64,000 bases of DNA from Ypsolopha sequella (Eukaryota; Arthropoda; Insecta; Lepidoptera; Ypsolophidae): NCBI GenBank assembly GCA_934047225.1, contig OW203998.1, positions 15,887,280 through 15,951,279 of the forward strand, read 5' to 3'. Below are positions 1-64,000 of the stretch, piece after piece (within the stretch, counting starts at the first letter, position 1; each line of letters starts with the position of its first letter). Position numbers and translations under genes: made by a program. Under the pieces are notes generated by a model. The model had not been told where the DNA came from. It worked only from the letters and a program-made list of their open reading frames with translations, and ran no database searches.

Positions 1-352
1 CGAGGACGATTTAAAACACGAGCATAGCGAGTGTTTTAAACGTAATCGAGTAATATATTGCTCTTACGCCCGTGTATCATACTACGTTTTTCAATGCATA
101 GTGTGAGGAAATAAAACAAATATAATCTTGTGAACTTTAAATTATAATTGGCTCAAAAGGACTGTATCCAGAGCCGTTAAACAGTTGGAAAAAAAAGTAC
201 AACGTTTATGGTACACAGAAAAGGCAGCAGGTTAGCCAACCATTGTAAATAAATAAAAAAATAATAATAATAAAGCCCTAGGGCAAAATAATCGACTTTC
301 TGTTCGGTTTTGATGCATAAAAAGTGGGCCTTTACGAGCACTTGCATTGAAA
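1..352 (+). repeat. Dispersed non-coding repeat 'A', copy 1 (cut by window edge)
   Basis: This stretch matches 38176-38545 and 54605-54996 over most of its length; shared landmarks include 'ggactgtatccagagccgt', 'gccctagggcaaaataatcg' and 'gtttttcaatgcatagtg' or near matches. The window begins inside the 5' palindrome seen complete at 54.6 kb, at the 'acacgagcatagcgagtg' tip. No frame stays open in all three copies, so I treat it as non-coding. Class unknown. Confidence 0.8.
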
Positions 353-509
353 AAATATGTATAGTCTTTGGATGAAAGGCAGACGATTTAGAAAAAGCTT
401 TTTAGGGTTCCGTAGTCAACAACAAGGAACCCTTATAGTTTCGCCATGTCCGTCTGTCTGTCTGTCTGTCCGCGGCTTAGCTTAGAGACTATTAGTACCA
501 GAAAGACAA
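353..509. repeat. Spacer with a 'gggttccgtagtc' repeat fragment and GTCT microsatellite
   Basis: At 407-440 'gggttccgtagtc' and 'ggaacccttatag' form a short inverted pair, followed by about five GTCT units (455-475). From memory this arrangement is common at the edges of lepidopteran dispersed repeats; a similar pair is at 27405-27435. No coding potential is visible. Confidence 0.5.
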
Positions 510-863
510 TCGTACTCCAGATCATAAGATACCTAAATAGCATGGGTTTAACACGAGAGCTGCTGCTCAAGGTGTATATGAAACTGTAAACGTGAATAAC
601 TATTTTGGCGGCAGAATGTTAAAGCGCAAAATTCCAATGTTATATAATGAAATGCCTAATCATATAAGATCTGAACAAAATAACAATACATTCGCGTAGT
701 TATATAAAACTTACCTTTTACAAAACATGAAAACATTGACAGATTAAAATAGCATTTTATTATTTACCATTAATTTACCTACCTACTTATAATTTAGTAA
801 CTACCTAATTATAGAAAAAGAAGTGCGACTCCCTCCCCACAGACAAACCAAATTTCTACTTGG
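510..863 (+). pseudogene. LINE-B RT C-terminal fragment, left part (split by BEL element 1)
   Basis: Translation of about 535-700 gives the same C-terminal peptide as the minus-strand LINE at 38903-39754, including 'NNYFGGRMLKRKIPMLYNEM', followed by the same 3' UTR ('gactccctccccacagacaa'). The copy lacks nearly all of its RT and carries differences such as a changed end after the RSE tripeptide. The UTR stops at 863, where the BEL/Pao LTR begins, and resumes at 6263. It is a 5'-truncated, dead insertion that served as target for the BEL element. Confidence 0.85.
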
Positions 864-1547
864 TGTTTGATATAAACGCTCGTTGCTACCAGAAATTGTA
901 GCATATAAAAAGTAGTAATACTGACTAGTGACGGGCATCGACGTCACTGGTGCGAGGATTCCATAACCACGCTCAGACACCACTAATTGTATGCTAAAGG
1001 GCGATACTTGCAGCTGGAGCAGGGGCCCATAGCTGTCCCAGATTTATAGTATACAAGTATCTTATGATCTAATATTTAATATAAAATGTCCTACCAGACA
1101 GTTGTATGATGACCTCATCAAGTAGTCCTCGCACGAAGACCCTTCGCTGCGGAGACCAAGGCGTGTCGGTGCCGTGACACGTAGATCACCTTCCACGATG
1201 AATCTAAACACAACCCTCCTACCCCGGGATGCATCCGAACCCAGAAATAGTAATTAACAAGTCCACTTGTCGCACACCGCGTGGATATAGGTTATTTCAC
1301 ACACACAGGAAATACACTCAAAAGTGGCCTTCACGCCAAAATATCTTCAGCCCTTGATCGAATACTGTTTCTTACGATGTCCGCACCGATTTCCCTTGGG
1401 TTAAGCCCTTAATAACACATATTAAAATCGTCCGCGATCTATACCAAGAAAATTCCACGTCCCTCGTTTTTGACAGCTCCAAGTCCATAGACAAAATATA
1501 TAGACCATTGATGGATGCGTTCCGAAATATACATTGTATTCTGAACA
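864..1547 (-). repeat. BEL/Pao copy 1, 3' LTR
   Basis: 684 bp, TG...CA ends. It matches 5579-6262 without differences that I can see. On the minus strand it starts 'TGTTCAGAATAC' and ends 'TATATCAAACA'. It follows the polypurine tract at 1548-1561, which identifies it as the 3' LTR. Confidence 0.95.
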
Positions 1548-1561
1548 GTCCCCCGCTCTGG
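1548..1561 (-). promoter_or_regulatory. Polypurine tract of BEL/Pao copy 1
   Basis: On the minus strand CCAGAGCGGGGGAC directly abuts the first base of the 3' LTR. This is the expected place and composition for the plus-strand DNA priming site. The same tract is at 14600-14613 in copy 2. Confidence 0.75.
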
Positions 1562-1799
1562 GCTGAGCAATCAGACCACTAGCTCATACAACCGGGAGAC
1601 GGGAGAGAGTTGTCATGGCTCGTCACAAAATCGAACCTTCGACCAACACCTCTGCGACGCGTGGAGTTCCGTCTCCGCCAAAACAACTTTAATATACGGC
1701 CCCGGCGCCAAAACAAGGATAGCAAGTTCACATCCTTCAAAAGAATTAAATTTCCTTCCCTAGGATGCTCAGTCCTGTCTGACCACAGAGAGGACGAGA

Positions 1800-3102
1800 G
1801 TTGAGGACCGCTTCCACTTTACAATATACAGTGGCAAGCTCCTCAAAAATTATGACAGTTTCCCCAATAGCGCAGCGGAGGTGGGTCTTCGCCGACTTGA
1901 CGGCAGCTTCAAAAATTCCCTCCCCAGTGAGGGCAATTTGGGGGACTGTACCGCCAAGTTACCCCTTTCCGGGCGAAGATTTAACTTAAACTAGCATAGT
2001 TATTTACAAAACAAAAAATAACAATATCATTAGCAGTACCTCTGTAGATTGTGCCATTGTCGGAACGAATAAGTGAAGGTAAACCCCTACGCGACACGAA
2101 ACGATCCAACGCGGCGACGAAGGCCTCCGTAGTCAAAGCTGATACCACTGCCAAGTGAACGGCCTTGGTGGCCAAGCACACAAATACACAAGGTATGCTT
2201 TCACAACCCGAGCGTTGCGATTGCTGAAAACCCCCGTGCGCATTACGTATGTGTCAATCCGACACCAACAGATTTACCAAAGGTCCGTCTTGGGTAGAAG
2301 CAAAGGATGAAGACTTCCGTATGGCAGGTCAGCTCTCCAAAATCAGCCTCCGAAACGCAGAAGTCCTTCATAATCCGTGAAAGGATTCAAACGAGCAACC
2401 GCTCACTTCAGCCTGGCGTGATCCTCGCGCAGAACTCGAAGTCTAAACTTGATGAGGTCCGCCTGAAGTACACGTACCGTGTACCAATGCGCTCCAACGC
2501 TCCTCTGCACTCACGGCTGGGGACAAAATATATGAATTTCATTGACTGGTTGGTATTTCAACATAATACCACCATCATATTGGGATCCTCCAAATCTGCA
2601 AACAGTATATGTTCATTTGAAAGCCATTTCCTAAGTTCGAACATAATAATCCAAGTATCGAATCAAATATCGAATATCCAAAATTGTGGATACCTCCACC
2701 AATGAAGAAGAACCCAGAGTCTTTTAAAACCAAATAGGATCCATCCTAACAAATCTGCGCCCAGGAAAACATCGACTGGGGCCGGATGACAAAACGTGGG
2801 TCTGCCAGATGCAGACCTGACGTGCATGAGATTATGAACGGAGGAAGGTCCAAAGAAGGCTGCCAGCCGACAATATTGTCTATAACCATGGCTGCAGCCG
2901 CTGATTCAACTCCAGTCCACCAATACCTAGGAGCGGCACCGACGAAACCTCCAGGTTCAAAACTAATCGGTGCGCCACTTGACTTTCCAAGTCGAGGAGG
3001 GCCCTTACCCTAACTCAATCCCCCCTGGGGCCCTAGACGCGAGCCATCGCGGTAGGCAACAGAACCGTCCGCGGTTCCGTACTCATGGCTTGAACAAGCT
3101 AG
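1800..3102 (-). pseudogene. Collapsed pol of BEL/Pao copy 1 (protease and integrase remnants, no RT core)
   Basis: Downstream of gag on the minus strand, homology survives in pieces. Around 2940-3090 there is a protease-like stretch with 'VLLPTA' and an 'ALLDLESQ' site where a D-S/T-G triad is expected, with in-frame stops. Around 2745-2800 is the post-protease motif 'LADP' and, in another frame, 'LGADLLG'. Around 2580-2640 is 'ELRKWLSNEHIL', like BEL sequence between RT and RNase H. At 2000-2180 is integrase 'CLATKAVHLAVV' followed by 'SDNGT'. At 1810-1960 is the integrase C-terminal region seen as 'PPNCPHW' and 'EAVLNSRPLC' across frames. No RT catalytic Y-x-D-D motif is present. The product cannot be functional. 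Confidence 0.85.
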
Positions 3103-4956
3103 TTACAGGCTACCCCACCTGTGGAGTGCAGGACCAGTCCACTGGCAATAATACGGCTGGTGTGTGCACATCCCCACCATGGGGGGAGCGTAGCCTCCAA
3201 CTCTCCCTGAGTACGGCGGGTGGTACTCTAACCGCGGGTACTCGCGGTACGGCGGTGAGTAACCACGTGACTCCGTCTTAACACGGTGCTCTATGCCAGC
3301 TGGCACCAAAACTGGCGCGGGGAGGGGGGGCCTAGCCCTTGCCAACTCCAATTGGCCCCCGCCCGTAGGGGCCCAATTCACTACATGGCCATATGTGTGA
3401 TAGCCCGTAGGCAAGCCCCCTACGGGTCCACGCGCAAATACATAACTCACCTCCCGGTGAGGGGGCGCGCCTCGCGCCGCAGTCCTCCGTTCCGACGGAG
3501 GGGAGCTCTGCCCGACAACATGCCTTCCCTGGACCGAGGGGGGGGAAGTTCTCCCTGACGCACCCCCGTTGTCCAAGGGGGGGGGAGTTCTCCCTGAAGC
3601 ACCCCCGCCCGTAGGGCTCCGTCGCTGCGGGACCGGTGAAGCCGCTTCAGATCTGTTGGCACACAACAATAAATGGTGAGGCCCCTCACAAACACTGCAA
3701 CGTCGTGGCTCGGGACAATTACGTTCAAAATGATTGCCCAAGCAACCGAAACACAGGCCCTTACGCTTCACTATGCGTCGCCGCTCGGTGACGTGCAGGT
3801 TTCGCCACTGCTGACATCTCAGCAGGTCATGCCCCGTATGGCCACATTGTAAACAGGTCAATGACCTCTCGATCACGGCGACCCCCGCCAAACGTGTCAT
3901 ATCGCGTCCCCGCGACTGCTGCGGTTGTCTGGGCTCCCCACATTCAGATGAGCCAGCAGACGAAAATGATTGCGCCCCAGATGGCGCCAAGTCCGGCTGT
4001 GATGTTTCTGCTACCCTAGCTTCATATTCAAGAAACGTTAATAAGTCCGTAAATTTTGGCACAGTGCTGCCATCTTTTCCTGCGGACACCCGCTCAAAAC
4101 GTGACCTCACATCATTAGGCAACCTACCTAAAATAATGTGAACGAGTAAAAACGACCACTCGTCCACCGGTAAACCTAATGTTCTAAGGGCATTACACGC
4201 CACAGTGACCGGGGTCAGCAACTGCAACCTTAGTTGGGCCCGGTCAGTTACCCTAGGTAACGTCAACAATTGAGACGCATGCGCATCAGCCAGTAAGCGC
4301 ATGTTCTGATACCTATCATTTAATAAGCCCCACGCTATATCATAATGATCATCCTCTACCCTGAGGTGCTGGATGAGCAACCTTGCTTCGCCCTCCAATG
4401 TTGACATCAAATATGCCATCTTTTGCCCCTTTGATAAATCTACCCTAGAATTTATTAATGACGTAAACATATTCCTATATGAAACCCATTCTTCCATTTT
4501 CCCATTGAATTTATTTAGTTTTAAATTAGCCAAACTACTAGACACGCCATCTACCGGTTGAGGCGTGACAACTACAGGACCTCCTGAATTTTGCCTCTTT
4601 AGATCAGCAACAATATTTGACTTTATAACCAGCATCTTACCAGTGGCGCCATCTGTTGGTCTAGGTGCGCTAACAACCGGGCTGCCCGATTGTCGCTTTT
4701 TGATCATGGAGGCCGCCTCAGTTACATCATCATAAATTTCCATTATCTGAGCTAAATCCGTAACATACCTCTTCAAAGGCTCGTCACTTTCCTGCAGTGC
4801 TGCCACAGCCGCCTCTGCATCAGCCAGCCGCTGATGCATCCGCTCGGCTCTCTCCAGGATTGCATTGTCGCGATCCGAACGAGAAAGCAATCCCTGGACG
4901 GTTGTAAACCAGCGGAGCTCTTTCGCCAACGCAGCCTTGTGAGACTTGGACATCAT
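3103..4956 (-). CDS. BEL/Pao Gag polyprotein (617 aa), copy 1
   Basis: Gag forms the retrotransposon particle and packages its RNA in the cytoplasm. The uninterrupted ORF begins MMSKSHKAALAKELRW. Residues 1-85 are Ala/Leu/Glu-rich and look coiled-coil. From about residue 149, 'LNKFNGKMEEWVSYRNMF' and the following helices fit the DUF1759-type BEL/Pao gag domain. Three zinc knuckles follow: a C-X2-C-X4-H-X4-C near 365-378, a C-X2-C-X3-H-X4-C near 400-413, and a third C/H cluster near 418-431. The tail is Pro/Gly/Arg-rich with imperfect repeats (GGASGRT-PP). The last residues differ from copy 2 because of a small indel near the stop, so the true C-terminus is uncertain. Length is plausible for a BEL gag unit. 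No frameshift into pol is visible; pol downstream is broken. Confidence 0.9.
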   Translation of the reverse strand: MMSKSHKAALAKELRWFTTVQGLLSRSDRDNAILERAERMHQRLADAEAAVAALQESDEPLKRYVTDLAQIMEIYDDVTEAASMIKKRQSGSPVVSAPRPTDGATGKMLVIKSNIVADLKRQNSGGPVVVTPQPVDGVSSSLANLKLNKFNGKMEEWVSYRNMFTSLINSRVDLSKGQKMAYLMSTLEGEARLLIQHLRVEDDHYDIAWGLLNDRYQNMRLLADAHASQLLTLPRVTDRAQLRLQLLTPVTVACNALRTLGLPVDEWSFLLVHIILGRLPNDVRSRFERVSAGKDGSTVPKFTDLLTFLEYEARVAETSQPDLAPSGAQSFSSAGSSECGEPRQPQQSRGRDMTRLAGVAVIERSLTCLQCGHTGHDLLRCQQWRNLHVTERRRIVKRKGLCFGCLGNHFERNCPEPRRCSVCEGPHHLLLCANRSEAASPVPQRRSPTGGGASGRTPPPLDNGGASGRTSPPSVQGRHVVGQSSPPSERRTAARGAPPHREVSYVFARGPVGGLPTGYHTYGHVVNWAPTGGGQLELARARPPLPAPVLVPAGIEHRVKTESRGYSPPYREYPRLEYHPPYSGRVGGYAPPMVGMCTHQPYYCQWTGPALHRWGSL

Positions 4957-5578
4957 GCCGCAATGAACCGGGAAATGTATAAATAAAAACTATTTAGCAA
5001 ACACCCTGACACGGCACAAAATACAGAAGCACTGCTCAATAGGTACCCTACCTATAAATAGAATTTAATTAGCAAAATTAATTCCCAATTACCAATGTAT
5101 GTACTGTCCGTCAATACTAAACAAACAAATAGGTTCCTACCTAATTCTATATTACCAAATTTAAATTATATTTGGTGTATACAATACACACAAACCCGAA
5201 TGCACATTCCACTATGCAACTGTATACATGCTTGTAAGTACATAAATTCAAGCCAAGATAACCGTATATTAGCTAACAAGTTGATTTCCAATCTATAATA
5301 TAAACCGTTATATGATATAATGTTATTGCAATACAAGAACACTTGATATGTACTAAATTAACAATTTATACTGATATTACTGAACCACATCAGTGTGGTA
5401 CCCTCCGGTAATCAATTATCTACTCAAAGCACTAAACAAATCCAATTTGTAATTGCTACATGTACATGTAAATAGCCTAGCTATGTTAACAGTTCAATGA
5501 CACTGGGGCCGCCCAGTTCCGCTGTTTATATGTATATAAACCAAAGTTGGGATTAACCACGGACTGGCTACCAAAGCT
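4957..5578 (-). other. 5' leader of BEL/Pao copy 1, with possible primer binding site
   Basis: About 620 bp of AT-rich DNA separates the 5' LTR from gag. Just inside the LTR on the minus strand is 'TGGTAGCCAGTCCGTGG', which begins TGG like a tRNA primer binding site but starts a few bases in. I could not match it to a specific tRNA. The small ORF at 5095-5298 on the other strand is not credible. The leader is nearly the same in copy 2. Confidence 0.5.
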
Positions 5579-6262
5579 TGTTTGATATAAACGCTCGTTG
5601 CTACCAGAAATTGTAGCATATAAAAAGTAGTAATACTGACTAGTGACGGGCATCGACGTCACTGGTGCGAGGATTCCATAACCACGCTCAGACACCACTA
5701 ATTGTATGCTAAAGGGCGATACTTGCAGCTGGAGCAGGGGCCCATAGCTGTCCCAGATTTATAGTATACAAGTATCTTATGATCTAATATTTAATATAAA
5801 ATGTCCTACCAGACAGTTGTATGATGACCTCATCAAGTAGTCCTCGCACGAAGACCCTTCGCTGCGGAGACCAAGGCGTGTCGGTGCCGTGACACGTAGA
5901 TCACCTTCCACGATGAATCTAAACACAACCCTCCTACCCCGGGATGCATCCGAACCCAGAAATAGTAATTAACAAGTCCACTTGTCGCACACCGCGTGGA
6001 TATAGGTTATTTCACACACACAGGAAATACACTCAAAAGTGGCCTTCACGCCAAAATATCTTCAGCCCTTGATCGAATACTGTTTCTTACGATGTCCGCA
6101 CCGATTTCCCTTGGGTTAAGCCCTTAATAACACATATTAAAATCGTCCGCGATCTATACCAAGAAAATTCCACGTCCCTCGTTTTTGACAGCTCCAAGTC
6201 CATAGACAAAATATATAGACCATTGATGGATGCGTTCCGAAATATACATTGTATTCTGAACA
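5579..6262 (-). repeat. BEL/Pao copy 1, 5' LTR
   Basis: 684 bp, TG...CA, same sequence as 864-1547. It lies upstream of gag in the minus-strand orientation, so it should hold the promoter; I could not single out a TATA box or start site. Confidence 0.93.
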
Positions 6263-6330
6263 CTTGGTTTTGTGGGATGAATTTAGATTAAGTTATCATT
6301 AAAATAAATAAACATATTCATTCATTCATT
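6263..6330 (+). pseudogene. LINE-B 3' UTR, right part (after the BEL insertion)
   Basis: This continues the UTR interrupted at 863, beginning with the duplicated cttgg and ending in an ATTC microsatellite (6305-6330). The same joined sequence, on the other strand and unbroken, is at 38641-38760, which serves as the empty-site control. Confidence 0.85.
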
Positions 6331-7060
6331 CCGTCCGTCTTGTGTCCGAGTTTCGACGTAAACTGAAGTGGCTTCCAATACGTTATCAGAGGTATAGTCA
6401 TATCCTATCTCTACTATACAATGTCTTAAATAATCCTTCTTCCCCCAAATACCTAAAAGATAGGTTCAATTTTCGCACCGATATGAGCAACAGGAATCTT
6501 CGGCCCTCACATAATCTAATGTTATCTACACCAACTCATTACACGGAACGTTACTCTGGATCTTTTATAGTGGCCACTGTCCGTCTTTGGAATGATCTTC
6601 CACACTCCTTTTAAAGTCTTCCCTCAATCGTTTTCTCCAAATTCAACTTGAAGAAGCACTTTTTGTCCTCTCAGCAGCTATAGCTACTAGTATGTATAAA
6701 TCGTACGTATTTATGTAGTGTATCATATTTAAATACATATTTAATATTCTATATTATGTTAGTACCTACTCTTTGTTTAGTTTTTAGACCATTAGGTCGT
6801 TAGGTATACGTTTAGGTTAGTAGTGTATGTTGACTATTATACTATATTATAGTTACATACATATTTATATCACTCTTTATGCACTCATTTTAAATTTCAA
6901 TAAGCCAATGTATTCTTCATCTCTGTCATTTATGGTTATGGAAGAAATTTCTTTCAGAAATAAGGCCGCCTTTGCCCTGTATTTCTCTTAATTCTAATCT
7001 GTATTTATCTGTGTTTTTGTGTGCAATAAAGTGTATATTATTATTATTATTATTATTTCA
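6331..7060 (+). pseudogene. LINE-A 3' fragment (RT C-terminus plus UTR)
   Basis: Residues encoded at 6342-6614 ('RRKLKWLPIRYQRYSHILSL' onward to 'VRLWNDLPHSF') parallel the end of the intact LINE ORF at 34059-37217 ('CRLKWLPIRLRRNLHILSL' ... 'VRLWNELPQNL'). A stop after HSF replaces a sense codon. The 3' UTR shows 'gcaataaagtg' and then an ATT microsatellite (7038-7058), as in the intact copy but with a different tail unit. It is 5'-truncated exactly where the preceding LINE-B tail ends, so the two elements abut. Confidence 0.85.
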
Positions 7061-7074
7061 TTTATTCGTTTATT

Positions 7075-7141
7075 CAATAAAACAGGTTAAGTAAACAAAA
7101 ATTATAAATCCACGCGTATAAAGTCGCGGGCAGCAGCTAGT
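7075..7141 (+). repeat. Helitron-like 3' end
   Basis: A short GC-rich hairpin ('cgcgtataaagtcgcg') is followed by 'ggcagcagctagt'. Helitrons end in CTRRT preceded by a hairpin, and a related sequence ends the same way at 29308. No Rep/helicase coding is present, so at most a fragment of a non-autonomous copy. Confidence 0.45.
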
Positions 7142-7954
7142 AATATGTCCTTAATGTTGAAAGAAAGAAAGTGTAGTGTCCTTAAGGCGATATGCGAAAA
7201 AAATACGGGTGTTTGTTTTCTGTGTATTTCATGAAATACACGGAAAATTTTAATACATTTTTGGTATATGCATTTTGACTATATAATCTACGGTTTTGAA
7301 ATTGGAAAACATGTCTGGATGAATATTCCTCGATAGAAATAATTGTTGAAATGAGGTTTTCAAACACACTTTTTCTCCTCGTTTGACGAATAGGAACCAT
7401 ATACAGAACTCAATCATATTTTATAAGGTGTGTTTCAACAATATCTAGAGATTTGATATTACAAATTTTGCTAGCTATTTTAGTTTTTTTATAAAAATTA
7501 TAAAACTAACATATTTCGCTTTCGCCCTGAATCAGCCCCTCTCGCACTGAGCGTGTTTGGAGTGACAGTGACAAAAATAAAATTCGCATAGCCTCTTGAG
7601 TGGTGTAATTAATGTCATTGAATAATTATACGAAAATGCCTTAATCCGCGGGACTTATTTTGACTTGTGAAAAGAACTTTATACAATGATACGAGTATAT
7701 TCTTTGACGACTTATATTCATCAGGCGAAGGAGAAATGTGCACACAATATTTTTGTTAGCCCACCTTATGCAACATGTGCTTAATAAATAAAGTTACTTT
7801 ACCCCCAATTTACGAGTATATATACGTTTTAGTTCGTCAGAGTATATCTAATATTATTGTCTTTTAAAATTATATACGCTATAACAGCTTTTAAAGCTTT
7901 TTTAAAAGATATAAATATACTGATAAATAGGATATACAAATATAATTAAATCTC
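7142..7954. other. AT-rich stretch, no gene recognised
   Basis: The only sizeable ORF (7182-7400, minus) resembles nothing I know. No splice-bounded exon or RNA gene is recognised. Confidence 0.4.
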
Positions 7955-8264
7955 ATGATATATTTCGGGTCCGACCTAAACCCGGCATCAGTTGAGTATC
8001 TTAATTAAAATAAATAGACATTGACATATATAATATAAAGGTAGATGACATGAGGTCATGACATAAAAATATATAAAACCTAGACTACCTATTTACAATC
8101 TATCTGATTATTAATTAATTATAATTGTCATTACATTAATAATAATCATGATGATGATGATGATGATGATGATGAGGATGGTGATGATAATGATGATGGT
8201 GATGATGATGATCATGGTGATGGTAATGATGATGATGACGGTGATGATGATTTTAATGTTGTTT
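7955..8264 (-). repeat. Penelope-like element 1, 3' non-coding part with GAT microsatellite
   Basis: The region around 7965-8100 parallels 21430-21560 next to the second Penelope-like copy (for example 'ttcgggtccgacc...cggcatcag' against 'ttcgacccctcag...ccgtcatcag'). At 8148-8262 an ATG/GAT trinucleotide repeat with variants occupies the side next to the stop codon of the element. Confidence 0.55.
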
Positions 8265-9115
8265 GTTTAGGCCGTCACCATAATGTGCACCAAGTGCCCA
8301 TATGAAGGAGGATTCCCATGTCCGTAGCTGTATGTCCGTGAGTGGAGGATGAAATGATTTAATGATTTTTACGGTGAAACATTGATCGAAGGTCTGGTTG
8401 TGTAGGCGTGTGTGGGTGGGAATCGGTAAAATGTTATTTGCAATTTTGGAGGTGTGTCTGTGCTGGTTAATTCGTTTGTGAAGTGCGTTCTTAGTTTCTC
8501 CGATGTAGAATGCCGGGCAGTGCTGACATTCCAGGATGTATATACAGTTTTTTGTTTTGCAGTTGGTGTTTGGTTGTACTGTGTATGTGTCCGATGTATG
8601 ATGTGTGTTGATATGAATGTTAGTATTTATGAGGGAGCAGGTTTTGCAGCGTGGCCGTTGGCAAGGGAAAGTTCCAGGAGATGTGTTGGTGGTTGTAATT
8701 CTGACTTTTGGTTTTGTTTTGGTTAGGACTGATTTAAGATTTGGATTCTGGCGGTAACATATCTTCGGATTGGTTGGTAAGAGATTTTTCGTTTCATCGT
8801 TTTGGCGGAGTATTGGTAGATGATCGTTGATAAGTGATTTTAATTTATTACTTCCATGAAAATAGGTGGTAATGAGGCGAGTTTCTTGGGATGAATGATT
8901 AGGATTGTGATTATTAATAGAATTTCGTGGTCTTTTGTATAATTGTTTTTGTAGAAATTGCTATGGATAGTTTCTCTTAAGGAGTCCACTGTGAATTTTG
9001 CTATGATACTTGTTTAGCGCAGTTTCGGGGCTACAAATCCGACGGCCACGAAGTGATAGCGAATACGGTAATGATTTGTTAATGTGTGGTGGATGGCAGC
9101 TGTAAAAGTCGAGGT
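8265..9115 (-). pseudogene. Penelope-like retroelement 1, GIY-YIG endonuclease end
   Basis: Penelope-like elements encode a reverse transcriptase fused to a C-terminal GIY-YIG endonuclease that nicks target DNA. On the minus strand at about 8280-8560 I read 'CIYILECQHCPAFYIGETKN', then a region with 'TRLHNQTF' and 'LRTWESSFIW'; this is the YIG half of the domain and the Cys-rich lead-in typical of the family. Upstream (about 8560-9115) more peptide resembling the second copy can be followed ('TYFHGSNKLKSL', 'LPTNPKICYRQNPNLKS'), interrupted by stops. The RT core is absent. The plus-strand ORF at 8454-8726 is its antisense shadow. Same family as 21720-22330. Confidence 0.75.
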
Positions 9116-10544
9116 ACTGTAATTATTATTGTCAATATATTATTGTCAATACATAGTATGAAAGCTTTACCGCCGTGCTCATAAAAGCTTTAAAGTTATA
9201 TATTTTTCTGAACAAAAAGTGGTTTGAGATTGTGGAAAAATGGATTAATTCAATACCTGGAACTCTTTTAGAGTTTTTGTTCTTTTGCCTTTTGAGAGCG
9301 CTATCTATAGGCTGTTTTTTCACTTTATCTTTATCTTTAGCAAGAAGTCCCGGGTTCGAATTCCGGTTCAAAACTCCTCACATCCATTCTTTTTGCGTCT
9401 ATACTGGAATGATAAAATGTTAATACAAGGTAGGTGTATTGTTTGCCCCCCCCCCCCCCCCCCTCTCTAGGAGACAGGCGTAAACACAATGAAAACAGTT
9501 TCAAAAACACGCCGATTCAAAACTCCCCCGTGACGTCAGCACAAGCAACTTGAATGTAATACCTGCCACGAGCAGATTGTTTAATGAAATAACTTGCGTC
9601 CACTCGGTAGTCTTACAATTAACTGAATTTCCGTCGAAACTCTAACTACGGGATTGCGCTCGTAAGACGATCTTTGTTCTAAGAAATAAGTAGTTATCTT
9701 GGTTTTTAAGTTAACGCAACTAAAAGCCACCATCAATTTATAACCCATATCTACTGATTTACTGAAAAATATTCTATTCAATCTCTAAGACAAACAGTTT
9801 TTACAAAGGTATCTTTTTGGAAATCTTAAAAATGCTATGCGACATGATAATGTTTTGTTGCTTGTATCTTGTTGCAAAAAATGATGTCGTTTTAGTCGCA
9901 TAATTTAACTGTCAATTTAAGATGCATGTGTTCCACCCTGATTAGTTATTGCATTTATTCGACTCTTAGCAATTGTTCACCTTATTTTTGTATATTGCAT
10001 AGGTTCGGTTTTGGAAACGGGCCTCAACTGAAAATCAGCGCAGTGGCTTGCCTCAGCATTATGCTGAGTTGAGGACCTTTTCAACTACCACAGCACTTAT
10101 ATTACTTATTAGTTTAAGTAGTGTTTTTTTTTCCTTTTTTTGTTTTTTAATTGTAAAATGTGTATTTTTTCTTTTCTTTGTTGTGTAATGTTGTGGTAAT
10201 GGATTAAAGAAGTTATCCATCTATCTTATCTGTCTATCTATCTATCATTAAAATTTACAAATTATAACATAATAAGTAAAATTAAAGCCGATTTGACCAT
10301 ATTTCTAAACAAAAATCAAGAAATAGACTTCAGAATCCCATTTCTCACATTGAGGAGACGGTCATTTCAATTAAGATATCTCATTTTAACTGTCAAATCC
10401 CTTGAATTTTAGCATAGAGATTGATGACAACTCCATAGGAGTCGAAATATACCGTACCAATTTGTTTTTTTTTTTCTTGTTTTGTTTATGTTATATATAA
10501 TCCACAAATAAAAAGCAATTCAAAGGTAATATTAAAAATTTATT
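9116..10544. other. Non-coding stretch with C-tract and tRNA B-box-like site
   Basis: A run of about 18 C lies at 9446-9463, followed by 'ggagacaggcgt', the landmark of the LINE-C tail. 'gggttcgaattcc' at 9352-9364 resembles a pol III B box without a tRNA around it. At 10010-10080 a palindromic 'cctcagcattatgctgag' sits in what looks like a repeat tail, and TATC/TGTC units lie at 10205-10248. ORFs here are short and unconvincing. Confidence 0.4.
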
Positions 10545-10640
10545 TATTTAATACATACATACATAAACTCACGCCTGTCTCCCAGAGGGGTAGGCAGAGA
10601 CCACAGAGTAGGATAGAGATAAAAACTCTTGAAAGCATCT
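10545..10640 (-). repeat. LINE-C 3' end fragment
   Basis: The minus strand carries 'gtggtctctgcctacccc' then 'gggagacaggcgtgag' and TATG repeats. The same ending follows the LINE peptide at 26655-26835, so this is a 5'-truncated tail of that family. Confidence 0.65.
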
Positions 10641-12739
10641 TTCTCAGCCTTACCCCTTTACTTTGCCTTTTCCTTTGTAAATTGTAAGCACCCAACTCAA
10701 AACCATCGCAATGAAGTAGCCCTACGGGGTAAATTTCGTTCGTCTCTCGTTAAAAGGTCCTACAAAACGAAAATCGATTTTCAGGGATCACTTTCTTAAA
10801 TGGCAGCTTTTGAAAAATAAATCTGATTTTAAATGTAGGGTATCTCTGATTAGTTTACCATTGAGTGTAATTCGAGTTTAATTGGACTGCTGTCACTGGA
10901 AGTCAATTAATTGACTCTGTTACGGAGCGCGATATGGTAGTCAAAGATTCTCAATCTTCTAATGGTAAGTCTTTATTTTGTGAACATTTTGTCTATAGGG
11001 TGATGATCACCGAGAAAAAGGCCTGTGTTTTATTTGACAGTTCCAAAATTAAAATTTGTAGTTCAAAACCGAATGATCACCTGACAGACCGAACCTCCAT
11101 TGAACTGAAGCCACACTGTTTTGAACCTGCACTGGCACATCGCACTGTGTAAAAAAGTGCTAAAATTGAATAAAGCCTCATACTTGATCAAAAATGCAAG
11201 AAATAGATTTAAGTTTTCGTACTATAAAGAGTTGCTGCGATTTTTATAGTCAAATGAAATTTGTTTTAGAAAACAATCTTAAGTAGGACAAATATTTTGA
11301 AAAAATCCTGGCCCAAGTAATTTTTCATAATATTTTTTTGTATTTCTTGAGATTAGTTCTTAATTGATCTTTTCTATCTTTTAATAATAATAAGTTTATT
11401 GTAATTTACTTACTTTTGTCGAAGAAAAATAACAAGTACATGTTAAACCAAAGTGATGTAAGATCAAGTTATAATTATAATATTTTTTAATAAATATTTG
11501 TGCTTTTTAATTTGTTTCTGTTTGGTTCCTAGTGGTAATGCACTCTAATAATAATTAGAGTATTCCAAGCGATGGATTTCGTAATAAAAAAAAACATATA
11601 ATCTGATGTAAGATGTTTTTTAACTATGAATATGAATTTCTATGCTAAAAAGCTAAGATGGTTGGCCTACTGCCTATTCATTTGTGAGTAATAGACAAGA
11701 GTTGTTTTGGTGTTACCAGGTTACCAGATGCTAGTTAGTACTAAAAAGTCTTTTGAGATTTTTTAGTGTCAAATTGTATTCATGTAAAATATTGGCTTAC
11801 AAATACTTAATAATAATTAAAAAAGTCTTTACATTTTCCAACAATGTTGTTATATTAGGTCCAAACCTATGAAATGTCCGTTTTGTATGGAGAGTTTGAG
11901 GACAACTTAATTTTCAGTACTAACATTTTTTAAAGGAATGACAAACCCAAATTAAATTATCGATTACTCAACAGTAAGCTAACAACAACATTTATTAAAT
12001 TTTTGAAAATTATCACGGAATTGGATGGCATTTAGGACGAACTGTATTTGAAGAGTAGTGGATTTAGTAATTCTTTTAAGAAGAAAAGAGATTCATGAGC
12101 AATAGAGATAGAGACATATACGTATAAAGGGCATTAATTTTAACGTGCGGTTTTCAACATAGCTTAGCACTCCATTCTAGTTACAAACTTTTAGATTTTT
12201 ACACTTAGACTTTTAGGTAAGTTGAAATTTTTGTTCTGTTCTATACTCGTAATGAGACATGAAAAAATTTGTTGTCTTGTAGTATTCAAGTTGTTACGTA
12301 CTTAAGGTGCTCCACAATGCTAAACATCAGTTTTGTATTAGATTCAGCTCCTTATGTAGATGGTAAAAATTAAAAAAAAAAATATGGCGTGTTTTGTGGA
12401 CTCAAAACAATTATTAATTATACTTTATAAATAAAGATACTTTCAATCATGTTTTAATTATAATACTTTTAAAAAGCATGAATTTCACGAAAAAAGTGAT
12501 TCAGTTTCCATATTTCAAAACCGATTGTAAACGAAACCAACATACGCATATACTTACTGGAAAAAACCATCTTTATTACATAAAGAAATTACACTAAATG
12601 TCCTAATGTAGCCACGATTTCAAAACAACTGAAGTTTTGCGTGCGCAGCATCTAATTAGAGCAGGATAGACAGTTAAAAAACAAACGCGTTAGAGCAGGA
12701 CTGAATTTTAGCATTGTGGAAAAGGGCAAAATCACAAAA
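10641..12739. other. AT-rich stretch, no gene recognised
   Basis: The 72-codon ORF at 10934-11152 begins with 'ATGGTAGTCAAAG' and meets a GTAAGT at 10965, so a tiny first exon is conceivable, but nothing else supports it. I see no RNA gene or recognisable element here. Confidence 0.35.
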
Positions 12740-13312
12740 CCATGGAGACATATTACTGTCAATCTGATGTTTGTCCATCAGTCTATCTGTGTACATATGT
12801 CACGGGTCTCTAGACGCTCATATCGATCGATAGCTCGAAATTTGAATTCTTGTGTAGAATGCTAAAACCTTAGAAATTGAATTAAATCGTTTTATCAACT
12901 AAGGCGAAAAAAAAACGTTTTGCTTAACCTGGCATAGGGGGTGTCATTGTCTATAGAGCTCATTGAGTTGAGTACAAATACATTTTTTACCTTTTTTTGT
13001 CGTCAAATAATAAGAAATGGGGCCTCAAAGTTGTCAGTTATATGATATTTTGTTTATCCTTTTATCTCAGAAACTAAACTAATTTGGGATTTCTGTACAT
13101 TATGTACCATAGATTGTATTATTTAAAAACTTAAAACGCTGATTTATAATGTAGCCGAATATTTGACCAACTTAATTTTGCAATTTTGTTTCATATAAGT
13201 TGCAATGATAAGTTTATAATTATTGTTCAAATTATTGAAATCTATTACTTTTCTTGATTGGTAAATAATCCTGAGGGCGAGTCCTACTGGCACTTAGACC
13301 GGTTTTTCATTT
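12740..13312 (-). repeat. Dispersed repeat R1, copy on minus strand
   Basis: The right end 'gcgagtcctactggcactta' followed by 'gaccggttttt' is the reverse of the R1 start ('aaaaccggccaagtgc'). The left part has the 'tcacgggtctctag' region found in other copies. Divergent, non-coding. Confidence 0.6.
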
Positions 13313-13909
13313 TGATTTAAAATTTTCTGTGTTTTCATATTAAATTTTATAACATATAGCTGCTACAAAACGGCATCGCTATTTATAAAACCGTAGATAA
13401 ATCGTAACGTAAGTTCAAAACTTTCCCCGTATTTCCCCAGTGTTTGTTGCGAGAATTGTTTATTAGCGCTCAAAAAGTTTGAAAACCACAGCAATATGGC
13501 ACCCTGAAGCGTGAAAATTCAAGGATTTCGTTCTAATTAGGTTCGTCTCAAGACAAACACCCACTTTCAGGTAAGGCATTTGATGTATATATATATGCTC
13601 CAATTACCCCGCTTATTTAGCAACGGCTGGATAATTTGTGTTATTTGCTAAGACGTAAATACTGAAATAAACTTTGAGTTGATGAAGGTATCACTGTGAA
13701 ATGACAAAATATTGTTTTTTGATACCTATTTATCTATTTTAAAAACTCTACTTAGAATCAAAAATAATTATGATAAATGTAATACTGACATGGTTTTATA
13801 ACCTTGTTACAAACACTATGCTGTCTTAAATTAAGATTATATTAATCGAAGTTTATATATACAGGTGTAATCGTTAAGTGTGACCAGGCGATTATTCCGT
13901 AACTATTAC
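13313..13909. other. AT-rich target DNA of BEL copy 2
   Basis: No coding sequence is recognised. The last five bases, attac (13905-13909), are the left target duplication of the BEL element. Confidence 0.5.
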
Positions 13910-14599
13910 TGTTTGATATAAACGCTCGTTGCTACCAGAAATTGTAGCTTACAAAAAGTGGTAATACTGACTAGTGACGGGCATCAGCGTCACTAGTGCG
14001 AGGATTCCATAACCACGCTCAGACACCACTAATTGTATGCTAAAGGGCGATACTTGCAGCTGGAACAGGGGCCCATAAGCTGTCCCAGATTCATAGTATA
14101 CAAGTATCTTATGATCTATAATATTTAATATAAAACGTCCTACCAGACAGTTGTATGATGACGTCATCCACTGATCCTCGCATGAAGTCCTTTCGCTGCA
14201 CGTGGACTCCAAGACGTTCCGGTGATGTGACACGTAGATCACCTTCCACGATGAATCTAAACACAACCCTCCTAACCCGGGATGCATCCAACCCAGAAAT
14301 AGTAATTAACAAGTCCGCTTGTCGGAAGCCGCGTGGACACAGGTTATGTCACACACACACAGGAAATTCACCAAAAAGTGGCCTTCACGCCAAAATAACG
14401 TCAGCCATTGACTGAATACTGTTTCTTACGATGTCCGCACCGATTTACCGTTAATATCCCTTAATAACACATATTAAAATCGTCCGCGATCTATACCAAG
14501 AAAATTCCACGTCCCTCGTTTTTGACAGCTCCAAGTCCATAGACAAATTATATAGACCATTGATGGATGCGTTCCGAAATATACATTTTATTCTGAACA
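13910..14599 (-). repeat. BEL/Pao copy 2, 3' LTR
   Basis: 690 bp, directly followed on the inner side by the polypurine tract CCAGAGCGGGGGAC (14600-14613, minus strand). The small ORFs annotated over it in both directions are chance frames shared with the other LTR. Confidence 0.93.
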
Positions 14600-14859
14600 G
14601 TCCCCCGCTCTGGGCTGAGCAATCAGGCCACTAGCTCATACAACCGGGAGACGGGAGAGAGTTGTCATGGCTCGTCACAAAATCGAACCTTCGACCAACA
14701 CCTCTGCGACGCGTGGAGTTCCGTCTCCGCCAAAACAACTTTAATATACGGCCCCGGCGCCAAAACAAGGATAGCAAGTTCATATCCTTCAAAAGAATTA
14801 AATTTCCTTCCCTAGGATACTCAGTCTTGTCTGACCACAGAGAGGACGAGAGTTGAGGA

Positions 14860-16162
14860 CCGCTTCCACTTTACAATATACAGTGGCAAGCTCCTCAAAA
14901 ATTAGAACAGTTTCCCCAATAACGCAGCGGAGGTGGGTCTTCGCCGACTTGACGGCAGCTTCAAAAATCCCCCCCCAGTGAGGGCAATTTGGAGGACTGT
15001 ACCGCCAAGTTACCCCTTTCCGGGCGAAGATTTAACTTAAACTAGCATAGTTAATTACAAAACAAAAAATTATCAATATCTTTTAGATAGTTAGCAGTAC
15101 CTTTGTAGTTTGTGCCATTGTCGGAGCGAATAAGTGAAGGTAAATCCTTACGCGACACGAAACGATCCAACGCGGCGACGAAGGCCTCCGTAGTCAAAGC
15201 TGATACCACTGCCAAGTGAACGGCCTTGGTGGCCAAGCACACAAATACACAAGGTATGCTTTCACAACCCGAGCGTTGCGATTGCTGAAAACCCCCGTGC
15301 GCATTACGTATGTGTCAATCCGACACCAACAGATTTACCAAAGGTCCGTCTTGGGTAGAAGCAAAGGATGAAGACTTCCGTATGGCAGGTCAGCTCTCCA
15401 AAATCAGCCTCCAAATCGCAGAAGTCCTTCATAATCCGTGAAAGGATTCAAACGAGCAACCGCTCACTTCAGCCTGGCGTGATCCTCGCGCAGAACTCGA
15501 AGTCTAAACTTGATGAGGTCCGCCTGAAGTACACGAACCCAGTGTACCAATGCGCTCCAACGCTCCTCTGCACTCACGGCTGGGGACAAAATATATTAAT
15601 TTCATTGACTGGTTGGTATTTCAACATAATACCACCATCATATTGGGATCCTCCAAATCTGCAAACAGTATATGTTCATTTGAAAGCCATTTCCTAAGTC
15701 CGAACATAATAATCCAAGTATCGAATCAAATATCGAATATCCAAAATTGTGGATACCTCCACCAATGAAGAAGAACCCAGAGTCTTTTAAAAACCAAATA
15801 GGATCCATCCTAACAAATCCGCGCCCAGGAAAACATCGACTGGGGCCGGATGACAAAACGTGGGTCTGCCAGATGCAGACCTGACGTGCATGAGATTATG
15901 GACGGAGGAAGGTCCAAAGAAGGCTGCCAGCCGACAATATTGTCTATAACCATGACTGCAGCCGCTGATTCAACTCCAGTCCACCAATACCTAGGAGCGG
16001 CACCGACGAAACTTCCAGGTTCAAAACCAATCGGTGCGCCACTTGACTTTCCGTGTCGAGGAGGGCCCATACCCTAACTCAATCCCCCCTGGGGCCCTAG
16101 ACGCGAGCCATCGCGGTAGGCAACAGAACCGTCCGCGGTTCCGTACTCATGGCTTGAACAAG
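14860..16162 (-). pseudogene. Collapsed pol of BEL/Pao copy 2
   Basis: The layout repeats copy 1: integrase C-terminal region (about 14870-15020), integrase core 'CLATKAVHLAVV' with 'SDNGTNY' (15080-15242), a piece of the RT-RNase H connection (about 15640-15700), 'HLADPRF' (about 15850), and a protease-like segment whose active site reads 'ALLDTESQ' (about 16045-16065). The canonical D-S/T-G glycine is a glutamate here, as in copy 1. There is no RT core. Frames are broken by several stops. Confidence 0.85.
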
Positions 16163-18019
16163 CTAGTTACAGGCTACCCCACCTGTGAACGCAGGACCAG
16201 TCCACTGGCAATAATACGGCTGGCGCGTGCACATCCCTACCCTGGGGGGAGCGTAGCCTCCAACTCTCCCTGAGTACGGCGGGTGGTACTCTAACCGCGG
16301 GTACTCGCGGTACGGCGGTGAGTAACCCCGTGACTCCGTCTTAACACGGTGCTCCATGCCAGCTGGCACCAAAACCGGCGCGGGGAGGGGGGGCCTAGCC
16401 CTTGCCAACTCCAATTGGCCCCCGCCCGTAGGGGCCCAATTCACTACATGGCCATATGTGTGATAGCCCGTAGGCAAGCCCCCTACGGGTCCACGCGCAG
16501 ATACATAACTCACCTCCCGGTGAGGGGGCGCGCCTGGCGCCGCAGTCCTCCGTTCCGACGGAGGGGAGCTCTGCCCGACAGCATGCCTTCCCTGGACCGA
16601 GGGGTGGGAAATTCTCCCTGACGCACCCCCGTTGTCCAAGGGGGGGGGAGTTCTCCCTGAAGCACCCCCGCCCGTAGGGCTCCGTCGCTGCGGGACCGGT
16701 GAAGCCGCTTCAGATCTGTTGGCACACAACAATAAATGGTGAGGCCCCTCACAAACACTGCAACGTCGTGGCTCGGGACAATTACGTTCAAAATGATTGC
16801 CCAAGCAACCGAAACACAGGCCCTTACGCTTCACTATGCGTCGCCGCTCGGTGACGTGCAGGTTTCGCCACTGCTGACATCTCAGCAGGTCATGCCCCGT
16901 ATGGCCACACTGATAACAGGTCAATGACCTCTCGATCACGGATACCGCCGCTAAACGCGTCATATCGCGTCCCCGCGACTGCTGCAGTTGTCTGGGCTCC
17001 CCACATTCCAATGAGCCAGCAGACGAAAGTGATTGCGCCCCAGATGGCGCCAAGTCCGGTTGTGAGGTTTCTGCTACCCTAGCTTCATATTCAAGAAACC
17101 TCATTAAGTCCGTAAATTTAGGCACAGTGCTGCCATCTTTTCCTGCGGACACCCGCTCAAAACGTGACCTCACATCATTAGGCAACCTACCTAAAATAAT
17201 GTGAACGAGTAAAAACGACCACTCGTCCACCGGCAAACCTAATGTTCTAAGGGCATTACACGCCACAGTGACCGGAGTTAGTAATTGCTGCCTCAGCTGT
17301 GCCCAGTCGGTTACCCTAGGTAACGTCAACAATTGAGACGCATGCGCATCCGCCAGTAAGCGCATGTTCTGATACCTATCATTTAATAAGCCCCACGCTA
17401 TATCATAATGATCATCCTCTACCCTGAGGTGCTGGATGAGCGACCTTGCTTCGCCCTCCAATGTTGACATCAAATATGCCATCTTTTGCCCCTTTGATAA
17501 ATCTACCCTAGAATTTACTAATGAATTAAACATATTCCTATATGAAACCCATTCTTGATTTTTCCCATTGAATTTATTTAGTTTTAAATTAGCCAAACTA
17601 CTAGACACGCCATCTACCGGTTGAGGCGTGACAACTACAGGACCTCCTGAATTTTGCCTCTTTACATTAGCAATATTATTTGACTTTATAACCAGCGTCT
17701 TACCAGTGGCGCCATCTGTTGGTCTAGGTGCGCTAACAACCGGGCTGCCCGATTGTCGCTTTTTGATCATGGAGGCCGCCTCTGTTATATCATCATAAAT
17801 CCCTTTTATCTGAGCTAAATCCGTAACATACCTCTTCAAAGGCTCGTCACTTTCCTGCAGTGCTGCCACAGCCGCCTCTGCATCAGCCAGCCGCTGATGC
17901 ATCCGCTCGGCTCTCTCCAGGATTGCATTGTCGCGATCCGAACGAGAAAGCAATCCCTGGACGGTTGTAAACCAGCGGAGCTCTTTCGCCAACGCAGCCT
18001 TGTGAGACTTGGACATCAT
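16163..18019 (-). CDS. BEL/Pao Gag polyprotein (618 aa), copy 2
   Basis: This is the counterpart of the ORF at 3103-4956 and starts at the same methionine. Order: coiled-coil-like N-terminus (1-85), DUF1759-like gag core from about 149, three CCHC-type knuckles between about 365 and 431, then the Pro/Gly/Arg-rich repeat tail. All knuckle cysteines and histidines are kept; the first reads 'CYQCGHTGHDLLRC'. A few percent of residues differ from copy 1, with no stop or frameshift until the last residues, where the two copies end in different frames. Retention of gag while pol decayed in both copies suggests that gag may be used in cis during trans-mobilisation; that is inference. Confidence 0.9.
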   Translation of the reverse strand: MMSKSHKAALAKELRWFTTVQGLLSRSDRDNAILERAERMHQRLADAEAAVAALQESDEPLKRYVTDLAQIKGIYDDITEAASMIKKRQSGSPVVSAPRPTDGATGKTLVIKSNNIANVKRQNSGGPVVVTPQPVDGVSSSLANLKLNKFNGKNQEWVSYRNMFNSLVNSRVDLSKGQKMAYLMSTLEGEARSLIQHLRVEDDHYDIAWGLLNDRYQNMRLLADAHASQLLTLPRVTDWAQLRQQLLTPVTVACNALRTLGLPVDEWSFLLVHIILGRLPNDVRSRFERVSAGKDGSTVPKFTDLMRFLEYEARVAETSQPDLAPSGAQSLSSAGSLECGEPRQLQQSRGRDMTRLAAVSVIERSLTCYQCGHTGHDLLRCQQWRNLHVTERRRIVKRKGLCFGCLGNHFERNCPEPRRCSVCEGPHHLLLCANRSEAASPVPQRRSPTGGGASGRTPPPLDNGGASGRISHPSVQGRHAVGQSSPPSERRTAAPGAPPHREVSYVSARGPVGGLPTGYHTYGHVVNWAPTGGGQLELARARPPLPAPVLVPAGMEHRVKTESRGYSPPYREYPRLEYHPPYSGRVGGYAPPRVGMCTRQPYYCQWTGPAFTGGVACN

Positions 18020-18641
18020 GCCGCAATGAACCGGGAAATGTATAAATAAAAACTATTTAGCAAACACCCTGACACGGCACAAAATACAGAAGCACTGCTC
18101 AATAGGTACCCTACCTATAAATAGAATTTAATTAGCAAAATTAATTCCCAATTACCAATGTATGTACTGTCCGTCAATACTAAACAAACAAATAGGTTCC
18201 TACCTAATTCTATATTACCAAATTTAAATTATATTTGGTGTATACAATACACACAAACCCGAATGCACATTCCACTATGCACTTGTATACATGCTTGTAA
18301 GTACATAAATTCAAGCCAAGATAACCGTATATTAGCTAACAAGTTGATTTCCAATCTATAATATAAACCGTTATATGATATAATGTTATTGCAATACAAG
18401 AACACTTGATATGTACTAAATTAACAATTTATACTGATATTACTGAACCACATCAATGTGGTACCCTCCGGTAATCAATTATCTACTCAAAGCACTAAAC
18501 AAATCCAATTTGTAATTGCTACATGTACATGTAAATAGCCTAGCTATGTTAACAGTTCAATGACACTGGGGCCGCCCAGTTCCGCTGTTTAAATGTATAT
18601 AAACCAAAGTTGGGATTAACCACGGACTGGCTACCAAAGCT
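18020..18641 (-). other. 5' leader of BEL/Pao copy 2
   Basis: AT-rich leader nearly identical to 4957-5578, including the candidate priming site 'TGGTAGCCAGTCCGTGG' next to the 5' LTR (minus strand). Confidence 0.5.
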
Positions 18642-19331
18642 TGTTTGATATAAACGCTCGTTGCTACCAGAAATTGTAGCTTACAAAAAGTGGTAATACT
18701 GACTAGTGACGGGCATCAGCGTCACTAGTGCGAGGATTCCATAACCACGCTCAGACACCACTAATTGTATGCTAAAGGGCGATACTTGCAGCTGGAACAG
18801 GGGCCCATAAGCTGTCCCAGATTCATAGTATACAAGTATCTTATGATCTATAATATTTAATATAAAACGTCCTACCAGACAGTTGTATGATGACGTCATC
18901 CACTGATCCTCGCATGAAGTCCTTTCGCTGCACGTGGACTCCAAGACGTTCCGGTGATGTGACACGTAGATCACCTTCCACGATGAATCTATACACAACC
19001 CTCCTAACCCGGGATGCATCCAACCCAGAAATAGTAATTAACAAGTCCGCTTGTCGGAAGCCGCGTGGACACAGGTTATGTCACACACACACAGGAAATT
19101 CACCAAAAAGTGGCCTTCACGCCAAAATAACGTCAGCCATTGACTGAATACTGTTTCTTACGATGTCCGCACCGATTTACCGTTAATATCCCTTAATAAC
19201 ACATATTAAAATCGTCCGCGATCTATACCAAGAAAATTCCACGTCCCTCGTTTTTGACAGCTCCAAGTCCATAGACAAATTATATAGACCATTGATGGAT
19301 GCGTTCCGAAATATACATTTTATTCTGAACA
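18642..19331 (-). repeat. BEL/Pao copy 2, 5' LTR
   Basis: 690 bp, upstream of gag on the minus strand, matching 13910-14599 except for one noticed substitution. Confidence 0.93.
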
Positions 19332-19479
19332 ATTACAGATATCAAAAAAAAATTTACTGATATGGAAAGTACGTTACCTAATCAGTAAAATGACTTCAAT
19401 AACTTTTTGAAAATGAAACGAGACGTATCCAAAATTTTGACATTAAACATTCTCTGATTAACTTGTGGTTATGCAAAAC

Positions 19480-19539
<60 letters not shown>

Positions 19540-19977
19540 AAACAATACATGCCGAGTTGTTATGTTTTATCCGCTTGTATGAAAATATTGACGACATTTA
19601 CCTTTTATTCATCCTTTTAAATAAATATTGATTTCAGTGTTATCTCTCTATAGAGAGATAATGTTGAGAAAACAGTACACTGAAAATAATTTATTCGTTT
19701 AACTATGACATTGGTGACAATTACTGAATCTGAGTCACATGGACATATTTCCAGTTCCGAGTTCCTCTGGGACAAATCACGATTGGAAGCATGTGGGAGT
19801 TCAGAAGTAGTTTGTACAGACCACAATTCCTGTCTGATCATCTTGAATCGTTAAACCGTGAGGGTAAGAAATATACATAATATTTTTAGGTTTTCCTGTC
19901 TGGTCGTGTTAATAGTCTCCGGTGGTTAGAGAGATTATAACGAGAAAAGGGTACAAATTCTATGAAGAGGTTAAGAT
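19332..19977. other. Non-coding DNA with TA microsatellite
   Basis: A TA dinucleotide run of almost 60 bp lies at 19478-19535. 'tctctatagagaga' at 19645 is a small palindrome. No coding sequence is recognised. Confidence 0.5.
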
Positions 19978-20570
19978 AAAAACTGGCCAAGTGCAATTCG
20001 GGCCTCGCTCTTTTAGGGTTCTATATATATTTTAGGGTTCTGTTTAGATAAAAAATAAAAAAATTGTTTATACTCTATTTAATGAGTTCTAGACAACGAC
20101 AACCCATACGCTGGAGTAAGAAAAAAAAACATTTTTCGGCCCCATTTTCATGTATAGAAAAATAAATTTAATCACATTTCAAATTCAAAATTCGGTTTTT
20201 GATCACCATTTTATACAACATATAAATATTTCAGGTTTCTATCTCATTCTGTCTAAGAGCTAGAGACCCGTGACATACGGACAGACAGACATACAGACGG
20301 ACAGCGGAGTGAAATTAATAGAGCTCCGATGTGCGCTTTGTGTAAGGCAACCTAAAACCCGCGAATTTCATCATTTGAAATTTTGTCATACTATGGGAAA
20401 ATGCAAAATTCCTCAAATGTTTCAAACTTATAGTACTTACTTATAGTCTTAGGAACTATTAAATAAAATGGCAGGATATGCGTTTAAAAACTAAATATTT
20501 TGAAAAATAAGGGATACCCTTCCTTACCTCCGTGTTAATAACAACCTGAAACATGTGGTAATATAAAAAG
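19978..20570 (+). repeat. Dispersed repeat R1, plus-strand copy
   Basis: It begins 'aaaactggccaagtgcaatt', has GACA/CAGA units near 20275-20305, and runs on to 'gataccctt' and 'acatgtggtaatata'. The last ~230 bp are found inverted at 24843-25500, where they are split by a TTAA-flanked MITE, so this copy is the empty-site reference for that insertion. Non-coding. Confidence 0.7.
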
Positions 20571-20693
20571 TTTTATTCGTGTATCAAAGACACATGTTTT
20601 CATTTCCTGAACAAATTCTTTATTATAAGATAGTAATATATACAACATGAAGTTATCGTATTTTCTTACGAACCAACAAGACGTTTAACTAAA

Positions 20694-20781
20694 ATGTTGC
20701 ATGGTATAATACAAGTTTTAGTTACCTTTTTGACCTCTGCTTACTCTCAAGATAAATGGCCTGACAACGCACAGATAAAAG
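20694..20781 (+). CDS. Possible first coding exon of a secreted protein (unsupported by homology)
   Basis: The ATG at 20694 opens 29 codons reading MLHGIIQVLVTFLTSAYSQ and on to DNAQIK, then meets an AAAG|GTAAGA splice donor at 20781/20782. Residues 4-17 are hydrophobic and 'AYS|QD' fits a signal-peptidase site, so the exon would encode a secretion signal plus a short polar stretch, ending in phase 1. Upstream DNA is AT-rich with no clear promoter. I do not recognise a family, and no downstream exon is identified. Signal-peptide-like ORFs next to a GT arise by chance in AT-rich DNA; treat as a hypothesis. Confidence 0.3.
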
Positions 20782-21424
20782 GTAAGAACTATTTTATTTA
20801 TGGTGTATTTTGTACGAACAAAATAAATATAAGTGTTTATTTTTTCTTGGCTACTTTCAGAGCGCCATTTTGCTACAGATAAATTTAAGATTCTGTCAAA
20901 CGAAAAATCATTGAAAATAAGCAAATGCTAAAAATGTTTCTTTCAAAGTACCTGAAACAGGACAAACAAAATAAATACTTACATAAAACGTAAAAATTAT
21001 TCTTAAATGTATGTTTTTCACAAGGTGAGTCTTCCACTAGTGTAGATATAATATACATCTTAGACGTGAAATGTCTGTGAGACCGGGTAGTTAAAAAAAT
21101 CTAATATTTTTTTCACCGTTCATCGAATTACATTGCGATTTGGAGTAGCTACCTTATTCCACGCCCCTTACCGTTCTCTTGCTATAAATGTAAAAAATAT
21201 GTATGCCTTGAGCACGTAGTACCTACTTGCTTGAGTTTTTTGGCTGTTGAAGATGAGTGATTTTAGTATTATGTATATTTTTTTGGTAGAAGTATTACGA
21301 TTTATGTTTCTTTATTGTATATTTCCAATGTCATAAGATATTTTTATAAAACACCGTTCAAGGGCCTTTTGTATTTTTTATATATATGTTTTACTCCACA
21401 TAAATACAAACACTTAAATGGTTT
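20782..21424. other. AT-rich stretch, no gene recognised
   Basis: It would be intron if the exon at 20694-20781 is real. No second exon, RNA gene or known repeat is recognised. Confidence 0.35.
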
Positions 21425-21719
21425 TAGTCGCTATATTTCGACCCCTCAGTGAGGCCGTCATCAGGCGAATAGAAAAAAATATTATATGACATATATGTAA
21501 AGGTATTTGAAGTAAGAAAATCGCTGACATCTATTGATATAAAAATATAAAAAAGTATACTATAAATCATGAACCAGACTTTTTGAGGGAGAATTCAGTC
21601 AGCCGGCGCTAGGTGGCGTTATCATACAGAGTGCTCCGATTCTGAATATTTTGTTATATAAAAAATAAACTGTAAATTTGGATTTGTAAGTCAGTCAAGT
21701 CAGTCAGTCAGTCAGTCAG
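21425..21719 (-). repeat. Penelope-like element 2, 3' non-coding part with CAGT microsatellite
   Basis: It parallels the region next to copy 1 (7955-8100). A CAGT/GTCA repeat at 21690-21723 occupies the place the GAT repeat has in copy 1, directly beyond the coding end. Confidence 0.55.
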
Positions 21720-22330
21720 TCAGTGTTCTTTGTTCAGTCCAGGTCCATAATGAGCTCCAAGTGACCATATGAATGATGTCTCCCATGTCCGTAATTCAAT
21801 GTCGGTTAATTGAGGTGTGAATGATTTAATGATATGTAGGGTGAAACAGTCGTTAAAGGTCTGATTGTGGAGTCGCGTGTGTGTAGGTATGGGAAGAATG
21901 TTGTTTGGTATGCGATCTGCTGTGTGTCGGTGTTGGTTCATTCGTTTGTGTATTGGGTTCTTGGTTTCACCTACGTAGAATGCCGGGCAATGACGGCATT
22001 CTAGTAGGTAAATGCAGTTGCTGGTTTTGCATGATGTATAAGGCTGTGTTTTGTATGTGTTTGATGTGTGGTGAGTGTTGATATGTGTAGCTGTGTTAAT
22101 AATGGGACATGTTTTTTTTTTGAGTTGATGAGGTTGATGGGTTGTTTTGTTTTTGTTTTACTGAATATGTGTCTGAGGTTTTGGTTTTGTCTGTAACAAA
22201 TTTTTGGATTAGTGGGTAGTAGATTTTGGGTTTCGTTTTGTTGTCTGAGAATTGGAAGGGATTCTTTAATAAGTGATTTGAGTTTGTGACTGCCGTGGAA
22301 GTAAGTGGTGATGAGACGCGGTTGGTTGGT
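21720..22330 (-). pseudogene. Penelope-like retroelement 2, GIY-YIG endonuclease end
   Basis: The minus strand reads 'LECRHCPAFYVGETKN' and then a 73-residue open stretch starting MNQHRHTADRIPNNILPIPT with 'TRLHNQTF' and 'LRTWETSFIWSLGAHYG', matching copy 1 at 8265-9115 residue for residue in many places. The Cys-rich lead-in and YxG motif identify the GIY-YIG domain of a Penelope-like element. The copy breaks off near 22330 and the RT domain is missing. The plus-strand ORF starting at 22286 overlaps its decayed end and is not credible. Confidence 0.75.
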
Positions 22331-22924
22331 TGTGTTTATGTTCCTGTTTTGTCTGTAATAATATATGTCAATGTCATAAGACTGACTTTGGCCGATTTCA
22401 TCGTTAAATATTTAAGATTGTTGCGACATATTATAGTTCAAAAGATATTGTTAAAATACCTTATAATTTTAATGCATCCAAAAATATTATCTAATGTTAA
22501 TGAAAGAGATTTTATTTATGAAATACCTATGTCCAGGATTATATGTATTTATTGCGAAATCCATCGCTTTGAATACTCTTATTATTATAAGAATGCATTA
22601 GAAACAAGAAATCAATCAGAAACAAATTTGAAAGCACAAATATTTTTGAAAAAATTCCTTGGGCCAGGATTTGATCTTAGTTAATGAGAACTGTGAATTT
22701 CTTAACTGTCTGATGCAACAGGTATTGTAGCGATGACAGCGCCTTCTGTTTAAAATGAGCGAGGCGTGAAATCACATAACGCCCACGTGAGCGTTCAGTA
22801 TTATTAATTCTAATTCAAATTATTAATTCTTCATTATTAATGTCATATTCATTAGAAAGTAAGTACCTATAGTTACTTGTAGCAAATATACGAGTGTGAT
22901 TCACTGTAACGGCCACATTTGCAT
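22331..22924. other. Non-coding DNA with a small repeat also at 27870
   Basis: 'cacataacgcccacgtgag' (about 22770) recurs as 'cacataacgcccttgtgag' (about 27885) with similar flanks, so a short unclassified repeat is present. The 132-codon ORF that ends at 22684 has no recognised homology. Confidence 0.4.
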
Positions 22925-23065
22925 GTGATACGGTCCAGACACAGCTCTTTCGCCTCTTCCACATCCATCAATCTAGTCATACAAGCTCTTCTATTCCGGG
23001 TACTTTTGACATGGCCCTTCTTCAGTATGTCGCTAATTTGGTCAGCATACGTCCTTCTAGGGTGG
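22925..23065 (-). pseudogene. LINE-C peptide fragment, minus strand
   Basis: On the minus strand the peptide contains 'HVKSTRNRRACMTRLMDVEE' and 'AKELCLDR', matching the plus-strand fragment at 26655-26835. It is a short piece of the C-terminal region of a LINE-type reverse transcriptase protein. Confidence 0.65.
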
Positions 23066-24842
23066 CCTGGTCAAGCTGTACATTGCTTTTTTTAGAAAAA
23101 GACTAATAAATTCCAAGACACATTTTTTTATCAAGCTGTTTGCACAGCCTTGCCCTCAGTAATGGTGATCAGTTAGGAATAGTAGTTTACTGCAACTTTG
23201 CAGTCGATGTGGAATACTTTGGAACCTTTCAGTCGACGATCTCGTTTAAGATAGTTCAATCAATCTTCGGCGACATTGTATCGACTTTCAGCTTACGGAA
23301 TGAAGTTTTCTACGTGATCTGTCGTCCAAGAAATACGGATTTAGATGGACTGTTAAATCCTAAGGTTTGCTAGGTAAAAAGTATTTTTTTTATATTTGGT
23401 GGATTCTAAATTGTATGTTAGTTACTTGCTCTCAATACACGAGTATATAGGTAATAATTTATATACCTTTTTCATATAAATACATGCTAGTGCATAGCAT
23501 TGTTAAGTTATTCTAAAATATAGCCAACTATGCCACAAAACAAAATTTCTATTTACAACTTATTCCTTTTATTTAAAAACAAAATACATAATATAACGCA
23601 CAGAGTAAAAGAAAGCACAGTTCAATGAATCCTGGCTCAATCAGCAGATTGAACCATCGCTTAGTTGCGCATTGTGTTGCACGTTGTCTGCTTACAGCTA
23701 ACAGTGATGCTACGGTACGAGTAACATGGAGTACGTCGCTGTAACGAATGTATTGTTCTTTCAACGATGAAATAAAAAAAATACGCCAATAGATCTTCTG
23801 TTCAGTGTAAAGAAAGTACAGTAACATATATCTAGTTTTGGGAAAACGTAGTTAACAGTTGAAATTAATACAGAAGTAACAAATATAGTTACAATAATAG
23901 CCTTATCATCATACGGCTATTAAGGCTTTAATTTTGATTTAAGTGTGTTAGGAACAGAAGCTAAATTGCGTTGAAAAATTCATGTTTTGAAAGCATTTTA
24001 ACCAAAATTAAAGCCTTCAGAATTCGCTTGATTGTGCTACTTAAACTCTCCAAAACGAGTAAACCATTTTATAACCGAAAACCGAAATAATTGCTTTCCA
24101 ACGGATACAGACTGGGATTTGAAATAAAGTTTTAAGTATCTCACATATATCAAGAATATTTTGGTAGTTTATGTCTAACAAGTTCAATTAATATTTGTTA
24201 CAACTATATCTGAGACCAACTTACGCGACAACTCGAAGTGAGACTGAGTCAATTTGAGTCAATCTATATTCATAACATAGTAAAATAAAAAGATATCATG
24301 AACTTATAAAACCTCCAGGGTAATAAATACTGTTTCTTTTACTACTTTCCACTGAAGCTAGTTGCACTGATGAACGAGCAATGCTCTTTTAATAGCAATA
24401 TCTTTTACTCCTTTTTCCTCTTTTATCCATCCCGGAGCGCTGTTGGAAAAGCCATAACAAGACAAATTGTTGGAAATATTCGTGAAAAGCTTGCGTGTAA
24501 GAGAACAAGTGGCATGGAGAAGATGAACGTTGATCGTTTGTTTGTTTTGTTGAACTCCAATTTTACGCACGACGAATAAATAAAACGTTATGCCGCTAAA
24601 TATAAACATGATCCAGATGATCGTAAAAATTCGTGAAAAATCACACATTATGCTCGGAGAAGTGGTTGACTCGTGAGTTATGGCAAGCGAATGAACCCCC
24701 CTACAACCAGAAATCTTTTAAACAAAAATTGCTATGGTTCAGCTTGCAAGATCTATTAAAAAAAATTATAAAATAAAGGCATCAGCTTGTTACAATAATT
24801 CACTCAAGTAATGATGGTAAATAGGCGTCCAGAATATTTTTT
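23066..24842. other. AT-rich stretch, no gene recognised
   Basis: Three ORFs of 77-96 codons (23140 plus; 23827 and 24648 minus) have no recognisable motifs; the last starts with a hydrophobic segment. None is bounded by convincing splice or start signals. Confidence 0.35.
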
Positions 24843-25795
24843 TTATATTACCACATGTTTCAGGTTGTTATTTACAAGTAAGTAAGGAAGGGTATCCCTT
24901 ATTTTTCAAAATATTTAGTTTTTAAACGCATATCCTTACATTTTATTAAGGCGATTACCGTCGCCAAATTAGCAGCTCGATGTTTGTCTGTATGAATATC
25001 GACGGAAACGATATTGAAATAACGTTCAAATCAGTGCACAATGCGTGGTGGCTGTTACGACGCTCGCTGCGTCCTTGAAAGGGCAAAATAGGAGAAAATA
25101 ATACTTTTCACATGGGCGTCATTGTTCGATTGAATAATTCTATGTTATATTTATAGCTATCAAGTTTATCTATTTATCAAAGCATAAATGAATTAAATCA
25201 CCTAAGCCGCTTAGGAGCAGTAAGGAATTCAAGCCAAAAAACACCATTCAGTTGAAACAATTTTTCATATAGAAGTTTTGGTGGTACAAAAAAGAAAAAT
25301 GTTGCATATGTTGTCCTAGAGTTGATAATCCATAATACATTTTTTCAATATTTTTGGTTTGGCCATAAAAGAGGAGTAGGCTTTAGAAAGTACCCATTTG
25401 GCGGTATTAAGGGCCTTAAATAGTTCGTAAGACTATAAGTTAGTACTATAAGTTTGAAATATTTGACGAATTTTGCATTTTTCTATAGTATGACAAAATT
25501 ACAAATGATGAAATTTGCGGGTTTTAGGGTTTCGTACCTAAAGGGCAAATCTAGCCCTATTAATGTCACTCCGATGTCCATTATCTGTCTTTCCGTATGT
25601 CATGGGTCTTTAGCTCTTAGACCGAAAGAGATAGAAACCCGAATAATCAACTAAGTTAATTTTGCAGTTTTCAGGTCTGACAAAGTTAGAGCATTACCTA
25701 AAATTAAATAAATATCCAGTTTGAAATAATTGTTCATATATACAGAACCTTAAAAGAGCGAGGCCCGACTCGCACATAGCCGGTTTTTATTTTAA
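24843..25795 (-). repeat. Dispersed repeat R1, minus-strand copy split by a MITE
   Basis: It ends 'gactcgcacatagccggttt' on the plus strand, the reverse of the R1 start. Its 24843-24948 and 25420-25530 segments are the reverse complement of adjoining parts of 20340-20570, so the material between them is an insertion. Confidence 0.7.
24950..25415. mobile_element. TTAA-flanked MITE inside R1 (piggyBac-like by target site)
   Basis: This 466-bp element is flanked by TTAA at 24946-24949 and 25416-25419. Its left end 'ggcgattaccgtcgccaaat' and inverted right end 'ggcccttaataccgccaaat' form an imperfect terminal inverted repeat. The uninterrupted R1 copy at about 20445-20465 reads straight through a single TTAA. 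No transposase is present. TTAA duplication is the hallmark of the piggyBac superfamily; the assignment rests on that and not on a protein. Confidence 0.75.
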
Positions 25796-26654
25796 ACTCT
25801 TCATAGAATTTGTATCATCACCTTTGCAAGAATTATTTATTCTATTACTCGTATATTTGCTCTACCTTTAATTATTAGTGTAGTTCGCTCAAGTATGAAT
25901 ACGGACGTTAATATACCCAGTGATTCCTTTGATCTCACCAAAATGTTTGTGATAGAGAGATATTTGCGAGTCTGTAGTGTATGTAGATACAAATTTAAAT
26001 TAACTCTACAGAATAATTAACTTGGAGAATTTTGTTTAAATTACCCTTAACAATTCTGAAACATTAAATGTCCAAAACAGATCATTTTCATGAAAACGGA
26101 AAACTGTACTACAACGGACAGTGTGATAAATTCTTATGGCTACTACAAATGTAATAAAAATAAAATATAAAAATGTATAGACATGTGTTTACCAGCGAGA
26201 TAATTCTTAGTGCTCAATATACTGGTAAATTTATACTTCCAGAACGTGCAACGGTTAATTTGGACTATCGGGGTTGTAAATAGCTGCGTTATTCGGAAAT
26301 CGGGTGTTTACATGAATAGACGTGACGGGAATATACCTTTGTTGTGTGGATTCTGGCCGATTTACCTGTGAATAAAAAAACATCGGGTTAAGCACATGTT
26401 AAATATCAGTATTTGACTGCGAGTGCGATATTACGAGTATTAATGCAAGATAACTTGTTAATATCTAAAAATACACACCATTATTGATTCAAATTAGCCC
26501 CAAGTAAATATTTGATTGAAGCAATACAATTACAAAAACCAGTTGGTTTATAAAATTACAAAAATATTATTTTCAGTGGAGTTTAAAAAAACAATATTAA
26601 CAATTTTTTACTATTCTTGCTTCACAACTCAAGATGGTTTCATTTGATGTAAAT
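25796..26654. other. AT-rich stretch, no gene recognised
   Basis: No ORF, RNA gene or repeat with a match elsewhere in the window was recognised. Confidence 0.35.
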
Positions 26655-26835
26655 CTTCTATGCTGACCAAATTGGCGACGTACTGAAGAAAGCCCATGTC
26701 AAAAGCATCCGGAATAGAAGAGCTTGTATAACTAGATTTATGGATGTGGAAGAAGCGAAAGAGGTGTGTCTGGATCGTAGTATATGGAAATCTGTAGTCT
26801 CTGCCTACCCTTCTGGGAGACAAGCATGAGTATAT
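26655..26835 (+). pseudogene. LINE-C RT C-terminal fragment
   Basis: Reading across frames, the peptide contains 'HVKSIRNRRACITRFMDVEE', 'AKEVCLDRSIWKSVVSAYPS' and 'GRQA' before a stop, which is how the C-terminus of a common lepidopteran LINE family ends. 'tctctgcctacccttctggg' marks the UTR junction, as at 10545-10640. 5'-truncated. Confidence 0.65.
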
Positions 26836-26849
26836 ATGCATAATCTATG

Positions 26850-26952
26850 TATACAACGTGTAACAGAAAGGTGTAACCATGTTTGAAGAGCTTATTCAGT
26901 CAATTGTATAGAACAACTTTTACTATGGAGCCTTTCTGCTACACGTTGTATA
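26850..26952. mobile_element. 103-bp MITE with about 23-bp inverted ends
   Basis: The left end 'tatacaacgtgtaacagaaa' and inverted right end 'tatacaacgtgtagcagaaa' agree over some 23 bp. A 12-bp direct repeat 'tatgcataatct' occurs just outside both ends, either a long target duplication or coincidence. No coding capacity. Confidence 0.65.
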
Positions 26953-27964
26953 TGCATAATCTGCTACTTATAATCTACTAAGAAATTTAATAAAATATAG
27001 TGACCCATAAATGTAAGGGAAACTATGAAGTAAAGACCGTGTTGTTTTATTAATCTCCAAAATTACTTATTTTGACGTGACAAGGATATTTGAACAATTT
27101 AAGAATTATTTCCTTTTATGCGACCTTCATTAATTAGTTGAAGATCTATTGAACTTTGACCAGGAAACAAAATTTGCTTAGTCACTTTTATTACATGATT
27201 TATTCATGGAAGTGGAATTAGGAAGAATAGATTTCCTCGAGACTCCCCTAAAAGCTGGTCAAATAAAAGAAAAAATAATACAATAGAGGGACTTTGAAGA
27301 GTTATTCCTTGCAGACAGACTATATTTGTTTGGACAACACAGAAGAAAAGGGTGAAATTTTAATCAGCTGCTAGACGGCAGGAGGACTTTTTGTCACAAT
27401 ATATTTAGGGTTTCATCAAAAAATGAAAAACCCTAAAGCGAAGTTTTGCTTTCCATCTGTACGTCTATCCGTCCGCGTCAAAACTCAGTATACAAAAAAT
27501 ATACTTTATTTTAATATAAAAATAATTAGTAATGATATTAGTAATTAGTATAATAGTAATAAAAATGTACAGTGTTTCACTAAATATATGGAAAAACCCC
27601 AAGGATGAAAAAATGTTGTCAATATTGGCGTAGTTGTCAAATAATTCTATTAGTGTATGCTTGACGGGCGGTGGGCAGGATGAAAAGTTGTCTTATCGAC
27701 AACTTTAGAAACACAGTAACTAAGATTACATAAGTTGTAGCAAAATCCATTATTAGAGTTTATTTATTTATTAGAGTACAAATTATTAGAGTGCATTACA
27801 AGATAGAAAAGATTAAAGAGAAACAAATTTTATCTTATATAAATAATTTGAAAAAAATAATTTATAACAAGGCGTAAAATTCACATAACGCCCTTGTGAG
27901 CGTTTAATATGTGCATTACTAGCTGGTGGAGCATGTAGTTACAATAAATTGGTGAACAGTCAGC
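26953..27964. other. Non-coding DNA with a short 'agggtttc' foldback
   Basis: At 27405-27436 'tagggtttcatc' and 'gaaaaaccctaaa' form a small hairpin beside 'gtacgtctatccgtccg', like the repeat fragment at 407-478. Nothing else is recognised. Confidence 0.35.
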
Positions 27965-28675
27965 AAAAGATATAAGTATCCAGGCCCAGCGCAAATACTT
28001 TGATCCTAAGATTTTGATTTAAATAAAATAAGATCCACATATGAGTGATATTGAAGTTGTTTTCAAAGTCAAAGTTATTTGCCACCATACATTTGGCATT
28101 CTACGCATATATACCTATTCGGTACTTGCCTAGTACCTGGTGAGACTAGGTAAGAAAAAAATACACTGGGTTCCAACTACGCACAAATACGTACTCAATA
28201 AAGTTGTTCATAAATACTGTCTCTTGCACCTCTTGAACTTTTGCCGGTCAAAAATAAACGAAAAGATGAATGCTAAGTAATAAGGTAGTTTAAAAACACA
28301 AAAGAACACATAAAAATAAAATTTTCAAGTAATGTTTTTAAAAGTTGTGTTTTTTTCCACTAAGAATAAATAAAGCTACTAATTTTTTATTACTGGTGTT
28401 GAGAGGCCAGTCTACTTAGAATCACTATTTCGGTGGCCAGTTATAACAAATTTCATACAATCTTGAGTCAAATCCCTACGCATATATACGTAGTTGGCAT
28501 CCTGCATAGATGTGAACTACTTATATATACGTAATCGGCACTCAATGAGTTAATATGGTCAAAGTATACACATACACACACTATTGATTAAGTAATCTTC
28601 ATCCCACCAATCACTCATCAGTGGGTCTTAGAATCACAGTGTTTGCGCTGGGCCTAGTTACATATCTTAACTTTG
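27965..28675. repeat. Inverted-repeat pair, possible ~700-bp non-autonomous DNA element
   Basis: 'aggcccagcgcaaatacttt' (about 27982) and, inverted, 'aggcccagcgcaaacactgt' (about 28640) lie within about 45-bp imperfect arms. The interior holds two 'gcatatatac' segments and no ORF. No clear target duplication was found. Confidence 0.45.
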
Positions 28676-28723
28676 TTAACCATACAGTTATGATCGAAAA
28701 AAAATAAACGGTCTAGGGTAGGA

Positions 28724-28795
28724 ACCTTGGTAGCTCAGCAGGCAGAGCACTTGCCTTGTAAGCAAAAGGTCGCAGGTTTAAATCCTGGCGCTAGA
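28724..28795 (+). tRNA. tRNA-Thr-like sequence (anticodon TGT), probably pseudogene or SINE head
   Basis: An A box 'TAGCTCAGCAGG' and a B box 'GGTTTAAATCC' lie at tRNA spacing. The anticodon arm TTGC-CTTGTAA-GCAA puts TGT at the anticodon position, which would read ACA (Thr). The T arm pairs 4 of 5. However, the expected acceptor strands ACCTTGG and CGCTAGA do not pair, so a functional tRNA is doubtful. TCTAG/CTAGA outside could pair only with extra bases inserted. Confidence 0.45.
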
Positions 28796-28806
28796 TTTTT
28801 TTTTTT
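28796..28806 (+). terminator. Pol III-type T-run after the tRNA-like sequence
   Basis: A run of about eleven T follows immediately, which would terminate RNA polymerase III transcription. Confidence 0.5.
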
Positions 28807-29219
28807 AAATATTTGTCTTAATGAAATTGGTTTATAATTTATATTTTCTATCTTACTCTAATATAATATTTACCCCTACAGTAACTATGTAAAGTGTGTG
28901 GTGGGTGTGTTTTTCTATGAGTAAGTTTTTCAACGTAATCAGGAGAATGCGGCTTCATTTATGTTTACCTGTCTATTAACGTAACGTAAATAAATGGTCT
29001 TAAAAAAATTAATATTAGGGAAACTTATTGAAAATGGCTTCAGTAACATTATAAAATACAAAAACGTTTTTGCAAACAAAGTTATTTATCACATATTATA
29101 ATTAGAGAAGTCCTGCCTCACTGACTGTCCTGCCTCCTTCATCCCCCAGCCCAAACCCTTGGACATAGAAAGCTGAACATTGATTTAAAATGCACAGAGG
29201 TTCTCTTTACAATGTAGAC
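28807..29219. other. AT-rich stretch, nothing recognised
   Basis: No ORF, RNA or repeat with an internal match was seen. Confidence 0.35.
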
Positions 29220-29224
29220 AAGAA

Positions 29225-29308
29225 ATTAAGCCGGGTTTTTCGAAATTCCCACGGGATAGGGAGAAAAGACGGATCCACGCAAGCTACGCTGCGTGGTGTC
29301 AGCTAGTG
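29225..29308 (+). repeat. Helitron-like 3' end
   Basis: 'aattcccacgggatagggag' is followed by a hairpin ('acgcaagctacgctgcgt') and 'ggtgtcagctagt'. Hairpin plus CTAGT fits a Helitron 3' terminus, and 7075-7141 ends alike. A related 'cccgtgggaatttcc' stretch in reverse orientation lies at 30320. Confidence 0.45.
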
Positions 29309-29318
29309 TCGTAATAAA

Positions 29319-29612
29319 AACCGGCCAAGTGCAAGTCGGACTCGCGCACGAAGGGTTCCGTACCATTATCTATAAAAACGGCAAAAAAATCACGTTTGTT
29401 GTATGGGAGCCCTCATAAATATTTATTTTATTCTATTTTTTATTATGTGTTTTTATAGCGGCAACAGAAATACATCATCTGTGAAAATTTCAACTGTCTA
29501 ACTATTACGGTTCATGAGATACAGCCTGGTGATAGACGGACAGACGGACAGACAGACGGACAACGGAGACTTAGTAATACCTTTGGTTACCCTTTGGGTA
29601 CGGAACCTTAAA
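29319..29612 (+). repeat. Dispersed repeat R1, compact copy
   Basis: It begins 'aaaaccggccaagtgcaagt', then 'gaagggttccgtacc', and has GACGGACA units near 29540 and ends 'gggtacggaacctta'. It is the best preserved copy in the window. The two ends carry inverted 'ggttccgtacc'. Non-coding; I recall this family as very common in Lepidoptera but cannot name its class with confidence. Confidence 0.75.
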
Positions 29613-29877
29613 AAGTTATTTTATACAGGCTACTTTTGTAGTTTAGTTTAGGCAAAATATCATTTTCACTAGCCGTAAGATCCTTTTGAATGTACTAATC
29701 TTAAGCTCTTTATACAAATAAAAATTGTTATTATTATATCATACTCGCATAATTTAACGTCATCGCTGTGTTTTTTTTTGTGTTTCTTTTGATACTTCAT
29801 TACGTTATTATATTATTTCAATCAATCAAAACACTCAACTGATAATAACCGAATTGAATGAAACTTGAGGATGAAAC

Positions 29878-30021
29878 ATGATTATTGCAAATTTGCAAAA
29901 CGGCTCATCTCAATAACTATTTTGATCACTCGCCCAGCAGAAGCCAGTCTGAATCTGCTGAAACTGGTCGGCTATCCCGTTTAAAAATAGTTATTGAGGT
30001 GAGCCGTTTTGCAATAATCAC
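29878..30021. repeat. 144-bp foldback (inverted repeat)
   Basis: 'tgattattgcaaatttgcaa' and following 'aacggctcatctcaataact' are mirrored by the inverted right arm near 29980-30021 over about 43 bp. The loop is about 50 bp. It could be a small MITE; no clear target duplication. Confidence 0.6.
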
Positions 30022-31821
30022 TTCACTGATATTTTGTAAAATATTGTAAATGTAATTAATGAGGTGATTACACCTCGTTTAAACTCTACAACTTTACTTC
30101 AAGTTTGTAATGTGAAGGCAACTTAAAAGTCCAGAAAATTTGACGAGAAATTTTGTACATCAATTTTTCAATAAAGATTCGGATTCTGAAACTGATTATT
30201 GCCTCGCCTGCTTACACTCTCCCACTTTCTGGACGAGCGCGTTTTGTCTTAGGACGCTTCCCATCAGGCTCGGTAACCTATTGCCTTATGAATATATAAA
30301 TATATATAAGCCTTATACATAATATATAAGCTAGATCCCGTGGGAATTTCCTAAAATCCCTTCTTAGCGTATGTCTACGACATACAAGGAAGCTACAGTC
30401 CAAATTTCATGTTCCTAGTACCAGCTGTTGGGTCTGGGCGTTGATATATGGTATTTAGCGAAACCCAAAGCGGTCCATATACCCCTCAGATACTTCATAT
30501 TTTATTTTACATGATGATATTATTACACAAATTGAAATTCCATTTATTTATCTGAGAATGAAAATATTTTTTTTAATTGATACTTCCGAAATGTATGCCT
30601 TCTGTTATAAAATACACATTATCATGGTCGGCGGTTTATTTTGTGTTGAAAGTTGAGACGGTGGGAATTCTTTTGACGCAGCGGCAGGTGTCAGTTGGGG
30701 AATGAACCGCTTTGCACCATCTCAGAAAACGTAACTACCAGTCCTTGTTTTATCATTATCATCGTTAACGTTCTCGAATAATTCTCACCGTACACAAAAA
30801 ACTCTGAAGCAAGTAGTTAATTCATATAATCATTCAATTATTCTTACAAATCACTTGTCGAATGATCATTAGTCGTCTGCAGCAGAATCAAAATCAGAAA
30901 TCAGAATCAAATACAGCGCTTTCTATTTACAACAAAGGCAAAACGTTGGTACGCACAATTTTCCCCGATAGTATTTTGCACGTGACTAAACTTTCATGCA
31001 CGTATGCACTCCTTGTATTGTCTGTGTAAACTTTAAGACGGACGGTGGCCGTTGACCGACATACAACCTACAAAATACGTTATGCACGATGCAGGATGCG
31101 TGACTCAGTAACTTTATCCGGGGCTTACCTAAGTTTGTAGAACAAGTTGGGTTATGTGTAGGAACATACTGGTACGTACATGTGCATTTACGTGGCTCTA
31201 TGTAGAGTTACAAGTACTTCAGTAGATTAATCGTACATAAGAGTTTAATTGTAAATTTAATTTAATTTAATTTAGTTTTGTCAATTCGCTTAGATTAAAT
31301 TACATATTTTACGGTGTGCTAATTCGAAAACCATTTCGAGATTTAGGTTTAAGGAGCCGTATTTTAGAACTAGTGCTCTAAAAAACCTCACGATGATGGA
31401 TATTTTTACGAATAAGCTGCAAATTTCATTGGCCTTCGTGTGACGTAACTTGAGAAATGGCTGTTTAGAAACGTGTCCTATGCTTTCAAGATCAATTTAT
31501 AATAATTTGCTTCCGACTTATTTGACAGCTGGATGACAGATAAGAAGACAGACAGACACAGACTACTTTTCTTATAAGCAATCACACATCACAATCAGTG
31601 TAATGTCTAAAATTCTCAAGTAACGTCATATCGGACAATTCTTTAAAAAATCATTAAATATCATGGTTAATTTATATACCAAAATAATGAAAACCATGTC
31701 CTACAATGACGTAAATTCTCTAAAAATCTTTTCAAAACTAAGCCATGGAAATTATTTAAATATGTAAATTTTTGTCCGTACATCGTACTCAATGTACGGG
31801 GTTCAACAACGTAAATGTTAC
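30022..31821. other. Mostly unrecognised DNA with one repeat fragment
   Basis: At 30312-30490 'gatcccgtgggaatttcc' and 'caaatttcatgttcctag' look like the interior of a common insect dispersed repeat. The ORF at 30140-30322 has no recognised homology. TAATT units lie at 31255-31275. Confidence 0.35.
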
Positions 31822-31880
31822 CTGATTGAAAAGGAAGATGGTGGTACCTCCACAGTCGAGCCCGGCACCGGCATTACCAC
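31822..31880 (-). CDS. Possible 59-nt internal exon, minus strand
   Basis: On the minus strand a GC-rich island of 59 nt in AT-rich surroundings is bounded by an acceptor 'caatgcag|GTGG' and a donor 'AATCAG|gtaaca'. Two frames are open; one reads GNAGAGLDCGGTTIFLFNQ, another VVMPVPGSTVEVPPSSFSI. I recognise neither. The compositional contrast and paired splice signals are the whole case; no neighbouring exon was found. Confidence 0.25.
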
Positions 31881-32919
31881 CTGCATTGAGTGTGTAATAC
31901 AATTGAAAGTCAAAATTTATAATTAATTATTATACAACTTCTCAGGTGTCAGATACAGTGACAAGTAAATTAAAGTAAGACACGGAAAGCAAGCGTGTAG
32001 CTCTAATATAAAAACCTCCAGTTTACCAAGAAATCTATCATTAATAATTTAAGTTAATTGTCTCTGACGTCACACTCCATTGCACTAATTAGCTAAGGGA
32101 AAAGGAAAATCAACGCTAATTCTTGAAAAATTATTAGCTAAGTATTCTGGGATTTTGATGTCCCAGATTTAATTCAATAATGGAATAGTAAATAAATATA
32201 CCCTCGCAAAACAGTTTTCCTGAGAGGTCTTCAGAAATAATCTGATTTTTAACTAAACAGTTAAACTGTTATTTAGCCACTTCTCTTTTATCCCTTTTAT
32301 TAGTTTAATAAATGGATATAAAATTGAATATAAAATTACATCGTCACGACATGATTATGTCGCCGTTGTGTCAGGAGTGTTTTCGAGTGAAGACTGTTGC
32401 TAGAACAGTTAACACACATATTTTCATCGAAGATTTCAACATCCGTTGTATAAGTTTTACAAATACAAATACAAAATATTTTATTTTTCAAAAGTACACA
32501 CTAACAAAAATATATAATTATAATAATTATAATTAATAAAAACACATTACAACAAGATACGTGGGCACAACAAAATTATGAAAAAATAAAAGTACAATAA
32601 ATTGAACAGTGCTCGAACTGAATTAAGTACTATTGAGCGTTGGAAACTCTTTCTGGTTTAATATCAGACCCCAAACTAAGTCAGACTTGAACCGCGGGAG
32701 TCTAGACAATAATAAACAATTTTTAATTACAAATGGGCTTATTTTACTACATTATTTTGTATACATTAGTCTTTCTCGTCGTACCTTGGACACAAATACC
32801 TTCATCATTTTTTACTTAAAAGTTTTAAGGGTAACCGTTTCACACAGGTTTACCTCGCAGTGTTTTCTTTCACCGTAAGCAGGTGGTTAGAACACAAACT
32901 GTTTCTGCTGCCTTTAAGG
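31881..32919. other. AT-rich stretch with a degenerate LINE-like tail
   Basis: 'acaaatacaaatacaaaata' near 32460 resembles the hexanucleotide tail of a LINE. The ORFs at 32312-32536 and 32633-32878 show no motifs. Confidence 0.35.
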
Positions 32920-33000
32920 TTTAGTTTCCGTACCTGGAAGATGCCAAATGGGACCCTATAACCAAGCCTCCGCTCTCCGTCCGTCCGTCTGTCCTAGTCT
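32920..33000 (-). repeat. R1 fragment
   Basis: 'gtttccgtacctgg', 'gggaccctataacc' and 'ctccgtccgtccgtctgtcc' match the reverse of the right part of R1 at 29540-29610. Confidence 0.55.
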
Positions 33001-34058
33001 ACAGTGTCGGCCATAATAGGTAAACAGTTAAAGCGTTCACAAAATACAAAAGTCCAAGAAGCCGCTCAATCCTCAACAGGAACCAGCGAAACACAATGGG
33101 AGGTCAAAGCGAACAGCAGCTAGCTCCACCACGAACAAGAAAACTTGAGTCATTTCATTTTTCTTTTTCCCTTCATCTTTTCGGTTTCGTCTTAGACATG
33201 TACAAAAATGTATCTTTAAACGGTACGGATTACCTTTTTTGTAGTAGGGTAGTTTTCGTAAAATAATTTTGTTATCAATATTGTGTTTAAAATCTTCTGT
33301 TTTGTTTGTTTCTGTCAAATGTGTCAAATATCAGTGACAAGTCGGGGATACGTTCGTAAACTCGGTGTAGCAAAAGATATCAGCCGTCAAGCATGTGTAA
33401 CTTTGTTTTTTTTTTGTCTTTTTTGCATGCGTATAATAATAATTGAGGGGTTTTCCAGACTGACCTTGATCAAGCTTTCAGAGGCAAAAATAGATGGCGT
33501 TACCCTGCTTTCAAGTGTCAAAAAGCAAAGATTATGTTTTAATCTGTGGGCAGCAAGATGAAAATTGTCAAGTCAATTGTCAAATCCAACAACACCCTTC
33601 ACAAAGACATTCCTATTTTGTTGTGTTTAGGCATATTGTTTTGTTTTCTATCTATATTACTAACTTACGTTAGTAAAATAGCTTGGTATTTCATCCAACT
33701 TTCAACATAGTCAGCCCATGCGTTGTAGCTAATTGTAAAAATATAGGAACACACAGATTCCCTAATAATTAATTACGGAAAGAACAATGGATCTTACCAA
33801 TAATACATGTGAGGCATGGATTGACCTAAAAATGAACGAAGCAAAGACGAAATATCAAAATCAAAAGAATACAGTGTTGCCAGGAAGACATTTTTTGACA
33901 CTTTTAGTACAGCCTGCGCCATCTATTGAGTCATTGGGTACTACTTTTTCTTTTTTAATTTGACTTTGAAAACCCCTCGAGAACCGCGTGTTTTTGAACG
34001 TCTCTCTGGAGGCTTTCTTGCATATTTTCATTTTCAAATGACGTCTCATTTTTAATTC
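33001..34058. other. DNA upstream of the intact LINE ORF
   Basis: It probably includes the 5' UTR of the LINE, but I cannot place its start. A pair of inverted segments sharing 'atagatggcg' and 'agtgtcaaaaa' lies at 33485-33530 and 33883-33930. No ORF1-like (RNA-binding) protein is evident. Confidence 0.4.
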
Positions 34059-37000
34059 GTGCTGCTGTTTATTGGAATACTTACAGTAAAATTATGCAAC
34101 ATGCAACTTTACCATGACAACATTGTACACGCATTTTCTTACTGCAGTCCACGGGAAAAAGGGGTCAAGTTGAAAAAGCATCGTCTTTTAAGCTTAAATT
34201 ATTTGTTGTTAATTTTTAATATTGTTAAATATTTTATACTTATTTATTTATTTTTATTTTTATTAATTATGTCTGATATTTTAAATAGTAGCACTGACAG
34301 TATTTATTTCTCTTTTTCTTCTTCTTCCGAAGGTCTTTTGGGTGCGGATAGTGATTCATCTGATTTGCCTGATCTCGGCAATAAGCTTCATACCACCTTT
34401 AGTCCAGTCCCGAAAAACTTCAATGTCGTCCATATAAATGCGCAAAGTATTAATGCACATTACCCGGATTTATTGGCATCATTCACTACCAGGCATATCC
34501 ATGCAATCTGTATCTCTGAATCTCATCTTCGGCCAACGCTCCCTTCGACGCTGTATCCCATCTCTGGTTATCGACTTATTAGACGGGACAGGACTCATAC
34601 TACTGGTGGTGGTGTCGCAGTATATTTACGTGCTGACCTAGACTGCAAGGTTGTCTCAGAGTCTGATCCCGGAAGTCCTACTGAACATTTATTTTTAGAA
34701 TTATCTCTTCGCCACACGAAACTTCTTTTATGTGTCTTTTATAGCCCCTCTTGTCATGTTAATTATTTTTCTTCACTTCAAACAAGTCTTGAAGCTTTTA
34801 GGTCACATTGTGAGCAAATTATCCTGATGGGAGATTTTAATACCTGTCTCATCAAAAATGACCATAGGACAAAATCACTACAGTCAATGATGAAATCTCT
34901 TAATTTGAATATTTTACCTTCTGGTCCAACTCATTTTCAGCCTGGCTCTCCCCCTTCACTCCTTGATTTGATTATTACCTCGTCTCCGGCTCATACGGTT
35001 TTCCATGGCCAATTCAATGCTGCTGGTTTTTCTCATCACGATCTCATTTTCCTGTCATATAATCTTCGTCCACCTAAATTCAAACATAAGGTTCTTCTTC
35101 TTCGTAATTTCAGTGGTATGGATCTCGAAGCGCTAAGAGCTGATGTGAGTCAGATTGATTGGTCCTCAGTAACTAAAAACGCATCAGTTAACGAAAAGGT
35201 CAAGCATTTCAACACTATCATTCTAGCACTTTATGATAAGCATGCTCCCTTAAAGCAGACTAGGGTAAAGCATCTCCCAGCACCGTGGCTCACACCGGAG
35301 ATTAAGAAACTTATGGCACAAAGGGACAGGGCTCAGGTTAGATTTAGGCTGGATCCCTCCCCTCAGAATGTCAAACGGTTCAAGCTGCTGCGTAACCACT
35401 GCAATAGTGCCTGTAGGCATGCTAGACGTCAGCATATATACGAATCCATTGAAAACTGTGCTCCTCACAATCTTTGGAAATTCCTAAAAACCCTTGGTGT
35501 TGGCAAGCCAAAGTCCGGTCCTCTCTCAAACCTTGACTTAAATGCTATTAATGGTCATTTTAGTAGTTCACCTTCCTTTTTATCTAACTTTCCCAAATCT
35601 AACACCTTGAACACCCTTCACAATTCCATTCTGTCAACCAACTATCCACCTTTTCAGTTCCATGAGATTACTTCTTTGGATGTTCGGAAGATTCTTCGCT
35701 CTATAACAACCAAGGCAGTAGGTGACGATGGGCTCAGTAAAGATATGTTCCTGCCAATCTCCGATGTAGTTTCTCCAATAATAGCAGATATTATTAACTG
35801 TTCCCTGTCCTCTGGTTCCTTTCCAAGTCCCTGGAAGAAAGCCCATATTATCCCTCTCCTTAAAAAGTCCAATCCTGCTTCTTTCTCTGATTTTCGTCCT
35901 ATATCCATTCTTCCTATTCTCTCCAAAATTCTTGAGCATATTGTTCATGAGCAATTTGCTAATTTCCTGTCCCATAACCAACTCCTCAATCCTTATCAAT
36001 CTGGTTTTCGTCCGGGACACAGCACTGTTACAGCTCTCGTTAATGTGACAGATGACTTGAGACTAAATATAGAGCAAAAGAATCTTACCGTCCTAACGCT
36101 CTTAGACTTCAGCAACGCCTTCAATACTGTTGACTTCGACATACTTGTTGGCGTGCTGAGGTCTCTCAATGTATCTCCATTGGTAATTTCATGGTTCAAT
36201 TCCTATCTCCGTGGTAGACAGCAGCTGGTTAAAATTGACACTTCCAAATCCGACTGGTGTAACCTAACAACCGGCGTCTCACAGGGTGGCGTTCTTTCTC
36301 CTCTCCTATTTTCAATTTTTATCAATTCTATTACTGCTTCCCTCTCCTCCTCTTTTCATCTATATGCTGACGACTTGCAGTTGTACGCAGCCGCACCACC
36401 ACATGACATAAACAGGGCAGTGGACACCATTAACTCTGATCTCATGGCCATTAGGGAATGGACGCTACGTTTCGGTTTACAGGTCAACCCAAAGAAGTCA
36501 CAGGCTATCATCATTGGTAGTGACTATTACGTCTCCCGCTTGGACATGTCCAACGTTTCAGATGTTGTTTTTGATGGAGAAGTAGTGCCTTACTGTACGA
36601 CTGTGAGGAATTTGGGTTTGTGGATAGACCAAACTCTGTCTTGGTCTCCACATGTCAATGAAGTAAGTCGTAAAGTTTTCGGCTCATATCACTCTCTTAA
36701 GCGCTTACAGAAGTTTCTGCCACAGGAAACGAAAATAACGTTAGCTCAATCTCTTCTTCTTCCCCTACTAGATTATGCCGATGTTGCTTATCTAGATCCC
36801 ACTGAAGAGCTGCTTGATAGGCTGGAGCGTCTTCAGAACTTGTGTATCCGATTCATATACGGACTGCGCAAGTATGATCACGTCTCCGACTTTCGATGCA
36901 GGTTGAAGTGGCTCCCTATTCGTCTTCGCAGGAACTTACATATCCTTTCCCTTTTATACAATGTTCTTCACAATCCCGTCTACCCCCATTATTTAAAAGA

Positions 37001-37217
37001 AAGAGTTGTCCTTCGCACTGACCGTAGCAACAGAACGCTTCGCTCCTGTCACCTTTCCGATCTGGCGATGCCTGCCCACACCACTGATCGTTTCACCAAA
37101 TCCTTCACGGTCAATGCTGTTCGACTCTGGAATGAACTTCCGCAAAACCTCAAAGATCTTCCTTCTGTGTCCTCTTTTAGATACAACTTGAAAAAATTTT
37201 ACATCTCATCTCTCTGA
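34059..37217 (+). CDS. LINE endonuclease/reverse transcriptase, uninterrupted ORF (LINE-A)
   Basis: The protein nicks target DNA and reverse-transcribes its own RNA there. The frame is open for 1052 codons; the likely start is the Met at 34269 (MSDILNSST), because the first 70 residues are hydrophobic and AT-rich. An AP-type endonuclease domain spans about residues 115-335, with 'HINAQSI', 'ISESHLRP', 'GDFNTCL' and 'GFSHHDLI'. The RT spans about 590-860: 'DFRPISILPILSKILE', 'GFRPGHST', catalytic 'LDFSNAF', 'GVSQGGVLSPLLF' and 'YADDLQLY'. The C-terminus ends with 'LKWLPIRLRRNLHILSL' and 'VRLWNELP'. This architecture fits the CR1/Jockey-type group; I cannot fix the clade. No stop or frameshift is present and no ORF1 is visible. 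Broken relatives are at 6331-7060 and 57820-58265. Confidence 0.92.
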   Translation: MLLFIGILTVKLCNMQLYHDNIVHAFSYCSPREKGVKLKKHRLLSLNYLLLIFNIVKYFILIYLFLFLLIMSDILNSSTDSIYFSFSSSSEGLLGADSDSSDLPDLGNKLHTTFSPVPKNFNVVHINAQSINAHYPDLLASFTTRHIHAICISESHLRPTLPSTLYPISGYRLIRRDRTHTTGGGVAVYLRADLDCKVVSESDPGSPTEHLFLELSLRHTKLLLCVFYSPSCHVNYFSSLQTSLEAFRSHCEQIILMGDFNTCLIKNDHRTKSLQSMMKSLNLNILPSGPTHFQPGSPPSLLDLIITSSPAHTVFHGQFNAAGFSHHDLIFLSYNLRPPKFKHKVLLLRNFSGMDLEALRADVSQIDWSSVTKNASVNEKVKHFNTIILALYDKHAPLKQTRVKHLPAPWLTPEIKKLMAQRDRAQVRFRLDPSPQNVKRFKLLRNHCNSACRHARRQHIYESIENCAPHNLWKFLKTLGVGKPKSGPLSNLDLNAINGHFSSSPSFLSNFPKSNTLNTLHNSILSTNYPPFQFHEITSLDVRKILRSITTKAVGDDGLSKDMFLPISDVVSPIIADIINCSLSSGSFPSPWKKAHIIPLLKKSNPASFSDFRPISILPILSKILEHIVHEQFANFLSHNQLLNPYQSGFRPGHSTVTALVNVTDDLRLNIEQKNLTVLTLLDFSNAFNTVDFDILVGVLRSLNVSPLVISWFNSYLRGRQQLVKIDTSKSDWCNLTTGVSQGGVLSPLLFSIFINSITASLSSSFHLYADDLQLYAAAPPHDINRAVDTINSDLMAIREWTLRFGLQVNPKKSQAIIIGSDYYVSRLDMSNVSDVVFDGEVVPYCTTVRNLGLWIDQTLSWSPHVNEVSRKVFGSYHSLKRLQKFLPQETKITLAQSLLLPLLDYADVAYLDPTEELLDRLERLQNLCIRFIYGLRKYDHVSDFRCRLKWLPIRLRRNLHILSLLYNVLHNPVYPHYLKERVVLRTDRSNRTLRSCHLSDLAMPAHTTDRFTKSFTVNAVRLWNELPQNLKDLPSVSSFRYNLKKFYISSL

Positions 37218-37523
37218 ATCACTTACTGACTAAGCTACTGTTTGTCTGTATATATGTATCTGTGTATTTATGTATGTATTTGTATGTAGTATATTTTTAT
37301 GTTTATGTTATAGGTTTAAAATAACTTTTACATATTGTTATGCACTGGTTAAGTTCAATTTTCAAGATAAAAATGTTTTTATGTTTACCCAAGGTTGACT
37401 GGAAGAAATTTCTTTTAGGAATAAGTCCGCCCTTGCCTTCTATCTGTTCTTTGTGTGTATCTTGTCTTCTTATTTGTGTGCAATAAAGTGTTTATTCATT
37501 CATTCATTCATTCATTCATTCAT
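37218..37523 (+). other. 3' UTR and ATTC tail of LINE-A
   Basis: The UTR contains 'ttgactggaagaaatttc', 'ataagtccgcccttgcc' and 'gcaataaagtg', then ends in an ATTC microsatellite (37494-37523). The 6331-7060 copy has the same landmarks. Confidence 0.75.
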
Positions 37524-38175
37524 ACATGTTACTATGGCCACATCACAGCAAATTATGAAGTTAATACATGTTATCCCAAGGGGGGTACCCAAACAAAAAA
37601 AAAAAGCTCTAAAAGTAGCATTTTTTAAGTTATAATGTCCCCACGTTATCTTCGAAACAAGAGCACCGAAAAATATGAAAAAAAATCATGTTAATAGGTA
37701 ATAGGTGATTACGTAAAGATTGCAGGAAATATGGTTTCCGAACTCAGCGGCAGCCGGGAATTGTTTGTGATGCACTACAATTTTAGCGACTGGTTGTTTG
37801 TCGCCTTGCTGTGGCTTTGGCATCAATATTGTTGTTATTTACCATAATGTTTTTAGGATTTCATACCCGTGTTGTATGGTGACTTACTTTACTATAATTA
37901 CCAGCTCATTTAAACTGCTCGATAATGAAGACAAAAATAGTTTTATGGGTTGCGTTTTGGAATCATCTTGAATAAAAACCGGAAGGTTTCCGATCTCCAG
38001 ACGACAATGCTGATAAATTGGGGTACTATCTCGAATTTAGGCCACTTCTGCTAAGAGCACTTCTCGTATCTTAGTCACGAAAGAAAAGATTTTTTGCTCA
38101 GTGACAAATGAGTATTTGAGTACGTTTTCCCTTCCATAGGGACCAATATACGTATGTATGCGGTGTTTGATTACC
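37524..38175. other. Non-coding DNA with one arm of a distant inverted pair
   Basis: 37607-37725 is found inverted at about 40690-40800 (landmarks 'ccgaaaaatatgaaaaaaa' and 'aggtgattac'). Nothing else is recognised. Confidence 0.5.
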
Positions 38176-38545
38176 TAATAGTAGCTTATACTACTAGGGC
38201 GAAAAGGAATAAATTACAAGGACGTTTTAAACGTAACCGAGTAATTTATTGCTCTTACGCCCGTGTATCATACTACGTTTTTCAATGCATAGTGTGAGGT
38301 AATAAAACAAATATAATCTTGTGAACTTTAAATTATGATTGGCTCAAAAGGACTGTATCCAGAGCCGTTAAACAGTGGAAAAAAAAGTATAACATTTATG
38401 GTACACAGGAAAAGCTGCGGGTTAGCTAACCATTGTACCTAAATAAATAAAATAAAAAAATAATAATAAAGCCCTAGGGCAAAATAATCGACTTTCTGTT
38501 CGGTTTTGATGCATAAAAAGTGCCTTTACGAGCATTTGCATTGAA
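38176..38545 (+). repeat. Dispersed repeat A, copy 2 (hairpin tip deleted)
   Basis: It matches 1-352 and 54605-54996. Its 5' palindrome lacks the central tip found in the others ('acacgagc..agcgagtg'), going directly from 'aaggacg' to 'ttttaaacgtaac'. Confidence 0.8.
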
Positions 38546-38640
38546 ATATATGTTATGCAAGTCAGAAGATCATAATAATTGCATTTCAAATAATTTTTAA
38601 AATTTATAACTTATTGCTTCGCTGATTTATAGTAGATTTA

Positions 38641-39765
38641 ATATGAATGAATGAATGAATGAATATGTTTATTTATTTCAAAGATAACTTAATCTAAATA
38701 CATCCCACAAAACCAAGTAGAAATTTGGTTTGTCTGTGGGGAGGGAGTCGCACTTCTTTTTCTATAAATTAGATAGTTATGTACTAAATTATAAGTAGTT
38801 AGGTACATTAATAGTAAATAATAAAATGCTATTTTAATCTGTCAATGTTTTCATGTTTTGTAAAAGGTAAGTTTTATATAACTTCGCGAATTTATTGTTT
38901 TTTTATTCAGATCTTATATGAATAGGCATTTCATTATATAACATTGGAATTTTGCGCTTTAACATTCTGCCGCCAAAATAATTATTCACTTTTACAGTTT
39001 CATATTTCCCTTGCGCAGCAGCTCTCGTGTTGAGCCCATGCTGTTTAGGTATCTTATGATCTGGGGTGCTATGGCTATTTACTGCTATTATATATTTATA
39101 TTTTAATGAAGCCGGTAGAATTTTACAGATTGAGTACAATATTTTGGTATTATTTTTGTGTTTTTTTCTAACATTTTTACTGACTAGGAATTTTAAGAAT
39201 TTTATTTGTATATTTTCAATCTTATCCATGTATGTTTTGAATATAGATCCATAGCAGTCCAGACCATAAGATATAATTGAATCAACCAAAGACATATATA
39301 TAGTTTTTAGCACGGAGATTGGTACTTTGTAACTGAGATGTTTGAATTTAAATAACAATATGCGTAGCTTATTTAATATTTTTTCTATATGTTTAGTCCA
39401 GCCCATATTTTCATCGATACACATTCCTAGGTATGTAACACATGGAACTTGCTTTATTGTTTTACATTTACAATTAGATAACTTATTATGGAAACAGTTA
39501 TAGTCGTGTGCAACAAGGTTGCATGAAGAGTCCGGGGTGCAAGAGTACGGAGACCGTATGACAAGGAGGTTAGTTTTTTCGGCATTGAGTACGATTCCAT
39601 TATCGTGCGACCATCGCACTACGTTGTCGATATCCTCCTGCACGAGACGCGAGACCTCGTCCATGTCGCGGCCGGCCCGCAAGGTGCACAGGTCGTCCGC
39701 GAACATGTACGCTGAGCAATGGCGGACCACGTTGCACAGGCTGTTCACGTGCATCAGGTAATGAA
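38641..39765 (-). pseudogene. LINE-B, 5'-truncated RT C-terminal part with 3' UTR
   Basis: On the minus strand a 283-codon frame (38903-39754) starts inside the RT domain: 'SAYMFADDLCTLRAG' contains the catalytic FADD motif, followed by 'VLNAEKTNLLVI', 'VTYLGMCIDENMGWTKHIEK' and the thumb region 'SLVDSIISYGLDCYGSIF'. It ends RSE-stop. The 3' UTR then runs to an ATTC-type tail at 38641-38665. Everything upstream of the FADD motif is missing, so it is dead although the remaining frame is open. At its 5' end it abuts the foldback element starting at 39766. A second copy is the target of BEL copy 1. Confidence 0.9.
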
Positions 39766-40354
39766 TATACAGTGTGTTTGGGACATCGCTGTAAATATTT
39801 TGAGGGATGATAAAGAAGTGATTTTGATCATTTCTGACTAAATTTACTATAATGCAAAGTTTTGTAGTTTTCGAGTTTTAGACATTATTTTAGTTTTGTC
39901 TACTTAAAGTTAGGTGACGGCCATTAAAAATAATAAAACACGATTTATGGCTAAAAATTATAATTTATGTTTTTACTAAAATTAACTAAAAAAAACAGTT
40001 TTTTCGTACTGTATTTTAAATTGTGTTTTATTGTAATTTTAAGTAGACAAAACTGAAAAATGTCTATATCTCGAAAACTGCAAAACTTTAAATATTAGTA
40101 AATTTAGTCAGAACTGTTCAAAATCACTTCCTTTATTATCCCTGAAAATATGTACATCTTATAATATATATTGTCGGGTCTACCGCGATAAACTTTTACC
40201 TTTTTTACGAAAAGGGGACAAACGTCGGGTGTCCCCTTTTCGTAAAAAAGGTAAAAATTTATCGCGGTAGACCCGACAATATATATTATAATGTGTACGA
40301 AACGCGAGAGTTTAAAGTTAAATATATACATCAATGTCCCAAACATCCTGTATA
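39766..40354. mobile_element. Foldback/MITE with terminal repeats 'tatacag.gtgtttgggacat'
   Basis: The left end 'tatacagtgtgtttgggaca' is mirrored at the right by 'tgtcccaaacatcctgtata'. Inside, 'gataaagaagtgattttgat', 'taaatttact' and 'ttttgtctacttaaa' recur inverted from about 40020 to 40145, so most of the element is two long arms. The right arm is interrupted at about 40150-40320 by another hairpin. No transposase. Confidence 0.75.
40161..40289. repeat. Near-perfect hairpin with 60-bp arms, nested in the foldback
   Basis: Left arm 40161-40220 and right arm 40230-40289 are reverse complements except for one position that I noticed; the loop is nine bases (aacgtcggg). The arms contain 'gggtctaccgcgataaa', related to the arms at 52426-52591. 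The left partner arm of the host foldback lacks this sequence, so the hairpin was inserted. Confidence 0.9.
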
Positions 40355-40479
40355 CAGAAGGTAAGCGAGCGAAGCCAGCAAGGGTGTCTATAGTTTGAGG
40401 GTGTAATTAATCACTTACCCCAGTGTTGAACACTCTACTTTTAATCATTAATGCGAGGAAATAAAAAAAAAGTTGAGCA

Positions 40480-40545
40480 AGTGCTAGTTGGACACGCGCA
40501 CGTAGGGTTCCGTATCACCACACAATACAGGTACGGAACCATAAA
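40480..40545 (+). repeat. R1 fragment, minimal
   Basis: 'gagcaagtgctagttggaca', 'tagggttccgtatcac' and 'ggtacggaacc' keep only the two ends of R1 with almost no interior. Confidence 0.55.
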
Positions 40546-40689
40546 AATATTATGGTGAATACTAATAATATACATAATTTAGCAACACTAAAGTGACAAA
40601 AACAAGCCGCTAAAATGATAGCGCCTGGCAAAAAGTTCGTGGCTCCCGCTGAGAACGGAATCTAGCATCTTAACTGCTAGATTTTTTCT

Positions 40690-40800
40690 GTAATCTTTAA
40701 GTAATCACCTATTACCATGATTTTTTTCATATTTTTCGGTCGTCTTGTTTCGGAGTTAAGGGAGGACATGATAACTTAAAAAATGTTACTTTTAATTTAT
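40690..40800 (-). repeat. Inverted partner of 37607-37725
   Basis: Reverse complement of the earlier segment with scattered differences, about 3 kb away. The LINE-B fragment, repeat A copy 2 and the foldback lie between them. Confidence 0.65.
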
Positions 40801-43599
40801 GTACCTGTTAATAAAATATATTGTTTATTATCAACTGTGATAAAAATGCGGGAAGCGATGTGCATCGCATGTTAGTTTGTTAGTCCATCCTAAATCTAGA
40901 CGGCAATTATGACGCGTGCGAAAAATTGCGAAAGCAGAGAAATCAATAATTTTCGTAGAAAATCCGTTGTAAAATCACTCGAAATCTGTCTTAGCAATTT
41001 TTTTTTGCACATGCCAGAATCGTCATCCTGCTTTGCAAATATTTCAGTATGAAAAGCAATTAATTATAGAAATTCATTTGGCGTTCAACGTGTTAAAACT
41101 TGCGCAAAAGAAAATATAAATAATTTTCGATACAGATTCTCACATAAGAAACCCATAAACCACAACATACTAACCCTTTCAGAGAGGAAAAACGATTCCT
41201 TACATTTTTATAAATGACCTCTCCGTATCTCACACTCGCTTTCCTTAAGAAAGCCATCCTAACTCATAGAGTGAAATAAAAATTAATGGCGGCCAAAAGT
41301 ATTTTTTCGTGTCGACTCTGAGTACACACCATTACTTCTATTTTGGCTTGGAACCCTCATTTATTATGTGAAATGGAAGGTGAAATAGCCAAATGCAGAT
41401 TGCTAAGCGGAAATATGAACCCTATTTTCGTTAAATAATTTAAAAAATACGATTGTTATTTGTGCAAGTGCCAAGTTTGAAACCCGAGCAAACGAACGAT
41501 TCTATTCTATGTTAGAAACCTGAGCGTGGTGAGGGATTTAAAGGCACAAGAAACAAAATAAACTTACTCTCGTGTGACACATACAACTTTTAAAGACACT
41601 ATATTTTCTAACGAACTTATTAGAATTCAATTGTTTTTTTCTTTAAATAATACATCATATAAAAATTGTACATAAAAAAAAATGGAAGGAATGTTAAAAG
41701 TTAACCTTGTCTATGGTATCCGACAAGTTGCAGGACTGTGTGCGTATAGTCCACAAAGAGTAAAAGAGATGTATAGCCATCATGCTGATGTTTGCTATCC
41801 CTTTTTCCCTCGTTTCGTGAGCCAATGAAATACATACGAAATGTCAGTTCACAGTTTCTTAATTCAAAACACTTTTCTTCACTGAGTGAGCAAAATTGAT
41901 TTTTGCTTACTGATTTAAGGCAACGTATGCACACTTTTCGAGCCAGGGAGGTGAAAAAGTAATTTTTCATCTACTGATGAAATACCGTCAGAAAATTAAA
42001 CAAAATGCTCCTGATAATAGAAAAACTATTGAACAAAGGGAATTAATAAGTTTATATCCCCATATTTTTGCTCGTCCTTTCTGTCAACTCATAGAAAAGC
42101 AAAATTTTATCCCTGTCTAGGTAGAGCATGTCGTTTAATTTTCTAAGCACGTAAGTATTTATATACCTCTAATGTTGAAAAAAATAATAGTTTTAATTAG
42201 TTACATTATTCATATACTATATACTTAGAATTACAAACAGGGATTAAAAACAGTACCGATAACCCATAAATTAATCGAAATTAAAAGTGGTAACCTTGAT
42301 GGCACCTTTTTGAATTCTGTGCCATTATTTTACACTTTTCCTGTTTCGGTTTCGATATAAAGAATCAGTGCGTGGAGTATTAGAGCTTTAAGGGTAAGCG
42401 AAAGGGTAAGACGAGAGTAGGTACTCTGTGCGCCACACGGGCAGAATTTGAAAGAGAACTAAAATTCTCAATCCGTTTTAAGCAGCTAATTTTCTGTAGC
42501 CCAAAACCTAAATTTCTAACCGGTTATAAGCGGTTAATTTTCTGTGGCCATGTTTTCCCGGTATGACTTCATTTCAACTCGTATAGGGGTTATTCAATCC
42601 TTGATTACAAAGCATATTTGCGGGTAGATTAACAACTCTTGTCACCCGCTTCTTAATGCTTGCTGCTAAGTTCGCCACATATTTTACTCATTGCGTGCCA
42701 GTCTTCCCGCGACCGACCACGTAACTTGTACTTGTATCACTCGGTAAAATTAGTAACCTAAAAATTTATTTCACTGTTGATGATGAACTAATGGCGATAT
42801 TCCCGGAAACTACAAGAAAAATTCGAATCCAATATTATTTACCGGTATTGTGAAACAACTTATTGGTTATTAATTGTTCCGAGGACTCTCCTTGTTTCTT
42901 TTTATTTGAATCATATGCTACTCTTGATGTTTTTGGTTGCCATAGAAACCTAAAAGATAAAAAGTAAATAATCAAAAAATTGTAAGCCCCTTAATGAAGT
43001 CCAACGTAAATGGGTATTAGACTTTCTTTAACAAATTTTAATCAGAAAATTCTCTGCCTGTCATAAGACAAAGTCTATAAGAACATTAGTTTATGAATTT
43101 CCTTACGATTTTTCTCGATTCCAGCTAATTGGATTGATGTGGGTCCGTTGAGAAAAGAATCGAAAAAAGTATTCCTACGAAAGAAAAAACTAATTTCTTC
43201 ACGAAATAAAACTTACCACAGATTCAAAATCTCGAAAAGCTTTGCGAATTTCTCGCGCCGTTCGTAAGATGCTTAAAATATCAAGTTTTTACTTAAGTTA
43301 AAAGTTATCAAGAACTTTGTTTGTCTCGGGATTTAAATTGTACTGAATGTTTCATTTTTGAAACTGTCCTTCCAACAACGCTTTGTTTTCTACAAAGCAA
43401 GTAACAAACAACCTGAAAACAAACTGCGCAGATAAAGTCACAACAAAAGGTACGAATAAACAAGGACAATTTTTTTTATGCAGGTACTTCACAATCAATA
43501 AACACTTCCTACTCGGAACAACGTTATACTGCAGCATTCAAAAACTGTGTTCCAAGTCTTCTGCTCACGCGATTTGAGACTGGCCATCAAAATCTCTGT
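40801..43599. other. Long AT-rich stretch, no gene recognised
   Basis: The 89-codon ORF at 41701-41970 (minus) and a pair of overlapping 61-64-codon ORFs at 43352-43577 lack known motifs. At 42455-42545 a diverged doublet 'ttttaagcagctaattttc' / 'ttataagcggttaattttc' is present. Confidence 0.35.
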
Positions 43600-43775
43600 A
43601 TACATGGCGATAATGCTGCAAAACCTTCTTTATTCCTCTGAAACATGGTGAGTGTACCGCCACCACCTACGCAAGCTCGACCGTTTCCACCTTAAATGTT
43701 TGCGTAGCATCATGAAGATCAGATGGTGTGTAAAACACCGAAGTTCTGTGACGAGACAATATTGGTGGCATTGAG
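43600..43775 (+). pseudogene. LINE-D RT C-terminal fragment
   Basis: The peptide read here, 'MLQNLLYSSETW' then a stop, then 'VYRHHLRKLDRFHLKCLRSI' and 'MKIRW', matches the familiar C-terminal segment of insect non-LTR reverse transcriptases of the 'YGSETW...LRxLDRFHxKCLR' type. One in-frame stop and truncation on both sides make it a relic. Neighbouring DNA shows no further part of the protein. Confidence 0.6.
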
Positions 43776-44101
43776 TCTTGCGGGGTTGGTATTTATATCG
43801 TGCGTCCTTTATTTCATTGTAATGAGGTGTGCAATCAATAGCTGACTATCACTTTTCATAACAAAGTGCTTTTCTTTTTCTGCGGAAATTCGTAGTTTTT
43901 ATGAAAATCAATAATCAAATTGGAAAATATTTGTGTACGAAACGTAGTTTTAGACTAAAAGTTAAAGTGAATTGGCGTAACGAAACGTCAAATAATCTGT
44001 ACACACGCAATTTTACCAGATATTGTCAATATTATTGACATTGTGGTTCGTTTTCAGGCGAAACATAATACTGTAAAAATAACCATTTTCTATACTTTCC
44101 G

Positions 44102-44260
44102 TACCAATTGGTTCAAACTGTTTAAAAACCGACTCAGCGCACCCCGACTTCTGTATGTGTAGGTTAAAACTGTTAAAAATTGACTCAGCGCCCCCTGATA
44201 CCTATACTGGTAGGTTCAAACTGTTCAAAAACTGACTTAGTGCACTTCGACTCTTCACAG
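44102..44260 (+). repeat. Three diverged tandem units of about 52-56 bp
   Basis: Units begin near 44105, 44160 and 44210 and share 'ggttcaaactgttcaaaaac' and 'gactcagcgc' variants. A fourth, weaker 'taggttgaattgg' echo is at 44528. Flanks differ. Confidence 0.6.
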
Positions 44261-44279
44261 TCTTGTGGCTACTACCCCT

Positions 44280-44445
44280 AGAGTGTATATAAAAAGCCGG
44301 AGGCACGCAGGGAGGGCAACCCTCGTCTGCCGTAACAAAGTGCAGGCAACCCTGCGAACCGGAGCGGCTGAGGCTGGTCGCCGAAGGCGACCAACAAGCT
44401 GAAGCTGCGGAGGTGAGCATGGGTGTCTGCACTTTGTTACGCAAG
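44280..44445 (+). promoter_or_regulatory. TATA-like box followed by a GC-rich double hairpin
   Basis: 'tatataaaaag' at 44286-44296 precedes a GC-rich block. 'cgtaacaaagtgcag' (44331-44345) and its reverse complement 'ctgcactttgttacg' (44427-44441) form an outer stem, and 'tggtcgccgaaggcgacca' an inner one. A donor-like 'GAG|GTGAGC' lies at about 44411. It could be a promoter with a structured 5' exon, or an RNA gene. The minus-strand ORF across it looks like a by-product of GC richness. Confidence 0.4.
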
Positions 44446-45005
44446 GGCGAAGGGGTTGCACTTCCCGCAGTGCCGGAGCCGATGCAGAAGTGAAATTTTT
44501 GTCAAAAAATTTACTTCTATACGGATAGGTTGAATTGGTCCTAAAATCGGCTTCTGCATTGGTAGGTTCAGATGGGGAATGGGCCCTCCTCCCCCCCTCC
44601 AACCACCCCCAGCCAGTTTAATTTTACAAAATAATGTAAATATAACCTCAAAATTTTATAAAATAAATAATTAATTTCTCAAAAATTATACATTTCCGCA
44701 CAAAATAAAATATACTAGGGGAATAGGGGAGCCCCCCCTACCCCCCCCCCCCCCCTCACTCCCACCCCCCAATTAAGGACGCACGATTCAAAAATTTTAC
44801 CTACGTCTTACCCTAGGTCTTACATGATGCGTCGGCAGCTTCGAAGGTGCGGACACGTCTCGTGGTACAAAGATGAACGAGGCCCTGAATGGTGCGGGCT
44901 TGTATATACAGAGGCAAGTACGCGGTTTTAAGAAACACCGCAAAACTGGCCTCGACGCCAAACACGACGAGTTAAAAGCCCGACCACCCGCGGCTATTCA
45001 CTGTG
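44446..45005. other. Flank of the DIRS element with long C-tract
   Basis: C-rich runs lie at 44596-44612 and 44732-44772. The ORF at 44873-45091 runs into the DIRS terminal repeat and is not credible past 45005. Nothing else is recognised. Confidence 0.4.
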
Positions 45006-45030
45006 ATTATACTCGTGCTTCGTCCTCGAG

Positions 45031-45171
45031 ATTAGATATAAGTACACATGTAGTATCACACATCGTGTGGCCATTCCTGCACTATAGTTGAAAGAAAAAA
45101 ACAATCTACCTACATTTTTTTTTTTTTTTTTGTCTGTAGGTAGTTACTGTCCCGACCGCCGATCATCATCA
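45031..45171 (+). repeat. DIRS left inverted terminal repeat
   Basis: 'gattagatataagtacacat' to 'cccgaccgccgatcatcat' reappears inverted at 50012-50158. Bases 45006-45030 form the outer, left-specific end ('attatactcgtgcttcgtcc'). Confidence 0.9.
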
Positions 45172-45458
45172 TTCACATTTTAGTGCTCGGCTGTTCCGCA
45201 CGTTTTTTAAGTCCCGGGTATTTGAAACCGTAAAGATTGTGAAATGCTTAAAAGAAAGCATTCTGATCATAGTGGGTAAGAATATATTTCACATAAACTG
45301 AAGAAATTGCAGAGAAAAATTAAGAAAGGTCGTCGCAAACACCGAACAGAAGAATCCACTTTGCCTTCACCCGCAGGTTCACGGAATTGTGCGCCTTCGC
45401 TGATACACCTATCAGGTGAATATTTTTTGAGTGTAAAAGTAGTGAACCTTTACACTTT

Positions 45459-45906
45459 ACAACAAAATAATTAAAACAACAGATACTCGGACAGTACTTT
45501 GGTCTGTACCATCTCTGTTATCAATCAATAGACAAGTCTATACAGGTTTGCGTGTTTTTTCTTTGGAATTGCACTACCTGGAAATAGTATTGCGAACAGT
45601 ACTTTGGGCTGTTTCTTTACTATCGGTGTGGGCACTAGCCTACCGACTAGTCTTTTTTCGCTGAAGAAAAATCGTTTACAGTTTTATCAACAACATAATT
45701 AATACAACAGATACTCGGACAGTACTTTGGTCTGTACCATCTCTGTTATCAATCAATAGACAAGTTTATACAGGTTTGCGTGTTTTTTCTTTGGAATTGC
45801 ACTACCTGGAAATAGTATTGCAAACAGTACTTTGGGCTGTTTCTTTACTATCGGTGTGGGCACTAGCCTACCGACTAGTCTTTTTTCGCTGAAGAAAAAT
45901 CGTTTA
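45459..45906 (+). repeat. 228-bp tandem duplication in the DIRS leader
   Basis: Copies 45459-45678 and 45687-45906 have a 228-bp period and differ at only a few positions (for example caagtcta/caagttta and ttgcgaac/ttgcaaac). Each copy contains 'ggacagtactttggtctgta' and 'aacagtactttgggctgt'. The unit lies just upstream of gag. Confidence 0.9.
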
Positions 45907-45950
45907 TTTTTCGACTACTGGCAGCGAAAATTTACAATCACGAGAATCTT

Positions 45951-46672
45951 GTGATGGAGGATCAAGCGGACGAGATTATCGTAATACAAGATGGAAATGG
46001 TTCTGCCGTCAATGTTGCTACCGCATCAGTGGCACAAAATAGTGACGTCACGCGACGACGGGGTGGCGGCGCATCACCTACGCACGGAGATGCGAATATC
46101 GGCTCAAACGATGAAACCGTCGCTGCGGTCGAGACACCTGGTCTTGATACTAAACTATTAGAAATAATAGGCGAGGATCTGTCTTTGCGGATCCGAAAAA
46201 CGATATTGCGGTACGTTTTGATTATATATCTACGAATGGGATAACGAAAGAAATCCGAAAAGAGTTACTTAGTAAGTATCTAGTACCAGGCAACTGCTCT
46301 CTTATTGATGCTCCAAAGTTGAATCCGGAGATGGCGGCCGCTTTTACAGAACTAAACTCTAACAGAGACAGAATAATAGCTAGTGCGATTGCCTGCTTAG
46401 GAGAAGTAATCACCCTAGTGCTTTCTATGGAAGAAAGAAATACCGCCCTTTTGCAGTTACTGATGGATGTCGGTCGGATTTTGTGTGACGGACAACACAC
46501 GGATTCAATAAACAGACGCAGTTTTGTCCTTTCTACTTTAAAGAAGGATTTGAAAGATCAAGTCCAAAAGACTAGCATTGGCAATCTCCTTTTTGGGAAG
46601 GCCCTTGCTGATACCTTGAAAACTGCAAAGGCAATAAATAAATCCGGAGCTGATTTAACCGCCACTTCGTAA
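45951..46672 (+). pseudogene. DIRS gag-like ORF with one frameshift
   Basis: The frame starts MMEDQADEIIVIQDGNG and continues to 'LLEIIGEDLSLR' near 46190, where reading must shift to another frame to continue 'DPKNDIAVRFDYISTNGITK' and on through 'LNPEMAAAFTELNSNRDRII', 'LLMDVGRILCDGQHTDSINR' to a stop at 46672. The acidic disordered start and this helical core resemble the ORF1/gag products of DIRS elements. The protein should bind the element RNA. One indel disables it. A GC-rich, Ala/Pro-rich tail (46700-46933) follows in another frame. Confidence 0.75.
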
Positions 46673-47049
46673 AATTACGTTGCGAAGCCTCCACCATCAA
46701 AGATGAAGCCCTTTCAACCTGACAGGGTCTTTAAACTGGAAACCGCCTCCCCGAGTCGCAGGCAGGCAGTCGAGCATAGTACTATGACGCGACCATCTAT
46801 GACGCAAGCTTGCACCGCCGCCCCACCCCCCGCCGCCACCGCCCCCGCGGCCGGCCCAGTTCTCGAGGAGCCAGCCGCAGCGCGCGGGCACATCGAGGCC
46901 CTCGCAGCCGACCTACCCTCGAGCCGTCGCTAAACATGGTAAAGTACGCCGGCAGATTGTTTTTACTTCTATGATCAATGGTCAAAAATCACAGATGACC
47001 CAACTATCCTTTGATGGAAAAAATGATATGAGATCCTTTTTACACAGGC

Positions 47050-47770
47050 CGTGGTACGGTACCAGACGCCTTTAGAGCCATCTTATTCTAAAGCTGAAAA
47101 AACACTTTATAAAGAAGTTATCAGTATCAGTAATTTAATTTCTATTGGTGCCGTTTCTAAATGCCAACCCTGCGAGGGCCAATACATATCAAGTATTTTT
47201 CTAACCCCAAAACCAAACGGTAGTTATAGATTTATTCGAAACCTAAAAAATTACAATAAATTCATTATAGCTATGTGTACTGGAAAATATGTGTATATAG
47301 GATATGTGTAGTGTTAAAACTCATAACAAAAAACTGTTTCATGAGTACATTTGATTTTAAAGACGCATATTTTTTAATTAAAATATGTAATAAATCAAAA
47401 AAGTACTTAAAATTCATATGGGACCAAGAAATATATGAATTTAACGTTCTTGATGACCTGTCTTATAGAATCTATTTATAAAGCATGCTTAAATAATCTA
47501 AATGATACAAAATACTTGTTGCAAGCTTTAGGTTTCATTATAAATTGTGACAAAAGTACCTTAAAGCCAAGTACTAATCATAAGTTCTTAGGCTTCATTA
47601 TACATTCCGAAAATTTTCAAGTGACGTTGTCTCTCGAAAAAATTTGTAAGGTACGTAAACAGATACAAAAATTCCGCAAGCTAAAAAGATGTAAAGTTTG
47701 CGAATTTGCAAAATTGTTGGGTCTGCTTACATTGGTTTGCCCAGCTATCGAATACAGCTGGCTTTACTGA
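47050..47770 (+). pseudogene. DIRS reverse transcriptase, core deleted
   Basis: Matches to DIRS RT appear in order: 'EGQYISSIFLTPKPNGSYRF' and 'IRNLKNYNKFI' (47150-47265), then 'STFDFKDAYFLIKI' with the motif A aspartates and 'YLKFIWDQEIYEFN' (47345-47445). The next bases read 'VLDDL', apparently what is left of the catalytic Y-L-D-D, so the region between motif A and motif C has been lost in one deletion. After a frame change 'LQALGFIINCDKSTLKPSTN', 'HKFLGFIIHSENFQ' and 'LVCPAIEYSWLY' complete the thumb/connection. Several stops are present, and the enzyme is inactive. Confidence 0.85.
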
Positions 47771-47841
47771 ATATCTTTCTAGTGATTTTAATTGGTGGTC
47801 TGCAGCTGTCAATAGACCATTCTACTCCTTGTAAATCTTTA

Positions 47842-48620
47842 GCGATGCCTCAACTAAGGGGGGATGGAGGGCCGCGTGCGATGGAGAGATTGCTAGTGGA
47901 TTGTGGAGTGTGGAAGAGCAATTGAAACATATTAATGAATTAGAGATCTTGGCAGTTTATTTTGGGTTAAATGTTTTCGCCATAACTGTCACAATTGTCA
48001 GATTATATTACTTATCGATAGTACAACCGCGATTGCATACGTTAATCGTATAGGCGGTGTACAGTTTCCCCACCCGACGCAGGCGTCGAGACTTATGCCA
48101 GTGGTGTGAAGCTCGACAGATAAATGTATATGCATCGTATATAAGTTCGGCTGATAATGCTGTTGCGGATGCTGAGTCGAGACTTATACATCCAGATATC
48201 GAGTGGGAATTCTCCGATAGAGCCTTAGAAGGATACCATCTAAATTTGGATATCCCAAAATAGGTACCTTCGATAGTCGAATAAAAAAAAAAAAATGCGA
48301 GAAATATATATCATGGCACAAAGATCCAGATGTTTTTTCTATTCGCTTTGACAGTGCCATGGTCGCATTTTTTACTTTTATGGATTTCCACCATTTTCTC
48401 TCATTCTAAAAATAAAAATTTGCAAACGACAAAGCTAAAGGTATTCTTGTTATCCCATATTGGCCGACGCAGCCATGGTACCCATATTTAATCAACTTAA
48501 AATTTCTGAACTCGACGTTCACCGACAGCTTACCTTGGTTGCCGGAGTATTGTCAGGAGCTCGATGTTTGGAAAAGGGTTCTCACAAGAGTCAACACATG
48601 TAATGTTAGCCTCTCTTTAA
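47842..48620 (+). pseudogene. DIRS RNase H domain and C-terminal extension, frameshifted
   Basis: From 47842 'SDASTKGGWRAACDGEIASG' and 'LWSVEEQLKHINELEILAVY' give the first catalytic D and E of RNase H. After a frameshift 'LLIDSTTAIAYVNRIGGVQF' holds the second D, and after another 'QWCEARQINVYASYISSADN' and 'AVADAESR' the last (48099-48180). About 48440-48510 'VIPYWPTQPWYPYLINL' is the conserved DIRS segment beyond RNase H. At least three disruptions. Confidence 0.85.
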
Positions 48621-48639
48621 CTCAATAACTCTTGACTTT

Positions 48640-49541
48640 GATAACTCAATAAAACAGTACGATGTTTGCTTGAAGAAGTGGTTCACATTTTGTAATGAAC
48701 AAAATTTAGTTTTTTATGAGGCGTCAATACCAAATAATATATATCATTAAATTTTTGACTTATTTTTTTTCAAGAAGGTGCTCAGTATAATAGCACTTTG
48801 AATAGTTGCAGATCTGCACTATCCCTTATTTTTTGAACAAGTTTTTGGAAGAGATAAAAAATTAAAACATTTTTTCAAGGGCATATTTCGGCTACGTGCA
48901 ACAAAGCCCAAGTACAACGTAATGTGGTACAAATCTCAGGTCTTACTTTTCTTAGCTGGATGATACCTTAACGAAATTCTAGGCTTAGAAAAGCTTACTA
49001 AAAAAACTAGTCACTTTTTTGGCACTGGTTACTGCTCATCGAGCACAAACAATTACACAAATAAACATTAAAAACATAACAATACATTCAGATAAAATCA
49101 CTATTATGATTCCTGATTTAGAGAGTAGGATCTTTCCAACTATATCTAAATTTACCTTTTTTATTTTTGAAGAAAATCTTAAAATACGCCAGGAAAAACG
49201 TTATTAGCATACTTAAAAATTACTGAAGGTGTACGTCATTCCGAAAATTTGTTTATCAGTTTCCGGAAACCTCACAATACGGTAACTGTACAAACCATCA
49301 GTCGATGGATTAAGCGGACATTAGAGGAGAGTGATATTGACGTCTCGATCTTTACGGCGCCCAGCACAAGGCATGCGGCCACCTCAGAAGCTAACAAGGC
49401 GTAAATATTGAAACAATCCGTAAAACTGCGGGATGAAGCAGTAGCTCCACCGCATTTTCCAAATTTTATAATAGAGATATTCATAGCAATATTTCAACAG
49501 ACGCATTTGCCAGAAGTATTATTAATGATTCCTTCAATTAA
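48640..49541 (+). pseudogene. DIRS tyrosine recombinase (YR), frameshifted
   Basis: This enzyme joins circular element DNA to the genome. The N-terminal DNA-binding part is seen as 'YDVCLKKWFTFCNEQNLVFY' (about 48660-48720) and 'HFFKGIFRLRATKPKYNVMW' (about 48870-48930). The catalytic part gives 'LVTAHRAQTITQI' (first Arg, 49019-49065), then 'VQTISRWIKRTLEESDIDVS' and 'IFTAPSTRHAATS' (box II Arg; the usual preceding His is Pro here), and in a shifted frame 'FYNRDIHSNISTDAFARS' with the nucleophilic Tyr, ending at 49541. Stops and frame changes between blocks make it a pseudogene. Confidence 0.85.
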
Positions 49542-49813
49542 TAAATAATAAGTCAGTATGACTTGTTTATTTTCAATTTTAAATTTTTACCGTATTACAA
49601 ATGCTTCTCACCAAATGTTTGTAATAAGGAATAAACATGAATGTAATCTAAATTTTTTTAGTTAATTACACATATTAATTACATATATATGTGTTATGGA
49701 ATTAAGAACTTAAAGTAAATATTTTGTTTAAATAATAAATGAGACATGGGATTATGAGGGAGTCACCCTTAAAGTAGCTGCTTCTTTTTTCACGACTACA
49801 AATCTCTAAATAT

Positions 49814-49937
49814 CTACATGTGTACTTATATCTAATCTCGAGGACGAAGCACGAGTATAATTAATGATTAAACGAACTTACCTGTACGTGAAGTTCAATC
49901 ATAATTATACGAAGTGCTTCGTCCGAAGAGATTAGAT
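49814..49937 (+). repeat. DIRS internal complementary region (ICR)
   Basis: 49814-49861 is the reverse complement of 45006-45053 (left outer end); 49862-49937 is the reverse complement of 50144-50219 (right outer end). The join 'agtataat|taatgatt' is where the two ends would meet in a circle. Confidence 0.9.
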
Positions 49938-50011
49938 CCCTCCCCCCCTAAATTTTCAATTAATCCCAAAAGACGTCGTGAAAATAACATGATATGGTAG
50001 CTCTAAACTAA

Positions 50012-50158
50012 ATGATGATCGGCGGTCGGGACAGTAACTACCTACAGACAAAAAAAAAAAAAAAAATGTAGGTAGATTGTTTTTTTCTTTCAACTATAGT
50101 GCAGGAATGGCCACACGATGTGTGATACTACATGTGTACTTATATCTAATCTCTTCGG
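50012..50158 (-). repeat. DIRS right inverted terminal repeat
   Basis: Inverted match to 45031-45171, including the A-tract next to 'gtaggtagattg'. 50159-50225 is the right-specific outer end, ending 'taatcattaattata'. Confidence 0.9.
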
Positions 50159-50225
50159 ACGAAGCACTTCGTATAATTATGATTGAACTTCACGTACAGG
50201 TAAGTTCGTTTAATCATTAATTATA

Positions 50226-51139
50226 TGACGGTATGGTATGCTCACGTGCGCTCAGCCATCTTCGGGCGCACCAGCACCGTAACGACCAAGAGTCGAAGTC
50301 ATGCCGAAAACGTTCCAGTGGATCAAAACTTTATGTTGAGTTCGTTGTATATTTAATTATTTTAACATGTAATTACGTACCTACATTACAAAAATAAAGT
50401 ATTCATTAAATTCCGATTTTCATTAAACATGGTTTTATTAGAGAATTCACAACATTGAACAATTTTGTTTTATCTTTTCTTGAGCTTAGTTTATATGACT
50501 TAAACTGATAAAAACTGGACAAATGCAAAGTAAAATAGCACTACCGTATAGAAACTTTAATAATTACCTTAAAGGGAGAACTCATCAACGTGGGTCCACT
50601 CCAGAAACCCTATCTCGAATAGTTTACTAGTTGATGGTCTGACAGAGATTGCACGAAATTAGAGAGCCTTTAGTATACGTGACCCAAAGTGTTTGCATGG
50701 TCTGTTCTGAACGAATCACTGTTCAAAATTAATCGTCATAATTATACAATTATATGTACACTCAATCCTCATAGGTTTTTTATTTATTTATTTATTACTT
50801 ATTTTGGAAAACTAGCGACTATTTTAATTAAAATAGTAAAAAACTTAAATTAACTCTAGCTAGTCATTTAAAGTTTCCGCAGATAGCCTTAGACTAAATA
50901 ACACTTAATAAAACCACGACAAGTTATAAACAGTTTAAAATCAGGTTAATTACACAAGAAATAGCTCTTATTCAAAGAATGGGTTAGTAAGAAGACGTCT
51001 CACCGAAGTGATACTGCTATGGAATAATTCCATAACATTAACATTTTGAGATAAACAATTAAAACAGGTTAACAGGTTCGCCAAACATAAGAATTTTGTT
51101 TATAGTTAGTTCTTACTGTAGGCAAGAAGAAAGTATTAC
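50226..51139. other. Non-coding DNA after the DIRS element
   Basis: No ORF of note, only AT-rich DNA. 'aaaataaagtattcattaaa' near 50390 resembles a polyadenylation area without any gene attached. Confidence 0.35.
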
Positions 51140-51300
51140 ATTAACACCGATTCGGCACAACACAATTTGACTTAATTGACAGGACTAAACTTAATTTAAG
51201 TGTTCTGTCCTTTTCTTTCTGTATCGAAAAGACAAAGACGGGACGCTCAAAATAAGGTTAGGCTTGTTAGTTGTGTTGCGCCGAATCGACACCAATGCCT
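51140..51300. repeat. Inverted-repeat element (~160 bp)
   Basis: 'caccgattcggcacaacaca' on the left and, inverted, 'gtgtcgattcggcgcaacac' on the right bracket a second inner foldback around 'ttttctttctgtatcgaaaa'. Likely a MITE or SINE-like repeat. The ORF crossing it is spurious. Confidence 0.55.
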
Positions 51301-52285
51301 ACGATTTCGATTTGGGGCCAGAAAAAAAGGTGCAAAATGTATTCCGAAAACATGTTTTAATACACAAGCAGCGGTATTTCAGTTGCTAAGACGCGAAACC
51401 TGCGTCGAATCCTGCTGGTTGAGCTTACATCAATAGTTTTTCGTAATTGTGTACACTTACCACTTGCTGAACGGTGAAAAAAAATTGTGAATAAAACATG
51501 CCCTAAAAAGCGTGTATTTGTGCCCGAAGTACAGTGGTAAGTCTCACCTCCTATCACGTTGGGACGTAAAAATCGTCAGTAAGAAGAAGATGTATGAGTG
51601 TTGTTGACTGTTCCCTTCATAAACCCGCATCATAAGGTGTGTGGAATTCCTTCGCTCGATCTCGTTCATTCCAAACTATACGCAACTAGTAGGTAAAATT
51701 CGTGTATATTAGCTTCACAAATAGGAATAACAGCATTCCAAAATAAAGCTAAGCAATTTTCTATGGATGCGTCTGCGCCACGCCACGCCGAACCGGTAGA
51801 AAAAATATCCAAGATTTGCAGCCCCAACAAACACTTACAGTATGAAACAACTCAGACCCAGGGGTTCTATCGGTAAATTTACTTAAGACTTAAAGTATCG
51901 TGAATGACCTTGAGCGTTTGACCTCTAACCAACATAAAACGGGAAGAGCGCCATCTAGCAAAATACTCATGATATGACAATTAAATGTCTTCAGATGCGA
52001 TAGCGAAATAAATGCAACAGAGTTTTTACCTAACTATGCCTACAACTAAATGTGTCTCTCAGAGTCAAACGTTTCAACTAATATTCTACTTGTGAATTGT
52101 TATAAATACGAAATATATTAGAACTTACGATTCAGTATGTGCACCCCCTGCCAGTACACATACGGTATAATGGCATATTACTGGGTTTAAAAATATTTTA
52201 CTACTTTTAATTCAATATTCAATTTAGTACATAGCTTTAGGTACACGTTTCAAAAAGCAAATAGTGTTTTCTTCATTTTTGTTAT
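51301..52285. other. AT-rich stretch, no gene recognised
   Basis: Nothing beyond short chance ORFs is seen. Confidence 0.35.
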
Positions 52286-52361
52286 TCTTTTGTCAAATTC
52301 CTTAATAATATATAAGACAATCTTAATCTTTTGTCAAATTCCTTGATAATAAATAAGACAG
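52286..52361 (+). repeat. Two tandem units of 41-bp period
   Basis: 'cttttgtcaaattccttaat' and 'cttttgtcaaattccttgat' begin 41 bases apart and share their following bases ('aata.ataagaca'). Confidence 0.7.
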
Positions 52362-52425
52362 TCGCAGTCCGCATGTGTCTCTGTGTTCGCTGATAACTTC
52401 CAAATTTTTAAATTGATTTCAATGC

Positions 52426-52591
52426 TGGGGCTCTACCGCGTAATTCTCATTTGTATCAACTTCAAGCAAATGCATGCGAAATTCAACGCGTGCAAAAGAG
52501 ATGGCATGTTAGGCGGGCGTCGTCGCACGCACGTCAAATTTCAATCTCAAGTTGATGTTGATGAAAATGAGAATTACGCGGTAGACCCGCT
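52426..52591. repeat. Imperfect hairpin with 'ctaccgcgtaattctcattt' arms
   Basis: The left arm from 52433 is mirrored by 'aaatgagaattacgcggtag' ending near 52585; similarity extends inward for about 50 bases. The outermost 'gggtctaccgcg' is shared with the hairpin at 40161-40289, suggesting one family. The 85-codon ORF over it is probably a by-product. Confidence 0.7.
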
Positions 52592-53097
52592 GTTTCCATT
52601 ACAGCTTAGAACATCTTATAAGGAAGTTCTGTATGTATAACACACTAGCTTTTGTTTGCGGATTCGCCTGCCGAGATATCGCTATATGACTAACTTGACA
52701 AACAAAGCTCACTCTGAGTACCTATGAATTAATGTACATATTTGAAATAACGATAATTAAATTTGTTATTATTTATTATTAAAATATGAAGCTATAAGAT
52801 AAACAAGGATACAAGTTGGAACTAAGTGGAACTTTTTTTAATTTCGAACTTAAAAGTGATAATTACTTACTTAATACATATACTACATACATATACTTTT
52901 ACATGTATAATTTTATTCATTAAATAAACAATACTTAAATACTCAAAATAAACATACGTAAGATAATATTATTTAATAATATATATATATTAGTAAAACA
53001 TATTAAATACATAAATATTCTAACTAATAAAATGCAGATAGGTAAAAACAAAAATTAACTCTAATAACATCTATTACGGTTTGTGTTACATTTAATG
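52592..53097. other. AT-rich stretch, nothing recognised
   Basis: High AT content with TATA runs near 52980; no coding sequence. Confidence 0.35.
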
Positions 53098-53217
53098 TAA
53101 AAAATTATTGTTGAAGTCCTAATTATGGTATTTTGCCGCGGTGTTCATGGCCTTGTTTAAAAAATTATTGTTGAAGTCCTAATTATGGTATTTTGCCGCG
53201 GTGTTCATGGCCTTGTT
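53098..53217 (+). repeat. Perfect 60-bp tandem duplication
   Basis: The unit containing 'ttgaagtcctaattatggta' and 'ttgccgcggtgttcatggcc' occurs twice in a row with no difference. Flanks are single-copy here. Confidence 0.95.
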
Positions 53218-54104
53218 TAAAACGCGTTCCAGTAAGTCACCACTGGGTACCGCCGTAAATAATTGTACTTTTTTTCTTCTGTGTGTGTCGCCTGATGAGT
53301 TTCAGTTTTTCCATAAAAACTGATGATCTCTATTGCATTCTAGATTAAGTATAGTAAAGTATATTAGAAGACGTATTGAAATACAAGAAATTACTGCAAA
53401 CAAACATGAAGTGACGATATTTACATAATAAATGGACATCACATTTTTTCCATTGTCTAATAAATGTAACATGTCGCCAATCCCTTTACGACCATTATAT
53501 AACAGGATGCGGTCAAAAGAGTCAAATGTTTATAAAGTTGAGTATTTTTGCATATACCTAAATAACGTACCTTTTGCTTTCTGTACTAGTCATAAGAATA
53601 TTTATTTATACACACAAAATATTTGTTGCTAATGGTTTGTCTCCTTTTTTGGTTCACGAATGTTATTTTTGGTGTGTTACCAATTTTATCGAAAACCGTC
53701 AAAAATCTGACATCTCTAAGTATTTTTTTGCGTATGGCAACTCGTTGATACAATATGGACAACACAACAAACTAATCCGCCATCTCCTTTTTCTTCTGAG
53801 TGGGTCGACGTCTCAGTCGTGAATTTGTCGTGAGTGTTTTGAATGGGATTTAGCTTGGAATTAATAAGGTAAATATTCAAATACTATGTTAGTTGTATAT
53901 TTTGTGCCTATATCTATTAATGCTTGTAACAATTATGTGTTTTTATCGTCGCTGGCATTATTAATTTCCAAAGGAGAACATTTTAAGGTTATGTCGCGCG
54001 TGTTTTTTATTCACGATCGTTACCGTGTGTTACCATGTGTTATGGATGTGTTACGTAACATTCGTGAAATTAGGACGTATTCATATTGGCACAGATTTAT
54101 AGTT
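53218..54104. other. AT-rich stretch with chance ORFs
   Basis: ORFs of 66-82 codons (53432, 53574, 53886; all plus strand) have no recognisable domain and overlap in different frames. Confidence 0.35.
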
Positions 54105-54109
54105 GACTA

Positions 54110-54245
54110 ACTAATTACATCATTTACGTAATTGATAAAGGCCGGCACCGTATCTGCTCCCCCTAGGTTGCAGATGGCCTGGAAGGCGGTGACCACCTAC
54201 CATTAGGTGGGCCGTCCGTTTGTGTGCCTCCCTAAGTTATAAAAA
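54110..54245 (+). repeat. LINE 3' tail-like fragment
   Basis: 'ggccggcaccgtatctgctc', 'ggttgcagatggcctgg' and 'taccattaggtgggccgt' followed by an A-rich end resemble the 3' UTR of abundant lepidopteran LINEs (recalled, not checked). Confidence 0.5.
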
Positions 54246-54604
54246 AATTAAACAAAAACTATCTAATCAACCTTGCTCTTAGGCAGGTAATCATTGGTAT
54301 TCTTGTTTTCAGATGCCGCTAACTAATTCCGAAAAGCAAAAAATAATCCAATTCAAAATCGACGAAGATTTCAATAAATTTAAGATTTACTAACTATAAT
54401 TAAAAAACATAAGGGCACCATTTTGACTTTCATTTTAAACAGACCTTAATTAAACTCACGATTGTTACGTTATCTTGAATGTTACTTATGTATGGCCAAC
54501 GTGTGTTACTGGTTCACGAATGTTAAAGTACACATTTTTACGGCGATACCCCACTAGGAAATACCTCAGACTTCCCGTAGGGTTTTAATGACATGACGAT
54601 GTTT
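54246..54604. other. AT-rich stretch, nothing recognised
   Basis: 'ggttcacgaatgtta' occurs at about 54510 and also near 53650, but the surroundings do not match well. No gene. Confidence 0.35.
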
Positions 54605-54996
54605 TAATAGTAGTTTATGCTACAAGGGCGCAAAGGAATAAATTACGAGAACGATTTAAAACACGAGCGTAGCGAGTGTTTTAAACGTAACCGAGTAATT
54701 CATTGCTTTTACGCCCGTGTATCATACTACATTTTTCAATGCATAGTGTGAGGAAATGAAAACAAATATAATCTTGTGAACTTTAAATTATAATTGGCTC
54801 AAAAGGACTGTATCCAGAGCCGTAAAACGGTGTAAAAAAAGTATAACGTCTATGGTACACAGGAAAGGCTGCAGGTTAGCCAACCATTGTAAATAAATTA
54901 AAAAAATATATATATTAAAGCCCTAGGGCAAAATAATCGACTTTCTGTTCGGTTTTGATGCATAAAAAGTGGGCCTTTACGAGCACATGCATTGAA
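54605..54996 (+). repeat. Dispersed repeat A, copy 3 (complete palindrome)
   Basis: The 5' part (about 54608-54737) is an imperfect palindrome: 'gggcgcaaaggaataaatta' mirrors 'taattcattgcttttacgcc', with 'acacgagcgtagcgagtg' at the tip. The rest matches 1-352 and 38176-38545. This is the most complete copy. Confidence 0.8.
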
Positions 54997-55419
54997 AAGT
55001 ATATTTTGTTAGATTTAACATGTATTTATTCCAGAGAATATGCATGATATGTGTAAGGTAATTAAAACATCGAAACATCGATTTTCATGTTCATGTCCCA
55101 CGTAGCACGTTCTAATGTTTTGTTTTATTATCTACAATTATTTAAGTTTTTCTGTTTTTAACATAATGGCAATATTTCATTATTTATTTATTATTTCCAC
55201 GAAATCGTAGATCAAGATGTATAAAATTAAATCTGAGTGAGACACATAATAATATTGAGGAGTCAGAGCAAAAATTTGTTACATAAAATAATTGCTAAAA
55301 AGTACGAACATTAAAATAATAATCTGTTGACATTGCAGATTTCTTCTTCGAATGTACAAGAGCGCAACTTCACTTTGACTAACACATATTTTTTTTAATT
55401 CAACTACACTTGAGGCAAA
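54997..55419. other. AT-rich flank of the THAP-containing transposon
   Basis: No gene recognised. The flanking duplication cctctac of the neighbouring element starts at 55420. Confidence 0.4.
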
Positions 55420-55479
55420 CCTCTACCACAGTATAAGCAAAGACAGTAGGGAAACTACCTGTAAGCGCTCCGATTCGAG

Positions 55480-55641
55480 CCTCAGACATCAGACGCGTGC
55501 TCTACACGCCGTCTAAGCAGACATGGGGGGTCAATCGCTGGGGCCGCGGTGGCGCCGCGCCGCGCTTGCCTTGCCAGTACGCGCAGACGTAAGCGGGTGA
55601 TAGGACGTGGCGTTTGTAAAGTCTGTGCCGACCTGAACACG
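55480..55641 (+). promoter_or_regulatory. GC-rich putative promoter/5' UTR of the THAP exon
   Basis: This CpG-rich block ('gccgcggtggcgccgcg') contrasts with its AT-rich surroundings and directly precedes the ATG at 55642. No TATA box is evident. The small ORF upstream on the same strand (from 55549) reads into the exon in frame, so an earlier start cannot be excluded. Confidence 0.4.
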
Positions 55642-55733
55642 ATGTCGCAAAGATATTGTTGCGCATTTGGATGCCTAAATTCGTCACGAAAAAAGGAAAT
55701 CGCCTATTTTAAACTTCCGGCTGATGTCCAAAG
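55642..55733 (+). CDS. THAP zinc-finger N-terminal exon
   Basis: The exon encodes MSQRYCCAFGCLNSSRKK followed by EIAYFKLPADVQ and ends AAAG|GTAAGA in phase 2. A near-N-terminal C-x(2-4)-C pair, then basic residues and 'F.LP.D...R', is the opening of the THAP (C2CH) DNA-binding domain, with 'KLP' where 'RFP' is typical. The remaining Trp and C-x2-H of the domain must lie on a later exon that I did not find within the element. Its place inside perfect terminal inverted repeats suggests a transposase remnant; a host THAP gene is the alternative. Confidence 0.6.
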
Positions 55734-56294
55734 GTAAGACTAAAAAATATCACTCAAGAGTAGTACCTACTTACATTACAAATTAAATTTTTGAAATTGT
55801 CGCGTTCTTTTTATGTATGTTCATACTGTCTGTTACCAGGGCAAAATAAATAGTTAATAGATTTAAGTACGCTTGTCAGAACAAAAAGCAGGTTTCTTTG
55901 AGTTTGAATTTGACTTTTTTGTCGGTTGTCGCCGCCGTCGCCGCCGCCGCGCTGCCGCAAGCAAGTCTAGCCAACCAATCGGTGGAGCGGCGCGCGGTAC
56001 TTTCAATCAAACGGCAGATACGACGAATATGCGGAATATGTCTCAGAGTAAATATATTTATGGTATACAACTCCGCTATTATAGAATTTGCTGGAATGGG
56101 TCAGAGTAAATGTGGAGGAAGTTACCGTGGGCAATCATTACGTAAACAATCATCTATCTTTAGCTATAGTAGAAAAAAAGTCATGTCTATCTGTACATTA
56201 AATATTTTTTATGAAATTTAAAATTTAACGAGTTATTTATTAGTAAATATTTTTGTACTGAGGCCAAAACTAAAATTTTTGTCTCTCTGTCTAT

Positions 56295-56475
56295 CTTTCT
56301 GTCTTAAATTCAAATTCAAATTAAAAAAATAGTTTATTTTGCAAAGTAGGTATATACAAGATGACTTTTTGATCATCGTCCAAATTCATGCTGGAGGCTT
56401 GATAAGTGATCAGTATCTTGGATTAGTAACAATTTTTGTGAAATTTCATTTTACGAATTTCACCAAAATTGTTAT
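56295..56475 (-). repeat. LINE-E tail and hairpin fragment inside the transposon
   Basis: 'aaattcaaattcaaattaaa' followed by 'gtttattttgcaaagtaggt' is the minus-strand 3' end shared with LINE-E copies at 59370 and 62550. Next to it 'ccaaattcatgctggaggct' and a small foldback ('ttttgtgaaatt'/'aatttcaccaaaa') match the element at 59095-59355. Confidence 0.65.
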
Positions 56476-57094
56476 TGATGCATGAACTGTTTCTAAGAAT
56501 GCGAATATATTACACAATTAAATTTAACAACCAAGCTTTTAAAACAAGCCGAAACAGGCGAAAATATTTTTCTGTGTCTAATTTATAATTTTATAAATAA
56601 CATTCCTGATGCAAAAGTAATTTGTCTTTTTTATTATTCTATTAGCAGGGTGATTGGTAATTCAACCAGTTCCTTCGTGGTTATTTTGAAGTGAATACTT
56701 CCATGGTCGCGTCTCGTATAGGGGGGGCTGTTCAGAACGTGTTCTAGACATTTTCATATTTAGTGTTTGAGAATACTTTGACGGGGTAGTTCTTTTGGGG
56801 TAGTTTTTTAAATTTGGGAAAGCTTATTGACTTGATCTGCTCATTAGGGAAGGATAATTTAATTTCTTAATACAGATTATTACTACGTTTTTTAATCGTT
56901 CATTATTTATTATTTAAGATAAGTTAATGCTTATTTTTAATATTGATATGACGATGACGAGTCTTATCGTATCTCGAAAAACCCAAATAATGATATGAGT
57001 GAGCGACAGCCCTAACGCTTCGGTGGCGCGTAGGTATTTAACTCAGGAATTCGGTTCAATTTCCCTACTGTCTTTGCTTATACTGTGCCTCTAC

Positions 57095-57819
57095 ACTTTT
57101 AGCAAGTACAGAATCACAAGTGTGAGGAGCGTATCACGATATTTTTGCGATCAAACAGTACGGCACGCTCCTTGCACTTGTCATTCAACTAGTGGCGTTG
57201 CGCGCGATTAAATATTATACTACGAGCCCAAGTTTTTGATTTTTGGCACGATTTTTGACCGCTCGGTGAAAGTGGTAAGGGATTAGCTCATGTGTTCATT
57301 ATGCCCACAAAATTACCAAGATCGATAGAGAAAAATGAATAGCACAGTCAAGGTCAGACATCAAAAACCGTGCCGCTACCTGTATCCTCTTAATTATTGT
57401 ACATCAATCCATCCTATCGTGAAAATCAGTAATCAGATTCCGCGATCAAATGAGAATAATCCTCTAGGTCAACCTTCTAAAGGCTGCATACACTAGCCCT
57501 TTACAACTTGATGAAATACAAACTGTGTCAGGAGGCTGCCGAAATTATGTGACCCTTACGTAGAACCTTTATAGCTTCTGTGACTCTTGACATATGGGTT
57601 ATAATCGCATGGAACCTATTTTATGTTTGTGTAAGCAAACTATCCCTGTTGACAGGCTTTGAATAGGTAAACACGGTTTAAGATAGAATCATACAACAAA
57701 AATTGGAAGCTTTTGAAGGGAAATGTTAAATAAAATCGCGTTGCTAGTAAATTTTGTAAAATTATAAAACAATTGTATCTACAGAGAAAAACTTAATCTT
57801 ATTTAAAAAATACAGGAAC
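57095..57819. other. Non-coding DNA, nothing firm recognised
   Basis: A weak inverted pair 'tttttggcacgattttt' / 'aaaaaccgtgccg' spans about 57240-57375. No gene. Confidence 0.35.
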
Positions 57820-58265
57820 AGATTTAGTAGAGTATGTAGAGATGCTTAAAGACACATTCTTTCCACTATAGATAAATGTAACAATACAAACATTCGGCAG
57901 TTTCTTAAGACTCTATGAGTTGGTAAATCTTCTACTTCAACGTCTGACGGTGTAGATCTTAATAGTCCTAATAAATTCTTAATTTATATTATTTTTATGT
58001 TTATTTCATAAATATTTTAATTTTAAGTAGGTTTATGTATTTCTTGTTTGGTATGTATACGTATATGTTAAGCAATAAAAAACATAGGTACGTTCTATCA
58101 TAATGTTAGCATTATGTAATTTTAGTTTAAATAACCCTCACATAATTTGTTAGCATTTACAATACCCCTTTTTATGTTAGTTTTTTTAAACATTTTAATT
58201 TCTTTCTACCCAAAGGTTGCCTGGGAGATATTGCTATAAGCAATAAAAGTACCACCTTTTTACAC
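57820..58265 (+). pseudogene. LINE-A relic with internal deletion
   Basis: The peptide 'FSRVCRDA' then 'RHILSTIDKCNNTNIRQFLK' and 'TL.VGK' corresponds to 'CNSACRHARRQHIYESIEN' and 'NLWKFLKTLGVGK' in the intact LINE ORF, with stops. Soon after, the sequence jumps to UTR-like DNA with 'gttgcctgggagatattgct' near 58215, so most of the RT is missing. Confidence 0.6.
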
Positions 58266-58499
58266 AATTTCTGTTCTCTATGTAAAAATGTTTTTTAAAT
58301 ATACATGTAAATGTATAAAAGTGTGATAAATCAAACAAAATAAATAAAATTCTTACATTAGTACGGTCGCTTGAAATTTAAGTTAGTTTTATTACAGTTT
58401 AAAAATTTCAATCCATATGAGAGCGTTAAAAGAACTGTTATTAAAGTTTAGTTTGTTAAGGTGCGGTCGACCGTACTCCGTAAAGTACACACACACACC

Positions 58500-58965
58500 C
58501 TTGTTTGTACAGAGGGCTAATCGAGGACTATGGTTGTATATTAACAATTCGAGGACCCTCTGAAAAACTATGTTAAAGACAACTTACGGCCTTATTTCCT
58601 AGATGAAAAGAACCATAACAAAAAATCTGGTTTAGTTAGAGCGGTGACAAAATGCTATCTCATCTTTTGTTTGCTTGACTTTTCTTGACCAGCCCGAGGA
58701 CTTCTGATACACGCGCAAACAGTCCCAGAGACGTCCTTCTGAGGACATATGTGTGAACCAACCGAGGACTTTAATCCATGTTCAGGGATGTCAGTCAGAG
58801 GACCTTTTTTCACACACTTTTCTAGTGTCAAGTACCTGACGAGGACCTTGTGTTAGACTTCCCAAGAACAGACCGTGGACGTTTTTCCGAGTATAACATG
58901 TACTAAACGAGGACCACATTTTCTTCACATTCACTTCTAATAAATAAGTACCATCCGAGACCTTT
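58500..58965 (+). other. Cluster of CGAGGAC-type and TTCACACA-type motifs (left cluster)
   Basis: CGAGGAC or one-base variants occur near 58522, 58548, 58692, 58739, 58760, 58796, 58839 and 58910, all in the same orientation. TGTGTGAA/TTCACACA occurs near 58749 and 58804. Spacing is irregular (20-145 bp), so it is not a simple tandem repeat. No ORF. Confidence 0.6.
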
Positions 58966-58969
58966 TTTG

Positions 58970-59094
58970 ATTTTCGCGCCGATTTCTTCGTGACATTAAC
59001 TGAAAAATCTCATGAAGCATCGCTAACTGTAATATTTTGTTTTAGGAGATCCGTTTCCTATACAAAATTTCAGGCCTATTCCTGAGCTAAATTT
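58970..59094. other. Short unrecognised spacer
   Basis: No feature is recognised. Confidence 0.3.
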
Positions 59095-59355
59095 ACATAC
59101 AAGACGACTTTGATTTATATGACCAAATTCATACTAGAGACTTTGTAAATGATCAATAAAAGGTAAAATGAACCATTCTGTGAAATTCACGAAATAAAAT
59201 TTGGGCTTCTTACATAAATTAAGTTGGGGTTACTCTTAAATTAGTATAGGGGCACAACAAACTTTTTTTGTATTATGCAAAAGAGTAATTGAACCTTGGC
59301 CCTAATGACTTATCAGGTCTCCAGTATGAATTTGGTCACATAAATTACAGTCACC
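59095..59355. repeat. Inverted-repeat element with 'accaaattcatactgg' arms
   Basis: 'atgaccaaattcatactaga' (about 59120) is mirrored by the inverted right arm at 59285-59345 over about 60 bases. A related fragment lies at 56370-56475. No coding capacity; a probable MITE. Confidence 0.6.
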
Positions 59356-59369
59356 TCAGATGTATTAAC

Positions 59370-60610
59370 TATAAATTTAATCAAATTCAAATGGTTTATT
59401 TTGTAAAGTAGGTGAAAATTATACACTTTTTAAAAGTCAAATTTAATCTAATAAAAATTTATTTTATATAGTAATAATAAACGTACTTACACTAAATGTT
59501 TATTTAATACATGCAGAAATATATATACGATTCAAATAATAGGTAAAATTTATAATGATACAAGGTGAAATTAAATCAACCGCCCGAACCCAAACCGGAG
59601 ACCCGGCCAGCGACCAGGAAGAGGCCGACCAAATCCCACCTTTAATATATATACAACATACTAATAGGTTACATATATAAATGCATGCCTATCCCCACCC
59701 ATTCGATTAGTCTTGTTAAGAAGAAGGGCAAGAAACTTTGCAAGATCATGTCTTTTTTTGCATATTTCCTTTTTTTGACATATCTGCTACATTCTTAAAC
59801 TTAAACTAGACTATTTACTTATACCTTCTTTAAGTTAAGGGATAATAAAATACAAGACAGCAGGAATTTACGATTACCATCATCCAAGTATTCACTTATT
59901 TTATAATATGCCTTTTTCAGTTATCTTTGCTTAATATACAGTTTAAACTTATTCTATGACAAAGTTAGGATCTCCTTTGGAAGTTTATTGTAAAATCCTA
60001 TACCAGGTCCATCAAAAGAGGTACTCACTTTGACAAGTCTGATTTTTGGAAAAGCCAGTTTATGTTTATTTCTGGTTTCTTTACAGTGTTGTTCGCCAAT
60101 TCTCGGGAAAGAATCAATTTTTTTTCTGACATATCTAAGAATTTGGTAAATAAATTCACAAGAAACAGTTAACATATGAATTTCTTTGAATTTTTCTCTT
60201 ATTGAATCCCGGTGCTTCATATTATAAATTGCCCAAATTGTTCTCTTTTGCAAAACAAAGACTGTGTCTATATCCCTGGCTTTACCCTACAACAGAAAAC
60301 CGTATGACATAATACTGTGAAAGTAACTAAAATAGACTAATCTAGCAGTATCTACATCAGTAATTACATCAATAATTCGTCTAACAGCGTATGCGGCTGA
60401 ATTAAGCCTACCACAGAGGGCTTCTATATGAGGACCTCACTGAAGACGAAAATCTATTGTAATGCCTAAAAACTTAATTTCCTTAACTTATTCGAGTTTG
60501 GACCCCTCAAAAGCAAATTAACATCCTTTTGAATAACGTTTGGTAACGTAAATTTTATAAATTTTGTCCTTTTTGCATTTAAAATGTTTCATGATTAACG
60601 CAATCGAAAG
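59370..60610 (-). pseudogene. LINE-E RT C-terminal region and 3' UTR, 5'-truncated
   Basis: On the minus strand the peptide runs 'PHIEALCGRLNSAAYAVRRI', 'DTARLVYFSYFHSIMSYG', then a 99-codon open frame (59954-60253) beginning MQKRTIWAIYNMKHRDSIRE and ending 'GPGIGFYNKLPKEILTLS'. This is the thumb and C-terminal part of a jockey-like non-LTR RT ('...RAIY.L..R.SLR..FK...ILTV'). At least two stops lie upstream. The UTR includes 'cctggtcgctggccgggtct' and ends in a hexanucleotide-like tail at 59375-59395. Confidence 0.8.
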
Positions 60611-61476
60611 CTTTTGAGAGGTCTCCAAAACTGGTGGAAAAAAAAATTTGAAAAAAATCATATTTATAATATGTATTTACGTTAAGATAACATGAAAAAT
60701 AAAGCGTTTGAGAAATTCACCAAAAAAAATTACAAAATTAAATTTATCATCTACAATACGAAACCCTAGGTATGCGAGTCTGACTCGCATTTGGCCGGTT
60801 TTTTTATTTTGACATTTCACAAATTCTAACGTATCATAGTGCGCACTGCGCACTACAGCGTTACATGCAAACATGCATGTGTGAGTACCTTTTACTATTG
60901 TATGTATTACTATGTAACGCTATTACTATGTAACGCTGCCAGATCGTGCGGCTAGCTGATCACTACGACGTTGCCGCTCCGAATGTTTACTGCATCTTCG
61001 CAACTTACTAAATATGAGCATTTGAACGAGTGTTGCCATTTTACCAGGTGTTCCATGGTTCCGGTATGCAATACGGAAATTTTATCTCTTGAGGTCTAAG
61101 CATTCTCAAGTTTTTGTCTATCCTGACAATAAACACGAAATAAAAAAATAGGTACCTATGTCTTGTATTCACAATATTTGTATATTTGTTGTGTGAGCCT
61201 GGTGCCTTTGACCTATTGTGTTATTGTGCCAGAAACAATCAAGACAGTGAAACTGCTGCCAAGGAAAAAAAAATCCCTATAATTATCCGAGATGGAGTTT
61301 TCAAAATGATTAAAAAGCAGATCTATTTCTATCAGGTTTGTAAAATTAATGTTCAATCAATCAATTAATACAGCCGTAACAGTCAACGGCAGGAGTTGGG
61401 GTGTCAAGGTTTGGGAGGGGGGGAGAGGGTTGGAAGGGATCCCCTGGTACCGCTCCCCCCACAAGAAGATCCTTAG
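60611..61476. other. Non-coding DNA with R1 scrap and a 16-bp tandem pair
   Basis: 60765-60805 carries 'gactcgcatttggccggttt', the reversed start of R1. 'attactatgtaacgct' occurs twice in tandem near 60906-60938. The ORFs here are chance. Confidence 0.45.
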
Positions 61477-62390
61477 TTTTTTGGGGTCCCGTACCCAAAG
61501 GGCCAAATGTAGCCCTTTTAATTTCACTCTGCTTGCTGTCTGTCCGTCCATTCATAAGTTACGTGGGTCTCTAGCTCTTAGATGGAATGAGTTACAGAGC
61601 TGAAATTTGGACATTTTACGATGAATGTTGACCCAAAACTAAATATGTTTTTATTTATTAACAAGAAATTTAAATAACATAAATGATACAAAATTATAAA
61701 TAACACAAAAAATAAAAAAATATTTGAAATTTAATAAATAAGTTTATTTTTAAACCGAATATTAAATCAAAAATAGATTTTTTGTATTTTTCAGGCAAAA
61801 TGGCCGATTTTTTCTTACACTGGCTTAGGGTGTCAATGTCTCAAACTCATTAAGGGTCCAAGTTCGGAAATTGGGCTAAAACAGGGTTTGGAATGATCAC
61901 TTTAGATGACAAAACATATTTCAAAATCATAATAACACATAAAAAAACATTATAAAAAATACAGTTTTCAGACACGATTTATAGTTTTTCCACATGATGC
62001 AAATGTTGCAAAAAATTCAAAATAACTGAAGTTTTCCATGCGTGGCTGCGGACTACAGCAAGGTAGGCAGTTACAAAATATAAGAGTTCGCAGGACTTAT
62101 TTCCACGGAGCGCTGACCCTTAAGTAGAGTACAAACAATTTCAAAAATTAAGAAATAGGGAGCCGTCGAAGTGGTTAGTTTTAGACCATTTTTGTTATTG
62201 AAATAGCTTGTTAGGAATTTGAAATATCTGTATATTATGTATCATATACCAAACTGTTTTAAACAACAAATACTAAACCACTGATCTGTTATGTAGTTTG
62301 TAAGCTGTGACCAAATCAATTAATCATCCCATGTACGGAACCGTAATAGAGCGAAGCCCGACTTGCACTTTTCCGGCTATTCTATTAAAT
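61477..62390 (-). repeat. Dispersed repeat R1, long minus-strand copy
   Basis: It starts 'ggggtcccgtacccaaaggg' and ends 'gcgaagcccgacttgcactt' 'ttccggc', so it is R1 read backwards, longer than other copies at about 0.9 kb. Non-coding. Confidence 0.65.
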
Positions 62391-62544
62391 TTTAAACAAA
62401 TTCTCCTTGATGAATGACAAATGTGGAAAAAGCGACAAAAGTATGTCAGGATCGTGGCTTGTAAAATATCTTTGTAAAATGTCTACAAAATAATACAAAT
62501 CAAAACATGAAAATAATTAATTATTTGTAGGTGTTCGAACCTAG
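62391..62544. other. Short unrecognised spacer
   Basis: No feature is recognised; an A-rich run lies at 62548-62560 next to the following LINE tail. Confidence 0.3.
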
Positions 62545-62940
62545 AACAAAAAAAAAAAAATTCAAAAAGTTTATTTTGCAAAGTAGGTATATATAATACA
62601 CGTTTCACAAGTCAAATTTTAATCTTATAAAAATATATGTAATAAAATAATAAATGTACATGAACTACTTAGATTAAATGTTTATTTAATTTATGTAGCA
62701 ATATATATACAATTAAAATTGTAGGTAAAATATTATTATACAAGATGAAATCCAATCAACCGCCCGAACCCATACCGGAGACCCGGCCAGGGACCAGGAA
62801 CAAGGTTCAATGATCACCAACCGAGCCCCCAGCACGAATCCAGGCGGCTGACCAAATCCCATCCTATATACTACATAGTAATAGGTTACGTATATAAATA
62901 CATGCCTACCTCCGCCCATTCGATTAGTCTTGCTAAGAAG
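62545..62940 (-). pseudogene. LINE-E 3' UTR fragment, minus strand
   Basis: 'gtttattttgcaaagtaggt' and 'accgcccgaacccataccgg' match 59385-59740, with an extra stretch ('caaggttcaatgatcaccaa') not in that copy. No RT residues remain. Confidence 0.7.
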
Positions 62941-63429
62941 ATATATACCATGGTCTGCAATGTTAGTTCACGTCACAATCAAACGCACAACACGATTTTC
63001 TATCGATATGACCGAAGTTTATTATTACTACTTAATTACTATAGTGACAATTTACATGACTGTGTAAGATTTCTTGTAAAGAATATACAGAGATCGAATA
63101 GAATAAAAGTTCGCAATTCTTTGCCACTAGACTGATCTCGATGACCGCGGGCGCTGGGACTGGTGTATAAGTTATTCACTCCAGACGAGTGTTAGCTCGG
63201 CGATTGCATTGAGACATAGCGATTATCAATTTTATATTTTGTGATTATCAAACAAGTTGCACAATGTCAGAAGACTTACTTTCTAAAATATTTTTTGTTT
63301 ACTGTGCGAAAATAAATTACTAAATCTAAGCAATAAGTTTAATTTAAAACAAGTAGTTTGCTTTCATACATACTAACTTTTACGTTGTTATTATTTTTTG
63401 TATGTTCATTGTGTAAAATCTATGATTAC
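62941..63429. other. Non-coding DNA before the right motif cluster
   Basis: The ORF at 62902-63135 starts in the LINE UTR and is not credible. Nothing else is recognised. Confidence 0.35.
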
Positions 63430-63830
63430 CAATCGAGGACGGAAAAATCACACACCTTTGTCTTGTAAATGCGTCCAGACGAGGACCTGAATACACTTTG
63501 TCAGGAAAAGCTACCCATCCGAGCTCCATGAGTGTAAATTAACACACAAGTCCCCATAAAGTACCAGCAACATGACTAGAGTGTTAAAGGTAGTGTGTGA
63601 AAATCGATAGTGGCGCCGCCTGGTGTTCACACACTGTCGGTGTGTGAACATGAATGATCGTGACCAAACCGAGGTTTTCCTCAGATTTCCTTATTAAATA
63701 TATCAAAAGGATCATAATCGCGTGTAGAATACGGTACTGTAATTAAGTCTACCCGGGGACCCATGAAAAAGTCCTCGGTTGGAAAACGTCCTCGAAAGTT
63801 CCTTGTGTATTCAGGTGCAAGTCCTCGAAA
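63430..63830. other. Cluster of CGAGGAC/GTCCTCG and TTCACACA motifs (right cluster)
   Basis: CGAGGAC occurs near 63433 and 63480; GTCCTCG (its reverse complement) near 63770, 63788 and 63812. Partial forms (ccgagctcc, ccgaggtttt, ccggggacc) lie between. TTCACACA or TGTGTGAA is seen at about 63594, 63626 and 63641, and 'tcacacacc' at 63449. The same two motifs make up the left cluster at 58.5-59.0 kb. Confidence 0.6.
63625..63649. repeat. Perfect dyad gttcacaca-N7-tgtgtgaac
   Basis: Nine-base arms are exact reverse complements around a seven-base spacer. The half-site is the TTCACACA motif found repeatedly in both clusters, so this could be a dimer binding site. Confidence 0.6.
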
Positions 63831-64000
63831 AGTACTTAAAACAAACACACATCCTCACACAACACACAAAAAATAATTTTAAAATAACCGAAAAAGAATA
63901 ATTACGCGGAATGTCCGCAGAACTGACATTATAATCATTGGCGGGCAAAATTCAAAAAGTATACTTACATTCGCTTCAGTTGTGTTGGCTGTTTAATTAA
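63831..64000. other. Window end, nothing recognised
   Basis: AC-rich ('aacacacaaaaa') then AT-rich DNA; no feature recognised. Confidence 0.35.

What the first reader, a model, noticed from the sequence alone, without database searches (positions are those of the whole stretch)
55420..57094. THAP-like exon enclosed by 28-bp perfect terminal inverted repeats and a 7-bp duplication: candidate P-element-like transposon
Seen: CACAGTATAAGC... repeats in inverted orientation 1.66 kb apart, cctctac directly outside both, and an exon opening like a THAP domain with a good splice donor. Known: P-superfamily transposases start with a THAP domain, have terminal repeats starting CA, and duplicate about 8 bp. 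Inference: an internally deleted P-like element, a superfamily described mainly in Diptera and a few other animals.
Basis: partly seen in the sequence, partly recalled or inferred. Interest (0 to 1): 0.75.

Follow-up and report, generated by a model that had tools for sequence, protein, structure and literature searches.

The report
Deleted P-element transposon in a moth
This is a cut-down copy of a jumping gene related to the fruit-fly P element, sitting in a moth or butterfly genome that also holds full-length copies with an apparently intact enzyme gene, and this cut-down form seems to have jumped recently.

Summary
The same genome (Lepidoptera by its mitochondrial ND2) holds full-length elements with the same ends. 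In the 4907-bp copy L059 the exon joins a second one, giving an 826-aa transposase with THAP, helix-turn-helix, split RNase H and GTP-binding domains and the catalytic residues of Drosophila P transposase. The window copy is this element without positions 1065-4304. Three other full-length matches to it lie at other sites with other duplications; one differs at 1 base in 1661. So the deleted form was mobilised, recently. Correction: the duplication is 7 bp, not 8, in 26 of 26 copies examined, whereas 8 insertions of four other P-superfamily lineages in this genome fit 8 bp, less surely for one lineage. Seven-bp duplications are known in the superfamily (Galileo, 1360). It is a new lepidopteran family of a known superfamily, ordinary in kind.

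The parts
55420..55426 (.). left target site duplication CCTCTAC (7 bp)
55427..55454 (+). 5' terminal inverted repeat, 28 bp, perfect
55427..56485 (+). 5' arm = positions 1-1064 of the full-length element L059 (98.4% identical)
55642..55733 (+). exon 1 (predicted), 30 codons plus 2 nt of the 31st: N-terminal part of the THAP domain; splice donor GT at 55734
56485..56486 (.). deletion junction: positions 1065-4304 of the full-length element missing (second THAP part, helix-turn-helix, RNase H, GTP-binding domain); 1-nt overlap at the join
56485..57087 (+). 3' arm = positions 4305-4907 of the full-length element (99.3% identical); 56485-56588 correspond to the last codons and stop of the transposase
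57060..57087 (-). 3' terminal inverted repeat, 28 bp, perfect
57088..57094 (.). right target site duplication CCTCTAC (7 bp)
1525..1828 (+). paralogous empty target site (not part of the element): matches the joined flanks of L026, the copy that shares the window's deletion, straight across its insertion point
14577..14880 (+). second paralogous empty target site of L026
44222..44469 (-). paralogous empty target site of the related deleted copy L014

Best explanation
A non-autonomous, internally deleted member of a P-superfamily cut-and-paste DNA transposon family in a lepidopteran genome. Full-length relatives (4907 bp in L059, 5777 bp in L070) carry a two-exon transposase gene. SHOWN from sequence: shared 28-bp ends, open transposase frames at other loci, conserved catalytic residues, the same deletion form at four sites, 7-bp duplications, empty paralogous sites for three related copies. 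INFERRED: the transposase binds the ends, uses GTP as cofactor, excises the element and inserts it with a 7-bp stagger at a weakly palindromic target; the window copy makes no transposase (the intron 1 acceptor and nearly all of exon 2 are gone) and moved only with transposase from full-length copies. The internal deletion most likely arose when gap repair after excision broke off, as is thought for Drosophila P (recalled; gap repair is mentioned in passages of PMC4168063).
For: TIRs and TSD. Whole element in L059 with the same TIRs and a 7-bp TSD. 826-aa product: THAP 4.2e-14, RNaseH_N 1e-26, GBD 5.2e-20, RNaseH_C 1.2e-8, Tnp_P_element 5e-5, all over Pfam cut-offs. Drosophila P transposase 6p5a E 1.2e-34, with D230/D303/E531 matched by D260/D349/E578, and D339, D444, D528 also kept (roles from passages of PMC8230255, and PMC7776569). 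A second locus, L070, 828 aa with 11 differences of 828. Matches over the full 1661 bp at C2, C18 and C20 with other TSDs; window versus L026: 1 difference in 1661. 26 of 26 copies with a 7-bp TSD. Empty sites for 3 of 23 joined sites tested.
Against: No transcript, protein or mobility data. The Pfam P-element C-terminal model scores below its cut-off (14.5 against 22.6 bits). D252 of the fly enzyme is not kept (K). No subterminal inverted repeat like that of Drosophila P was found: first 320 and last 520 bases of L059's element share no inverted exact 9-mer besides the TIR (a diverged one could be missed). The search with the window's left flank found only itself, so its own empty site could not be shown. 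The two C10 full-length copies are 9.1 kb apart and equal in the coding match, so they may be one duplicated segment.
Confidence: 0.97

Rival explanations
1. The exon belongs to a host THAP gene in which a MITE or an unrelated inverted-repeat pair happens to lie.
For: Exon 1 alone is a weak THAP match (E 0.022) and THAP genes occur in animals (recalled).
Against: The 5' arm with this exon recurs beside the same TIR on many contigs; in L059 and L070 the exon joins in frame to a transposase exon within the same TIRs.
Confidence: 0.01
2. It belongs to another superfamily with similar ends, such as hAT (8-bp TSD, CA ends), Transib (5-bp TSD, CACWRTG ends) or a THAP-bearing Kolobok (TTAA); these defining features are recalled, except the TSD lengths of hobo (8) and Transib (5), which stand in the table passage.
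For: The TIR begins CACAGT, which resembles Transib/RAG signal ends; THAP domains are not exclusive to P (recalled).
Against: TSD is 7 bp in 26 of 26 copies, not 5, 8 or TTAA; the transposase matches the P-type RNase H, GTP-binding and HTH models and P transposase of D. melanogaster.
Confidence: 0.01
3. The four 1661-bp copies arose by segmental duplication, not transposition of the deleted form.
For: They are nearly identical.
Against: Each of the four has its own 7-bp duplication (CCTCTAC, GCCCCGG, CTCTGAA, GTCGCAC) and different adjoining bases; a search with the window's left flank found only itself.
Confidence: 0.01

Closest known systems
P element of Drosophila melanogaster and its internally deleted forms (KP recalled; Har-P, passages of PMC6917496)
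   Same: THAP + HTH + split RNase H with GTP-binding insertion; catalytic D, D, E; about 30-bp TIR (CA start recalled for the fly element); short internally deleted copies moved by transposase from full-length ones
   Different: TSD 7 bp instead of 8; full length 4.9-5.8 kb against 2.9 kb; two predicted exons with a 1.7-kb first intron; 118 of 388 aligned residues identical; no subterminal inverted repeats found
1360 (Hoppel) and Galileo of Drosophila
   Same: P superfamily with 7-bp TSDs: 1360 in 274 of 279 insertions (table passage in PMC3276498), Galileo mostly 7 bp (passages of PMC4168063 and PMC2775673); palindromic target motif
   Different: Galileo has long internally repetitive TIRs and the preferred target GTANTAC; here the TIR is 28 bp and the target only weakly constrained. 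Their transposases were not compared here
P elements and P-MITEs of Anopheles gambiae (passages of PMC1562414)
   Same: 27-31 bp TIRs; full-length and MITE forms sharing ends
   Different: 8-bp TSDs; coding sequences with three putative exons as a rule
Lepidopteran database proteins (Colias eurytheme P0001 58%, Brenthis ino P0003 59%, Choristoneura fumiferana P0004 51%, Helicoverpa armigera P0005 49%)
   Same: THAP, RNaseH_N and GTP-binding domains, aligned over 92-100% of the query
   Different: only protein records were seen; their elements, TIRs and TSDs were not examined

Membership tests
P superfamily of DNA transposons | transposase with N-terminal THAP domain | tested here: met
   PF05485 E 4.2e-14 on the spliced L059 product; in the window copy only the first part remains
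P superfamily of DNA transposons | split RNase H domain with GTP-binding insertion domain and P-type HTH | tested here: met
   PF21787, PF21788, PF21789 and PF12017 over cut-offs
P superfamily of DNA transposons | catalytic residues equivalent to D230, D303, E531 | tested here: met
   D260, D349, E578 in the 6p5a alignment
P superfamily of DNA transposons | terminal inverted repeats beginning CA (recalled criterion) | tested here: met
   CACAGTATAAGC..., 28 bp perfect; but two other P-type lineages in this genome begin CTCGG, so the criterion is not general
P superfamily of DNA transposons | TSD of 7 or 8 bp | tested here: met
   7 bp in 26 of 26 copies
canonical P element (8-bp TSD group) | 8-bp TSD | tested here: not met
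   0 of 26 copies show an 8-bp repeat at the symmetrical boundary; shifting one end by one base gives 7 and 5 of 26, near the 6.5 expected by chance
canonical P element (8-bp TSD group) | 11-bp subterminal inverted repeats | tested here: not met
   no shared inverted exact 9-mer besides the TIR in first 320 / last 520 bp of L059's element
Galileo / 1360 group | 7-bp TSD | tested here: met
   literature passages
Galileo / 1360 group | transposase clusters with Galileo or 1360 | not tested
   no Galileo or 1360 transposase was retrieved
non-autonomous internally deleted derivative | ends of an autonomous element, interior missing, copies at several sites | tested here: met
   positions 1-1064 + 4305-4907 of L059's element; four copies at different sites (the interiors of the C18 and C20 copies are known only from the match). 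Mobilisation in trans is inferred

The most novel reading that the evidence does not exclude
A currently active P-superfamily family with a 7-bp stagger lives in one lepidopteran genome beside other recently active P-superfamily lineages with an 8-bp stagger, and feeds a set of short deleted passengers. The genome could then reveal what in the transposase sets 7 against 8 bp, and crosses could show P-like hybrid dysgenesis outside Diptera.
Probability: 0.35. Interest if true: 0.6.

Novelty: new member of a known kind. Interest (0 to 1): 0.36.

Why it matters
It gives an apparently intact and recent P-superfamily element in Lepidoptera, with exact ends and a supply of short deleted copies like those that P transposase moves in flies. 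The 7-bp and 8-bp lineages in one genome form a natural comparison for how a transposase sets the spacing of its two cuts. It does not change the picture of the superfamily.

Tried and rejected
Host THAP gene and other superfamilies were considered and rejected (see rivals). For lineage L065/L066 I first read the flanks by eye as a 7-bp duplication, which lets the boundaries move by up to 12 bases, gives 8 bp with a better TIR, so that reading was dropped. With that freedom an 8-bp repeat arises by chance at about 1% per insertion (625 boundary pairs times 4^-8, my arithmetic). For L075 the top-ranked option was a 6-bp repeat (9 of 20 TIR bases), the 8-bp one second (8 of 20), so that lineage is the least sure; for L066 a 10-bp option with a poorer TIR was also listed. 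Subterminal inverted repeats were sought and not found.

The window's own empty site was not found: the search with its left flank returned only itself (the tool warns that this does not prove rarity), and with its right flank, where 40 of 1737 candidates were scored, no match but its own begins before query base 23. Of 23 joined sites compared with the loci then held and the window, 3 (L026, L014, L018) gave substantial alignments across the insertion point; L011, L012, L027 and L028 gave matches on one side only; L025 gave one-sided matches and a short match across the point to its own neighbourhood (L001), which I did not count.

The ends of lineage L072/L073 (99.96% identical) could not be set: the shared stretch reaches the edge of L073 and no flanking duplication was found, so its TSD is unknown. 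The C28 copy L069 (807-aa frame, 86% protein identity) shows no intact 12-bp end in the fetched stretch. The 20 copies taken by place were pairs of ends picked from the first 100 listed of 431; pairs shorter than about 1.4 kb were left out.

Paper searches: searches found 0 papers; some searches gave listings, from which I saw passages of PMC4168063, PMC2775673, PMC3573991, PMC1562414, PMC7776569, PMC8230255, PMC6562904, PMC4016481, PMC7764229, PMC6917496 and PMC3276498; no paper was read whole. P elements in Helicoverpa armigera are named in abstract and passages of PMC7764229; the Heliconius survey PMC4016481 had no hit for 'P element' or 'P superfamily'. I found no description of this family, within those searches only.

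Full report
OBSERVATION. The two arms at 55427-55454 and 57060-57087 are 28 bp long and perfectly complementary. CCTCTAC lies directly outside both. About 3e-8 such pairs are expected in 64 kb, and a given 7-bp flanking repeat has a chance of about 6e-5 (uniform bases). The 12-bp start of the repeat occurs 212 + 219 times in the 867-Mb genome, against 36 + 23 for the pattern read backwards. The excess of 372 ends points very roughly to 186 copies.

HOST. A mitochondrial contig of the same assembly carries ND2. The species is not identified.

FULL-LENGTH COPIES. A DNA search with the window element listed 140 matches with 40 of 3546 candidates scored, so a lower bound; four run over the whole 1661 bp. 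Some 5' arms lie near matches of the P-transposase RNase H model. The copy at C10 (L059) spans 4907 bp, with the same 28-bp ends and a 7-bp duplication. Exon 1 (positions 216-307) and exon 2 (2020-4408) are separated by a 1712-bp intron with a GTAAGA donor and a CCTTTCCAG acceptor; the join gives 826 aa without a stop (the splice is predicted, not seen in RNA). Pfam finds THAP, Tnp_P_element HTH, RNaseH_N, GTP-binding insertion and RNaseH_C domains over their cut-offs; the P C-terminal model stays below its cut-off. Among solved structures the one transposase matched is Drosophila P transposase, E 1.2e-34; the other four matches are THAP domains. 118 of 388 aligned residues are identical; D230, D303 and E531 are matched by D260, D349 and E578, D339, D444 and D528 are kept, D252 is not. 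The roles of these residues come from passages of PMC8230255 and PMC7776569.

TRANSPOSASE CENSUS. A protein search (55 of 1198 candidates scored) lists four nearly complete exon-2 matches without stops: two at C10, equal in score and 9.1 kb apart, one at C26 (98%) and one at C28 (87%); two at C8 and C22 carry stops, and C17 has a part (99%, residues 409-826). The C26 copy (L070) also has the exon 1 start, donor and acceptor and gives 828 aa with 11 differences of 828. So two clearly separate loci keep an apparently complete gene.

THE WINDOW COPY. It equals positions 1-1064 plus 4305-4907 of L059's element (98.4% and 99.3%), with a 1-base overlap at the join. It keeps the 5' leader, exon 1 and the splice donor. 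It has lost the acceptor and all of exon 2 but the last codons, so it should make no transposase. Read past the donor, exon 1 stops at once (31 aa). Matches over the same 1661 bp lie at C2:16255184 (L026), C18:25222888 and C20:7532945, with TSDs GCCCCGG, CTCTGAA and GTCGCAC; L026 was read whole, of the other two only the ends. The C20 copy is 1669 bp at 99%. Window and L026 differ at 1 of 1661 bases. One deletion at four sites with four different duplications means that the deleted form itself was mobilised, and recently. Other deletion classes recur too: 1-1773 + 4414-4907 in L015-L019, and 1-1482 + 4627-4907 in L021-L023 and L025.

TARGET SITES. I examined 26 copies: the window; 20 taken by place because their ends were paired (from the first 100 listed of 431 ends, pairs under about 1.4 kb left out); L059, L060, L070; and the C18 and C20 copies. 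All 26 have a 7-bp duplication, none 8 at the symmetrical boundary. Moving one end by a base gives 8 bp in 7 or 5 of 26, near the chance value of 6.5. In 25 of these sites (L070 was fetched later) position -2 is a pyrimidine in 25 of 25 and +2 a purine in 23 of 25; A at -6 (17) and T at +6 (18) are common. Matches to a palindrome over 7 positions number 69 of 175, against a mean of 44 and a maximum of 57 at control centres. Three of 23 joined sites align across the insertion point to paralogous sequence without the element: L026 to window 1525-1828 and 14577-14880, L014 to window 44222-44469, L018 to L003 (L018 with one mismatch in the 7 bp).

OTHER P LINEAGES IN THE SAME GENOME. The RNase H model gives 150 matches, 150 of 320 candidates being scored. 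I fetched pairs of copies from five other lineages, 25-28% identical to this transposase. For four of them the ends could be set, and 8 of 8 insertions fit an 8-bp duplication. This is clear for L067/L068 and L076/L077 (20 and 18 of 20 TIR bases match), good for L065/L066 (13 of 20), and weak for L074/L075 (8 of 20; for L075 a 6-bp reading ranked higher). The fifth, L072/L073, could not be bounded. L065/L066 and L067/L068 are 100% identical between copies, so these lineages too are recent.

KNOWN. D. melanogaster, Anopheles and zebrafish P elements are described with 8-bp duplications (passages of PMC7776569 and PMC1562414). 1360 makes 7 bp in 274 of 279 insertions (table passage of PMC3276498), and Galileo mostly 7 bp (passages of PMC4168063 and PMC2775673). 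Palindromic target motifs are described for such elements (PMC3276498). Short internally deleted copies moved by transposase from full-length ones are known from Har-P (passages of PMC6917496). P elements are reported in Helicoverpa armigera (abstract and passages of PMC7764229), and the best named relatives of this transposase are lepidopteran protein records (for the first two). The finding is therefore a new family of a known superfamily, represented here by a non-autonomous deletion derivative.

VERDICT. The most interesting point left open is the 7-bp against 8-bp difference among lineages of one genome, which I could document but not explain.

Noticed in passing
window 3103-4956 (-) and 16163-18019 (-): Two near-identical ORFs of 617 and 618 aa with the Pfam DUF1759 domain and CCHC-like motifs by eye, as in gag of Pao/BEL retroelements (recalled); described only.
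   Followed up: partly
window 34059-37217 (+): Open 1052-aa frame with endonuclease and reverse transcriptase domains: a non-LTR retrotransposon.
   Followed up: partly
window 38903-39754 (-): 283-aa reverse-transcriptase-like fragment, below the Pfam cut-off.
   Followed up: partly
L059, positions 1104-1287 and 1413-1600 of the element: Tandem direct duplications of about 82 and 88 bp inside intron 1; in more diverged copies (L012-L014, L020) parts of the window element's 920-1063 region occur in both orientations.
   Followed up: no
L060 and L070, at element position 1941-1943: Both carry about 850 extra bases at the same place in intron 1 that L059 lacks: a shared insertion or a loss in L059.
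   Followed up: no
L067/L068 and L076/L077: Two other P-superfamily lineages with termini beginning CTCGGAC rather than CA and 8-bp duplications; L067 and L068 are 100% identical over 4293 bp.
   Followed up: partly
G000 small contigs such as C51, C54, C55, C60, C73, C120, C121, C130: Many near-identical P-RNase H matches (open frames of 354, 311 and 401 aa) lie on small contigs as well as on C2 and C10, perhaps a repeat-rich region that resisted assembly; not examined.
   Followed up: no
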